From the NCBI GenBank assembly GCA_913056165.1, contig CAJXMD010000014.1, forward strand, positions 1 through 43,007: 43,007 nt of DNA. The letters run 5' to 3'. The notes below the pieces were generated by a model. That model did no database searches. It was not told the DNA's origin and worked only from the letters and a program-made list of their open reading frames with translations. This DNA is from an uncultured Halieaceae bacterium. Its GTDB lineage: Bacteria > Pseudomonadota > Gammaproteobacteria > Pseudomonadales > Halieaceae. Made by a program: the position numbers and the translations under genes. Below are positions 1 through 43,007 of this stretch, piece by piece; within the stretch, counting starts at the first letter, position 1, and every line of letters starts with the position of its first letter.

Positions 1-1
1 T

Positions 2-280
2 CGAGACGAGGTCGTCACCGCGACGCGGCTGGCGAAAGAGCAGGGGGTGACCATCGTGGCTATCTCTGACCGCGCGACTTCGCCTATTATCCGCCTCGCC
101 GATCATGCTTTTCAGGTCACCGATGACACACCGCAGTTCTTTCCATCTTCCGTCGCGACCATCGCGCTCCTTGAAACGCTGCTCTCTTTCGTGATCGCGC
201 GAGCCGACGACAAGATTATCGAGCGGGTGGAGGCCTTCCACAGCCGCCGCCATGCGCTGGGAATTTACAGCGATGAGTGA
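2..280 (+). CDS. RpiR/MurR-type regulator, C-terminal SIS domain (5' truncated)
   Basis: The reading frame is open from the left edge, so the N-terminal helix-turn-helix lies outside the window. The visible 92 residues match the end of a SIS (sugar isomerase) domain: a stretch about keeping track of ligand state (VTIVAISDRATSPI) followed by an amphipathic helix and a hydrophobic helix, as in RpiR-family regulators. The stop overlaps the start of the Rieske oxygenase gene (ATGAGTGA), so it is translationally coupled to the catabolic genes and probably regulates them. The family assignment comes from the C-terminal half only; a stand-alone SIS protein is possible. Confidence 0.7.
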   Translation, partial: RDEVVTATRLAKEQGVTIVAISDRATSPIIRLADHAFQVTDDTPQFFPSSVATIALLETLLSFVIARADDKIIERVEAFHSRRHALGIYSDE

Positions 281-1367
281 GCCGCTGCGCTCACTCGACG
301 CCCGGTACTACACCGACCCCGCGATCTTTGCGATCGAAAAACAGCACCTGCTGGCGAGTACCTGGCAGTTCGCGGGGCATGTCTCACAGCTCGAAAAACC
401 GGGCGACTTCTTCACCTTCAGCGTGGCGGGGGAGAATCTCTTTTGCATCAAGGGCAAGGACGATGCGATCCGCGCTTTTTACAACGTATGCCAGCATCGC
501 GCCCACGAGTTAGTCACGGACAGCGGCAATGCACCGCTCTTGGTGTGCCCCTATCACGCGTGGACCTATGACCTGAAAGGCCAGCTCAAGGGCGGGCCGA
601 ATATCCACAGCACCCCCGGGTTTGAACGCGAATCGATTTGCCTGACCTCGGTGCGGCTCGAGGATTTTCACGGCTTTTTATTCGTGAACCTCGACGATGA
701 TGCCGCGCCGATGGACAGCTGGTTCCCCGGCGTGCGCGACGAGCTCGCGCAGTACGTGCCCCACATCAGCACGCTCACACCGACCGAGTATGTCGAGATT
801 TATGAGCACACCAACTGGAAGATCTCGGTGGAGAACTACTCTGAGTGCTACCACTGCTCGCGCAATCACCCGACCTTTGCCTCGGGGGTCATCAAGCCCG
901 AGACCTATGACATTCAGCCGCAGGGATATTGTCTGAGGCACACCACAGAGTGTCAGGATGACCTCTCTGACATGACATACCCCATTGATCTTGACTCCAA
1001 TGCTTTCGCGGGTAAGTACTCGAGCTGGTTCCTGTGGCCGCTGTTTTCATTTCAGGTCTACCCGGGCAACGTACTCAATACCTATCACTGGCGAATCGGG
1101 GAGCGGGTCGACGAAGTCATGCTCTACCGCGGCTGGTACGCACATGACGAGGCAAGCAAAGCGGTCGCTGAGCAGTTAGCGATACAGGACCGCGACACCA
1201 CTGTGGCTGAGGATATTTTGCTGGTGGAGTCGATCCAGCGCGGCATGAACTCCCGCGGTTACACCCCCGGGCCGTTGGTACTCGACCCCGAGGGGGGTGT
1301 GAACTCCGAGCACTCGATTCGTGCACTGCAAACCTGGACCCGGGAGGCGGTTGATGCCCACCTTTGA
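273..1367 (+). CDS. Rieske non-haem iron oxygenase, alpha subunit
   Basis: 364-residue aromatic-ring-hydroxylating-type oxygenase alpha subunit. The Rieske [2Fe-2S] ligands are C73-x-H75 and C92-x2-H95. The mononuclear iron site shows the ENYSECYHC pattern with H194 and H199 and a bridging Glu (E191), which is typical of the choline monooxygenase / glycine betaine demethylase / carnitine oxygenase branch rather than of ring-dihydroxylating dioxygenases. The chosen ATG at 273 overlaps the regulator stop; an in-frame ATG at 252 would add seven residues. The aldehyde dehydrogenase that follows overlaps by 14 bases, which suggests the oxygenase yields an aldehyde, for example by N-dealkylation of a methylated amine. 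No reductase gene is visible nearby. The substrate cannot be read from sequence. Confidence 0.9.
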   Translation: MSEPLRSLDARYYTDPAIFAIEKQHLLASTWQFAGHVSQLEKPGDFFTFSVAGENLFCIKGKDDAIRAFYNVCQHRAHELVTDSGNAPLLVCPYHAWTYDLKGQLKGGPNIHSTPGFERESICLTSVRLEDFHGFLFVNLDDDAAPMDSWFPGVRDELAQYVPHISTLTPTEYVEIYEHTNWKISVENYSECYHCSRNHPTFASGVIKPETYDIQPQGYCLRHTTECQDDLSDMTYPIDLDSNAFAGKYSSWFLWPLFSFQVYPGNVLNTYHWRIGERVDEVMLYRGWYAHDEASKAVAEQLAIQDRDTTVAEDILLVESIQRGMNSRGYTPGPLVLDPEGGVNSEHSIRALQTWTREAVDAHL

Positions 1368-2811
1368 GCCCCAGTCTTACTATCAGAACTACGTTGACGG
1401 ACAGTTTGTCGATGGCGGTGCCGACCGGATTGTGGTGGATAACCCGGGCACCGGTGCGCCACTCGCCGAGCAGGCCTCCGCCAATGCCGCGGATATCGAT
1501 GCCGCGGTGGCAGCCGCGCGGCGCTGCCACGAGAGCGGCGTGCTCTCGGCGATGCGCCCCGTGGAGCGGGGCCGCATGGTACGGGCGATCGGCGATTACT
1601 TGTTAGCGAATATCGATGACATCGCGCAGCTCCTGACGCTGGAGGCGGGCAAGCCGCTGTGGGAGTCGGTGGTCGAGATCGAGGGCGCTGCCCGGTACTT
1701 CGAGTACTACGGCAACCAGGCCGAGACGCTGGAAGGGCGCTCGATTCCCCTTGGCAAGGATTACTACGATTTCACCACCTATGAGCCCCGCGGTGTCTCG
1801 GCGCAAATCATCCCGTGGAACTATCCCCTTGAGATGACCGCGCGAGGCATGGCCGCAGCGCTCGCCACCGGCAACACGGTGGTCATTAAATCGCCCGAGC
1901 TCGACCCGTTAACGCATCTTTACATCGCCCGTGCCGCCGAGGCGGCGGGCTTCCCGCCCGGTGCAGTGAATATTCTTTGCGGCGTCGGTAGTGAGGCGGG
2001 CGCGGCGCTCTCGGCGCACCCGGATATCGATCAAGTCGTCTTTACGGGCTCGGTCCCCACCGGGGTCGCGATTGCCACCGCCGCTGCACAAAACGTGGTG
2101 CCCTGTGTGTTGGAGTTAGGCGGTAAGTCGGCTGCGATTGTTTGCGCCGATGCCGATCTGGATAACCTGATCGACAGCGTGCGCTGGGGCATTTACTTCA
2201 ATGCAGGCCAGGTCTGCTCGGCGATGTCGCGACTCATCGTGCACGAATCCATTGCCGGTGAAGTGCGCGAGCGCATCGTCGCCTTGGCGGAGTCGCTCTC
2301 GGTGGGGCCGGGCATCGATCGACCCGAGTTTGGTGCCAATATGGGCGCGATGATCTCCAAAGGGCAGCGGGACCGTGCGGCCGGCATGGTGGCACGCGCC
2401 CGCGAGGCCGGCGCTGACATCGCCACGGGCGGCGTCGCGCCGGATGAGGCAGGGTTTTTCCTCGCGCCCACTGTCATTGCCGGTGTGACGCGAGATATGG
2501 AGATCGCTCGCTCCGAAGTATTCGGCCCGGTGCTCTCCATGCTCACCTATAAAGAGGAATCCGAGGCCATCGCTATCGCCAACGACAGTGATTATGGCCT
2601 CGTCGGTGGTGTCTTTACTCGGGACATCGATGGTGCGATGCGAGTTGCTCAGCGGATTCGCACGGGTCAGGTGTTTGTGAACGAATGGTACGCCGGAGGC
2701 GTTGAGACACCCTTTGGCGGTTACAAGAAGTCGGGCTACGGCCGTGAGAAGGGCCGCGAAGCACTCATGAACTATGTTCAAACCAAGAACATCGGCATAA
2801 GGATTGGCTAA
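1354..2811 (+). CDS. NAD(P)-dependent aldehyde dehydrogenase
   Basis: 485-residue ALDH-superfamily enzyme, close to the usual length. It carries the oxyanion Asn N156 (PWNYP), cofactor Lys K179 (VVIKSPE), general base E254 (LELGGK), and catalytic nucleophile C288 (NAGQVCSA). The C-terminal VETPFGGYKKSGYGREKG segment is typical of betaine-aldehyde/aminoaldehyde-type members. The ATG at 1354 follows a GGGAGG ribosome site and lies inside the end of the Rieske gene; the open frame extends upstream to 1321 but those codons overlap the oxygenase more and lack a ribosome site. It probably oxidises the aldehyde made by the oxygenase. The exact substrate is unknown. Confidence 0.93.
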   Translation: MPTFEPQSYYQNYVDGQFVDGGADRIVVDNPGTGAPLAEQASANAADIDAAVAAARRCHESGVLSAMRPVERGRMVRAIGDYLLANIDDIAQLLTLEAGKPLWESVVEIEGAARYFEYYGNQAETLEGRSIPLGKDYYDFTTYEPRGVSAQIIPWNYPLEMTARGMAAALATGNTVVIKSPELDPLTHLYIARAAEAAGFPPGAVNILCGVGSEAGAALSAHPDIDQVVFTGSVPTGVAIATAAAQNVVPCVLELGGKSAAIVCADADLDNLIDSVRWGIYFNAGQVCSAMSRLIVHESIAGEVRERIVALAESLSVGPGIDRPEFGANMGAMISKGQRDRAAGMVARAREAGADIATGGVAPDEAGFFLAPTVIAGVTRDMEIARSEVFGPVLSMLTYKEESEAIAIANDSDYGLVGGVFTRDIDGAMRVAQRIRTGQVFVNEWYAGGVETPFGGYKKSGYGREKGREALMNYVQTKNIGIRIG

Positions 2812-3192
2812 ATGGATAACGACCTGTTTGAGAAAGGCCTCGACATGCGCAAAGGCACCTTGGGCGCCGAGTACGTTGAGAAGAATCTGGCTGCGGCCGA
2901 TGACTTCACCCGCCCGTTTCAAGAGGCGATGACCGCCTGGTGCTGGGGTTTTGGGTGGTCAGATGATGTGATCGACCCCAAGACGCGTTCGATGATGAAT
3001 CTCACCATGATCGGCGCGCTCGGCAAAATGCATGAGTGGGAGATCCACTGCAAAGGCGCGATTGGCAACGGCGTCACCAAGGATGAGCTTCGCGCCATCA
3101 TCCATGTGATCGGTATTTATTGCGGCGTTCCTCAGGCCCTCGAATGTTTCCGCGCAGCGCGCAGCGCCATGGCCGAAGCGGGAATGGAGTAA
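2812..3192 (+). CDS. Carboxymuconolactone decarboxylase-family protein
   Basis: 126 residues, all-helical, with the CMD/PcaC-like core (DPKTRSMMNL, EWEIHCKGAIGNGVTKDELRAIIH, GVPQALECFRAA). The CxxC redox pair of AhpD-type members is absent, so a peroxidase role is unlikely. The start codon follows the aldehyde dehydrogenase stop directly (TAAATG), so it belongs to the same operon. PcaC itself decarboxylates 4-carboxymuconolactone, but members of this family also appear beside many unrelated oxygenase pathways. The role here is probably a ring-opening, decarboxylation or isomerisation step in the same route; this is inference. Confidence 0.85.
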   Translation: MDNDLFEKGLDMRKGTLGAEYVEKNLAAADDFTRPFQEAMTAWCWGFGWSDDVIDPKTRSMMNLTMIGALGKMHEWEIHCKGAIGNGVTKDELRAIIHVIGIYCGVPQALECFRAARSAMAEAGME

Positions 3193-3209
3193 CAGAACTC
3201 TGGGGGCTG

Positions 3210-3242
3210 GGGCGGCCACTTTCTATTTTGAAGCAGCCGCCC
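3210..3242. terminator. Inverted repeat between convergent genes, possible terminator
   Basis: A perfect 7-bp inverted repeat (GGGCGGC / GCCGCCC) encloses a 19-base loop in the 75-bp gap between the CMD gene and the convergent TonB receptor. It lacks a clear T tract on either strand, so it is a weak candidate for a bidirectional terminator. Confidence 0.3.
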
Positions 3243-3267
3243 GGTGTCACTATCAGGTGCGGTAAAA

Positions 3268-5391
3268 CTAGAAGTCCATAGTGAGCGCAAGGCGAGCATT
3301 GAATGGCGCACCCACCGTCGCTTGGTGAGTGCTGTGTGAGCTCGGGAAGTACTCTGTATCACCAAGATTTTCCACGTTGAGCTGTACCCGAAGCTTGTCG
3401 GACCACTCGTAATATAATGCTGCATCGACGCGGGTATAGCTCGGCAAGCGTGCTGTATTGCTGTTGTTGATGAAACTCTCATCTTGATAGGTGAGCCCGA
3501 GTCCAGCGCCCAGTTTTGGCGTGAACTGCACAAAGTTCCAAATAGAGAACATATTTTCAGGAAGCTCTCTCGGCCGCAGCCCTGTTGATCCGGCGCGATT
3601 CATCTGCTCCCCATCGAGGTAGCTGTAAGCAGCCGACATATACCAAGTCTCGGTCAACTGACCTTCTAGTTGCAGTTCAAAACCATCAGTCTGGGACTTG
3701 ATCACATCGAGAGTCGCCGGATCGTTGTCCGCGACTTGCGGTGACTCCTGCTCTATCTCAAAGACAGCGGCGGTAAAACTTAACCCGGGGGAGATATCCC
3801 ATTTAAAGCCGAGTTCGGTATTGGCAAAGGTGTCTGCATCAAGCTCCCCTTTGCTGCCGTTGATGTTGGCAAATTGCTCACCGCTCCTGGGCAAAAATGA
3901 CTCGCTGTAACTGGCATACAGGGACATATTCTCCATCGGCTTTAAGACCAAGCCCAGCCGAGGCGACACCTGCTCATCTCGCTTTGATCGTGAATCACTC
4001 GCAGGAACATCAAAGACATCAATTTCAAATTGATCGAATCGCGCCCCCAAAACAACATCCAGATAGTTCGTGATCGCCATCTCGTCTTGAAGATAGACCG
4101 ATGCAACCTCAATGTTGACTCGCGTATCGTCATTGAGATCCACGGTGAAGTCATTGACCGTCTGAGCGCCCAAGGCATTGATACCGACACCGCCTACGAT
4201 ATCCATTGGCCTTGTCACGATAAAGGTCTCTCTATCACTGGACGTCTCAGACCAATGCGAGTTCCAGCGATCCTGATCTGACGACGTATCGACGTATTCG
4301 GCACCCAGCAGGAAACGATGACTCATCATCGCGAAGGATGCCTCTTTAATTAGGTTGGCAGACAGAATTAAATTTTCACGCTGGGTTGTATCGACATAGC
4401 CATCTAGGGTGACAACATCGGGAGAGTTGGCCTCCACGTAGGACGCGGCGTAGAAATTCTGATAGAACTTGTCGTAGTCACCGTAGAACGCGGTCACTTT
4501 AGCTTTCGCTGTGTCCGAGAAACGATGCTGCAGACTTGCTAAAAAAATGTGCGCCTCAAGTTCAGTCACATTGACATCGGGATCGCCAAAAACAACGCGA
4601 TCAAACCGCTGAACGGGAAGGCCATCGGCGCCAGTTGGGATACCGCGATCAATGAATCTCCCGTGATCTACATATTCATATGACAGGTCGAGCCTGGTTG
4701 CCTTGGACAGCGATACTTGTAAGGTTGGGTTGACCCCTGTCCGCTCACCATCAAAATAATCTCGGTGGTTATCCAAGCCCTCAGCCATGGCGTTGAGCCT
4801 GAACGCCATGTTGTCGGTCAGGCCCACATTAAGATCGCCCTGCAATCCACCCGCACCAAAGGAATCCGCGTAAGCGGTGACCTGAGAGAAGGTGCTTCCT
4901 ATCTCAGCCTTCTTGGTGACCCGGTTGAGGATACCGCCAGTACCTCCGCGGCCAAACAGCAGGGCGTTGGGTCCACGCAATACCTCTAACTGTGCCAAAT
5001 TGTAGAGCGGACGGTAGTACTGCACGTCATCACGCACGCCATCAATAAAGAAGTCAGCCGAGGACCGAACACCCCGGAACACCACAGCGTCCCTGTGACC
5101 CTCGCCTTGAGACATACTCACGCCGGGTAAGTACTCGATGATGTCGGACACGCTGGTGAAACCACGTCTCAGGATTTCTTCTGAGCTCACAATGCTGAGG
5201 CTCTGGGGAACATCGAGAATCGGCGTTGGCGTCTTCAGCGCATTGATTTCGCTGGATTGGAGGTAATTGCCCCTAACAATAGTCTCTTCAAGGGGCAGCT
5301 GTTCCGTCGTGTCAGCGTATAGCGGTGTTCCCGCAATAATTATGAGCGTCGCTAAAACCACTGAGAGTGCGCGCCCTACAACCTGATTCAT
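3268..5391 (-). CDS. TonB-dependent siderophore receptor (catecholate/Fiu-like)
   Basis: 707 residues from the ATG at 5391; a TTG four codons upstream is also in frame. An N-terminal signal peptide (SVVLATLIIIAGTPLYA) is followed by a TonB-box region (LEETIVRG), a plug domain with DVPQSLSIVS and the conserved LEVLRGPNALLFGRGGTGGILNRVTK motif, then a 22-strand-type barrel ending in aromatic Phe (LALTMDF), as expected for insertion by the Bam machinery. The plug wording is typical of FhuA/Fiu-type ferric siderophore receptors. A Fur box lies just upstream, which supports iron-regulated uptake. No siderophore biosynthesis genes are in the window, so it may take up foreign siderophores. The ligand is not determined. 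Confidence 0.92.
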   Translation of the reverse strand: MNQVVGRALSVVLATLIIIAGTPLYADTTEQLPLEETIVRGNYLQSSEINALKTPTPILDVPQSLSIVSSEEILRRGFTSVSDIIEYLPGVSMSQGEGHRDAVVFRGVRSSADFFIDGVRDDVQYYRPLYNLAQLEVLRGPNALLFGRGGTGGILNRVTKKAEIGSTFSQVTAYADSFGAGGLQGDLNVGLTDNMAFRLNAMAEGLDNHRDYFDGERTGVNPTLQVSLSKATRLDLSYEYVDHGRFIDRGIPTGADGLPVQRFDRVVFGDPDVNVTELEAHIFLASLQHRFSDTAKAKVTAFYGDYDKFYQNFYAASYVEANSPDVVTLDGYVDTTQRENLILSANLIKEASFAMMSHRFLLGAEYVDTSSDQDRWNSHWSETSSDRETFIVTRPMDIVGGVGINALGAQTVNDFTVDLNDDTRVNIEVASVYLQDEMAITNYLDVVLGARFDQFEIDVFDVPASDSRSKRDEQVSPRLGLVLKPMENMSLYASYSESFLPRSGEQFANINGSKGELDADTFANTELGFKWDISPGLSFTAAVFEIEQESPQVADNDPATLDVIKSQTDGFELQLEGQLTETWYMSAAYSYLDGEQMNRAGSTGLRPRELPENMFSIWNFVQFTPKLGAGLGLTYQDESFINNSNTARLPSYTRVDAALYYEWSDKLRVQLNVENLGDTEYFPSSHSTHQATVGAPFNARLALTMDF

Positions 5392-5416
5392 TATGTTCGC
5401 CAATTACTACGTCAAT

Positions 5417-5435
5417 GAGAATCATTATCATTATT
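5417..5435 (-). promoter_or_regulatory. Fur box upstream of the siderophore receptor
   Basis: Read on the minus strand, this 19-bp site matches 16 of 19 positions of the classical Fur consensus GATAATGATAATCATTATC, counting by eye. It ends 26 bp before the receptor start, where Fur binding would block the promoter or start region. It is embedded in an AT-rich run (ATTATTATTAG) that extends the match with further half-sites. Confidence 0.8.
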
Positions 5436-5602
5436 ATTAGTAGTAAAGACAAGCCCCATAGAGATTAATTTCCGTGGCTTTTTCACGTTTTGATTCCCCG
5501 CCCTATTAAAGGCTGGATACTCAGGGGCTTAGCGCTAGTCGGTATAAGAAGACGTCCTAACCGCCTCCCTGAGGTGACGTCGCCGTTCGCGACTATGCGC
5601 CT

Positions 5603-5998
5603 CTAGATGACCGAGCGCCTACATAACAGAGGTATCAGGTATAGCCAGCCCAGAACCGGCAGAGGCAATACCCACAGAACACACCACCACCCTGATTTAC
5701 CCACGTCGTGCAGTCGCCTAACCGTCACCGCTAATGAGGGGATAGCCATCACGGGTCGGTACATGAGCACCAGCACACCCACCTCGGGGTCAACCATCCC
5801 CATGGGTATGTAACGGCCCAGCGGGAGGTCGCGGATGTCCACTGTTGCGCTGACGAGATAATGATCGACCACAGCGACGATGATGTACAACCCAACAAAC
5901 AACAGCATGAAATACCAAAAATGAGATCGCGAAGACTTGCCTTTGAAATCAAAGCAGCGTTTGAAGCCGTCGACAGATGCAGAAACCAAAGCTCTCAT
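5603..5998 (-). CDS. DUF805 family inner-membrane protein
   Basis: 131 residues with the DUF805 (YhaH/YhaI-like) pattern: an N-terminal basic FDFKGKSSRSHFWYF segment, two hydrophobic helices, then VRRLHDVGKSGWW near the last membrane helix and a final LYLIPLLC segment. About three to four membrane segments can be seen. The function of the family is not established. It is transcribed away from the next TonB receptor. The gap to that gene's longest start is only 22 bp, so the two genes share a compact control region or the receptor starts later. Confidence 0.85.
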   Translation of the reverse strand: MRALVSASVDGFKRCFDFKGKSSRSHFWYFMLLFVGLYIIVAVVDHYLVSATVDIRDLPLGRYIPMGMVDPEVGVLVLMYRPVMAIPSLAVTVRRLHDVGKSGWWCVLWVLPLPVLGWLYLIPLLCRRSVI

Positions 5999-6020
5999 GT
6001 CGCTAAGCGTATCAGACTAG

Positions 6021-8117
6021 ATGCCAACTTTTCGTCACAAGACGCCTCGAGTTATTATTCCCGGCAGAGTAGTTATCACTTTCAGGTCCCCCGCTAACGT
6101 GCGCGCCGTCATTATCCTAATTACCCTTCTATCCTCGGCTGCGAGCCTCGCCGCAGGCGCCAGCGCCGAGACTGACGAATCAATTGAAGAAGTCCTGATT
6201 TACGGTCGGGGGACCGGACAAGTTGGTCTCTCTACTAGCGCGTCTCATGGGTTTGTTGGCTTCGAAGATATAGATCAACCACCCTTACTCAGAGTGGGTG
6301 AGCTTGTTGAAACCGTACCTGGCATGGTCGCCACCCAACATTCAGGGACAGGCAAGGCCAACCAATACTTTCTTCGCGGCTTTAATCTGGACCATGGGAC
6401 AGATTTCTCTGCTCACCTTAATGGCATGCCACTGAATATGAGGACTCATGGGCACGGGCAAGGCTACCTGGATCTGAACCCAATCATCCCCGAGCTTGTC
6501 GAGACAATTGAGTATCAGAAAGGCCCATACGCTATAAGAAAAGGAGACTTTTCATCGGCCGGTAGCGTTGACTTTAGTTATCGTCACGCACTGGATTCAC
6601 CCGCTATTAAAGTCAGCACCGGCAGCTATGGATTCCGCAGGGCACTCTTGACCCTTGGTAACAGGAATACAGTTGCGGCTTTCGATACCACAAGATACAG
6701 CGGCCCTTGGGACATCGATGAAGAACTTAAGCAGACGAAGGGGCACGTTGGATGGTCTATCCCAACGGGTGATCTCACCACGCAATTCCATCTCGACTAC
6801 TACCGCTCGAGTTGGCAAGCGAGTGATCAGATACCAAAGCGCGCTGTGAGCCAGGGGGTGATTACCCCACGCGGCTTCATCGATCCCGATCTCGGCGGCT
6901 CAAGCAGTCGCTACAGCCTCAATATGACAGCAATTGGCGATCAGTTTGAAGGCCGCCTTTACGGGGTAGCATCTGACTTCGAATTATTTAGCAACTTCAC
7001 CTACCTGCTTGAAAATCAGGATCTTGGTGATGAGTTCGAGCAAGTTGATCAGCGATCTATCTGGGGGGGAAGTCTCGAGGGTGCGCATGATATCAGCAGC
7101 GCAATATCGATCAGCGCCGGGGGTGAGTTCCGGCATGACGATATAAGACAGCTCGGGTTGTATAGCACATCATCTAGGCATCGATGGGCTACAACCAGAG
7201 ACGATGAAGTAAAGCAAACCTCCGTAGGAGGTTTCGCTGAACTGAACTGGCAGGTGAATGACCGTTTGCGGACCAATGCCGGACTGCGAGCAGACTACTT
7301 TTCGACTGACGTGAGGGCAGCAAGCGTAGAGAACAGCGGCAGAGCATCAGATCTTTTAATCAGTCCAAAGCTCAACTTGGCCTACCTCGTATCAGAAATG
7401 GTGGAGCTATACGTCAATGTCGGCCGAGGAATGCACTCGAATGACGCTCGGGGCACGGTCGTATCCATCGACCCGAATACCGGAAGCCCAGCCGATAGCG
7501 TGCCACTACTCGTCCCCTCCACAGGATTGGAGCTGGGGGTGCGATATGAACTAGAAGACCGCCTCAAGCTAGCCCTGACAGCATTTTCAATTGAACTGGA
7601 TTCGGAGTTGGTCTTCGTTGGAGATGGTGGCTCAACAGAACCCAACGACGGCTCACGAAGACGTGGCTTTGAGGCAGCCTTTTTCTTCCAGGCGAGTCGG
7701 ACATTACAGCTTGATGCCGCATACACCCGAACTAAAGCCTCTTTTGCCGGGGTGCTCGACAGTGTAGACGGAATACCGGGCGCAATAGAAACAACGCTCT
7801 CTTCAGGCATCAGTGCACGTTGGAGTGACAGCGTTACCACTAGTTTTAGAGTGCGCTACCTAGGTGGCGCTCCATTGATAGAAGACAGATCGGTGACCAG
7901 CGATTCTTCATTACTTGCTAATGCCGCAGTTTCGCTAAAGCTTGAACGGACTGAAATAAAGTTAGAAATGCTAAACGTGTTTGACAGTGGTGACGCCGAT
8001 ATCAGCTATTTCTACGCCTCTCGACTACCGGGAGAACCGGCCTCGGGTATCACGGACGTTCACTACCATCCTCTCGAACCAAGAAACGTCCGACTGTCTA
8101 TTCAATATCGCCTCTAA
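6021..8117 (+). CDS. TonB-dependent receptor, substrate unknown
   Basis: Up to 698 residues. The signal-peptide-like segment RAVIILITLLSSAASLAAGASA is preceded by 26 residues that do not look secretory, so the GTG at 6099 is a good alternative start; it would also leave about 100 bp for the divergent promoters. After a TonB-box-like SIEEVLIYG come a plug domain with FLRGFNLDHGTDFSAHLNGMP, the unusual RTHGHGQGYLDLN segment and VETIEYQKGPYAIRKGDFSSAGSV, then a barrel ending in SIQYRL. The histidines in the plug loop could be a metal site. It is followed 107 bp downstream by a homocysteine methyltransferase-like gene on the same strand. The ligand is not determined; no Fur box is seen. Confidence 0.88.
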   Translation: MPTFRHKTPRVIIPGRVVITFRSPANVRAVIILITLLSSAASLAAGASAETDESIEEVLIYGRGTGQVGLSTSASHGFVGFEDIDQPPLLRVGELVETVPGMVATQHSGTGKANQYFLRGFNLDHGTDFSAHLNGMPLNMRTHGHGQGYLDLNPIIPELVETIEYQKGPYAIRKGDFSSAGSVDFSYRHALDSPAIKVSTGSYGFRRALLTLGNRNTVAAFDTTRYSGPWDIDEELKQTKGHVGWSIPTGDLTTQFHLDYYRSSWQASDQIPKRAVSQGVITPRGFIDPDLGGSSSRYSLNMTAIGDQFEGRLYGVASDFELFSNFTYLLENQDLGDEFEQVDQRSIWGGSLEGAHDISSAISISAGGEFRHDDIRQLGLYSTSSRHRWATTRDDEVKQTSVGGFAELNWQVNDRLRTNAGLRADYFSTDVRAASVENSGRASDLLISPKLNLAYLVSEMVELYVNVGRGMHSNDARGTVVSIDPNTGSPADSVPLLVPSTGLELGVRYELEDRLKLALTAFSIELDSELVFVGDGGSTEPNDGSRRRGFEAAFFFQASRTLQLDAAYTRTKASFAGVLDSVDGIPGAIETTLSSGISARWSDSVTTSFRVRYLGGAPLIEDRSVTSDSSLLANAAVSLKLERTEIKLEMLNVFDSGDADISYFYASRLPGEPASGITDVHYHPLEPRNVRLSIQYRL

Positions 8118-8224
8118 ACACTTTGCTGTGCAGCGATCGCTTTTCTATCCATTGAGTTAACGAAAAAACCTTTTATCGTTATCATCTCCCCGGGCCAAGA
8201 GTTGATAGCCGAGGGAGTATCACG

Positions 8225-9241
8225 ATGACAAACCCGATTGCCGCAATCATTGCCCAACAGGGGTGGTGCGTTGCTGATGGAGCGACCGGCTCGAACTTTT
8301 TTAGCCGAGGCCTTGAAGCCGGTTATCCACCGGATCTCTGGTGCGTAGAGAGGCCGGAGGAGGTGCTCTGGCTCCATGATGCCTTTCTGACTGCCGGTGC
8401 AGATATCATTTTGACCAATAGTTTTGGGGCGAACGCACCGCGGTTGAAGCTACATCAAGCCGAAAATCGCGTCACTGAGCTCAATAGAGCTGCCGCGACT
8501 CTGGCACGCAAGGCCACACAACAACATTTTGAAGAAACCGGACGCCGCACGGTGGTAGCCGGCTCAATGGGACCCACCGGTGAACTGTTCGAGCCGATGG
8601 GTGCACTGAATCATCAAGACACTGTTGCCATCTTCACGGAGCAAGCGATGGCGCTAGCCGAAGGAGGCGCGGACGTTATTTGGATCGAGACCATGTCTTC
8701 GCTCGAAGAGGTTGCTGCAGCAGCCGAAGCGGCGCGAACAACCGGCTTACCAGTCTGTGCCACTCTTACCTTTGATACGGCTAAGCGATCCATGATGGGT
8801 ATCACACCCGCTGACTTTGCTCACTTCGCCGTGTCTATCGGTCTCGACATGGCGGGCTCGAACTGTGGCGTTGGACCCGCCGAACTGATGGACTCAACCC
8901 AGGAAATACTGGCTACCGGTATCGATATCCCGATAGTCGCCAAGGGCAATTGTGGCATCCCTAAGTATGTAAACGGCGCCGTTACCTTCGAAGGCGGTCC
9001 TGAGCTCATGGCGCGATACGCTGTCTTCGCCAGAGATGCCGGGGCAACCGTCATTGGCGGTTGCTGTGGCACTACCCCTGAGCACGTGGCAGCCATGGTG
9101 GCGGCACTGAAAGCGAATGAGCGAGGAGATTTGAATCCCGACGCCATGCTCGCAGCACTGGGTAAGCCGTGGAAAAGTCTCTCCGAAAACGGTAACTCAG
9201 GCACCGGCACGCGTAAGCGCGGCCGGCGCAAGAGAGACTAA
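8225..9241 (+). CDS. Homocysteine S-methyltransferase (betaine-homocysteine type)
   Basis: 338 residues of the S-methyltransferase TIM-barrel family. The zinc-binding cysteines appear as SNCGVGP and the C-terminal GGCCGTTPEH motif, and the N-terminal VADGATGSNFF matches the family's substrate-binding start. Length and motifs fit betaine- or dimethylsulfoniopropionate/S-methylmethionine-type enzymes that regenerate methionine without cobalamin. The ATG at 8225 follows a GGGAG ribosome site. The last 20 residues are a basic tail (RKRGRRKR). Betaine use would fit the Rieske/aldehyde dehydrogenase genes 5 kb upstream, but that link is inference; the methyl donor is not fixed by sequence. Confidence 0.88.
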   Translation: MTNPIAAIIAQQGWCVADGATGSNFFSRGLEAGYPPDLWCVERPEEVLWLHDAFLTAGADIILTNSFGANAPRLKLHQAENRVTELNRAAATLARKATQQHFEETGRRTVVAGSMGPTGELFEPMGALNHQDTVAIFTEQAMALAEGGADVIWIETMSSLEEVAAAAEAARTTGLPVCATLTFDTAKRSMMGITPADFAHFAVSIGLDMAGSNCGVGPAELMDSTQEILATGIDIPIVAKGNCGIPKYVNGAVTFEGGPELMARYAVFARDAGATVIGGCCGTTPEHVAAMVAALKANERGDLNPDAMLAALGKPWKSLSENGNSGTGTRKRGRRKRD

Positions 9242-9270
9242 GAGCTCTGGGGCTCTCCTGTCATCACCGC

Positions 9271-11616
9271 TCAGAACTCGAGACGAACTCGTAATCCAAG
9301 ATTACGGCCAGGCAGTGGCACCTGATCCTTCACAAACGACGCGTGATTGCGGGCCACCTCATCGGTCAGATTCCTGGCAAATGCTGTCAACGTCAAGCGC
9401 GTTGAATCGTTGAAACCATAGGACCAGGATGCATCCGCATTCACTAATGTGAAGCCGTCAGTGGTCGACTCACCGGGAGCCACGTTGGTTTGTCGTTCCA
9501 CATCCTTTACCAGCAGCTTGGCGGAGAAATCCTCAAGTATGTAACGCGCTGTGAACATGTTTCTCGCGGGCACGATGCGCGGCACGTCGCCGCCAGCGGT
9601 AAATTCCGCATCCACCTCATCACGACCCAGCGTGAGTTCGAGCTCACCGCGGGGGAGTTCAAAACGCTTACCGATCTCTATCTCATACCCGGTGAATTCC
9701 GCATCCTGTTGACGATACTCCGATAAGATCAGACCTCCATGATCAATGTGCCCTTCTTCGTGATGCTCACCTTCATGGTCGTCATCCATGTGAGCCTCAT
9801 GCTCTTCATCAAGCTCATCACGGAGGTAGATATAATTATCGACCCGGTTGTAGTAAACGGAGGCAGAACCAAACCACCCGTGTACATCGAAATTAAAGGC
9901 CAAATCAATGTTGTTTGAGCGCTCGGTATCGAGATTGACGTCACCTATCTCGTATCGGCTGCTGGCCAAATGCTCCCCGTTCATAAACAGCTCGACCGCC
10001 GAAGGGGTCTTGCTCACACTGGCCAGTCCAAGCGACAGCGAGGCGTGCTGGTTGAGATCTCGTCGCAACGTTGCTGCGGCACTAAACACTTCATCACTGA
10101 AGGATGCTGGATCAAACACGACCTCGTCTTCATGGTGATCATCGTGGTCCCCCTCATGCTCCTCTTCGTGCTCACCCTCATGCTCGTCCTCACCTTCGTG
10201 GCCCTCTTCGTGGTGCATCTCTGCTACGAATCCATCGCGATCGACAAGATCGTAACGAAGGCCAAAATCAAGCGTGGCAAAACCCAGATCGTCAGAGCTG
10301 AAAAAGCCAAGGGTTGTCTCGGTGGAGTCAACCGGCGCCATGAACGCCTCTTCTCCAACGATGGAAATTTCTTCCTCGGCGTAGTTGAGTACAACCCGGC
10401 GAATTCGCTCACCCGCGCTAAGGTCTAACGATACGGATACCTCAGTAGCTTCATTGCTAAATACGGTGGGACCCTCAGCATGATCGTGGCCCTCATGGCC
10501 TTCTTCCTCTTCACCTTCAGCGTGCTGTTCAATGAGCTCGTAGTCTGTATTCTTCACTGCAAAATCGATGGAGTTCAGCAAAGGAAGCCCGGTGTTGAGT
10601 GAGCCGGTCAGCGCAATGATTTCTGACTGAGTCTCAGAAAAAATACGCTCCTCGCCGTGTTCTTCATGATGATCATCCTCATGCTCACCCTCGTGCTCTT
10701 CTTCATGCTCGCCCTCATGTTCACCCTCATGATCGTCTCCATGTTCCTCATGGGCGGCCTCTGAGTGAAAGGGGATTCCATAGGTGCTGCTTAAGTCGCT
10801 GTAGGAGAGACCAACATATCCCCAGTCGCCAGTGGTAGAAACACCAAACCGATGGGACGTTGTCGACACGTCAGAGTTGGCGAGCTTGTCCATGTCTCCA
10901 TGACCTTCCTCATGCCCCTCTTCATGCTCTCCCTCGTGCTCTTCCTCATGCTCCTCATCGTGATGATCGTCGTGCATATCAAGCACAGCACCGGTGGGAA
11001 TCTCGTAATTCCCCATGTCAGTATCTTGAAAGCTATAGGTGAGATTTAAGGCACCCACTTTTCCTCGCAATGACAAATCAACGACTTCACCATCGTTAAC
11101 AGACTGGGCTTCCGCGCCCACAGAACCACTGAATCCATCCAGATCAGTCTTTGGAATGGTGTTGTCCACGACATTGACGATTCCTCCAACAGAGCCATTG
11201 GAGTACAACAGAGCCGAGGGACCGCGAACAATTTCCACCTGCTGAACGTCATTAAGACTGACATCCACCGCATGATCGGGTCCAAGGGCTGATACATCGC
11301 GGATGACCGTACCGTTATTGAGCACCTTGACCCGGTTACCGCTCATCCCTCGGATGATAGGCTGCCCTACCGCCCCACCAAAATCCGCGGAAGAAACTCC
11401 GAGCAGTCCATCGACATGCTCCCCAAGGGATTGCACGCCAGCTTCCGTGATTTGTTTGCCATCCAATACGTGAATGGGACGGGTGGCGGACGATTCGTTG
11501 ATGCCGACAAAGGATGCCGTTACCACGATCTCTTCTAATAAGGTTTCTTCATTGCCAAGTACCGTGAGCGGTGTCACCGCTACAGTAACGAGAGCTAGAG
11601 CTGCTGCATGCCGCAT
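9271..11616 (-). CDS. znuD: ZnuD-like TonB-dependent receptor with His/Glu-rich loops
   Basis: 781 residues. A signal peptide is followed by the TonB box EEIVVTA, a plug with IIRGMSGNRVKVLNNG and VEIVRGPSALLYSNGSVGGIVNVVDN, then a barrel ending LRVRLEF. At least five segments rich in His, Glu and Asp are spread over the protein, at the positions of extracellular loops. ZnuD of Neisseria and related receptors use such loops to capture zinc; cadmium, copper or nickel are alternatives. The start is supported by a perfect AGGAGG site. A small exported His/Cys protein precedes it by 48 bp in the same direction. The gene converges with the homocysteine methyltransferase. No Zur operator was recognised. 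Confidence 0.88.
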   Translation of the reverse strand: MRHAAALALVTVAVTPLTVLGNEETLLEEIVVTASFVGINESSATRPIHVLDGKQITEAGVQSLGEHVDGLLGVSSADFGGAVGQPIIRGMSGNRVKVLNNGTVIRDVSALGPDHAVDVSLNDVQQVEIVRGPSALLYSNGSVGGIVNVVDNTIPKTDLDGFSGSVGAEAQSVNDGEVVDLSLRGKVGALNLTYSFQDTDMGNYEIPTGAVLDMHDDHHDEEHEEEHEGEHEEGHEEGHGDMDKLANSDVSTTSHRFGVSTTGDWGYVGLSYSDLSSTYGIPFHSEAAHEEHGDDHEGEHEGEHEEEHEGEHEDDHHEEHGEERIFSETQSEIIALTGSLNTGLPLLNSIDFAVKNTDYELIEQHAEGEEEEGHEGHDHAEGPTVFSNEATEVSVSLDLSAGERIRRVVLNYAEEEISIVGEEAFMAPVDSTETTLGFFSSDDLGFATLDFGLRYDLVDRDGFVAEMHHEEGHEGEDEHEGEHEEEHEGDHDDHHEDEVVFDPASFSDEVFSAAATLRRDLNQHASLSLGLASVSKTPSAVELFMNGEHLASSRYEIGDVNLDTERSNNIDLAFNFDVHGWFGSASVYYNRVDNYIYLRDELDEEHEAHMDDDHEGEHHEEGHIDHGGLILSEYRQQDAEFTGYEIEIGKRFELPRGELELTLGRDEVDAEFTAGGDVPRIVPARNMFTARYILEDFSAKLLVKDVERQTNVAPGESTTDGFTLVNADASWSYGFNDSTRLTLTAFARNLTDEVARNHASFVKDQVPLPGRNLGLRVRLEF
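9740..10985 (-). repeat. Low-complexity His/Glu-coding repeats inside the ZnuD-like receptor
   Basis: Five clusters of degenerate codon repeats encode His-Glu-Gly and His-Asp runs, centred near 9740-9810, 10120-10215, 10480-10530, 10655-10760 and 10900-10985. On the plus strand they appear as repeated cctcatgctc / cttcgtgctc units. They are the sort of repeat that can expand or contract by slippage in units of three bases, changing loop length. Confidence 0.75.
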
Positions 11617-11664
11617 GCTCGCCTCCTAAAAATAAGGTTTCAGTGAACTTAAGGTTATTAAGAG

Positions 11665-11949
11665 TCAGCTGAGAGGCGGGGCACGAGCTCTGAAGGAAGA
11701 AGTTGGTGCAACGGGGACCGCAGCGACAAGAGAGTTTGTCTCGGCGGTGTGAAGGTTTTCGACGGGGTGAACAACAACGCTTGAAGTGGCCGCGGATTGC
11801 TCGACAGAGCAATGGTGACACTCAACGTGGTTTTGGGTAAATCCACCAAGGGGATCATGCTCGACCGCATGAGCAGTATTGCCGACGACAAACAGCATCG
11901 CCGCGCAAAGCACCAATCGAGCATATTGTTTATAGCCGCGAAGCGTCAT
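11665..11949 (-). CDS. Small exported His/Cys protein, DUF2946-like
   Basis: 94 residues. An N-terminal signal peptide (ARLVLCAAMLFVVGNTAHA) is followed by a short mature part with HDPLGGFTQNHVECHHCSVEQ, a Cx2C pair flanked by histidines that looks like a metal-binding site. The C-terminal half is Ala/Val-rich with VPVAPTSSFRARAPP. Similar small DUF2946-type proteins sit next to heavy-metal TonB receptors. It is upstream of the ZnuD-like receptor in the same orientation, so it is probably co-transcribed and metal-linked. Family naming is by resemblance; function is not known. Confidence 0.7.
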   Translation of the reverse strand: MTLRGYKQYARLVLCAAMLFVVGNTAHAVEHDPLGGFTQNHVECHHCSVEQSAATSSVVVHPVENLHTAETNSLVAAVPVAPTSSFRARAPPLS

Positions 11950-12030
11950 CGTCAGACTGAACCCTTAGAATCAGTCACCGTAGTGGGGCCAGAATAGACC
12001 AGTCACGGCCGCCACCGCAACATCACCGGT

Positions 12031-13023
12031 TCAGTCGTAAGACAACTCTGTCGCCTTCCCCGAGAAGACGCGGTGCACGTAAAGGGTGTAGCCCAGAATG
12101 GCGGGCAGCGTCACGATTGCTCCCCAAAAAATGAATTGCAGTGACTCAGTGGCCGCGGCTGCATCCCACAGAGTCATGCGCCCAATCACGATGTCGGGAT
12201 AGATGCTGTAGGCGAGGCCAATCGCGGCCATCAGGCAAATCACCATAAGCGCCACAAAGATAAACCAGCCGTAGCCGGCGTGCAGCACGCGCGGCCGGCG
12301 CAGCATCCAGTCCATGCCCAAAATGGCCAAACCGCAGCTCATGGGGATAGGTAGCAGACCGATAGCGTCAGGCAGCTTGAACCAGCGATCAGCGATATCC
12401 TGACTCACCAAAGGCGTGGCGATAGACACCAAAAGCAGCGCAAAGGCCATAGGAGGTAGCGCCAGTCGGCACCAATGGGCGGCTTTGTCGAAGAGCTCGT
12501 CTTCGGTCTTGATCAGCAACCACGCGCCACCGAGCATGATGTAAAGGGCGGGCAATGTAAGGGAAATCAGCACAGAGAAGGCAAGGCTGACCGGATCGCC
12601 GGTGAGTCCAGTGATGTAAGCACCGAGCATCCAGCCCTGCGCCATGGACGCCATGAGCGATCCAAGCGCGAAAAGTTTATTCCACATAGGCTGTCGGTGA
12701 TCGGCAGATTTCACCCGGAAGTCAAAGGCAGCACCACGCAAAATAAGCCCGACCAACATAATGGTGACGGGGATATAAAGAGCAGTGAGAATAATGCCAT
12801 GGGCTTTCGGGAACGCAATCAGCAGCACACCTACGCCCATCACGATCCAGGTTTCGTTGGCATCCCAGAAAGGACCGATGGAGGCAATCATCACGTCCTT
12901 CTCAGCATCCGTGCCGAAGGGCAGCAACATGCCAACCCCCAAATCAAAACCATCGAGAATCACATACAGCAGCAGCGATAAGCCCATCGCTGATACGAAG
13001 AAAAGCGGCAGCGCTTCACTCAC
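12031..13023 (-). CDS. cydB: Cytochrome bd-type ubiquinol oxidase subunit II
   Basis: 330 residues with about eight to nine membrane helices and the family opening LLLYVILDGFDLGVGMLLPF. It begins at GTG 13023, overlapping the cydA stop by four bases, so the two subunits are translationally coupled. Subunit II supports the haem-bearing subunit I in the quinol-oxidising, oxygen-reducing complex of the inner membrane. The length and the partner's short Q loop fit the cyanide-insensitive (CioB) subtype. No CydX-like small gene follows. Confidence 0.95.
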   Translation of the reverse strand: MSEALPLFFVSAMGLSLLLYVILDGFDLGVGMLLPFGTDAEKDVMIASIGPFWDANETWIVMGVGVLLIAFPKAHGIILTALYIPVTIMLVGLILRGAAFDFRVKSADHRQPMWNKLFALGSLMASMAQGWMLGAYITGLTGDPVSLAFSVLISLTLPALYIMLGGAWLLIKTEDELFDKAAHWCRLALPPMAFALLLVSIATPLVSQDIADRWFKLPDAIGLLPIPMSCGLAILGMDWMLRRPRVLHAGYGWFIFVALMVICLMAAIGLAYSIYPDIVIGRMTLWDAAAATESLQFIFWGAIVTLPAILGYTLYVHRVFSGKATELSYD

Positions 13024-14372
13024 GCAGCGGTCCCCACCAACGGCGTACCCAGCGGGTTCGAGTCTTCTTCAAGTGACTTCGCCGGCTTCACCGCCATAAT
13101 CCGCAGCGCCTTCATGTAGGCAATCATCAGCGCCAGATACAGACCCACATAGCCAAACAGCGTGCCCGCGAGCGTTGCGGACGGATGCTGTGCAACCACC
13201 TCTGTCGTGGACACCAGACCCTGCACAATCCATGGCTGACGACCGATCTCGGTCACATACCATCCTGCAACGCTGGCCACCCAGCCGGAGAAGGTCATGA
13301 GCGATACCGAGCGCAGCGCCAAGCTGCTCAACTTGTCGCGACGAAATAGCTGCCACGCGCCCCACCACGACACCAAGAGCATCAGGGTGCCGACACCGGT
13401 CATCACGCGGAAGGACCAGAACACCGGCGCAACCGGAGGGTGGGCCTCAAAATCATTGAGGCCTTTGACCTCCCCCTCAAGATCGTGGGTCAAAATCAAG
13501 CTCGCCGCATACGGGATCTTGATTGCGAAGTGAGTTTCGCGCGCATCTTCATCGGGGAGGCCAATGAGGGTAAAACCAGCGCCTTGCTCGGTCTCCCAGA
13601 CCGCTTCCATTGCCGCCACTTTGGCGGGCTGATGTTCGAGGGTATTAAGACCATGAAGGTCGCCCGCTATTATCTGCAGCGGGATGACAATAGCCGCAGT
13701 GTAGATACCCGACTTGAGCACCATTTTGGTCGCCGGGCCATCCACGCCTTTTCGGATTCGGTAAGCACACACGCCAGCCACCAGGAAGGCCGAGGTCAAG
13801 AGACTTGCCAGCATCATGTGGGTAAAGCGATACGGGAACGAGGGATTAAAAATAATCGCCGCCCAGCTCTCTGCGAAGAATTGACCCTCGCTGATTTCAT
13901 AGCCCGCGGGGGTATGCATCCATGAGTTCAGGGCGAGAATCCAGAAGGCCGACAGCGAGGTACCGAACGCCACAAGAAAAGTTGAAATTAAATGGGTGCG
14001 ATTGGAGACGCGCTGCTTACCGAAAAGCATGATCCCGAGGAAGGATGCCTCAAGAAAGAACGCGGTGAGCACCTCGTAACCAAGTAGAGGGCCCGCGATG
14101 TTACCCGTCCGTTCCATAAAGCCCGGCCAGTTGGTGCCGAACTGGAAACTCATGGTAATGCCCGATACCACGCCCAATGCGAAGGTCAGCGCGTAGACTT
14201 TGACCCAAAAATTATAGGCGTGCTCCCAGTACATATCCTGGGTTTGGGTGAAGCGAACCCGAAAGAACAGCAAAAACCAGCCCAAACCGATCGTAATGGT
14301 CGGAAACAGGATATGAAAAGTGATGTTTGCAGCAAACTGAATGCGCGAGAGTACGAAAGGATCGAGTTCCAT
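13020..14372 (-). CDS. cydA: Cytochrome bd-type ubiquinol oxidase subunit I (CioA-like)
   Basis: 450 residues, shorter than the E. coli enzyme (about 520), with the short quinol-loop typical of CioA. The opening FVLSRIQFAANITFHILFPT carries the haem b595 histidine; RFTHMMLASLLTSAFLVAG carries the haem b558 histidine; and GRQPWIVQG is the conserved quinol-oxidase signature. It transfers electrons from ubiquinol to oxygen without proton pumping. It is first in a two-gene operon with cydB. No FNR/Anr site (TTGAT-N4-ATCAA) was seen upstream, so control by oxygen is not evident. Confidence 0.95.
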   Translation of the reverse strand: MELDPFVLSRIQFAANITFHILFPTITIGLGWFLLFFRVRFTQTQDMYWEHAYNFWVKVYALTFALGVVSGITMSFQFGTNWPGFMERTGNIAGPLLGYEVLTAFFLEASFLGIMLFGKQRVSNRTHLISTFLVAFGTSLSAFWILALNSWMHTPAGYEISEGQFFAESWAAIIFNPSFPYRFTHMMLASLLTSAFLVAGVCAYRIRKGVDGPATKMVLKSGIYTAAIVIPLQIIAGDLHGLNTLEHQPAKVAAMEAVWETEQGAGFTLIGLPDEDARETHFAIKIPYAASLILTHDLEGEVKGLNDFEAHPPVAPVFWSFRVMTGVGTLMLLVSWWGAWQLFRRDKLSSLALRSVSLMTFSGWVASVAGWYVTEIGRQPWIVQGLVSTTEVVAQHPSATLAGTLFGYVGLYLALMIAYMKALRIMAVKPAKSLEEDSNPLGTPLVGTAA

Positions 14373-14856
14373 GGGGTGCCTCTTTCAACGGATTCGGATT
14401 ATATGGAACTTCCCCCCTCACAACGACCATTGGGCATGGTTTTTTGTCATACAGGATATTCTTTGTGTTTATTACAGCACCTTTTCGCATAACCCTAAGT
14501 TTTTAAACTTTAGACACCACAGCCTTCAATTTTTTAAAGCTCATTCGCTCCGGCGTTCTATTCTACGGAAATACCCTGCCGGTGACCCCCAATTGCGGGA
14601 CTGTGGTCCTTGATGATGTTTAACCCCCCCCCTCCGCCTGAGTCGTCAAAAAGTGCCGTTGCACTGGTGGGGTACATGCGAGCACCTAGCCGCAAAGACA
14701 CTTCCATATTCAACAGAACAAACCTTTCGGCGGCAGTTAGGTGTTGGAAGCTGTATAGTCAAGCCAGCACGGCGCCGATCCTTGACTCAATAGATAAATC
14801 GCTGAAAAACTCTAGGATCTCAACTCTATCTGTACAGGAACATTGTCAAAACCCGC
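14373..14856. other. Intergenic region between cydA and the signalling island
   Basis: 484 bp between divergently transcribed genes. It should hold promoters for cydAB and for the hydrolase-cyclase gene. It includes a run of nine C residues near 14624-14632 and marks the change from GC-rich flank to the more AT-rich island. No gene, RNA or clear operator was recognised. Confidence 0.5.
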
Positions 14857-16236
14857 ATGAATCAAGACGTTAAAACTCAATTTGCAGCGCGTGAGGATAC
14901 CAAAATCGCGTATCGGGTTTATGGATCTGGAGCAAAAGATCTAATAATCGTGCCAGGAATAATTTCCCATGTTGAATACGCGCATGAGTTGCCGGGTTAC
15001 AACGATTTTATTCAGCAGCTTACACCCCACTTCCGCATAATAGTTTTTGACAAAAGAGGTAACGGTTTATCGCAAAAACTCGCAGATTCCGCTCCAACTC
15101 TTGAGGAGCGCATGGATGATATAAGGTTGGTTTTAGATGCCGTTGGCTCCGAGAGAGCTACAGTGATGGGGGTATCTGAAGGTGGCTCTCTCAGCGCCCT
15201 GTTCGCCGCCATGTATCCGGAAAGAACAGAAAAGCTTATTTTATTCGGCGCTTTTGCCCACACACCTGGACTTGAGAAACTAAAGCGACTTCCCAATTTT
15301 ATTACAGGACTGCTAAAAAAGTTCATGGTCTGGAAGGCTGTGAAAAATGTCGAAAAAACATGGGGGAACGGGGAGTTCGTGCGCAAGGTACTTCCGTCCC
15401 GGATGCTAATAAACAACGAGCTGCGCCAAAAATTCAAGCACTTCGAGCTGGCATCTACCAATGCATCCAACATGGCAAAGATGATGTCACTGCTTGCAGA
15501 GATGGACGTTAGCGCTTTCCTCCGGGATGTAAGGTGTCCCACTCTGGTGATGCACTCCCACGATGACCGACTGATCCCATTCCAATATGGTCACGCGCTC
15601 CATGAAGGCATTGCAGACTCTGAGCTTATAGAGTTGTCTGACGCAGGTCACACTTACTTTATGTCAAGAGATCCTCGAATTGCTGATGAGATTATTTCTT
15701 TTGCAGCTATGGGACACTCTGCTTCTAACGAGTCTGGCCATGAAGGGCGGGTCCTTGCCACCGTAATGTTTAACGACATAGTCAGCTCTACCCGCCTTCA
15801 AGCCGATCTGGGCGACGAGGTATGGCGAATGAAGATTCGAAGCTTTGAGGCCATGTGCAAAAAAGAGATTAGTAATGCTGATGGTATTTTTATAAAAGGT
15901 CTTGGTGATGGTGTTCTAGCAGTATTTTCTGGTCCCGCTCGAGCTATTCGTTGCGCGATTGCCATAAAGGAGCAAGCCAAGGACCTAGACATTAGGCTTC
16001 GCACAGGTCTCCATGTAGGCGAGATTGAAAAGGACCAGTCCGATATTAGCGGAATCAATGTAAATTTAGCGTCCCGCATTCAGGGAGTTGCGTCGGCCGA
16101 TCAGGTCGTTGTTTCAGACGTGTTGAAGAGTTTAGCTTTTGGGTCTGGTCTCGAATTTAGCGAGCTTGGAGATTTTGAGCTAAAAGACTTTGACGGAAAG
16201 TGGCGACTGTCGGAAGCTAACGCAATAGCGGAATGA
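14857..16236 (+). CDS. Alpha/beta-hydrolase fused to class III nucleotide cyclase
   Basis: 459 residues in two domains. Residues 1-285 form an alpha/beta hydrolase with nucleophile S107 (GVSEGG), acid D236 (SHDDRLIP) and H265 (AGHTYF). Residues 295-455 form a class III adenylate/guanylate cyclase domain with metal ligands D307 (FNDIVSST) and D351 (KGLGDG), Lys K347, Asp D396 and N403-x3-R407. All residues needed for activity as a homodimer appear present; K347 and D396 point to ATP as substrate. The layout resembles mycobacterial Rv1900c-type proteins, in which the hydrolase may sense a lipid or ester ligand. No signal peptide or membrane segment is seen, so it is cytosolic. It heads the plus-strand signalling genes. 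Confidence 0.9.
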   Translation: MNQDVKTQFAAREDTKIAYRVYGSGAKDLIIVPGIISHVEYAHELPGYNDFIQQLTPHFRIIVFDKRGNGLSQKLADSAPTLEERMDDIRLVLDAVGSERATVMGVSEGGSLSALFAAMYPERTEKLILFGAFAHTPGLEKLKRLPNFITGLLKKFMVWKAVKNVEKTWGNGEFVRKVLPSRMLINNELRQKFKHFELASTNASNMAKMMSLLAEMDVSAFLRDVRCPTLVMHSHDDRLIPFQYGHALHEGIADSELIELSDAGHTYFMSRDPRIADEIISFAAMGHSASNESGHEGRVLATVMFNDIVSSTRLQADLGDEVWRMKIRSFEAMCKKEISNADGIFIKGLGDGVLAVFSGPARAIRCAIAIKEQAKDLDIRLRTGLHVGEIEKDQSDISGINVNLASRIQGVASADQVVVSDVLKSLAFGSGLEFSELGDFELKDFDGKWRLSEANAIAE

Positions 16237-16407
16237 TGTGGCCAAGGATGCACTTCTACTGCCAGAAGATTGATACTCCAATGGCCCTCTATATCTGTCA
16301 GCCAGGGTACATAAAGATACAGCGTTATCGCTAATGCGGTCACAATCAAGTTTTGTTATTGTTCATGACGTTCGCTCCCTCCGGCTACTGTCTTGATGAG
16401 GTGCTTC

Positions 16408-17022
16408 ATGCAAGATCTAAGTACAGAGTTCACTGAGGAACCGCTTGTCACAGAAACCATAGAGTGGCTCGACTCAGCGCTGGATGACACCCTCTTTTAT
16501 CATTCCCCCGAACACACTAAAGACGTGCTTCGACAATCTATCGAATTGGCGAGGGAGGATGGTCTAAATCAGCGAGATATGTTGTTGCTTGCAGTGGCTG
16601 CCGCTTTCCATGATGCGGGATTCATACAGCAGCGTCCTAAGAATGAGCCAATTGGCGCGAGCATGGCGGCTAAAGCTATGGCTGAATCAGGGCGGTTCAG
16701 CAAGGCTGAGCAAGAATTGGTTCAGCAGATGATTCTAGATACGCAATTGGTTTTGGAAGGGCCTGCCCAAATCTCAAATTCAAGGCTTTCGCCATGGTTG
16801 CTAGACGCCGACCTTGCTAATCTCGGCAGAGAGGATTTCTGGCTCCAAACAGAACTTTTAGCCAAGGAGCTCAATGTAGAAATGGAAGACATGATGCCCA
16901 TGACAAAAGCTCTTATGGCACGCCATGACTGGCAAAGTCCTGCAGGAAAGAAACTATTTGCGAGCAAGAAGGCAGAGAATCTTTTGGCTTTAGAGGCCAA
17001 GCTAGGTGAAGAAAATTCGTAA
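16408..17022 (+). CDS. HD-domain phosphohydrolase
   Basis: 204 residues from the ATG at 16408, which follows a GAGG ribosome site; in-frame TTG/ATG codons 12-15 bases upstream are less likely. The HD metal site shows H32/H36 (YHSPEHTKDV), H68-D69 (FHDAGF) and a later DADLANLG aspartate. HD proteins of this size hydrolyse nucleotides or related phosphoesters. Lying between two cyclase genes and a cyclic-nucleotide-binding gene, it may degrade or process the signal, but no phosphodiesterase-specific HD-GYP motif is present. The substrate is unknown. Confidence 0.85.
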   Translation: MQDLSTEFTEEPLVTETIEWLDSALDDTLFYHSPEHTKDVLRQSIELAREDGLNQRDMLLLAVAAAFHDAGFIQQRPKNEPIGASMAAKAMAESGRFSKAEQELVQQMILDTQLVLEGPAQISNSRLSPWLLDADLANLGREDFWLQTELLAKELNVEMEDMMPMTKALMARHDWQSPAGKKLFASKKAENLLALEAKLGEENS

Positions 17023-17068
17023 TTTTGAAGGCCCCAGAAAGGACCTCAGTTTAAAGCATAGGTAAAAC

Positions 17069-17881
17069 ATGAGTGGCATTGAGAGAAAACCGTCCCAAGC
17101 AAACCCGAAATTAAATGAAGTTACGATCGCTGCTGGTACTATTTTATTTTCAGAGGGCGACCGAGCCGATGCGATGTATATCGTACAGGCAGGCGAGATC
17201 GATATCGCCATCAACAAAGGTGCGCACACTCTAGCGACTCTGGAAAAGGGCGCTAGCTTTGGAGAGCAAGCTGTGGTCGGTACCAAGTACCGAATGGCGA
17301 CAGCAACTGCTAGAACGCAAGCAGTATGCTTGGAGATTCCAGCTGACTGGCTGGGTCGTCAACTCAGTACAGCACCACCACTTCTTAAAACAGTGTTTTC
17401 TGCACTTACCCTACAGTTACTCCAAAGAAATTACATCGCCTCACTCTTAAATAGCGGAGAAGGTGACGGCCATTTTGTGATTGATCCAGGAAGCCCCGCA
17501 GAGCACGCTTGGGACACCTTTACGAAAGGAACAACCTTAAATTCGATTTACTGCTCCGACGGAAGTGCTATACAAAATCAGCTTCTCGCTGGCAGGGCTC
17601 TGATCATCAGCTCTGGCAAGCTGGCAGTGCGACGTGGATCAGCTAATTGCGTTATGGGCGAGGGTGCTGTGGTGGGATTGGCAGAGGTGTTGGCGGGAGT
17701 GCCTTTTGATGATGCGGTCGACGTGCTGTCCTCTGTTAATGCATGGGCCGTAGATGGCGATTCAGCTTATACGCTCATTTCAAAACTCAACAAGGGCCTG
17801 TTCGGTGTTGTAAAGGGCTTTGTTGGGCGCGTGCTGGGAGATGGCAAATCGTTAGGACGACTAGCAAATCCGCCTCAGTGA
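17069..17881 (+). CDS. Cyclic-nucleotide-binding domain protein, two CNB folds
   Basis: 270 residues. Residues 12-125 form a cyclic-nucleotide-binding (Crp-type) fold with FGEQAVVGTKYRMATATA, in which E66 and R75 match the ribose- and phosphate-binding residues of the phosphate-binding cassette. Residues about 145-250 look like a second, degenerate CNB fold (KGTTLNSIYCSDG, LIISSGKLAV, GEGAVVGLAEVLAG) without the key Arg. No helix-turn-helix, kinase or membrane segment follows, so it resembles a PKA regulatory-type module more than a transcription factor. Its position between an HD protein and two cyclases suggests it reads their product. How it passes the signal on is not visible. Confidence 0.85.
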   Translation: MSGIERKPSQANPKLNEVTIAAGTILFSEGDRADAMYIVQAGEIDIAINKGAHTLATLEKGASFGEQAVVGTKYRMATATARTQAVCLEIPADWLGRQLSTAPPLLKTVFSALTLQLLQRNYIASLLNSGEGDGHFVIDPGSPAEHAWDTFTKGTTLNSIYCSDGSAIQNQLLAGRALIISSGKLAVRRGSANCVMGEGAVVGLAEVLAGVPFDDAVDVLSSVNAWAVDGDSAYTLISKLNKGLFGVVKGFVGRVLGDGKSLGRLANPPQ

Positions 17882-17950
17882 TGAGTTAACGAGAAAGAAA
17901 TTGCGGCACTGAGCCAATACCCTCACCGAGACAACCAAAAAGGGAACCCA

Positions 17951-18961
17951 ATGGAAACGGATATTTTTGGCCAAGAAACCAAAATCTTAGCCGCGGCCAA
18001 GCAGCTCGTCGAAGATGGGCAGACATCGCCGGAAACATACACCGAGCTTCTAAATCACTACGGCAAGCTTCTTAGAACGACAAAGAGAATTATTAAACTC
18101 AGCGATAAGAACGAGCAGAGACTGAATCAATTGAAGGAAGAGGCGCAGGAAACAAACAAGCAGCTCGAAGGCATGTCAACGCAACTTTCAAAATTTCTCT
18201 CTCCGCAGCTTTACAGTTCTATCTTCTCAGGTTCCCGGGCAGGCACCCGCGTTACGAGACGAAAGAAGCTTACAGTCTTCTTTTCAGATTTATGCGGTTT
18301 TACAAATTTTGTCGAGAGCATGGAGTCGGAAGACGTAACAAGTCTCCTTAACCTGTATCTAGAAACAATGACAACAATAGCGCTGGACTATGGGGCTACC
18401 ATCGATAAATACATTGGAGATGGAATCATGCTCTTTTTTGGAGATCCAGAGACCAAAGGGCTGAAAGAAGACGCTACAAGTTGTGTGAAAATGGCTCTAG
18501 ATATGCTCAAAGAGCTCGATGACTTGTCTGACAAATGGGTTGACTACGGAATGAAAGAGCCTCTGCAAATGCGTATCGGCATAGATACTGGTTTTGCGAC
18601 AGTTGGCAATTTTGGTAGTGAATCACGGCTGGATTATACAGCCATCGGATCCGCTGTGAATCGTGCATCAAGATTGGAAACAGCCGCCGATCACGGATCA
18701 ATTTTCATATCTGAAGACACTTATAACTTAGTTAGAGAATCTATAGACGCGATCGAGTTGGAACCCATTCACCTTAAAGGGATTGGCGAGTTCAAGGCAC
18801 GCAAGGTTGTAGGCACCATCGATTCCGCATCGATATCCGTGAATCTTGGAAAAAGAAACCTGTCTCTTGTGTTGGATCGTCTATCAGAAACAGAGCTTGA
18901 AATGACGAAAAAAAGTTTACAGCAAGCCTTGCGGGAACTGGACAGCTTTTCTAAGCCATGA
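17951..18961 (+). CDS. Class III adenylate cyclase with N-terminal SiaD-like helical stalk
   Basis: 336 residues, no membrane segment. Residues 1-82 are helical and charged, with YGKLLRTTKRIIKLSDKNEQ as a central motif, resembling the stalk found in SiaD-type diguanylate cyclases and other enzymes linked to SiaC proteins. Residues 105-280 are a complete class III cyclase domain: metal ligands D113 (FFSDLCGFT) and D157 (DKYIGDG), ATP-selecting K153 and D228 (LDYTAIG), and N237-x3-R241. It is convergent with the siaB gene, 15 bp away. The inferred role is cAMP synthesis controlled by SiaC binding; no c-di-GMP cyclase (GGDEF) is present in the window. The stalk assignment rests on recall of the family, not an alignment. 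Confidence 0.9.
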   Translation: METDIFGQETKILAAAKQLVEDGQTSPETYTELLNHYGKLLRTTKRIIKLSDKNEQRLNQLKEEAQETNKQLEGMSTQLSKFLSPQLYSSIFSGSRAGTRVTRRKKLTVFFSDLCGFTNFVESMESEDVTSLLNLYLETMTTIALDYGATIDKYIGDGIMLFFGDPETKGLKEDATSCVKMALDMLKELDDLSDKWVDYGMKEPLQMRIGIDTGFATVGNFGSESRLDYTAIGSAVNRASRLETAADHGSIFISEDTYNLVRESIDAIELEPIHLKGIGEFKARKVVGTIDSASISVNLGKRNLSLVLDRLSETELEMTKKSLQQALRELDSFSKP

Positions 18962-18976
18962 CGATAAAATTTTGCC

Positions 18977-19522
18977 TCAACTGACCCAAGCTCTGTAAAC
19001 AAAAAGTGCTCCATTTTCCGACTCGATAAAGTCGAACTCGAACTTCTTTACTCGCCTCGCCATTTCTATGAAGCCCAAGCCAGCACCAGATGAATCTTCA
19101 GGTGGACCATCTCGCAGCCTTTGCTTATACAGGCTTCGCAACTCTTTCTGGTCCTTCACAGTAAGTTCTATCAGGCTGGCTTCCAAGCCATCTTTTTTTT
19201 CTGGATCTACGATATTTACAGCCTCAATAAGGAACCCGTCTTCAGCTATGCTTATTGCTACCGTGCCAATGCTATCTCCAGTCACTTGAGTTTTTTGATA
19301 AGAGTACCTAATGATATTCTGAGCCTGCTCAATAAATACACCAAAGACTCTCTTCGCAACGGCCTCTTCGGTCTCCTTGTCTGACAACTGATGTCTAACC
19401 GGATTTGAAATAGTTGTTAAAAGATCTTCGGTTAGTGGGCCTGAATAGCAGAAAAGTGTACGTCTACCCTGCATAAAGGTGTGCAGGGCGACAGTATCTT
19501 TAGTTTCTATATTTGTCAGCAT
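18977..19522 (-). CDS. siaB: SiaB-family protein kinase
   Basis: 181 residues. The GHKL-type ATP-binding fold is indicated by an N-box helix (EQAQNIIRYSYQ) and a glycine-rich GAGLGFIEMARR segment. SiaB of Pseudomonas aeruginosa (DUF6272) phosphorylates SiaC, opposing SiaA. Here it is last in the operon siaA-siaC-siaB, whereas Pseudomonas has siaA-siaB-siaC-siaD. The order and immediate neighbours identify it better than any single residue. It is cytosolic. Confidence 0.85.
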   Translation of the reverse strand: MLTNIETKDTVALHTFMQGRRTLFCYSGPLTEDLLTTISNPVRHQLSDKETEEAVAKRVFGVFIEQAQNIIRYSYQKTQVTGDSIGTVAISIAEDGFLIEAVNIVDPEKKDGLEASLIELTVKDQKELRSLYKQRLRDGPPEDSSGAGLGFIEMARRVKKFEFDFIESENGALFVYRAWVS

Positions 19523-19565
19523 AGTTCAAATTTCCGAATCTAGGTTTGCACACAATGCCGCTACT

Positions 19566-19946
19566 TCAGTCTTCTTCTTCCGACTCGACTACCACTAGCT
19601 TATAAGAGCAGGCAGTCATGTCTTCCTCAAAATCTTCTCCTGCCTCTTGCATTGTGTCATCCTCGGCACGGTAACGCCAATCAACAGATATGGCCTTCCC
19701 CCCAGACGCGCTCTCCTCCAGAAACTCAAAAAAGTCGAACAAAAATTTCGCAGATGAGCTATTGAAGTAATAGAGTTCAATCTCCACCTTGAATTCCTGT
19801 TCATCGCCGCTTAAACAATTTTCCAACTCCTGTAAAACAGGATCTGACCACTCTGAGATATTTTCTGGATAGCACTCTCCTCGTATCAAGCAGGATGTAG
19901 AGGTTAACTCTACGAGAGGCGTCCGCTGACTAGCTTCGAAAATCAT
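19566..19946 (-). CDS. siaC: SiaC-family regulatory phosphoprotein (DUF1987)
   Basis: 126 residues, acidic, with the family pattern FKVEIELYYFNSSSAKFLFDFFEFLEE. In Pseudomonas SiaC a Thr in this position (Thr68) is phosphorylated by SiaB and dephosphorylated by SiaA, and unphosphorylated SiaC binds and activates SiaD. Here the motif reads N62-S63-S64-S65, so a serine would be the phosphosite. The start overlaps the siaA stop (ATGA), which couples their translation. The expected target is the cyclase encoded opposite; this is inferred. Confidence 0.87.
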   Translation of the reverse strand: MIFEASQRTPLVELTSTSCLIRGECYPENISEWSDPVLQELENCLSGDEQEFKVEIELYYFNSSSAKFLFDFFEFLEESASGGKAISVDWRYRAEDDTMQEAGEDFEEDMTACSYKLVVVESEEED

Positions 19947-22195
19947 GTTGTTTCTCCAACAGCTTTGACAACGCTCGGTTCGGGTTCATCGTGTATTAGT
20001 GAAAATGCTAAGAGTGTGAGGTCGTCGCGGAAGGGTGCCCCACCTCGGTAAATGTTAACGCTACTCATAATATTGTCGACAATGCTTGCTGGCGTCTTGT
20101 CTGATGATTCCCTAAGAATCTTCAAAACTCGCCTCCGCCCAAAAGCAATAGGTTTTTCTGCAGGGCTCATAACGTCGGTGATACCGTCGGTCAGCATCAC
20201 AAAAGCACCGCGGGGAGATGCTATTTCATGAGTGGTAAAGTTAAAGTCAGAAGACATCCGCGTGGACCCGACGGATTTACGATTTCCACTGATTTCAGTG
20301 GCATCTACGCCGTCCACATTGAACAATGACGACTTCGCACCAGCAAATTCAAGCTTGCGCTCCTTCCGGTAGTAAATACACACACCACCATCAAATCCCT
20401 CCTCACTAGTGTTCTTTTTATCTGAGCGGGCCAAGGTCTCTTTCAGTAACTCATTGACTTGTGAAAGATAAGCGCCAGCACTTTGATAACGGTCAACATC
20501 AATAGCCTTATCTAGGTGACTTCTCGCGATGATTGATAAAAACGCCCCTGGAACCCCGTGCCCGGTGCAATCCACCACGGCTATGTAGACTCGATCCGGA
20601 TAATCTTTAATAAAGTAGATGTCACCACCCACTAAATCCCTCGGACGCCACTCGACGTTTATGTTGAAATCTCCAGGCATCGTCTTTGGGAGTAACGCGT
20701 TTTGGAGCTTGGCTGCATATCGGATGGAACTATTAATCTCGTCTTTGGCGGCGACAAGCTCATGAGTTCTGGCATCAATAAGTGTCGTGACTTCATCAGA
20801 CATCCTAGAGAAAGCCTTGGACATTACCTCTATTGACGCGCGTTCCTTATCCTCGTCGCTACCAGAGGACACGAGCTCCTGCATCGATTCGATTTCTTCT
20901 TTCAGCATTTCACGAGCTTGCCCCTCTAACTGGTCAGCTAAGAGGGCCATTTTTTCGAACATTATCCTGTCTCGCTCATCTCTCCTTTTGGCCCGCTCGA
21001 CCCTATGGGACTCGGCCTCAAGCCTGTGACTTCGATAATCTTCAATAGTCCTTTGAAGCCTACTTACTTCGTCATTATTAGAAGAAAAAAGTCCTGAGGT
21101 TGCGGAAGCAGCTGAAAGATCGCCTTGGCCCATCCTCTCAAGTAGATGAATTGCATCAATAATCCGTCTGAAAGAAGAAGTGGTCATTAGGAAAACGAGC
21201 CCTACAATCACTAAAGAAACCAGCGCAAAAGCAAGAAATGCTTTAGTTTCCTCTTGCTTTAAAGTCGCCAAAAGATCTGCCTGATCGTCAAAAATCAAAA
21301 TTCGCAGATCGCTGCCTCGGATGTCTTTACTAAAGGGAATAGAAGAAATCCGGGCTCCCTGCTCCTCTGCAATAAAGCTATAGGAAAATGTGCCGGTTTT
21401 CGCTGCATAATCTGTGCCAGCCTTAATCAATGTATTGAGCTCGGGCGGGCGCTCTTCATCGTAGTAATCATGGACCGTTAGCGCTCTCTCACCCATCAAA
21501 ATGGCTGTTGATATCTCAAAATTTTCAGAAAACTGTTCCAAGCCATCTATTACATTTCGTCCGACTACGACCAGCCCGATGATGGCGTCGTTTTCATCGA
21601 TTAGCGCAAAGGCAAGCGTGTCGTTAATGGAAACAGGTTTGCCACCACTGAGATCGTTAATTTGTGTGACACGCCGGACAGACCCATCTTCAAGACTATC
21701 CACAAACGAGCCAAACTTAAGGAAATAATCCGGCTGAGCAGACTCTTCACACGGATCCACGCCCACAAGATACAGGCTGGACTCGCAATACAATTGCAGT
21801 CCCCTTCGATCATAGGCAATCGCAAACGTGAGTAGTTCTTCCATGATTGCATCTGAAAAAACGCGGCCAAAGAGCTCCTCAGCAACCTCAATGTTTTTGT
21901 TTGTGATTGCGGCGAAAAGTGGATTAGGGCCAGTAGAACCGTCAAATCCGTTTAAAGATGGATCCCAGTAGCTGGCGTTTTTCTCAGAGCCATCCATAGG
22001 GTCATACGCCAGCAAATTGCTGACGAATTGCGTATCTAAGTTGCTAAACCAAGCAGAGGAATGCGCAGTCAAACTCTCGTCAGAGCTATAACGCTTATGC
22101 GCTGTATTCATTTGTGATGATGAGTATATATTTGCCAAAAAAAGGCACGCGATGCCCGCCAATATCACCGAAAGTATTTTGCTTTTGATCGTCAT
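19943..22195 (-). CDS. siaA: SiaA-family membrane sensor PP2C phosphatase
   Basis: 750 residues. TM1 is near residues 7-26, followed by a roughly 300-residue periplasmic sensor of Cache type, TM2 (FLAFALVSLVIVGLVFLMTT, about residue 324), a HAMP segment, a charged coiled coil and a SpoIIE/PP2C phosphatase domain from about residue 500. The phosphatase metal site is visible as VGGDIYF and VDCTGHGVPGAFLS, with a DGITDV motif later. In Pseudomonas SiaA senses an outside cue and dephosphorylates SiaC. It overlaps siaC and lies 16 bp after the TonB_C gene. The ligand of the sensor domain is unknown. Confidence 0.9.
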   Translation of the reverse strand: MTIKSKILSVILAGIACLFLANIYSSSQMNTAHKRYSSDESLTAHSSAWFSNLDTQFVSNLLAYDPMDGSEKNASYWDPSLNGFDGSTGPNPLFAAITNKNIEVAEELFGRVFSDAIMEELLTFAIAYDRRGLQLYCESSLYLVGVDPCEESAQPDYFLKFGSFVDSLEDGSVRRVTQINDLSGGKPVSINDTLAFALIDENDAIIGLVVVGRNVIDGLEQFSENFEISTAILMGERALTVHDYYDEERPPELNTLIKAGTDYAAKTGTFSYSFIAEEQGARISSIPFSKDIRGSDLRILIFDDQADLLATLKQEETKAFLAFALVSLVIVGLVFLMTTSSFRRIIDAIHLLERMGQGDLSAASATSGLFSSNNDEVSRLQRTIEDYRSHRLEAESHRVERAKRRDERDRIMFEKMALLADQLEGQAREMLKEEIESMQELVSSGSDEDKERASIEVMSKAFSRMSDEVTTLIDARTHELVAAKDEINSSIRYAAKLQNALLPKTMPGDFNINVEWRPRDLVGGDIYFIKDYPDRVYIAVVDCTGHGVPGAFLSIIARSHLDKAIDVDRYQSAGAYLSQVNELLKETLARSDKKNTSEEGFDGGVCIYYRKERKLEFAGAKSSLFNVDGVDATEISGNRKSVGSTRMSSDFNFTTHEIASPRGAFVMLTDGITDVMSPAEKPIAFGRRRVLKILRESSDKTPASIVDNIMSSVNIYRGGAPFRDDLTLLAFSLIHDEPEPSVVKAVGETT

Positions 22196-22211
22196 ATTTT
22201 GTGTCCGCCTG

Positions 22212-22601
22212 CTACTGGAGCGCGAAGGTAACTCTGACCTTTATGTCTTGCGTTGATACGCTGGCTCCATCTTCTTCCGGGACAGCAAATTTCATATTTC
22301 CGACGAACTTCATTGCTGCTTTGTCAAACATCAGACGCGGCTTACTCTCTACCACTCTAAGATCCAAAATTTCACCACTGGGTGACAGGTCAAATCCTAT
22401 CAACACATAACCCTCGACTCCCAAACGCTGTGCGCGTCGAGGGTATTCAAGAGCAGGGGACTTGATGATCTCGATATCTACCTCATTTCCGGAGGCAGTA
22501 GTGCCCTTTACTGACGCTCCGATAGCAGAGGTAGCGCCTAGCAAGCCTATGAAAAATATCGCTGGCAACACATTGATTTTATTTGGCTTTGTTAATTCCA
22601 T
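22212..22601 (-). CDS. Periplasmic TonB C-terminal-domain protein
   Basis: 129 residues from ATG 22601, which follows a GGGGGAAA ribosome site; an upstream ATG at 22649 is less likely. An N-terminal hydrophobic segment (INVLPAIFFIGLLGATSAIGA) could be a signal peptide or anchor. The rest is a TonB_C domain (ALEYPRRAQRLGVEGYVLIGFDLSPSGEILDLRVVES). The proline-rich spacer and long TM helix of true TonB are missing, so it is unlikely to energise receptors in the usual way. It is first in the sia operon, and may be a periplasmic partner of the SiaA sensor; this is speculation. Confidence 0.8.
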   Translation of the reverse strand: MELTKPNKINVLPAIFFIGLLGATSAIGASVKGTTASGNEVDIEIIKSPALEYPRRAQRLGVEGYVLIGFDLSPSGEILDLRVVESKPRLMFDKAAMKFVGNMKFAVPEEDGASVSTQDIKVRVTFALQ

Positions 22602-23243
22602 CTTTTCCCCCGAATCTGATTTATTTTTCAACCACAATCTCAGTATCAATGTATTGTCTCTGAGTGCGGCGGACGCCGTAATAACGGACTCCGCTGAGTA
22701 AACGCCTGTTTAAAATATCGGATGTGAAGGGGATCTCCCTTGGTGGTGATTCATTAGCCAAAGTCATTTGCTTGTTTCCCGGCAGGAGAGCCTTCAAATA
22801 CCCCCTAGACGTTACGTCTCCAATAGAAATTTTTCAAGATTTGTCTACGCTTACGGTGCAGAAATTCTAAGCGTCAGATCGATAGCTGGGCAGTCTTAGT
22901 ATCTAATGTCAAACAAATGCCTCAAACTGGTGCGTTTTGTCCCATTACGTGCCCTTATCCAAAACTTGACGCCACCCGGAATACGAGCCATTCGTGCACT
23001 TTTGGGGGTCGTATTGTGGGAGCACTCAGGCGGCCGGAAGGTTTAATTCTAGAACCTTTAAGCTCAACCAAGGCTTTTTTGTCTCAAGCTTAGCCGACAC
23101 CAAAATTGGTATTCGATCACCATAACAGTGAGGTTCGTATTGCAGTTTTTATAGAGATTTTATGGCTGAGGCGGTGTAGAGTAAGAACCAAGCGTCGGCA
23201 CAATGGCCGAGTTAAGGTGGCAAGTCATTGAAGGGAGGAAGCG
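22602..23243. other. Intergenic region between sia operon and orphan gene
   Basis: 642 bp between divergently transcribed genes. It contains an imperfect hairpin at 22669-22694 (GCGGA..CCGT AATA ACGG..TCCGC) in the probable sia leader or promoter area. No sigma-28, sigma-54, CRP or Fur site could be fixed, and no coding frame is convincing. It should hold the promoter of the sia operon and that of the orphan gene at 23244. Confidence 0.45.
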
Positions 23244-23741
23244 ATGTCTGATAGTACTGGGAATCCAACATCTCGTGAGGCTGGCATCTTTGAGACTACC
23301 CACGAATTGACAGTCAAAAGTTTAGAGCAGTCGATAGTTGACGCTGAAGCAAGATACAAACTCGGAAATGCAGCTTCAGACCCGAGTCCCAGCCTCAACT
23401 GGGCGGTCACTAATCAAGCGCTCCCCGGCGCCGATGGTGCGCCACCAAGTCTTGATCAATTATTGCTTGAGGAAGTTGTACTTTGGCTCAGTGTTGGTGA
23501 GGAACGTCTTGAAATCATTCCTGGCAGCGACCATGCCAACATAAAGGCATCTGCCCTTATAAACGCGCTGCAAGAAATGAAGTCGATGGTAGAGGGGTTT
23601 TCAACCGATCGGTCCTCTGAACTTGCCACTCAGTTCCATCAAATAGCAATAGCGCAAGCGAAACCCAAAACGCCGCCGAAAGAGAATGGCAAGACGAGCT
23701 GGGAGTACGACGCCAACACCGACCGATACATAGCTGTGTAG
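23244..23741 (+). CDS. Hypothetical 165-residue cytosolic protein
   Basis: The gene has a very strong ribosome site (GGGAGGAAGCG before ATG). The protein has no signal peptide or membrane helix. The middle is helical (PPSLDQLLLEEVVLWLSVGEERL and KASALINALQEMKSMVEG), and the C-terminal 40 residues are polar and likely flexible (AKPKTPPKENGKTSWEYD). No family was recognised. It is 78 bp upstream of the MotA-like gene in the same orientation and probably forms an operon with it. Confidence 0.65.
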   Translation: MSDSTGNPTSREAGIFETTHELTVKSLEQSIVDAEARYKLGNAASDPSPSLNWAVTNQALPGADGAPPSLDQLLLEEVVLWLSVGEERLEIIPGSDHANIKASALINALQEMKSMVEGFSTDRSSELATQFHQIAIAQAKPKTPPKENGKTSWEYDANTDRYIAV

Positions 23742-23819
23742 CTTGAGCGGTATGGAGTTCCAAAAGCGTGGTTCGGTCTCTAGCAGCCGCGCTTTAATTT
23801 CATTGAAAGAGAGGGCGAT

Positions 23820-24578
23820 ATGGTGGGGTTCGATTCTATAGTTGACGCAGTTTCAGCGCTTTATGTTTTTGGTAGCCTTATAATCGCTGGGATATTAATG
23901 AGAATTCGGGCCGATCAGCTGAGACTACTTTGGGAGCTGTCACTTCCGCTCGGCTTGATCGGGTTTCTCGTTGGCGTAGTCAGCATGCTCGCAGCGGTCT
24001 CCGATCCTGCTCAGATCGCTCCGGCCTTGGCAATCGCCGTATTAACTGTTGTGTATGCAAGCGCCGTTCGATTACTCCTCACGGACACCCGGTTCCTCCC
24101 ACTCGACTTCTCTCTGCCTGTAACCGCAAAAGTTTTAGGTTCCGCAGTCTTCTTGATCGCCATTTCTTGGGCGATGAATCGTGCCTCCCAAGGGGACATC
24201 GCAATCTATTGGCACGCGCAAGCTGCGTTCCTTTTAAGCGGGGTTGCTCTTCTGGTCTTTTTAATCAATCGTGCGTTGGGCCAAAACTATGCAACCGGAT
24301 GGTCAGCAAAATTACTAGCCATAGGTTGGTTGGGATTTTCTATCGGGGTGGTGGAGGGCCTGACTCACCTCGATAATCCAATGTTACTGGGCCCGGCCAT
24401 AGCATTTGGCTTTTTAAGTTTGTTTTACGCACTAGTTGCCATTGTCTTGGGCCTAGTGTGGTCGCCTTCGCAAATGACGGAGCGGGACGGCTCTTTGTCT
24501 CTTGGGCTCGCTCCTGCCGGTTCGATAGTCGCGTCAATCATGGTTGTGCTGGGGGCGCTTGTGATTGTGCTCCCCTGA
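23820..24578 (+). CDS. MotA-like membrane protein with internal duplication
   Basis: 252 residues with about seven to eight membrane helices. Two segments, residues 48-81 and 172-205, align without gaps and share about 13 of 34 positions; both follow the MotA/ExbB-type pattern of a helix, a short D/N-P turn and a second helix ending in LxxxY. The long cytoplasmic loop of MotA, where charged residues contact the flagellar rotor, is not present. A ribosome site GAGAGGG precedes the ATG. It lies between an orphan gene and a flagellin. Stator, proton channel, or something else is not determined. Confidence 0.7.
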   Translation: MVGFDSIVDAVSALYVFGSLIIAGILMRIRADQLRLLWELSLPLGLIGFLVGVVSMLAAVSDPAQIAPALAIAVLTVVYASAVRLLLTDTRFLPLDFSLPVTAKVLGSAVFLIAISWAMNRASQGDIAIYWHAQAAFLLSGVALLVFLINRALGQNYATGWSAKLLAIGWLGFSIGVVEGLTHLDNPMLLGPAIAFGFLSLFYALVAIVLGLVWSPSQMTERDGSLSLGLAPAGSIVASIMVVLGALVIVLP

Positions 24579-24777
24579 AAATCAGCCACCCGGGTTCTCA
24601 GGGCAGAAATGCTAACCCACTAGATCAAACCTCAACCTACCGACCCACAAACTCCAGAACTCCCTGAGATCTTTGGAGGTCTACCGACGGCAACGTCCTG
24701 CCGGTCATGACTCCATCTGACAAAACCGTAAGCGACGCTTGTCTGAAAATGAGGGTTTAAGCCAAGAAAGCCCACCT

Positions 24778-24793
24778 TGGTATATTTTTTGCA
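24778..24793 (+). promoter_or_regulatory. Sigma-54 promoter of the flagellin gene
   Basis: The sequence TGGTATATTTTTTGCA has GG and GC exactly 10 bases apart and a TTGCA -12 element, matching TGGCAC-N5-TTGCA. Transcription would start near 24804, leaving a leader of about 27 bases with a GAGGAAAT ribosome site before the TTG start. Sigma-54 control by FleQ-type activators is usual for flagellar genes in gammaproteobacteria. Confidence 0.75.
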
Positions 24794-24830
24794 TCTTCGA
24801 CCTAGGTGGGAAGCATTGAGGAAATTACCC

Positions 24831-26240
24831 TTGATCTCTTTAGGAAGCCTCGCAGATGCATCGATGCGCGCGCTGGGTGCTATAGCGAAATCTGAAAGAT
24901 CAGTTAATCAGGCTGCTGAGCGTCTGGCGACTGGCGAAAAAATCAATCGCGCAGCGGATGATGCAGCGGGTATGGCAATGGCTGCTCGCATGCAGTCACA
25001 AATTGTTGGTTTGCAAAAAGGCATACAAAATGGTCTAGACGGTATCAATCTAGTTCGCACTGCAGATTCAGTGCTGGGAGATTTAATTAGCATTAACCAC
25101 CGCATGCGCGAGCTTTATCTCCAGCAAGCCAACGGTACTCAGGGCTCATCTGAGGTTGCGATCTTGCAAAACGAAATTGATGCACTCCGAGTGTCCATGA
25201 CGGAGCTAGCGCAGCAAAGTGAATTTAATTCAGAGCCGCTCTTCATGGAGTCAAGGACAGTACCATTCACTGTAGGAGCCAACATTGACAATCAGATTTC
25301 GGTTGAACTGCCCAAGTTAGTAGAAACCATAGAGACCATAAAGTCTTTCGAGAACGGTGACTTCGAGGCAGATACGCCAGGCTCCTCGACGATTACTGGC
25401 TGGGACATTATGGAGCAGGCAATCATTTTTGGTACGGATTCTATCGCTGGCCACGTCACGCCAACGAACGATGTGGCAAATGGTACAGATCAAAATAACC
25501 CCAGCGCTCCAGGAAGTATGGAAGTCACGACCACTACCGCGCAGAAAAGTGAGGGATCGCAATCCGTTCGGCTGACCAGCTCAGGAATTACGACTAATAC
25601 CGGATATGACACGGTCAGGGGCCCTGTGCTGGTGAGCAAAGACCAGCTAAATATGAAGATAGGTGACACCGTCTCATTTGATTGGCGAGCACAGGGTGGT
25701 GAAGACAGTTACGACGTATACGCTTATCTATTGGATGTAAATACCGGCGAAACTGTGGAAATTCTTGACGATACGGGCACGACCACTAACTGGAAGTCAG
25801 AAAGCTTTACTATTACGAAAGATGGGACTTACAAGTTCGTTTTTGTTAGCGGCACGTATGATGCTACCGGGGGTCAAGCTGCTGGAGCTCAGCTTTTTGT
25901 CGACAATATCGTCGCATCAACAACAATTACGACATACGATTTCTCGCTTCCTACTGATACTCTCTCTGCTGTGGATCAGACAATCAACACCTTACTTGGA
26001 CATCGAGCGGAATTCGGAGCGGTGGTTAATCGAATAACACATGCTGTTGATTCTCTAACCCTTACAGGTATAAATCTCGAATCAAGTCATAGCGTCCTTA
26101 CAGACACGAATTATGCGAAGGAAAGTAGTAAGTTAGCCTCAGCATCGATCCTCAATCAAGCCGCAACTGGCGTTCTCCAACAGTCAAACGAGAATTCCAA
26201 ACGCATTCTGTCCAGCGTAATAAAATCTGTGGATGGTTGA
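24831..26240 (+). CDS. Flagellin with large jelly-roll-like central insertion
   Basis: 469 residues from TTG 24831, placed by a GAGGAAAT ribosome site, by the sigma-54 promoter upstream, and because R31-L32 then fall exactly where canonical flagellins have them (ERLATGEKINRAADDAAGMAM). Residues 1-155 are the D0/D1 N-terminal helices and residues 378-469 the C-terminal helices (HRAEFGAVVNRITHAVDSL, ILNQAATGVLQQSNENSK). Between them, residues about 172-366 look like a beta-sandwich: ENGDFEADTPG..GW at the start, and GAQLFVDNIVAS at the end, as in CBM- or DUF642-like domains. It is exported by the flagellar secretion system. No other flagellar structural gene is in the window. Confidence 0.92.
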   Translation: MISLGSLADASMRALGAIAKSERSVNQAAERLATGEKINRAADDAAGMAMAARMQSQIVGLQKGIQNGLDGINLVRTADSVLGDLISINHRMRELYLQQANGTQGSSEVAILQNEIDALRVSMTELAQQSEFNSEPLFMESRTVPFTVGANIDNQISVELPKLVETIETIKSFENGDFEADTPGSSTITGWDIMEQAIIFGTDSIAGHVTPTNDVANGTDQNNPSAPGSMEVTTTTAQKSEGSQSVRLTSSGITTNTGYDTVRGPVLVSKDQLNMKIGDTVSFDWRAQGGEDSYDVYAYLLDVNTGETVEILDDTGTTTNWKSESFTITKDGTYKFVFVSGTYDATGGQAAGAQLFVDNIVASTTITTYDFSLPTDTLSAVDQTINTLLGHRAEFGAVVNRITHAVDSLTLTGINLESSHSVLTDTNYAKESSKLASASILNQAATGVLQQSNENSKRILSSVIKSVDG

Positions 26241-26334
26241 ACAAGCATCATTCTTGAACGATGCCCCCGTGAAATAAATTTATTCTTCAAAAATTAGCAA
26301 TGCCTCTTCCGCGCCTCTCAACTCGAGATCTCAG

Positions 26335-27876
26335 CTAGTTTTCACGCTCTTTCATCGCCGTCTGATGCAGATGCGCCGCACACTCCAGTATGTCAGCCGC
26401 ACGCCGGCATTCCTTGACACGCAAAGCGAGCTGAGCATCTAAGCTAAACGAGGGGGCTGTACGCAACACCCACTTCAGCCAATAAAGAGGCGGCGCCAGA
26501 TGAGGCAACCGCTCGGCCGATTCCGTAACAGTCTCCAAAGCCTCTTCAAATCCGGTACACAGCACTTCAACTTCCTCGGGTGCATGAGCTTGCTCGGGAC
26601 GTAATAGGTTTAGGGCTTGTGCAGCGATAATGGCCATCTCCCTCAACGCTTTTGAGGCGGCTAGACAGTCCGCCTCAACCCGACAGGAAGGCTGCTGGAT
26701 CTCCATCACTTTATTGCTCATCAATACTTGACTGAAAGCCTCACGGTAGTGAAGGGTAAAGTGCAGGTGTTCAGCACCGCGTCCTTGGAGTAATTCGTAA
26801 CTCAAGCCTCCCAGAGGATCTTGTGAACAGAGCCTAGTTCGCCATACATCTTCAGCCCCTGCACTCGCCAGAGCAGGAATTCCGAGTACGCGGCATACCT
26901 GGGTAAAGACTGTCTCTAACGTGATTGACTCCATAGATGCGTCCATAGGTGCTTGTACAACAATGTGGCCCTCACCCCATGGAGCTGTTTCTGAAAACCA
27001 GGCAGTAGCGCCGTATAGGCCAACGCAGGGAGTGTTCACCGCACTCCCGAGATGAATGGCGCCGGTATCATTGCTCACGAGGAGCTCGCACCTATCAAGG
27101 AGCGCTGTCATGTCTGGAATTGAAGTCTGCCCGCAAAAGTTTTTAATCGGAATGTCGAGATGAGTTGCCACCTCATTACAGATTTCCATGTCAGATGGCG
27201 CACCCACCAGGATTGGGCTGAAGTCCAGCTCCCATAACCTTTTTGCAAGCTCCGCATAAGCTTGCGATGGCCAGCGTCGACTCGGTTTGCTTGCACCGGG
27301 GTTCAACGCTACAAGTTTTCCCTGAGGAACTTCAAAGGGTAGTTTTTTTGATCTATAAACGTATGGCCGACTTGAGGATGCTACCGGTCCCGCCGGGCCT
27401 GACCCACGATAAAGGTCCACAATGTTGAATAAATTGTGCTGCCTAAAGTCCGGCATAGCCAGTAGGTAAGCATGCCATGCTCCCTGCCAAAACCAATTCC
27501 CCTCAGCAGTAAGTACTCCTCCTTCAAGGTAGTGAGCCGATAACTGACCCGCAAGCCAACAGCCAAACGCGCCATGAGTAAGGTTTATCAAACAATCCAA
27601 TGAGGGCAAACCGAGCTCGACAAGAAATGATCTTGCATCAGGTTGCTCTTCATCACGCCGTTTATTGATCGCGTGGTTTAATTTGGCAACTACTCTCTGC
27701 GCTACATAATGATATTGGTCTACAGCCTCAAAACCCTGAAGAACCTCCCTATTCTCTTCAAGCAACAAGAGGTGTATTTCATGGTGTGGATTGGCTCGTC
27801 GAAATTCTCTGAGAAGTGGCGTGGTTTGAACAAGATCCCCTAGTCGCTCAAGCTGGATGAACAATGCGGTCTTCAT
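26335..27876 (-). CDS. Glycosyltransferase family 9 protein with extra C-terminal domain
   Basis: 513 residues from ATG 27876, which overlaps the stop of the upstream gene by four bases; the open frame extends 21 codons further but those codons overlap that gene. Residues 1-345 are a GT9 (heptosyltransferase-like) fold: MKTALFIQLERLGDLVQTTPLLREFR at the start and KLVALNPGASKPSRRWP..LVSNDTGAIHLGSAVNTPCVGLYG in the nucleotide-sugar half. The last 165 residues are helical and not recognised. It forms an operon with the second GT9 gene, convergent with the flagellin. A role in flagellin or surface glycan decoration is inferred from position; the sugar and acceptor are unknown. Confidence 0.87.
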   Translation of the reverse strand: MKTALFIQLERLGDLVQTTPLLREFRRANPHHEIHLLLLEENREVLQGFEAVDQYHYVAQRVVAKLNHAINKRRDEEQPDARSFLVELGLPSLDCLINLTHGAFGCWLAGQLSAHYLEGGVLTAEGNWFWQGAWHAYLLAMPDFRQHNLFNIVDLYRGSGPAGPVASSSRPYVYRSKKLPFEVPQGKLVALNPGASKPSRRWPSQAYAELAKRLWELDFSPILVGAPSDMEICNEVATHLDIPIKNFCGQTSIPDMTALLDRCELLVSNDTGAIHLGSAVNTPCVGLYGATAWFSETAPWGEGHIVVQAPMDASMESITLETVFTQVCRVLGIPALASAGAEDVWRTRLCSQDPLGGLSYELLQGRGAEHLHFTLHYREAFSQVLMSNKVMEIQQPSCRVEADCLAASKALREMAIIAAQALNLLRPEQAHAPEEVEVLCTGFEEALETVTESAERLPHLAPPLYWLKWVLRTAPSFSLDAQLALRVKECRRAADILECAAHLHQTAMKEREN

Positions 27877-28886
27877 AGGGTTGACTTCAAGATACCCAGA
27901 GCCTGTTTGGCAATAGCCGCAGGAGAAATTTCCATGCATTCATAATTGCGACGCTCCGGGCATTCAGATTCCTGATAACAGTACTGGCAGTCGGTCTGCT
28001 CCGGCGGATAAAACTCAGCATCAAGCAATGAGGGAGACATAGGTCCTGGCAGAACCAAAGAGGGGCACCCTGCCAATCTGGCTAGCCACTGAGAAGATGT
28101 TGGCACCGTAATGAGAAGTGAGCTGGCGCAAAGTTTATTAAGCGTTGCCCTGATGGGGACAGACCCATCAAACTGGCTCCAACAATGGACGCCGTGGATT
28201 GTAAGTTGATTTACAAGGCTTTCAGCGTAGCCGTAGTTTTTATAGAGCGCTCGTCCTCTCATGGAAAGCGCAATAATAGGTCTGCCCTCAGCCTCAGCAA
28301 CGAGCTCAGGGTCTGGGGTACAAGGTAAGCTTATATCTATGGAACCATCAAAACCGCAACATTTCTGCAAATAAAATGCTGGATAACCCATGCCCGGAAA
28401 TTTTTGCCACCAGGGCACGGTCCACTGATACATATTCCGAAAGGAACTTTCCATGTACTGTGCTGGTTTTTCAAAAAAACTTTGGGATAGAACCCCATCA
28501 GCCGCTTTCCTGAGAACATCCTCAACCGGTCTATTGATATAGTTTCCTTCGACCGTAAACCCCACATCCCTCAATGCCCTGGCCAGAAAACAAGGCATAA
28601 ACCAGGTATCCAAGTTGGCAATCAAATCAAATTGTTCCGCAGAAATCAGTTGTCCTATGCGCATGAATTCACGGGTAGCTGGTAGCAGATCTTCTGGCCA
28701 CTGCCCCTTTGTGATAGACATAACTTGATCTACACCGGGATGAAGCTCCATGATTTCTCCGCCAGCCTCATAAGTGAGAACACAAATATGAGCATTCGGA
28801 TATTTCTTTCTATACAGGGTCGCGGCAGGCACCAAGATAGATGCAACATCACCAAGCCCCATCATTCGGATAATCAAAATCTTCAT
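27873..28886 (-). CDS. Glycosyltransferase family 9 protein
   Basis: 337 residues from ATG 28886. The Rossmann start MKILIIRMMGLGDVASILVPAATLYRKKYPN is typical of GT9/ADP-heptose LPS heptosyltransferases. The second half keeps weak nucleotide-sugar signatures (ITVPTSSQWLARLAGCPSLVLPGP) where classical members have a conserved D/S-TG motif, so substrate use may differ. The C-terminal Cys-rich segment (CQYCYQESECPERRNYECMEI) is also seen in many family members. It is first in the two-gene operon with the larger GT9. Cytosolic, sugar donor unknown. Confidence 0.85.
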   Translation of the reverse strand: MKILIIRMMGLGDVASILVPAATLYRKKYPNAHICVLTYEAGGEIMELHPGVDQVMSITKGQWPEDLLPATREFMRIGQLISAEQFDLIANLDTWFMPCFLARALRDVGFTVEGNYINRPVEDVLRKAADGVLSQSFFEKPAQYMESSFRNMYQWTVPWWQKFPGMGYPAFYLQKCCGFDGSIDISLPCTPDPELVAEAEGRPIIALSMRGRALYKNYGYAESLVNQLTIHGVHCWSQFDGSVPIRATLNKLCASSLLITVPTSSQWLARLAGCPSLVLPGPMSPSLLDAEFYPPEQTDCQYCYQESECPERRNYECMEISPAAIAKQALGILKSTL

Positions 28887-29298
28887 AGGATCACTAACAT
28901 AACAAGGCCTGCACACTAAGAAATCTGTTTCGGATCATGCGCAGATTTTTCCCGCCCCCCCGGATGAAGTAACTTTCCCGGCGCTCATTGACGTTTAGGC
29001 GTGGGCAGTTACGGCCTCTAAGATATAAACAAATACACCATGGCGCCAGTTCTCGTCGTCACTACTAATTAAGTTCATCCTGCTTGTAAAAAAGATCTAC
29101 ACCAACTGATTGAGACGGCATGAACACGTAGCCTCGCAAGCACCATGTGGTCAACAAAATGGTTCCGCTAAAAATATCTTCCGGTCCATCTGGATACCTC
29201 CTTTAATGAAAAAGGCGCTCATGCCTGAAGCTCGTAGCTAATGAATAAATCATGAGCAAGAGAGAAGCCTTATCGTCCCATTGAACGGCCTCCTTCTC
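28887..29298. other. Intergenic region between GT9 operon and oxygenase
   Basis: 412 bp without a convincing gene. It should contain the promoter of the GT9 operon (minus strand) and the end of the oxygenase gene. A stretch of eight C residues occurs near 28951-28962. No RNA gene or operator was identified. Confidence 0.45.
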
Positions 29299-30147
29299 TT
29301 ACTCAGTAAGATTATTTTCCAGTAGGGCGAAGAGGTCTTTTACTAAACAGCGTCCCGCAGCTTTCCCTCGGGTATCGAACTGCCAAAGCGTGCCATCCAA
29401 ATCAGGATTAGCGAAATAGACAATGCCATGTCGAACCGGATCCTCTCCTCGCTGGCTCACTACACGATGCACAACAGCGCGAACGGTGTGCTCACCATGA
29501 GCGGTCACAAAATGCAGGGCCTCGCCGAAGTTGATGACCAGATGATCCGGTAAAACCGGCACATCATGAAATACCCCGTCTATCTCGACCTGCAGACCTG
29601 GAGCACTGGCATCGAGCACGGTCACGAAACCGTAGTCGGTATGGGAACGCAGCCCCCAGTCCGGAGCACGGGTATCGTAATGAACAAAGTTCAGAAAAGC
29701 CGTGCCCTCCCCCGTAGCGTAGCCACCAGAGGCACGACCCCAAAGCGCCTCGGGAATGCCTGATCGACGTAAAACCTCGCCAATAATGGCAATACCAATG
29801 GCATCAAGCTGCCGACCGAAATGGGCGATGTCCGAGGGGTAGTATTGATCCCAACGATGGCGACGGAGTGCGAGCTTGGTTTGCTGGTTGTTCTCAAGGG
29901 CAATGAAACCCTCAAGCTCACCGTAGTTTGGTATTTTGCGATAGGGACTTTCCGGTGTCAGCAGTCCGTGACCAAATACCCGGGCACCCTCCACATCGAG
30001 GCCCTCTGGGGTCTTTAGATAAAAGACGCCCAGGTCCCAAGCTCGGTCGAGGTCCTCTAACGCCTGAAAAGCGAGGCGCGACTCACGGGATAGGCGAGCA
30101 ATTGGGAAAAGGCCCTCAGGTGATGCCACGGGTTGAGTCAAAGTCAC
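29299..30147 (-). CDS. 2-oxoglutarate/Fe(II)-dependent oxygenase (IPNS-like)
   Basis: 282 residues from GTG 30147; a TTG one codon earlier is possible. The jelly-roll iron site is H169-x-D171 (RSHTDYG) with distal H227 (VVHRVVS). The 2-oxoglutarate-binding Arg is likely R239, in RHGIVYF where most family members have RxS with Ser. The first part (YRKIPNYGELEGF) follows the isopenicillin-N-synthase/flavanone-hydroxylase-like pattern. The reaction is a hydroxylation or similar oxidation with succinate and CO2 as by-products. It stands alone on its strand. Substrate unknown. Confidence 0.85.
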   Translation of the reverse strand: MTLTQPVASPEGLFPIARLSRESRLAFQALEDLDRAWDLGVFYLKTPEGLDVEGARVFGHGLLTPESPYRKIPNYGELEGFIALENNQQTKLALRRHRWDQYYPSDIAHFGRQLDAIGIAIIGEVLRRSGIPEALWGRASGGYATGEGTAFLNFVHYDTRAPDWGLRSHTDYGFVTVLDASAPGLQVEIDGVFHDVPVLPDHLVINFGEALHFVTAHGEHTVRAVVHRVVSQRGEDPVRHGIVYFANPDLDGTLWQFDTRGKAAGRCLVKDLFALLENNLTE

Positions 30148-30418
30148 CAACTCCAGAAACTTAGGTTCTTTTAGTCAGTATAGCCCTATCGCTTACATAA
30201 CTCGGCAGGACCCGCGGGATGATTCGTTCGGAAAGAACACACTCGTACATTATTACCCCGATCTTGGGAAAACAGGTTCTCTTTGCAATCATCGAGATGC
30301 AAGTCCCTGCGAAGACAACTGGCAGAATGGCGAGCCCATGGCACCTGAATGATGCTATCTTTTCACGGTGGTGACCACACACAGCATGACGTGAAAAATC
30401 CAATCAAGGACCCAATCT

Positions 30419-30601
30419 ATGGAATGCGGCGTTAGCACCTACTCCTTTTTCGAACGTCTCATGGAGTGCGGCCTGTATGGCTTTAGCCCAACACAGGTGC
30501 TGATGTTGGGGATTCTTATAGTGGCGGGTGCTGCCTACGCTATTTGGGAACAACGAAAGCAAACCCGTGAAGAGCGAGACGAAATCTCAGAGGATATGTG
30601 A
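30419..30601 (+). CDS. Small membrane protein, 60 residues
   Basis: An AAGGA ribosome site eight bases before the ATG supports translation. One membrane helix (TQVLMLGILIVAGAAYAIW) is followed by a charged cytoplasmic tail (EQRKQTREERDEISEDM). The first part repeats an MECG segment (positions 1-4 and 15-18). No family recognised. It is convergent with the exported protein at 30633-31037 and lies near cytochrome oxidase assembly genes. A real gene is likely but not proven. Confidence 0.55.
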   Translation: MECGVSTYSFFERLMECGLYGFSPTQVLMLGILIVAGAAYAIWEQRKQTREERDEISEDM

Positions 30602-30632
30602 TTCTCTCAATCACTGAACGGGCAATGACTCG

Positions 30633-31037
30633 TCACTGCATGGTCAATACACTCGCCGTAAGGTCCTCTAAAGAACCGCAGGCGTCAGCCATATCATTCA
30701 AATATCGCTGCCATTCCTCATCTGACTCCTGCCAAGCTCCGGCCTGCTCCATGGACTCGGCGGATGGGTGGACATCCACCGAGACCACAGCACCATCCGC
30801 GTGAATAGCGGGTGCAGCTGAATAGGGGAACGGCGATGCAGTGCGTTCATAGGTAATCATATCTTTAAGAAGCGACAGCCCACGCTCGGCGTTTGCGCAT
30901 GGCCAGTGGTACACAATCATCATCTGGCCAGGTTGCGCTGCTAGCGCGACTGCCTCCGCTTTTTCATGGTGCCCCCCTATCGCTAGTGAAGGCAGTAAGG
31001 CCGCAATCAACAGGGTTATGGCTTTGGACAGTGTCAT
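30633..31037 (-). CDS. Exported hypothetical protein, 134 residues
   Basis: A signal peptide (AITLLIAALLPSLAIG) is followed by HHEKAEAVALAAQPGQ and a mature domain with two cysteines (HWPCANAERG, DACGSLEDL), which may pair in the periplasm. It follows ctaB by 47 bp on the same strand, so it is probably co-transcribed with the haem A pathway gene. No known family was recognised; the histidines could be relevant to copper or haem handling but this is speculative. Confidence 0.65.
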   Translation of the reverse strand: MTLSKAITLLIAALLPSLAIGGHHEKAEAVALAAQPGQMMIVYHWPCANAERGLSLLKDMITYERTASPFPYSAAPAIHADGAVVSVDVHPSAESMEQAGAWQESDEEWQRYLNDMADACGSLEDLTASVLTMQ

Positions 31038-31084
31038 CGAATCTCTCCGTCGATAAAAGGGCTAAGAACCCTGACCAACCAGCC

Positions 31085-31984
31085 TCAACTGATAAGGGGA
31101 TTGGGCAAGATATAGTGATCAATCAGCATCAGCGGAAAGATCAGCAGTAAATAAACAATGGAGAACCAAAACATCTTCATGGCGTCTTTGTTATCCATCG
31201 TACGTAACACCGTGAGCGCGTGGCGGATAAATAGCCCTCCAAGCACCAGCGCGCCAATAAGATAGATCCAACTACTAAGTCCTGTCGCCACTGGTAACAA
31301 CGCCACCACGAAAAGCGCCAGCGTGTATAGCAGGCTTTGCACTGCAGTATAGCGTCGGCCATGGGTTACCGGCAGCATCGGAATATCAACCTTGGCGTAT
31401 TCCTCCTTACGCGCAAAGGCAAGCGCCCAGAAATGGGGAGGCGTCCACACAAAAATAATAAGCACCAAGAGCAATCCATGCCCGGTCACCTCGTTGGTCA
31501 CTGCTGTCCAACCCAGCAGCGGAGGCATAGCGCCAGCCAAACCACCAATCACGATGTTCTGGGAGGTCGCTCGCTTTAGATAAAACGTGTAAACAAAAGC
31601 GTAGCCAACCAGTGAGGCGAGCGTGAGCCACGCAGTGAGCGCATTGACGCGGGTCAACAAAATGAACATCCCCAGCGAGCCGAGAACGAACGCAAAAATG
31701 GCGGCTCCCTGTGAATCAATCTTCCCTTTCACCAGAGGCCGACCGGAGGTTCGCGCCATGACTCCGTCGATATGCTGGTCTGCAAGGTGATTAATCGCTG
31801 CTGCCGATCCGGCGCACAAAGCAATACCAACGCTTGCAAAGATGACGATATCGATAGGCACCACTCCGGGAGTGGCCATGCACATCCCGACGATCGCAGT
31901 GACCACCATCAACCACACCACATTAGGCTTACAGAGCTCATAATAATCTCGCCAAGTGGCGCGTTCGATCAGACTTGATTCCAT
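31085..31984 (-). CDS. ctaB: Protoheme IX farnesyltransferase
   Basis: 299 residues from ATG 31984; an upstream TTG in frame adds four residues. UbiA-family prenyltransferase with about eight to nine membrane helices. The first aspartate-rich motif is NHLADQHIDGVMART and the substrate-binding YELCKPNVVWLM opening is typical. It converts haem B to haem O for the aa3-type oxidase encoded nearby. No ctaA (haem O to haem A) gene is in the window. It is divergent from sco. Confidence 0.95.
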   Translation of the reverse strand: MESSLIERATWRDYYELCKPNVVWLMVVTAIVGMCMATPGVVPIDIVIFASVGIALCAGSAAAINHLADQHIDGVMARTSGRPLVKGKIDSQGAAIFAFVLGSLGMFILLTRVNALTAWLTLASLVGYAFVYTFYLKRATSQNIVIGGLAGAMPPLLGWTAVTNEVTGHGLLLVLIIFVWTPPHFWALAFARKEEYAKVDIPMLPVTHGRRYTAVQSLLYTLALFVVALLPVATGLSSWIYLIGALVLGGLFIRHALTVLRTMDNKDAMKMFWFSIVYLLLIFPLMLIDHYILPNPLIS

Positions 31985-32179
31985 CAGGGAGTACAACTCG
32001 GTTGAAGTGAATGGATGGGTTGAGGCGCGGTCAAATTGCTGCCAGAAATCTCCACTATCGTGGTTTCAGCGGAAGCCCGCTCTGGGCCTGTTGACGAAGG
32101 CGTGGTGCTGTTGTCAGACTGTCCACGCAGCAACGCGGGGGCGAGCTTGGACGTGCGAGCAATAAGTCGAGATAAAGTC

Positions 32180-32833
32180 ATGATGCCGGTGCTGGCCGTT
32201 GCGGCGGTGGTGGGTGTCGTCTTGGCGGCGTCCGGGTACTGGACACTTTGGCAATCCCAAAAAGCCTCAAGCGACGTTCTGCCACCTGCATTGATCACCC
32301 TGCCCGAGAGACGACCCCTCGCCGAATTCATTTTGGTCGACGATGAAAAAGGCGTGTTTGATCTCAAGTCACTCGAATCGCACTGGTCCTTTATTTTCTT
32401 CGGCTTCATGTATTGCCCTGATATCTGTCCCACTACGCTCTACGATCTTTCTCACGTTAAACGAGAGATTGTTGCTCGCGGCATCAGTGATACCGATGTT
32501 CAATTTGTCTTTATTTCAGTCGATCCAGCCCGCGACAAGGCGGCTCAGATCGCGCGTTATGTTCAGTACTTCGACCCATCGTTTCTTGGTGCCACCGGGT
32601 CACTGGGACAGCTGACTAACCTCACTCGTCAACTGGGGGCGCCTTTCAGAGCAGAACCCGAAACCGCGGAAAACGTCTACTCGGTCACTCACTCCAGCGC
32701 GATTTATCTGGTTGACCCGTTAGGTCAGTATGCCGGTGTTATCAATCCACCGTTTGAGGCTGCTGACGTCGCAGAGCAGTTCTCTACGCTTTTCCACACC
32801 AGCGTCGCGCCGACCATCGCTCGACGTCCCTGA
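32180..32833 (+). CDS. sco: SCO1/SenC-family copper chaperone
   Basis: 217 residues from ATG 32180. An N-terminal membrane anchor (PVLAVAAVVGVVLAASGYW) is followed by a thioredoxin-fold domain with copper ligands C79-PDI-C83 (GFMYCPDICPTTL) and the distal H171 (VTHSSAIYLVDP). The open frame continues upstream to 32036, but that part shares the gap with divergent ctaB and looks non-secretory. SCO proteins mature the CuA centre of cytochrome oxidase subunit II. It stands alone on the plus strand inside the oxidase cluster, ending 4 bp from the small gene on the other strand. Confidence 0.93.
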   Translation: MMPVLAVAAVVGVVLAASGYWTLWQSQKASSDVLPPALITLPERRPLAEFILVDDEKGVFDLKSLESHWSFIFFGFMYCPDICPTTLYDLSHVKREIVARGISDTDVQFVFISVDPARDKAAQIARYVQYFDPSFLGATGSLGQLTNLTRQLGAPFRAEPETAENVYSVTHSSAIYLVDPLGQYAGVINPPFEAADVAEQFSTLFHTSVAPTIARRP

Positions 32834-32837
32834 ACGT

Positions 32838-32996
32838 CTACTCCTGTTTGTCTGCATGGACCGTATCTACCCGCGCAGGTACGTCCTTGCTGTGATCAAC
32901 TAACAGATAGGCAAACGCATACATAAATGCGGTTAACAGTAGAAACACCACCACATGCGTTGTGTAATTCGTGCCCTCAGTTTTTTGGCCACCCAT
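32838..32996 (-). CDS. Small single-helix membrane protein of the oxidase cluster
   Basis: A 52-residue frame with a strong ribosome site (GAGGAAAA before ATG 32996). It reads as a short polar start (MGGQKTEGTNYTTH), one membrane helix (VVVFLLLTAFMYAFAYLLV) and a polar tail (DHSKDVPARVDTVHADKQE). It follows the subunit IV gene by 36 bp in the same direction and is the last gene of the oxidase operon. Small accessory subunits or assembly factors of this shape occur in other terminal oxidases. It is below common length cut-offs and easily missed. Confidence 0.75.
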   Translation of the reverse strand: MGGQKTEGTNYTTHVVVFLLLTAFMYAFAYLLVDHSKDVPARVDTVHADKQE

Positions 32997-33032
32997 TTCT
33001 ATTTTCCTCTTCTACTTCTTTACCAAACTGTT

Positions 33033-33419
33033 TCAATGATGCGGCGATGCCGGCGCCTCGAGGATCAGTTCCTTCAAAAAATAAACGCCACGCTGAAAAA
33101 ACGTCCAATCGGCCTCCAATGAACCGATCGCGACCAGCGTCAGCAAAAGAATCGGCGGTAGCAGGATGAAATACACCATCGCCAGACGCTCCCAAACCAT
33201 GTGCATAAATACAGCGATAATAAGACCGGCCTTGAGCACCATGAACAATAAAATCAGGAACCAACGCATATAGCCCTGCACCTGATAAAAATCCACGGCG
33301 TAAGACAACGCGCTCAACACAAAAAGCAGGATCCAGATTTTGAAGTACACACCCAGAGGATGCTGGATTGCCTCCTCCTCCCGAACAACCTGTGTGTGAC
33401 CGTCAGCTGTGTGATCCAT
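33033..33419 (-). CDS. ctaF: Cytochrome c oxidase subunit IV
   Basis: 128 residues with three membrane helices (IWILLFVLSALSYAV, WFLILLFMVLKAGLIIAVFMHM, MVYFILLPPILLLTLVAIG), the pattern of prokaryotic COX4. A GAGGTAAG ribosome site precedes the ATG. It follows subunit III by 11 bp in the operon. The role is structural, in oxidase stability. Confidence 0.88.
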   Translation of the reverse strand: MDHTADGHTQVVREEEAIQHPLGVYFKIWILLFVLSALSYAVDFYQVQGYMRWFLILLFMVLKAGLIIAVFMHMVWERLAMVYFILLPPILLLTLVAIGSLEADWTFFQRGVYFLKELILEAPASPHH

Positions 33420-33430
33420 GACTTACCTCC

Positions 33431-34150
33431 TCACCACAGATAGAAAAATGCGAAAATAAAGACCCAAACCAAGTCCACGAAGTGCCAATAAAGACCAAGG
33501 ATTTCTATCTCCTCGTAGTTGCCCCCGCGTTTGGTGAACCAGCCCTGGGTCTGATCATCCAGATGCCCCCGAGCCACCTTGTAACTGAAAATAAACAGGA
33601 AGATCACGCCGATAGAGACGTGGAAACCGTGGAAGCCAGTGACCATAAAGAACACCGAGCCAAACTGCGCGGCACCCATGGGGTTACCCCAAGGCCTTAC
33701 TCCCTCCTCAAAGATCAGCTTGCTCCACTCGAACACTTGCATGCCTACAAAGGTGGCACCTAGCAAGGCAGTCGCGATCAGCAACCAGAACGTCACCCAC
33801 TTGTTCTTCCGGTACCCGTAGTTCACCGCCAGCGCCATGGTGCCGCTCGAGGTGATGAGCACGAAGGTCATGATCGCAATCAAAATGAGTGGGATCGGCG
33901 CTCCCCCAAAACTCAGGGCAAAGACCTCACTGGCACTCGGCCAGGGGTCCAGCGTGGACACGCGAACCGTCATATAGGAGGCCAGAAAACAGCCAAAGAT
34001 GAACGTATCGCTAACCAGAAAAATCCACATCATCGCCTTGCCCCAGGGGACTCCCTTGAAAGCGCGCTGATCGGAACTCCAGTCGTCAAAGAAGCCCGCC
34101 AAGCCGGGTTTTAACTCCAATGAATCTGGTGCCATGGTCTCGGTCGACAT
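33431..34150 (-). CDS. coxC: Haem-copper oxidase subunit III (first paralogue)
   Basis: 239 residues with about five to seven helices. The segments VSDTFIFGCFLASYMTVR, FVGMQVFEWSKLI and FMVTGFHGFHVSIGVIFLF are typical of subunit III, as is the C-terminal YWHFVDLVWVFIFAFFYLW. It lies 14 bp after the second subunit III gene in the operon. Subunit III has no redox centre and stabilises proton uptake. Confidence 0.92.
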   Translation of the reverse strand: MSTETMAPDSLELKPGLAGFFDDWSSDQRAFKGVPWGKAMMWIFLVSDTFIFGCFLASYMTVRVSTLDPWPSASEVFALSFGGAPIPLILIAIMTFVLITSSGTMALAVNYGYRKNKWVTFWLLIATALLGATFVGMQVFEWSKLIFEEGVRPWGNPMGAAQFGSVFFMVTGFHGFHVSIGVIFLFIFSYKVARGHLDDQTQGWFTKRGGNYEEIEILGLYWHFVDLVWVFIFAFFYLW

Positions 34151-34164
34151 GGTCTATTCTCCCG

Positions 34165-34815
34165 TTAGATAAATCCGCAGATCCTGAGCAGGACCTCGAA
34201 ATTGTTACCGCTGAACAATAGGCCAAATACCAAAAGCCAAACGCCCAGCAGGTAGTGCCAGTAAAGTGCACAGTTTGAAACGCTGTGCTCCAGTGTATGC
34301 ATATCCGCTTGTCCAAAGGCGCGCTTGATGGCGCGGCTTAGCGCAATCATGCCGCCTGCCATGTGCAAGCCGTGAACACCGGTGATCATGAAAAAGAAAC
34401 CGACCGATGGATTGCTAAAATCACCCAACACCATGCCAATCAGCTGCTGCCAGGCAGCGAGCTGCCCTGCAAGAAAGAGAACCGTCAAAACGGCGGCGCC
34501 CACCAGCGCGCCACGGACCCACTGAGTTTTGCCGGCTCGCGCCCACATCAGCCCAGCCTGAAGGCACAAACTACTCAGAAGTAGCAAACCCGTATTGGCC
34601 CACAGTAGATTGATTTGCGGCGTGGGACGCCAATCCTGATAGAGCATGCGGCCGCCATAGGCGACGATCATCAGCAGGAAGAAGACACTCACCACGCTCA
34701 ACAACACTTTAAGGGCTGAGCGCCGCGAGTTCATCGCGATCTGCGCCCCCGATAATGCCGGGGTAAGCGGACCATTATCGGCAATCCAGGGATGTTCAGT
34801 AAATATCGTACTCAT
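34165..34815 (-). CDS. Haem-copper oxidase subunit III (second paralogue)
   Basis: 216 residues, more divergent than its neighbour but with GFFFMITGVHGLHMAGGMIAL and CALYWHYLLGVWLLVFGLLF in the same order as subunit III. Two adjacent subunit III genes also occur in the Bradyrhizobium coxMNOP operon (coxO, coxP), which suggests this is a functional part of such a complex. It follows subunit I by 8 bp. Whether both are present in one complex cannot be told from sequence. Confidence 0.85.
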   Translation of the reverse strand: MSTIFTEHPWIADNGPLTPALSGAQIAMNSRRSALKVLLSVVSVFFLLMIVAYGGRMLYQDWRPTPQINLLWANTGLLLLSSLCLQAGLMWARAGKTQWVRGALVGAAVLTVLFLAGQLAAWQQLIGMVLGDFSNPSVGFFFMITGVHGLHMAGGMIALSRAIKRAFGQADMHTLEHSVSNCALYWHYLLGVWLLVFGLLFSGNNFEVLLRICGFI

Positions 34816-34823
34816 GGATTACC

Positions 34824-36584
34824 TCACGCCTGGGCATTGCGGGGAGGCACATTCTGAGGAATAAAATCATCCTCAACCCCCGGTACGCTGTAGTCATAGG
34901 CCCACCGATAAACACAGGGCAGTTCCTTGCCGAAATTGCCGTGTCCAGGCGGTGTGGTTTCTGTTTGCCATTCGAGTGTCGTGGCATTCCAGGGATTACC
35001 TGGCGCCTTCTTGCCATTCATGGCGCTCACAATCAGGTTGTAGATAAAGACAATCTGAGCGAATCCAACCACAAGAGCGGCGATGGTGATGCTCGCGTTT
35101 ACACTCTGGGCCGAATCGGGGAGAAATGTGGTACCTGAAATTTCAAAGTAACGACGGGGCACACCCATGATGCCGAGATAGTGCATGGGCAAAAACACCA
35201 GATACGACCCAACAAACGTCGTCCAGAAATGGAAGCGGGCCATACCCTCGTGGTACCACCGGCCTGTAATCTTGGGATACCAGTGATAAATCGCGCCGCA
35301 CACTACCATGACCGGTGCAACCGCCATCACCATGTGGAAGTGCGCGACCACAAAGAGGGTATCGGACAGGGGCATACTTACCGTGGCGTTACCCAGGAAA
35401 AGCCCCGTCATACCGCCGTTGATGAAAAACAGCAGGAAAGCGATGGAAAAAAGCATAGGAACGGTGAGATGAATATTTCCGCGCCAGAGGGTCAACACCC
35501 AGTTGTACACCTTGAGCGCGGTGGGCACCGCGATAATCAGGGTCGTGGTCGCGAAGAAGAATCCAAAGTAGGGATTCATGCCGCTGACGTACATGTGATG
35601 CGCCCACACCACGAAACTGAGGGCGCCAATAATGACGATTGCCCACACCATCATGCGGTAACCAAAGATATTCTTGCGCGCATGGATGCTGATGAGGTCA
35701 GAGACGATGCCGAATGCCGGCAAGGCAACAATATAAACCTCGGGGTGACCGAAGAACCAGAACAGGTGCTGGAACAAAAGCGGATTACCACCGACATGGT
35801 TGGCCTCGTTGCCCATGGTCATGATCGCGGGCATAAAGAAGCTCGTGCCGAGCAGAACATCCAGCGCCATCATGATCGCGCTCACAAAGAGTGCCGGAAA
35901 GGCAAACAGCGCAAGAATGGTGGCAACGAAAATACCCCAGACGGTGAGGGGCATTCGCATCAGGGTCATGCCCCGGGTTCTCGCCTGAAGAATCGTGACC
36001 ACGTAGTTCAGGCCGCCCATCGTAAAGCCGATGATGAAAACCGCCAGAGACGCCAGCATTAGCAGGATACCTGCCTCAGATCCCGGGGTGCCCGGCAGAA
36101 TCGCCTGAGGCGGATAGAGCGTCCACCCTGCCCCGGTCGAGCCCCCGCCCACGAAGAAGCTTGCCGCCAAGAGGATGACCGCCGTGAAGTACACCCAGAA
36201 ACTGATCATGTTTAACCAGGGGAACACCATGTCCCTCGCCCCCACCATGAGCGGAATCAGGTAATTCCCAAATCCACCGAGAAACAGTGCGGTGAGCAGA
36301 TAAACTACCATGATCATGCCGTGCATGGTGACCGCCTGCAGATAGTAAGCGGGGTCAATAAAGGTAAACGTATTCGGCCAGGCTAGCTGCAATCGCATGA
36401 ACCATGAAAGCACCAGCGCCACCATGCCAATGGCAATGGCGGTGCCTGCGTACTGGATCGCGATAGTCTTTGCGTCCTGAGAAAAAACGTATTTCCCCAG
36501 CCAAGTCTTGGCGTGATAGAGCTCCATCTCACCGACTTCAGCGGGCCGAACAAAACTGGTCTCGTCGTGTGCTGTATATTCCAT
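34824..36584 (-). CDS. coxA: Cytochrome c oxidase subunit I (aa3 type)
   Basis: 586 residues from ATG 36584; the open frame runs 33 codons further upstream but that part overlaps the end of coxB and lacks homology. All metal ligands are visible: haem a histidine in AVTMHGMIMVVYLL, the CuB His with the cross-linked Tyr in FWFFGHPEVYIVALP, the two CuB histidines in WAHHMYVSG, and the haem a/a3 pair in VVAHFHMVMA. It reduces oxygen and pumps protons in the inner membrane, receiving electrons from subunit II. It sits 13 bp after coxB. Confidence 0.97.
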   Translation of the reverse strand: MEYTAHDETSFVRPAEVGEMELYHAKTWLGKYVFSQDAKTIAIQYAGTAIAIGMVALVLSWFMRLQLAWPNTFTFIDPAYYLQAVTMHGMIMVVYLLTALFLGGFGNYLIPLMVGARDMVFPWLNMISFWVYFTAVILLAASFFVGGGSTGAGWTLYPPQAILPGTPGSEAGILLMLASLAVFIIGFTMGGLNYVVTILQARTRGMTLMRMPLTVWGIFVATILALFAFPALFVSAIMMALDVLLGTSFFMPAIMTMGNEANHVGGNPLLFQHLFWFFGHPEVYIVALPAFGIVSDLISIHARKNIFGYRMMVWAIVIIGALSFVVWAHHMYVSGMNPYFGFFFATTTLIIAVPTALKVYNWVLTLWRGNIHLTVPMLFSIAFLLFFINGGMTGLFLGNATVSMPLSDTLFVVAHFHMVMAVAPVMVVCGAIYHWYPKITGRWYHEGMARFHFWTTFVGSYLVFLPMHYLGIMGVPRRYFEISGTTFLPDSAQSVNASITIAALVVGFAQIVFIYNLIVSAMNGKKAPGNPWNATTLEWQTETTPPGHGNFGKELPCVYRWAYDYSVPGVEDDFIPQNVPPRNAQA

Positions 36585-36597
36585 TTTATTCTCTCGA

Positions 36598-38040
36598 CTA
36601 TCTCTGCTGCGCCAGGTTGACCGGCTGCTGTGGTTGTCCAAGCGTGGCGATGTAGGCCGCCATATCGTAGATGGCCTGATCATCCGTCATGGTGTTGGAG
36701 ACCAACCCCATCTGCAGACCGTAGAGGTCATCAGCGTGGCGGCCGCGAATCCCGTTTCGGAAATTCTTGATTTGGGAGGCCAGATACCAATCCTCGAGGC
36801 CGGCAAGTGCTGGCGCATTCACCGTCCAAACACCCTCTCCGGCCTCTCCATGGCATTCAGCGCAAGTGGACCCATAGAGAGCTGCCGCTTTCTTGGGATC
36901 ACCCGAAGAACTCAGCTCAAATCGCTCGGCTGCCGTGCTAAGGCTATAGTCTGCCGCCCCGTCGAACTCAGCCTGACCTGACAGGGTGCCGATGTAGCTG
37001 ACCACATTATTAATAGCAGAGGCATCGGCCAGCATCATGGCCATCGGTGCCATCGTACGTCCCCAGGTATCGTCTTCGTGAGCGCCCCGTACACCGCGCT
37101 TGAAATGACGAAGCTGGCGCTTCATGTACTCGCTATCCATGCCAGCCAGACCGGGAGCATGCATGGCCTTGTTGCCCTCAGCGTTGGCTCCGTGACAAGA
37201 ACTGCACACGGCGTAAGCGGCCTCGCCGGCAACGAGATCAGTGCTAAGGTCCGCCTGGGTTTCCGCGAAGGTGGGTTGGTCTGCCAACCAAGCATCATAT
37301 GCCTCTTCGCTATCCACAATGACCCGGCCGCGCATGGCGTAATGACCCACACCACACAATTCTTCGCAAAGCAGGTCGTAACTACCCACCTCCTGAGGCT
37401 CCGCCCAGATATAAGAGACCTGGCCGGGGACAAAATCCATTTTCACGCGGAATTGAGGGACGGTGAAGTTGTGCAGCACGTCGGTAGACCGCAGAAGAAA
37501 GGTCACGGGCTGGTCGACTTTGAGGTGCAACACAGGGTCGTAGATGATTACATCGTCTTGACCGAAGGGATCGGAAGGATCAATACCCAAGGGGTTATCT
37601 TCACTGGTGTGACTGACCGCGACCGCACCCAGCTGACCGTCCTCACCGGGTAGTCGATAAGACCAGTTCCACTGGCGAGCCAGAACTTCCATTTCCATGG
37701 AGTTACTTGGTGGCGTCACCACATCCTTCCAAATGAGCAGACCGGGCGCCAGCATCGCCGCGATGCCGACGGTGGTCAGAATCGTCAGCCAGCTCTCCAT
37801 CTTGACGCTCTCTGGCTCATATTCCGCCCGACGGTCGGGCTTATTACGGAACTTGATCAAACAATATGCGATAAACACATTGACCAGAACAAAGGCCAAC
37901 CCCGTCACGACAAAAGTCAGCGTGACGGTGTTGTCCATTGAGGCCCAGTTAGACGCAATCGGAGTGAAGTACCACGGACTCAAGGCATGAAAAGCCACCG
38001 TCCCCAGTACCAAAACGAGTAATACAATTGCAGCAAACAT
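36598..38040 (-). CDS. coxB: Cytochrome c oxidase subunit II with two fused cytochrome c domains
   Basis: 480 residues, roughly twice the size of a plain subunit II. Three hydrophobic segments lie at 3-20, 37-62 and 86-104. The CuA site reads H190, then C225-x-E227-x-C229-x3-H233-x2-M236. Two class I cytochrome c domains follow, with haem sites C279SSCH283 and C393AECH397. This is a caa3-like arrangement with two haems, so the oxidase carries its own electron wire. First gene of the operon coxB-coxA-two subunit III genes-ctaF-small protein. Confidence 0.95.
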   Translation of the reverse strand: MFAAIVLLVLVLGTVAFHALSPWYFTPIASNWASMDNTVTLTFVVTGLAFVLVNVFIAYCLIKFRNKPDRRAEYEPESVKMESWLTILTTVGIAAMLAPGLLIWKDVVTPPSNSMEMEVLARQWNWSYRLPGEDGQLGAVAVSHTSEDNPLGIDPSDPFGQDDVIIYDPVLHLKVDQPVTFLLRSTDVLHNFTVPQFRVKMDFVPGQVSYIWAEPQEVGSYDLLCEELCGVGHYAMRGRVIVDSEEAYDAWLADQPTFAETQADLSTDLVAGEAAYAVCSSCHGANAEGNKAMHAPGLAGMDSEYMKRQLRHFKRGVRGAHEDDTWGRTMAPMAMMLADASAINNVVSYIGTLSGQAEFDGAADYSLSTAAERFELSSSGDPKKAAALYGSTCAECHGEAGEGVWTVNAPALAGLEDWYLASQIKNFRNGIRGRHADDLYGLQMGLVSNTMTDDQAIYDMAAYIATLGQPQQPVNLAQQR

Positions 38041-38179
38041 ATTTTAACTCTCGCACCCAGTGCCAAAAATGGGCGCTATCGCCCCCCCAGTTACCGACCC
38101 TCACAGGAAAAACTCGCGTTGCCATACGCGTCCTGAGAGCTATCGATACCCCCTCGTGCCGGCTGTACGTTGCAGCCAG

Positions 38180-38767
38180 CTACTGTTGTTGTTTACTTGG
38201 TCGCCCCTGAAAAATGAGCGCCCGGCTCCTCAGCTTCTCCCAGGTACGGAGTGCCAGCATAAAGAGGCCCGTATGGGTGACCTCGGTGCCGGCACGCTCC
38301 AGCTTGGGATATCGCTTTAGAACCTTTTTTAATTTTTTCTTATCCTCAACCCCGGTCTCAACAAAGAGAACGTGACGCCCCTTAGCCAACGCCTTTTCAT
38401 ATTTGGCGAAGTGAACGTTGGGCACCTGCATACCGATGAAGCCCGCCTCCCAGGTCGCAAAGCCAAAACCTACGATCGCCAAAAATATAAACGGCACCCA
38501 TCCGACCTGAGCCGTAATCCCCGAGAAATAGGCGACAAGCAGGATCAAGGCGGCAATTGCCAGGCCCAGCACAGCGCCGATTTCACCAGAGTGAATGACA
38601 TCAGTTTTCAGGAAGCTGGCAACACGATTGACGTCATGGTTATCAAGGCCCACGTCATCATTACTAAGCAAATAGATTTGTGTGCGGGGGATACCGCCCG
38701 CCTCGAGATCGTGCTCAATCTGTTCGAGATCGTCCAGATCGTCACTCATGTAGTAGAAGCGCTTCAT
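38180..38767 (-). CDS. DUF1269-like membrane protein
   Basis: 195 residues from ATG 38767, which follows a GGGAGG ribosome site. A soluble N-terminal part (MKRFYYMSDDLDDLEQIEHDLEAGGIPRTQ in two helices and a strand) precedes two membrane helices (GAVLGLAIAALILLVAYF, VPFIFLAIVGFGFATWEAGFIG) and a basic C-terminal domain. This resembles the family annotated as DUF1269 or as NAD/FAD-utilising-like, often stress-related. Function is not known. It lies after the oxidase operon promoter region on the same strand and has a Fur-like site in its leader. Confidence 0.75.
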   Translation of the reverse strand: MKRFYYMSDDLDDLEQIEHDLEAGGIPRTQIYLLSNDDVGLDNHDVNRVASFLKTDVIHSGEIGAVLGLAIAALILLVAYFSGITAQVGWVPFIFLAIVGFGFATWEAGFIGMQVPNVHFAKYEKALAKGRHVLFVETGVEDKKKLKKVLKRYPKLERAGTEVTHTGLFMLALRTWEKLRSRALIFQGRPSKQQQ

Positions 38768-39231
38768 AGGCCCTCCCATCGTTATGATTATTATTATCGT
38801 TGGACTCAACCACGCCCTTATGGGTCTTCGATTGAGTCGAATTTCCTCTCCCAGCCTCTATGGGCTTTCGAGCAAACCCAGCCACTAGACGTGTGCTTTG
38901 GGTCAGCCAAGTGCAAGGAAATTCCCCACTCCTTCGACTATATACCTCTAATTCGGCGAATAAAAGGCATTAAGGGCAAGTAATTTCGGCATCCAATCTC
39001 GGAGCTCCGAATGGTGAAAGAGCTTGATGGGCTTCACTTGTATGGCGATTTTCCTACGACTACTTTCTATATGTGACTACTTTGCGCAAATCCACTCACG
39101 AGTCGGTCTGCAAGTTGCTCCGGGGATGCCTCCACGTGAAGACCTGGCCGGCAGCAGCAATGGCCGCTCAATGAACGCGCTAGGGCATACAAACTAATGA
39201 AATAGTGCCAAATCGGCGCGATTAGGGGGGT
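38768..39231. other. Intergenic region between DUF1269-like gene and Usp
   Basis: 464 bp. Besides the Fur-like site it contains the promoter of the DUF1269-like gene and the end of the Usp operon. A short inverted repeat AATCG-CGC-CGATT near 39210-39222 might end the Usp transcript, but no T tract follows. No gene was recognised. Confidence 0.4.
38780..38798 (-). promoter_or_regulatory. Weak Fur-like site before the DUF1269-like gene
   Basis: On the minus strand the 19 bases match about 15 positions of the Fur consensus by eye (GATAATAATAATCATAACG). The site lies only 12 bp from the start codon and next to the ribosome site. AT-rich triplet runs can match by chance, so confidence is low. Confidence 0.3.
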
Positions 39232-40098
39232 TTACAGGTGCACCGTGACCGTGGGTACCCGCGAGGCTCGCAGCAGGTCATTTGTCTTGCTGCCGAGGAA
39301 CAGGTTCTTCAGAGGTGATCGGCTGTATGCCCCCATCACAAGCAGGTCGACCTCCCTGTCAGTAATGGCCTGGGTAATCTTTTGCTCGGGGTCGCCGGGC
39401 AGGTAGGCAGTTTCTACCTCAAAACCACCCTGCTCCAGGGTGCTTCGCGCCCACGCCAGCTGTTTTTCGGCTTCATTATTCTGCTTGCCCGACATCACCA
39501 CGTGCACGGGCAAATCCGACAAGGCCGGGTTCCCTGCGATCAAGCTCACGCAGTTTCGGGTCATGCGTTTGCCGTCGAAAGCGACCAATAGACTCTTTGG
39601 GGTCGAGAACTCCCGGGCAACGGTCAGAATGGGGCGTCGGATTTTCCTACTTATGCTTTCGACATGACGACCGAGATCTCGCTGGGTGTGCGCCGCTGAT
39701 TTGCCCCGCCGTCCCAGTACATATAACGCCACATCACCTTGACGCTCATCTAGGGTCTCCAGCAATTGTCCGTAACGCTGGCGCACATCGACAGAGATGC
39801 TTTCCTGTTGCTCGCAGCGGAGCTTGAGACCATTGAGAAAAACCCGCCCCTGCTCGCGAGTCTCACGAAAGCGCACACCCTCCTCCTCTGCGAGGCGATT
39901 CAATAATGTTTCCTGAGCATCAAAGCCAATCGCCCCGCTGTGATCATCGCTGGTAGCTGTCTCCTGATGACGATCGATAATATGGAGTAACTCGAGAGGC
40001 AAGGAAAACATTGCCGAAGCCCAAGCTGCGTAATCCGCTACGTAATCTGCGTAGGGAGACTGATCGACACAGGCGAGAATTTTTTTTTGGCTTTTCAC
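39232..40098 (-). CDS. Tandem universal stress protein
   Basis: 288 residues starting at GTG 40098. Two UspA domains: residues about 1-145 (KILACVDQSPYADYVADYA) and 150-288, which ends with an ATP-binding-type pattern (LLVMGAYSRSPLKNLFLGSKTNDLL, then VPTVTVHL). It lies 9 bp after the SulP gene, so the two are co-transcribed, a common pairing in marine and other proteobacteria in which Usp may modulate the transporter. ATP binding is likely for the second domain. Confidence 0.92.
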   Translation of the reverse strand: MKSQKKILACVDQSPYADYVADYAAWASAMFSLPLELLHIIDRHQETATSDDHSGAIGFDAQETLLNRLAEEEGVRFRETREQGRVFLNGLKLRCEQQESISVDVRQRYGQLLETLDERQGDVALYVLGRRGKSAAHTQRDLGRHVESISRKIRRPILTVAREFSTPKSLLVAFDGKRMTRNCVSLIAGNPALSDLPVHVVMSGKQNNEAEKQLAWARSTLEQGGFEVETAYLPGDPEQKITQAITDREVDLLVMGAYSRSPLKNLFLGSKTNDLLRASRVPTVTVHL

Positions 40099-40107
40099 AA
40101 TCGGTAT

Positions 40108-41583
40108 CTACTGGGGCAGAAGCAGATCTTCCGCTCCCTCTTTATCATGCAAACCAAAACGATCCACCATGGTGGCGCTGGCCTCGTTTAAACCAATCAC
40201 TTCCACATCAGCTCCCTCTCGCCGAAACTTAAGTACCACTTTATCCAGCGCACTGACGGCTGTGATATCCCAGAAGTGGGCTCGGCTGACGTCGATACGT
40301 ACCGAGTCTATAACTTCCTTGAAATCAAATGACTGGGCAAATCGGTCAGCACTGGCAAAGAAGACCTGACCGAGCACGGTATAGGTCCGGACTCTACCCT
40401 CATCCTCAGATTGAGATCGAATCACCAGGATTCTTCCCACCTTGTGTGCAAAGAAAAATCCGGAGAGCAGAACGCCAGAGAGTACCCCCTGGGCCAAGTC
40501 ATGGGTCGACACCGTCACGATCACCGTGACAATCATGACCATGCTGGAGCTCGGCGGATGAGTCCGCAGATTTCGAACCGACTCCCAACTGAAGGTACCG
40601 ATGGACACCATGATCATCACCGCCACCAGCGCTGCCATCGGAATCTGTCGCACCCAATCGCTAAAGAATAAAAGCAATATCAGTAAGAAGATGCCAGCAC
40701 TTAGCGTCGATAACCGGCCACGACCCCCGGATTTCACATTAATAACTGACTGACCGATCATGGCGCATCCGGCCATACCCCCCATGAAGCCACTCGCTAT
40801 ATTGGCCACACCCTGCCCCATACACTCGCGGCTTTTATTACTGGTGGTATCGGTCAAGTCATCAACGATGGTTGCCGTCATTAACGATTCCAAGAGCCCC
40901 ACCACCATCAAGGTGACCGAATAGGGGAAAATGATTTGCAGTGTTTCAACAGTGAGCGGGATATTGGGCATCAAAAAAACCGGCAGCGTTGAAGGTAAGT
41001 CGCCCATGTCACCCACGGTACGCACATCAATACCAAAACCAATCGCCACGGCAGTCAACACCACTATCGCAACCAACGGCGATGGCACCACCCGGGTAAT
41101 CAATGGAAGACCATAGATAATGCCCAGCCCCGCGGCTGTCATCAGATAAACCGCATACGGTACATCAATCAGCTCTGGCAGCTGCGCCATGAAAATAAGA
41201 ATAGCCAGAGCATTCACAAAGCCAGTGACCACAGAGCGTGAGACAAAACGCATCAGCTCCCCAAGCCGGACCCACCCCGCAATAATCTGCAGAACGCCGG
41301 TTAACACGGTAGCTGCGAACAGATAGTCGAGCCCATGCTCTCTCACCAATGTCACCATCAGTAGGGCCATGGCACCAGTGGCTGCGGAGATCATCCCGGG
41401 ACGGCCCCCGGCGAAAGCGATAACGACCGCAATGCAGAAAGAGGCATACAACCCTACCCGAGGGTCGACACCTGCGATGATCGAGAAGGCGATGGCTTCA
41501 GGGATCAGCGCGAGGGCCACAACCAGCCCCGCCAGCAAATCGCTGCGGATATTGGAGAACCACTCCTGACGAAGTTTATTCAT
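40108..41583 (-). CDS. SulP-family anion transporter with STAS domain
   Basis: 491 residues. Residues about 15-385 form the transport domain of roughly twelve to fourteen helices with the SulP opening ([30 protein letters not shown]) and the conserved [28 protein letters not shown] region. Residues 400-490 are a cytoplasmic STAS domain ([24 protein letters not shown]). SulP proteins exchange or import sulfate, bicarbonate or carboxylates, often with sodium. The substrate here is not determined. First gene of the pair with the universal stress protein. Confidence 0.93.
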
Positions 41584-41723
41584 GAAGATGACCGAGTGAG
41601 GATTGCAGAGTGCCTAACGGATACGGGCCGTGAAGCGGTATGGATTATCTAATGTCCCGAGGCCGTAGGATGTAAGCTTGGATTCCCTGAAGTACCTGAA
41701 AGTGTCCGCCGAGTAAGAAGGTC

Positions 41724-42434
41724 TTAAACGGCTCTAACTTCTTCTGTTCGTTGCGGCACCTCTAGCCCAAGTAACCCTAAGATGCCGGCAGTTGCATAGT
41801 GAAAGAAATGGGGAGACAGTATTTTTTCTATGTCGTCGGAATGAAAGCGCCCGTCAGAAATGCCGTCAATCCGCTTGTTATTTGACATTACAAACGTAAA
41901 CGCTCCAATCATGAACTGATGCGCACAATGAAGCTCATATTCCGGGTGCTTCGGTAGAACCACACTCAGCCGTTCGAGAAATATTTTGGAAATGCCGTTG
42001 TACTCCCTGTTAAGAATCTCACGAAATGCAGGCTCATCGGCTCCAATCATTCGGGCTAAATACCGGCAGTAATAGTGCCATCCATCATCCCCGCTAAGAT
42101 AGTAATCAAGTAGCGGCTCCCACATAGCCCTGACAAGCAAATAAACAGTCTTGTAGGGTTGGTTCGGATCGAGCTCTACATCATCCAATAGCTCTCTTCG
42201 CGCTTCGTTGAGACGACCAGCACGCCGGTGAATGACCTCTACAAGCAGGTTATGTTTACTGTCAAAGTGGTAATTGACCGCGGCCAGCCGAACGCCCAAA
42301 TGCTCCGTGATATCTCGAATAGACGTCTTTTCAAAGCCACGTTCAGCGAAGAGCGCCTCAGCTGCATCTAATAGATCTTCGCGCAGTAACTTGGTTTTTC
42401 TATAAATCCTCTTTGGACTTTGACCTGCCGGCAC
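41724..42434 (-). CDS. TetR/AcrR-family regulator
   Basis: 236 residues from GTG 42434, which is about ten bases after a GGGAGG site; a TTG three codons upstream lies too close to that site. The N-terminal helix-turn-helix is clear (LLDAAEALFAERGFEKTSIRDITEHLGVRLAAVNYHFDSKHNLL). The rest is the helical ligand-binding domain with no specific signature recognised. It is divergent from the cupin gene, and the shared 290-bp gap holds two matching palindromes, so it probably controls that gene and itself. Confidence 0.92.
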   Translation of the reverse strand: MPAGQSPKRIYRKTKLLREDLLDAAEALFAERGFEKTSIRDITEHLGVRLAAVNYHFDSKHNLLVEVIHRRAGRLNEARRELLDDVELDPNQPYKTVYLLVRAMWEPLLDYYLSGDDGWHYYCRYLARMIGADEPAFREILNREYNGISKIFLERLSVVLPKHPEYELHCAHQFMIGAFTFVMSNNKRIDGISDGRFHSDDIEKILSPHFFHYATAGILGLLGLEVPQRTEEVRAV

Positions 42435-42516
42435 TAGCGGCAATCCTCCCTAGCAAACCATCAACGAGCAGCAAGATGTTGCCGAGCTGATCCTTAGCAA
42501 CCCACTACAAAAATAT

Positions 42517-42530
42517 GATACACGCGTATC
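42517..42530. promoter_or_regulatory. Candidate TetR operator 1
   Basis: GATAC-ACGC-GTATC is a perfect dyad (GATAC/GTATC) with a 4-base centre. It lies in the divergent region between the TetR gene and the cupin gene, 83 bp from the regulator's start. It shares its spacing and arms with the second site 54 bp further on. Confidence 0.65.
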
Positions 42531-42570
42531 GTTTTGTTGACACCTCTGCTTTGCCGGCGTAACGTAAATT

Positions 42571-42584
42571 GATACGGGCGTACC
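42571..42584. promoter_or_regulatory. Candidate TetR operator 2
   Basis: GATAC-GGGC-GTACC repeats the first operator's form with one arm mismatch and the same 4-base centre. It lies 147 bp before the cupin start. Two similarly built sites fit cooperative binding of a TetR dimer pair. Confidence 0.6.
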
Positions 42585-42730
42585 ATAATGAATAAAGCCC
42601 ATGGCAAGAGAGATAACCAGCAGGCGGTCAGGTCACGAAAGATCTCGAGTCAGATGCAACATTCGCATTTTTAGGGTGTAAGCGCTCTCAAGCTATCAGG
42701 CCCAACGTACCTTTAAACAGGAGATAACAA

Positions 42731-43007
42731 ATGAAACGTGTAGTAACCGGCTTTGACGACAAAGGGACTTCGATTTTCGTCAGCCAAGATGAACCTGCAA
42801 TCACCTACGAAAACACTGGTATCAAGTGGACGGAAATATGGAGCAGCTACCCCGATGACCTCCTACCAATTGACCCTCCCTCTGGCCCCAAGCGAGAGGC
42901 AGTGAACGATTCGGTCTTTCCAAGCACAGGCAAAACTATTTTTCGCGTTTTGGAATTCTCCCCAAACCTGATTGATCCCTCGACTCTGAATGAAACAGAG
43001 CTTGCGG
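42731..43007 (+). CDS. Cupin-domain protein (3' truncated)
   Basis: 92 codons are visible before the window ends. A GGAGATAAC ribosome site precedes the ATG. The start MKRVVTGFDDKGTSIFVSQDEP and the later TEIWSS.. and TIFRVLEFSP segments follow the pattern of small cupin proteins beside TetR genes in ester or aromatic degradation regions. The histidine-bearing metal motif is beyond the window. Divergent from the TetR gene and probably controlled by it. Confidence 0.7.
   Translation, partial: MKRVVTGFDDKGTSIFVSQDEPAITYENTGIKWTEIWSSYPDDLLPIDPPSGPKREAVNDSVFPSTGKTIFRVLEFSPNLIDPSTLNETELA

Follow-up and report, generated by a model that had tools for sequence, protein, structure and literature searches.

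In the SiaABCD pathway of Pseudomonas aeruginosa, a PP2C phosphatase (SiaA) and a kinase (SiaB) act together with the phosphoprotein SiaC, and unphosphorylated SiaC activates the dimeric GGDEF diguanylate cyclase SiaD by stabilising its stalk (PMC7278518; PMC8457831, in its accessible part). The SiaD residues touching SiaC comprise R74, K77, V78, R80, I81, S82, D83, R84, Y85, Q86, and some others, according to the accessible part of PMC8457831, which also names HsbA-HsbD and BgrV-BgrR as partner switches and suggests, in general terms, that DUF1987/SiaC-type proteins modulate 'adjacent proteins'. In HsbA-HsbD and BgrV-BgrR, a STAS-type partner protein governs a nucleotide cyclase, as proposed below for our locus, but the enzyme governed in each is a diguanylate cyclase. 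PP2C-STAS-kinase pathways have been proposed from gene clusters in Campylobacterota (PMC9239204). There too, in the portion of the article that is accessible, a PP2C/kinase/STAS unit would govern a second-messenger enzyme, but the proposed STAS targets are c-di-GMP enzymes and a chemoreceptor rather than a class III adenylate cyclase, and that portion does not name a docking module. A Sia-type switch with a class III adenylate cyclase as output was absent among the matches listed in our literature search.

The window analysed here, a whole stretch of 43,007 nucleotides from an uncultured Halieaceae bacterium, encodes homologues of SiaA, SiaB, and SiaC next to a class III cyclase. The locus resembles SiaABCD in its phosphatase, kinase, and phosphoprotein, and in an output enzyme bearing a candidate stalk motif for SiaC. 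It differs in that the putative output is a class III cyclase rather than a GGDEF enzyme, is encoded on the opposite strand, and has one motif instead of two, in that the predicted phospho-acceptor is Ser instead of Thr, and in that SiaA, SiaB, and SiaC score below the NCBIfam equivalog cut-offs.

Genes of the locus

Table 1. Positions of the features in the window.
Feature	Positions	Strand	Description or basis
cNMP-binding gene	17069-17881	+	
Cyclase ORF (class III nucleotide cyclase)	17951-18961	+	336 aa; putative switch output
Candidate SiaC-docking module, cyclase residues 1-70	17951-18160	+	Alignment A3 (siaC-linked proteins), cyclase-only HMM, AlphaFold helices
Candidate SiaC-binding motif RIIKLSDKNEQRL, cyclase residues 46-58	18086-18124	+	Alignments, SiaD contact residues
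siaB homologue, SiaB-family protein kinase	18977-19522	-	181 aa
siaC homologue, STAS-like switch phosphoprotein	19566-19946	-	126 aa
siaA homologue, PP2C (SpoIIE) phosphatase	19943-22195	-	750 aa

The initial annotation had read siaA, siaC, and siaB as a Sia switch, accompanied not by a SiaD-type GGDEF gene but by a class III cyclase with all six ATP-selecting residues, ending 15 bp from siaB on the opposite strand. This description was borne out by the open reading frames, their Pfam families, and their solved relatives. The cyclase and siaB genes are convergent, with 15 bp (18962-18976) between their stop codons, and GGDEF genes are absent from the contig.

The siaB product matches Pfam DUF6272 (1.3e-31), scores 146.3 bits against a cut-off of 85 for the NCBIfam subfamily SiaB_fam_kinase, and contains the motifs EQAQN at 65 and GAGLG at 146. 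It also matches the solved structure 6kko_A (4.2e-20), deposited as 'putative serine phosphatase', which we take as SiaB because it was co-crystallised with SiaC (6kko_C). The siaC product matches Pfam SiaC (PF09345; 6.3e-30, 103.7 bits against a cut-off of 24.5) and 6kko_C (8.6e-15). An N-[ST]-S acceptor is present as NSSS at 62-65, within YFNSSSAK, and the alignment with 6kko_C places N62/S63/S64 opposite N67/T68/S69; the predicted phospho-acceptor is Ser63, as against a threonine (T68) in P. aeruginosa. The acidic interface positions D79, E110, and D114 are retained as E74, D105, and D109, and the contact positions R103, L107, and I71 are altered to T, A, and A, respectively. The siaA product contains a SpoIIE domain (PF07228) at 533-731 (1.8e-17) and matches 6k4e (3.7e-41), also deposited as 'putative serine phosphatase' and taken as the SiaA PP2C domain. 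Its N-terminal ('sensor') half returned zero matches in the Pfam search; sensing by this half, like membrane anchoring, is therefore a property that we infer. All three proteins fall below the cut-offs of the NCBIfam equivalogs for biofilm regulation (NF038263, NF038264, and NF038265), with 174.7 of 700 bits for SiaA, 93.1 of 225 for SiaB, and 78 of 150 for SiaC. One genome of the same order, G162, clears the equivalog cut-offs for SiaA, SiaB, SiaC, and SiaD.

Guanylate_cyc (PF00211, 7e-26) is the only Pfam domain on the cyclase, which is devoid of a GGDEF diguanylate cyclase domain and is not matched by the SiaD model NF038266 at E 0.001. The best solved relative is 'CyaB' 3r5g (5.9e-56; 193 bits over residues 101-279), presumably an adenylate cyclase from P. 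aeruginosa, with which the enzyme shares the catalytic domain and the ATP-type residues of the alignment. In contrast to CyaB, the window cyclase consists of 336 residues with a siaC-linked N-terminal module. The six catalytic residues are all present and are invariant among 30 aligned siaC-linked cyclases. We take D113 and D157 to be the metal Asp pair, K153 and D228 to be the Lys/Asp substrate pair of the ATP type, and N237 and R241 to be the Asn/Arg transition-state pair. The product of the enzyme is presumably cAMP.

The cNMP-binding gene lies 69 bp upstream from the cyclase gene on the same strand. It was considered as a dedicated effector and rejected, since, among 80 siaC loci, homologues occur in the flanks examined of only five (L069, L072, L076, L077, and, weakly, L135), in no case adjacent to the cyclase gene. 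The search found no homologue in L058-L062. Three cNMP-binding matches were found genome-wide.

The N-terminal module of the cyclase

In the AlphaFold model of the cyclase, a monomer of moderate quality (mean pLDDT 77, pTM 0.59), the module is composed of a short helix (7-21) and the larger part of the long stalk helix (27-80) that follows it. The mean pLDDT per 10-residue block ranges from 64 to 81 across residues 1-70 and is 50 for residues 71-80. The candidate motif aligns with the SiaC-binding motif of the Pseudomonas SiaD stalk, S51-D52 lying opposite S82-D83, and D52 is invariant in alignments A3 and A5. At the sequence level, eight contact positions are kept or similar, R46, I47, K49, L50, S51, D52, K53, and E55 corresponding to SiaD K77, V78, R80, I81, S82, D83, R84, and Q86; others are changed (R74 to T, Y85 to N, M88 to R, R90 to N, and D91 to Q). 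The cyclase has one such motif, as opposed to two in SiaD.

A module HMM trained exclusively on the N-termini of siaC-linked cyclases (43 and that of the window) was run on 4282 ORFs. In addition to cyclases, the HMM matched GGDEF, HD-domain, HATPase (kinase-type), and PP2C proteins, all at siaC. The weakest match was at 2.8e-5 and the next ORF at 0.23; none of 546 control ORFs was matched. Canonical SiaD gave modest matches (2.5e-5 and 2.8e-5), and a plain search of the PDB with the cyclase N-terminus (98 aa) did not find SiaD (best E 0.44). The apparent link between the module and SiaD emerges only at the profile level and via siaC-adjacent intermediates.

The module was detected on 72 of the 731 ORFs located within 1.5 kb of siaC, a count that includes cyclases of the training set, versus 3 of the 2362 ORFs farther out, these three being cyclases of the same siaC loci. 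The 43 training cyclases have the module by construction. It was present on all seven GGDEF-motif ORFs beside siaC and on none of the eight lying at least 2785 bp away. Control cyclases were devoid of the module (0 of 30, including four that reach the edge of the sequence examined). The nearest control by sequence (locus L138 of genome G087) is cut by the contig end, and the 69 residues remaining before its catalytic motif do not contain the docking motif.

Linkage and co-occurrence across genomes

A module protein is encoded at 73 of the 80 siaC loci and was not found at the other seven, one of which (L063) ends at a contig edge. Class III cyclases account for 46 of the 80 loci, in two orientations: 31 are convergent (gap of -4 to 75 bp) and 15 are co-directional, with 12 cyclases starting at most 252 bp from siaC. 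The latter set includes loci from Thermodesulfobacteriota, Alphaproteobacteria, and Campylobacterota. The position of siaA shifts in several loci; siaB, siaC, and the cyclase gene remain together. In a SiaC tree built on few columns, with deep forks that do not resolve, the window belongs to a group of 35 rows (34 of them AC; support 100/100). Within a single clade, part of the linkage is due to common descent. A Magnetospira MAG has two module proteins (HD domain and AC) for one siaC (L107), and a Desulfobacterales protein has AC and GGDEF behind a single module (L125).

Within the genus of the window, the module and SiaC were found in an identical set of 10 genomes out of 37 (10 of 10 with SiaC versus 0 of 27 without; Fisher p 2.9e-9), the matches being close kin of the HMM training rows. 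Across the class, the module was found in 9 of 10 genomes with SiaC versus 6 of 359 without (p 1.6e-13), and in 5 of 6 versus 6 of 359 (p 5e-8) after removal of the four SiaC-positive genomes contributing HMM rows; these tests ignore genome relatedness and are indicative only. Two of the 11 siaC loci in the class survey (L016 and L022) had no module protein, and one genome without a SiaC match, G177, encodes two strong module proteins.

The initial annotation had also proposed, tentatively, that an adenylate cyclase takes the place of SiaD as the output of the switch, and that other genomes be searched for the same association. The module motif, the linkage at the 46 loci, and the genomic co-occurrence argue for such an output. 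A SiaD gene elsewhere in the genome, which would speak against it, was rejected within an assembly of 2.43 Mb that is 86.7% complete (about 13% missing). This assembly encodes a single GGDEF domain, on a different contig and in a protein devoid of the module, and the cyclase is its sole module match.

A proposed cAMP-linked partner switch

The locus probably encodes a partner switch of the Sia type whose output is cAMP, in which SiaC docks on the class III cyclase and stimulates it. SiaA and SiaB, the latter an HATPase-type kinase, would determine whether SiaC is phosphorylated at Ser63. In its unphosphorylated form, SiaC would dock on the SiaD-like motif of the long N-terminal stalk helix and stabilise a parallel dimer, thereby joining the two catalytic domains and increasing cAMP synthesis; phosphorylation would release SiaC. 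As the cyclase has a single binding motif where SiaD has two, the predicted stoichiometry is two cyclase to two SiaC molecules rather than 2:4. Physical docking and the activity of the cyclase itself are features that we infer from the sequences, and SiaC would be a stimulator rather than an inhibitor.

The sign of this regulation might be the opposite, with SiaC in one phosphorylation state inhibiting or locking the cyclase and decreasing cAMP. Such a scheme is compatible with the location of the module, in a helical stalk ahead of the catalytic domain, and the sequence is blind to the difference between activation and inhibition. It is nonetheless unlikely, as class III cyclases require dimers and the dimeric SiaD of P. 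aeruginosa is activated by unphosphorylated SiaC through stalk stabilisation. It is very unlikely that the cyclase is a mere neighbour, its gene order due to shared ancestry, and that SiaC targets the lone GGDEF protein or another partner. The arrangement is largely vertical among the closest relatives, and a GGDEF protein does exist in a genome with about 13% missing. However, the linkage recurs in the other orientation at 15 loci, including those of the three groups named above, the siaBC-cyclase unit stays intact where siaA moves, and the motif is on the cyclase and absent from the GGDEF protein.

Coiled coils commonly precede class III cyclases and GGDEF domains, and the N-terminal segment, which is helical and present in G177 without a SiaC match, could be a generic dimerisation element of signalling enzymes rather than a SiaC dock. 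This reading is highly improbable given the absence of the segment from the 30 control cyclases and the eight distant GGDEF ORFs, its concentration close to siaC, and its coincidence with the mapped SiaC contacts in SiaD. Equally little credence can be given to a guanylate cyclase producing cGMP: K153 and D228, the pair of the ATP type, are invariant in the 30 aligned sequences, and CyaB is the closest match among solved structures.

Through the same docking helix, a switch known for its control of c-di-GMP appears to be connected to a cAMP-making enzyme in this marine bacterium and in a number of others. SiaC is likely to be a general plug, rather than a diguanylate-cyclase regulator rewired once, and the N-terminal helical module of about 70 residues its portable socket. 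The socket would have been grafted onto both adenylate and diguanylate cyclases, as well as onto HD-domain (HD-GYP-type) enzymes, histidine-kinase-type ATPases, and PP2C phosphatases. In this way, a single Ser/Thr switch would have passed between outputs of different kinds: cAMP, c-di-GMP, and two-component. If the proposed cAMP output is correct, a partner switch that is controlled by phosphorylation and was described for c-di-GMP governs cAMP as well, via a recognisable docking module. The module would then be a sequence-based predictor of the targets of DUF1987/SiaC proteins and a natural design for placing enzymes under Ser/Thr switch control, and the locus would provide marine bacteria of the Halieaceae type with a cAMP input pathway that is open to experiment.

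The switch and the convergent cyclase in the window

In the window, siaA, siaC and siaB all run leftward, and a class III cyclase of 336 residues lies on the opposite strand, ending 15 bp from siaB. ORF positions, family matches and matches to solved structures bear out the siaABC switch beside a convergent cyclase reported in the initial annotation, and this observation is confirmed. The family assignments and the matches of the Sia proteins to solved Sia structures are firm; 6kko_A and 6k4e, both deposited as 'putative serine phosphatase', are in our reading SiaB and SiaA, respectively. The six residues said to select ATP are indeed all present in the cyclase, and they are invariant across 30 aligned siaC-linked cyclases. 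The closest named relatives judged by SiaC are Halieaceae/Luminiphilus MAGs, with a top SiaC identity of 83% within the tree.

Contigs were scanned with the SiaC alignment and the best 80 of 258 relatives were taken, so that locus counts are skewed to the kin of the window. The acceptor position of the window SiaC is Ser63. The acceptor site, read in the siaC ORFs assigned by BLAST in 79 of these best 80 loci, was NSSS (73), NSST (5) or NTSV (1), and 74 of 77 siaB ORFs contained an E-x-x-[QH]-N box. The small TonB_C-domain protein adjoining siaA may be part of the sensing side; it has homologues in 25 of the best 80 loci, even where siaA stands apart from siaBC (e.g. L079 and L085).

Features of the window and of compared loci (L-numbers)
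Feature	Locus	Position	Strand	Remark
Hydrolase-cyclase fusion	window	14857-16236		alpha/beta hydrolase, weak class III cyclase domain
HD gene	window	16393-17022	+	downstream of fusion
cNMP-binding gene	window	17069-17881	+	downstream of fusion
Class III cyclase	window	17951-18961	+	
siaB	window	18977-19522	-	
siaC	window	19566-19946	-	
siaA	window	19943-22195	-	
TonB_C-domain protein	window	22212-22649		
Flagellin-like protein	window	24777-26240		near switch; read from sequence
Module proteins without Pfam match in the remainder	L093, L101	7802-8704, 5202-6116		next to siaC; Campylobacterota records
Two module-bearing outputs after a single siaC	L107	10369-13642		HD_5 protein, adenylate cyclase
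Cyclase-GGDEF protein	L125	10467-11966		module, then class III cyclase and GGDEF domain
Module proteins of G177	L165	8973-9926, 11905-13260		
GAF/HD outputs	L098, L130, L133			HD_5 match in L098, L130; L133 a cut ORF, weak HD match
HATPase_c outputs	11 loci			HisKA also in L110, L115, L131, weakly L099
Longer HATPase outputs	L113, L128, L102, L122			CheX match under Pfam cut-off; L113, L128 scanned

A candidate SiaC-docking module

Unphosphorylated SiaC is described as converting an inactive SiaD oligomer into an active dimer, phosphorylation by SiaB preventing binding (PMC8457831, PMC7278518). In the crystal structure of the complex, the stalk helix of SiaD is reported to be gripped via R74, K77, V78, R80, I81, S82, D83, R84, Y85, Q86 and neighboring residues, with SiaC T68 inserted between the SiaD stalks close to S82 and Q86 (PMC8457831). 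The stalk of P. aeruginosa SiaD (7e6g) reads LEKVARISDRYQQMM and the N-terminus of the window cyclase reads TTKRIIKLSDKNEQRL. The AlphaFold model (28-row alignment, mean pLDDT 77, pTM 0.59, block 71-80 at only 50) places the latter segment within a single long helix (residues 27-80) preceded by a short one (7-21). The first ~70 residues of the cyclase are here called the module. By analogy with SiaD, SiaC would steady the stalk dimer of the cyclase, and a 2:2 complex is predicted because the cyclase has one motif and SiaD two. Relative to P. aeruginosa SiaC, the window protein keeps the acidic SiaD-facing positions (E74, D105 and D109), whereas R103, L107 and I71 are replaced by T98, A102 and A66. 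In the cyclase, R74, Y85, M88, R90 and D91 of SiaD correspond to T, N, R, N and Q. Owing to these changed contacts, the interface details must differ from those of SiaC-SiaD.

Since plain sequence search with the cyclase N-terminus did not recover SiaD, the link was examined at the profile level. An HMM trained solely on N-terminal segments of siaC-linked cyclases (that of the window and 43 others) was run against 4282 ORFs, 3736 from the best 80 of 258 siaC loci and 11 loci of a class survey, and 546 from control loci. All non-training matches with E < 1e-4 were located at most 1061 bp from a siaC ORF, counting one (L100) whose siaC ORF was matched by the profile scan and not assigned by BLAST. 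The weakest of these matches scored 2.8e-5 and the next-ranked ORF 0.23. They included two SiaD-type GGDEF proteins carrying the mapped motif (L015, 2.5e-5, above the NCBIfam SiaD cut-off; L020, 2.8e-5). None of the 546 control ORFs matched; the controls include 30 distinct class III cyclases, chosen by similarity to the window cyclase and not by siaC, of which four, including the closest, reach the edge of the examined DNA. In the best 80 loci, the module was present in 7/7 GGDEF-motif ORFs next to siaC versus 0/8 at least 2785 bp away (L125, whose GGDEF domain was assigned by Pfam, was left out). With either HMM (E 0.001, training cyclases included), it was detected in 72 of the 731 ORFs that lie no more than 1.5 kb from siaC versus 3 of the 2362 lying beyond, the three being the cyclases of L080, L083 and L107. 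Sequence comparison thus ties the module specifically to siaC loci.

Output types and gene arrangement

A module protein was encoded in 73 of the best 80 of 258 loci and was not found in L063, whose contig stops inside siaB, L095, L096, L097, L108, L118 and L137. It was a class III cyclase in 46 loci, 43 of which trained the HMM. The remaining 27 comprised seven GGDEF-motif, three GAF/HD and 11 HATPase_c proteins, four longer HATPases (L102 and L122 so classed solely by length and SiaC-tree position) and two proteins without Pfam match, which are possibly a new output type. We take HD_5 to be HD-GYP. In the class survey, the cyclase-only HMM gave a module protein in nine of 11 siaC loci, including the PP2C of L018, and none in L016 and L022. 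Genome G218 harbors three siaC genes, with the PP2C output at L018, a HATPase with a sub-threshold CheX match at L013 and no module match at L016. L166 contains a siaB-like ORF and a weak module-like protein.

Among the 46 module cyclases of the best 80 loci, 31 are convergent with siaBC (gap of -4 to 75 bp) and 15 co-directional, 12 of the latter beginning at most 252 bp from the siaC end. The convergent loci are chiefly marine Gammaproteobacteria records; three (L067, L068 and L078) carry labels from elsewhere, possibly through faulty binning. Co-directional loci are labelled Thermodesulfobacteriota, Alphaproteobacteria, Campylobacterota, other Gammaproteobacteria and 'Deltaproteobacteria'. 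In several loci (e.g. L078, L079, L082, L084, L085 and L091), siaA is placed beyond the cyclase and siaBC-cyclase is unbroken: siaA is the gene that shifts in the arrangement. In a 91-row SiaC tree, the window falls inside a 35-row group (34 with adenylate cyclase output, one truncated locus; support 100/100). Output labels needed 18 changes versus a minimum of 6, and well-supported branches force at least 6 for adenylate cyclase, the exact number being unsure because of few columns and long branches.

Co-occurrence and relation to known Sia systems

SiaC was present in 10 of the 369 genomes of the class. The module (profile A3, built from module segments of siaC-linked proteins; E ≤ 0.01) was detected in 15, namely 9/10 with SiaC (all except G121) and 6/359 without; leaving out the four SiaC-positive genomes that supplied A3 rows, the former figure is 5/6. 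Only G177 among the SiaC-negative genomes matched strongly, with two proteins (3.0e-16 and 3.5e-16); G032 gave an intermediate match (8e-6; partial, internal stop) and the remaining four were at 0.006-0.009. No SiaC was found in G177, and a simple motif search of its L165 stretch gave no SiaC-like ORF. In a set of 58 close relatives (module threshold E 0.001), the window's genus is represented by 37 genomes and divides cleanly: the identical 10 hold SiaC and the module, and the other 27 hold neither. The SiaC-positive relatives outside the genus, G162 and G409, have GGDEF proteins next to siaC and fall short of this module threshold. The search for SiaC-cyclase co-occurrence in other genomes proposed in the initial annotation gave a module cyclase in 46 of the best 80 of 258 loci and, within the genus, the module in 10/10 genomes with SiaC versus 0/27 without. 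Its statement that no SiaD gene accompanies the switch held as far as we looked: in the genome containing the window (2.43 Mb, 86.7% complete), the cyclase is the sole module match and the single GGDEF protein has no module.

P. aeruginosa SiaABCD with c-di-GMP is the subject of PMC7278518 and, from what is accessible of them, of PMC8457831, PMC7647112 and PMC12834913; within mainly open literature, DUF1987 as a whole word occurred in PMC8457831 only. In Campylobacterota, control of c-di-GMP enzymes by PP2C-kinase-STAS systems is described as a proposal from gene clusters (PMC9239204). Titles and abstract starts of the best-ranked matches, in mainly open literature, contained no Sia-type switch with cAMP output, which does not establish absence from print. 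Comparative genomics (module, linkage and co-occurrence) supports the proposed link from the Sia switch to the adenylate cyclase, and hence the cyclase as its probable output. The earlier reading is broadened, the module being seemingly a general SiaC socket.
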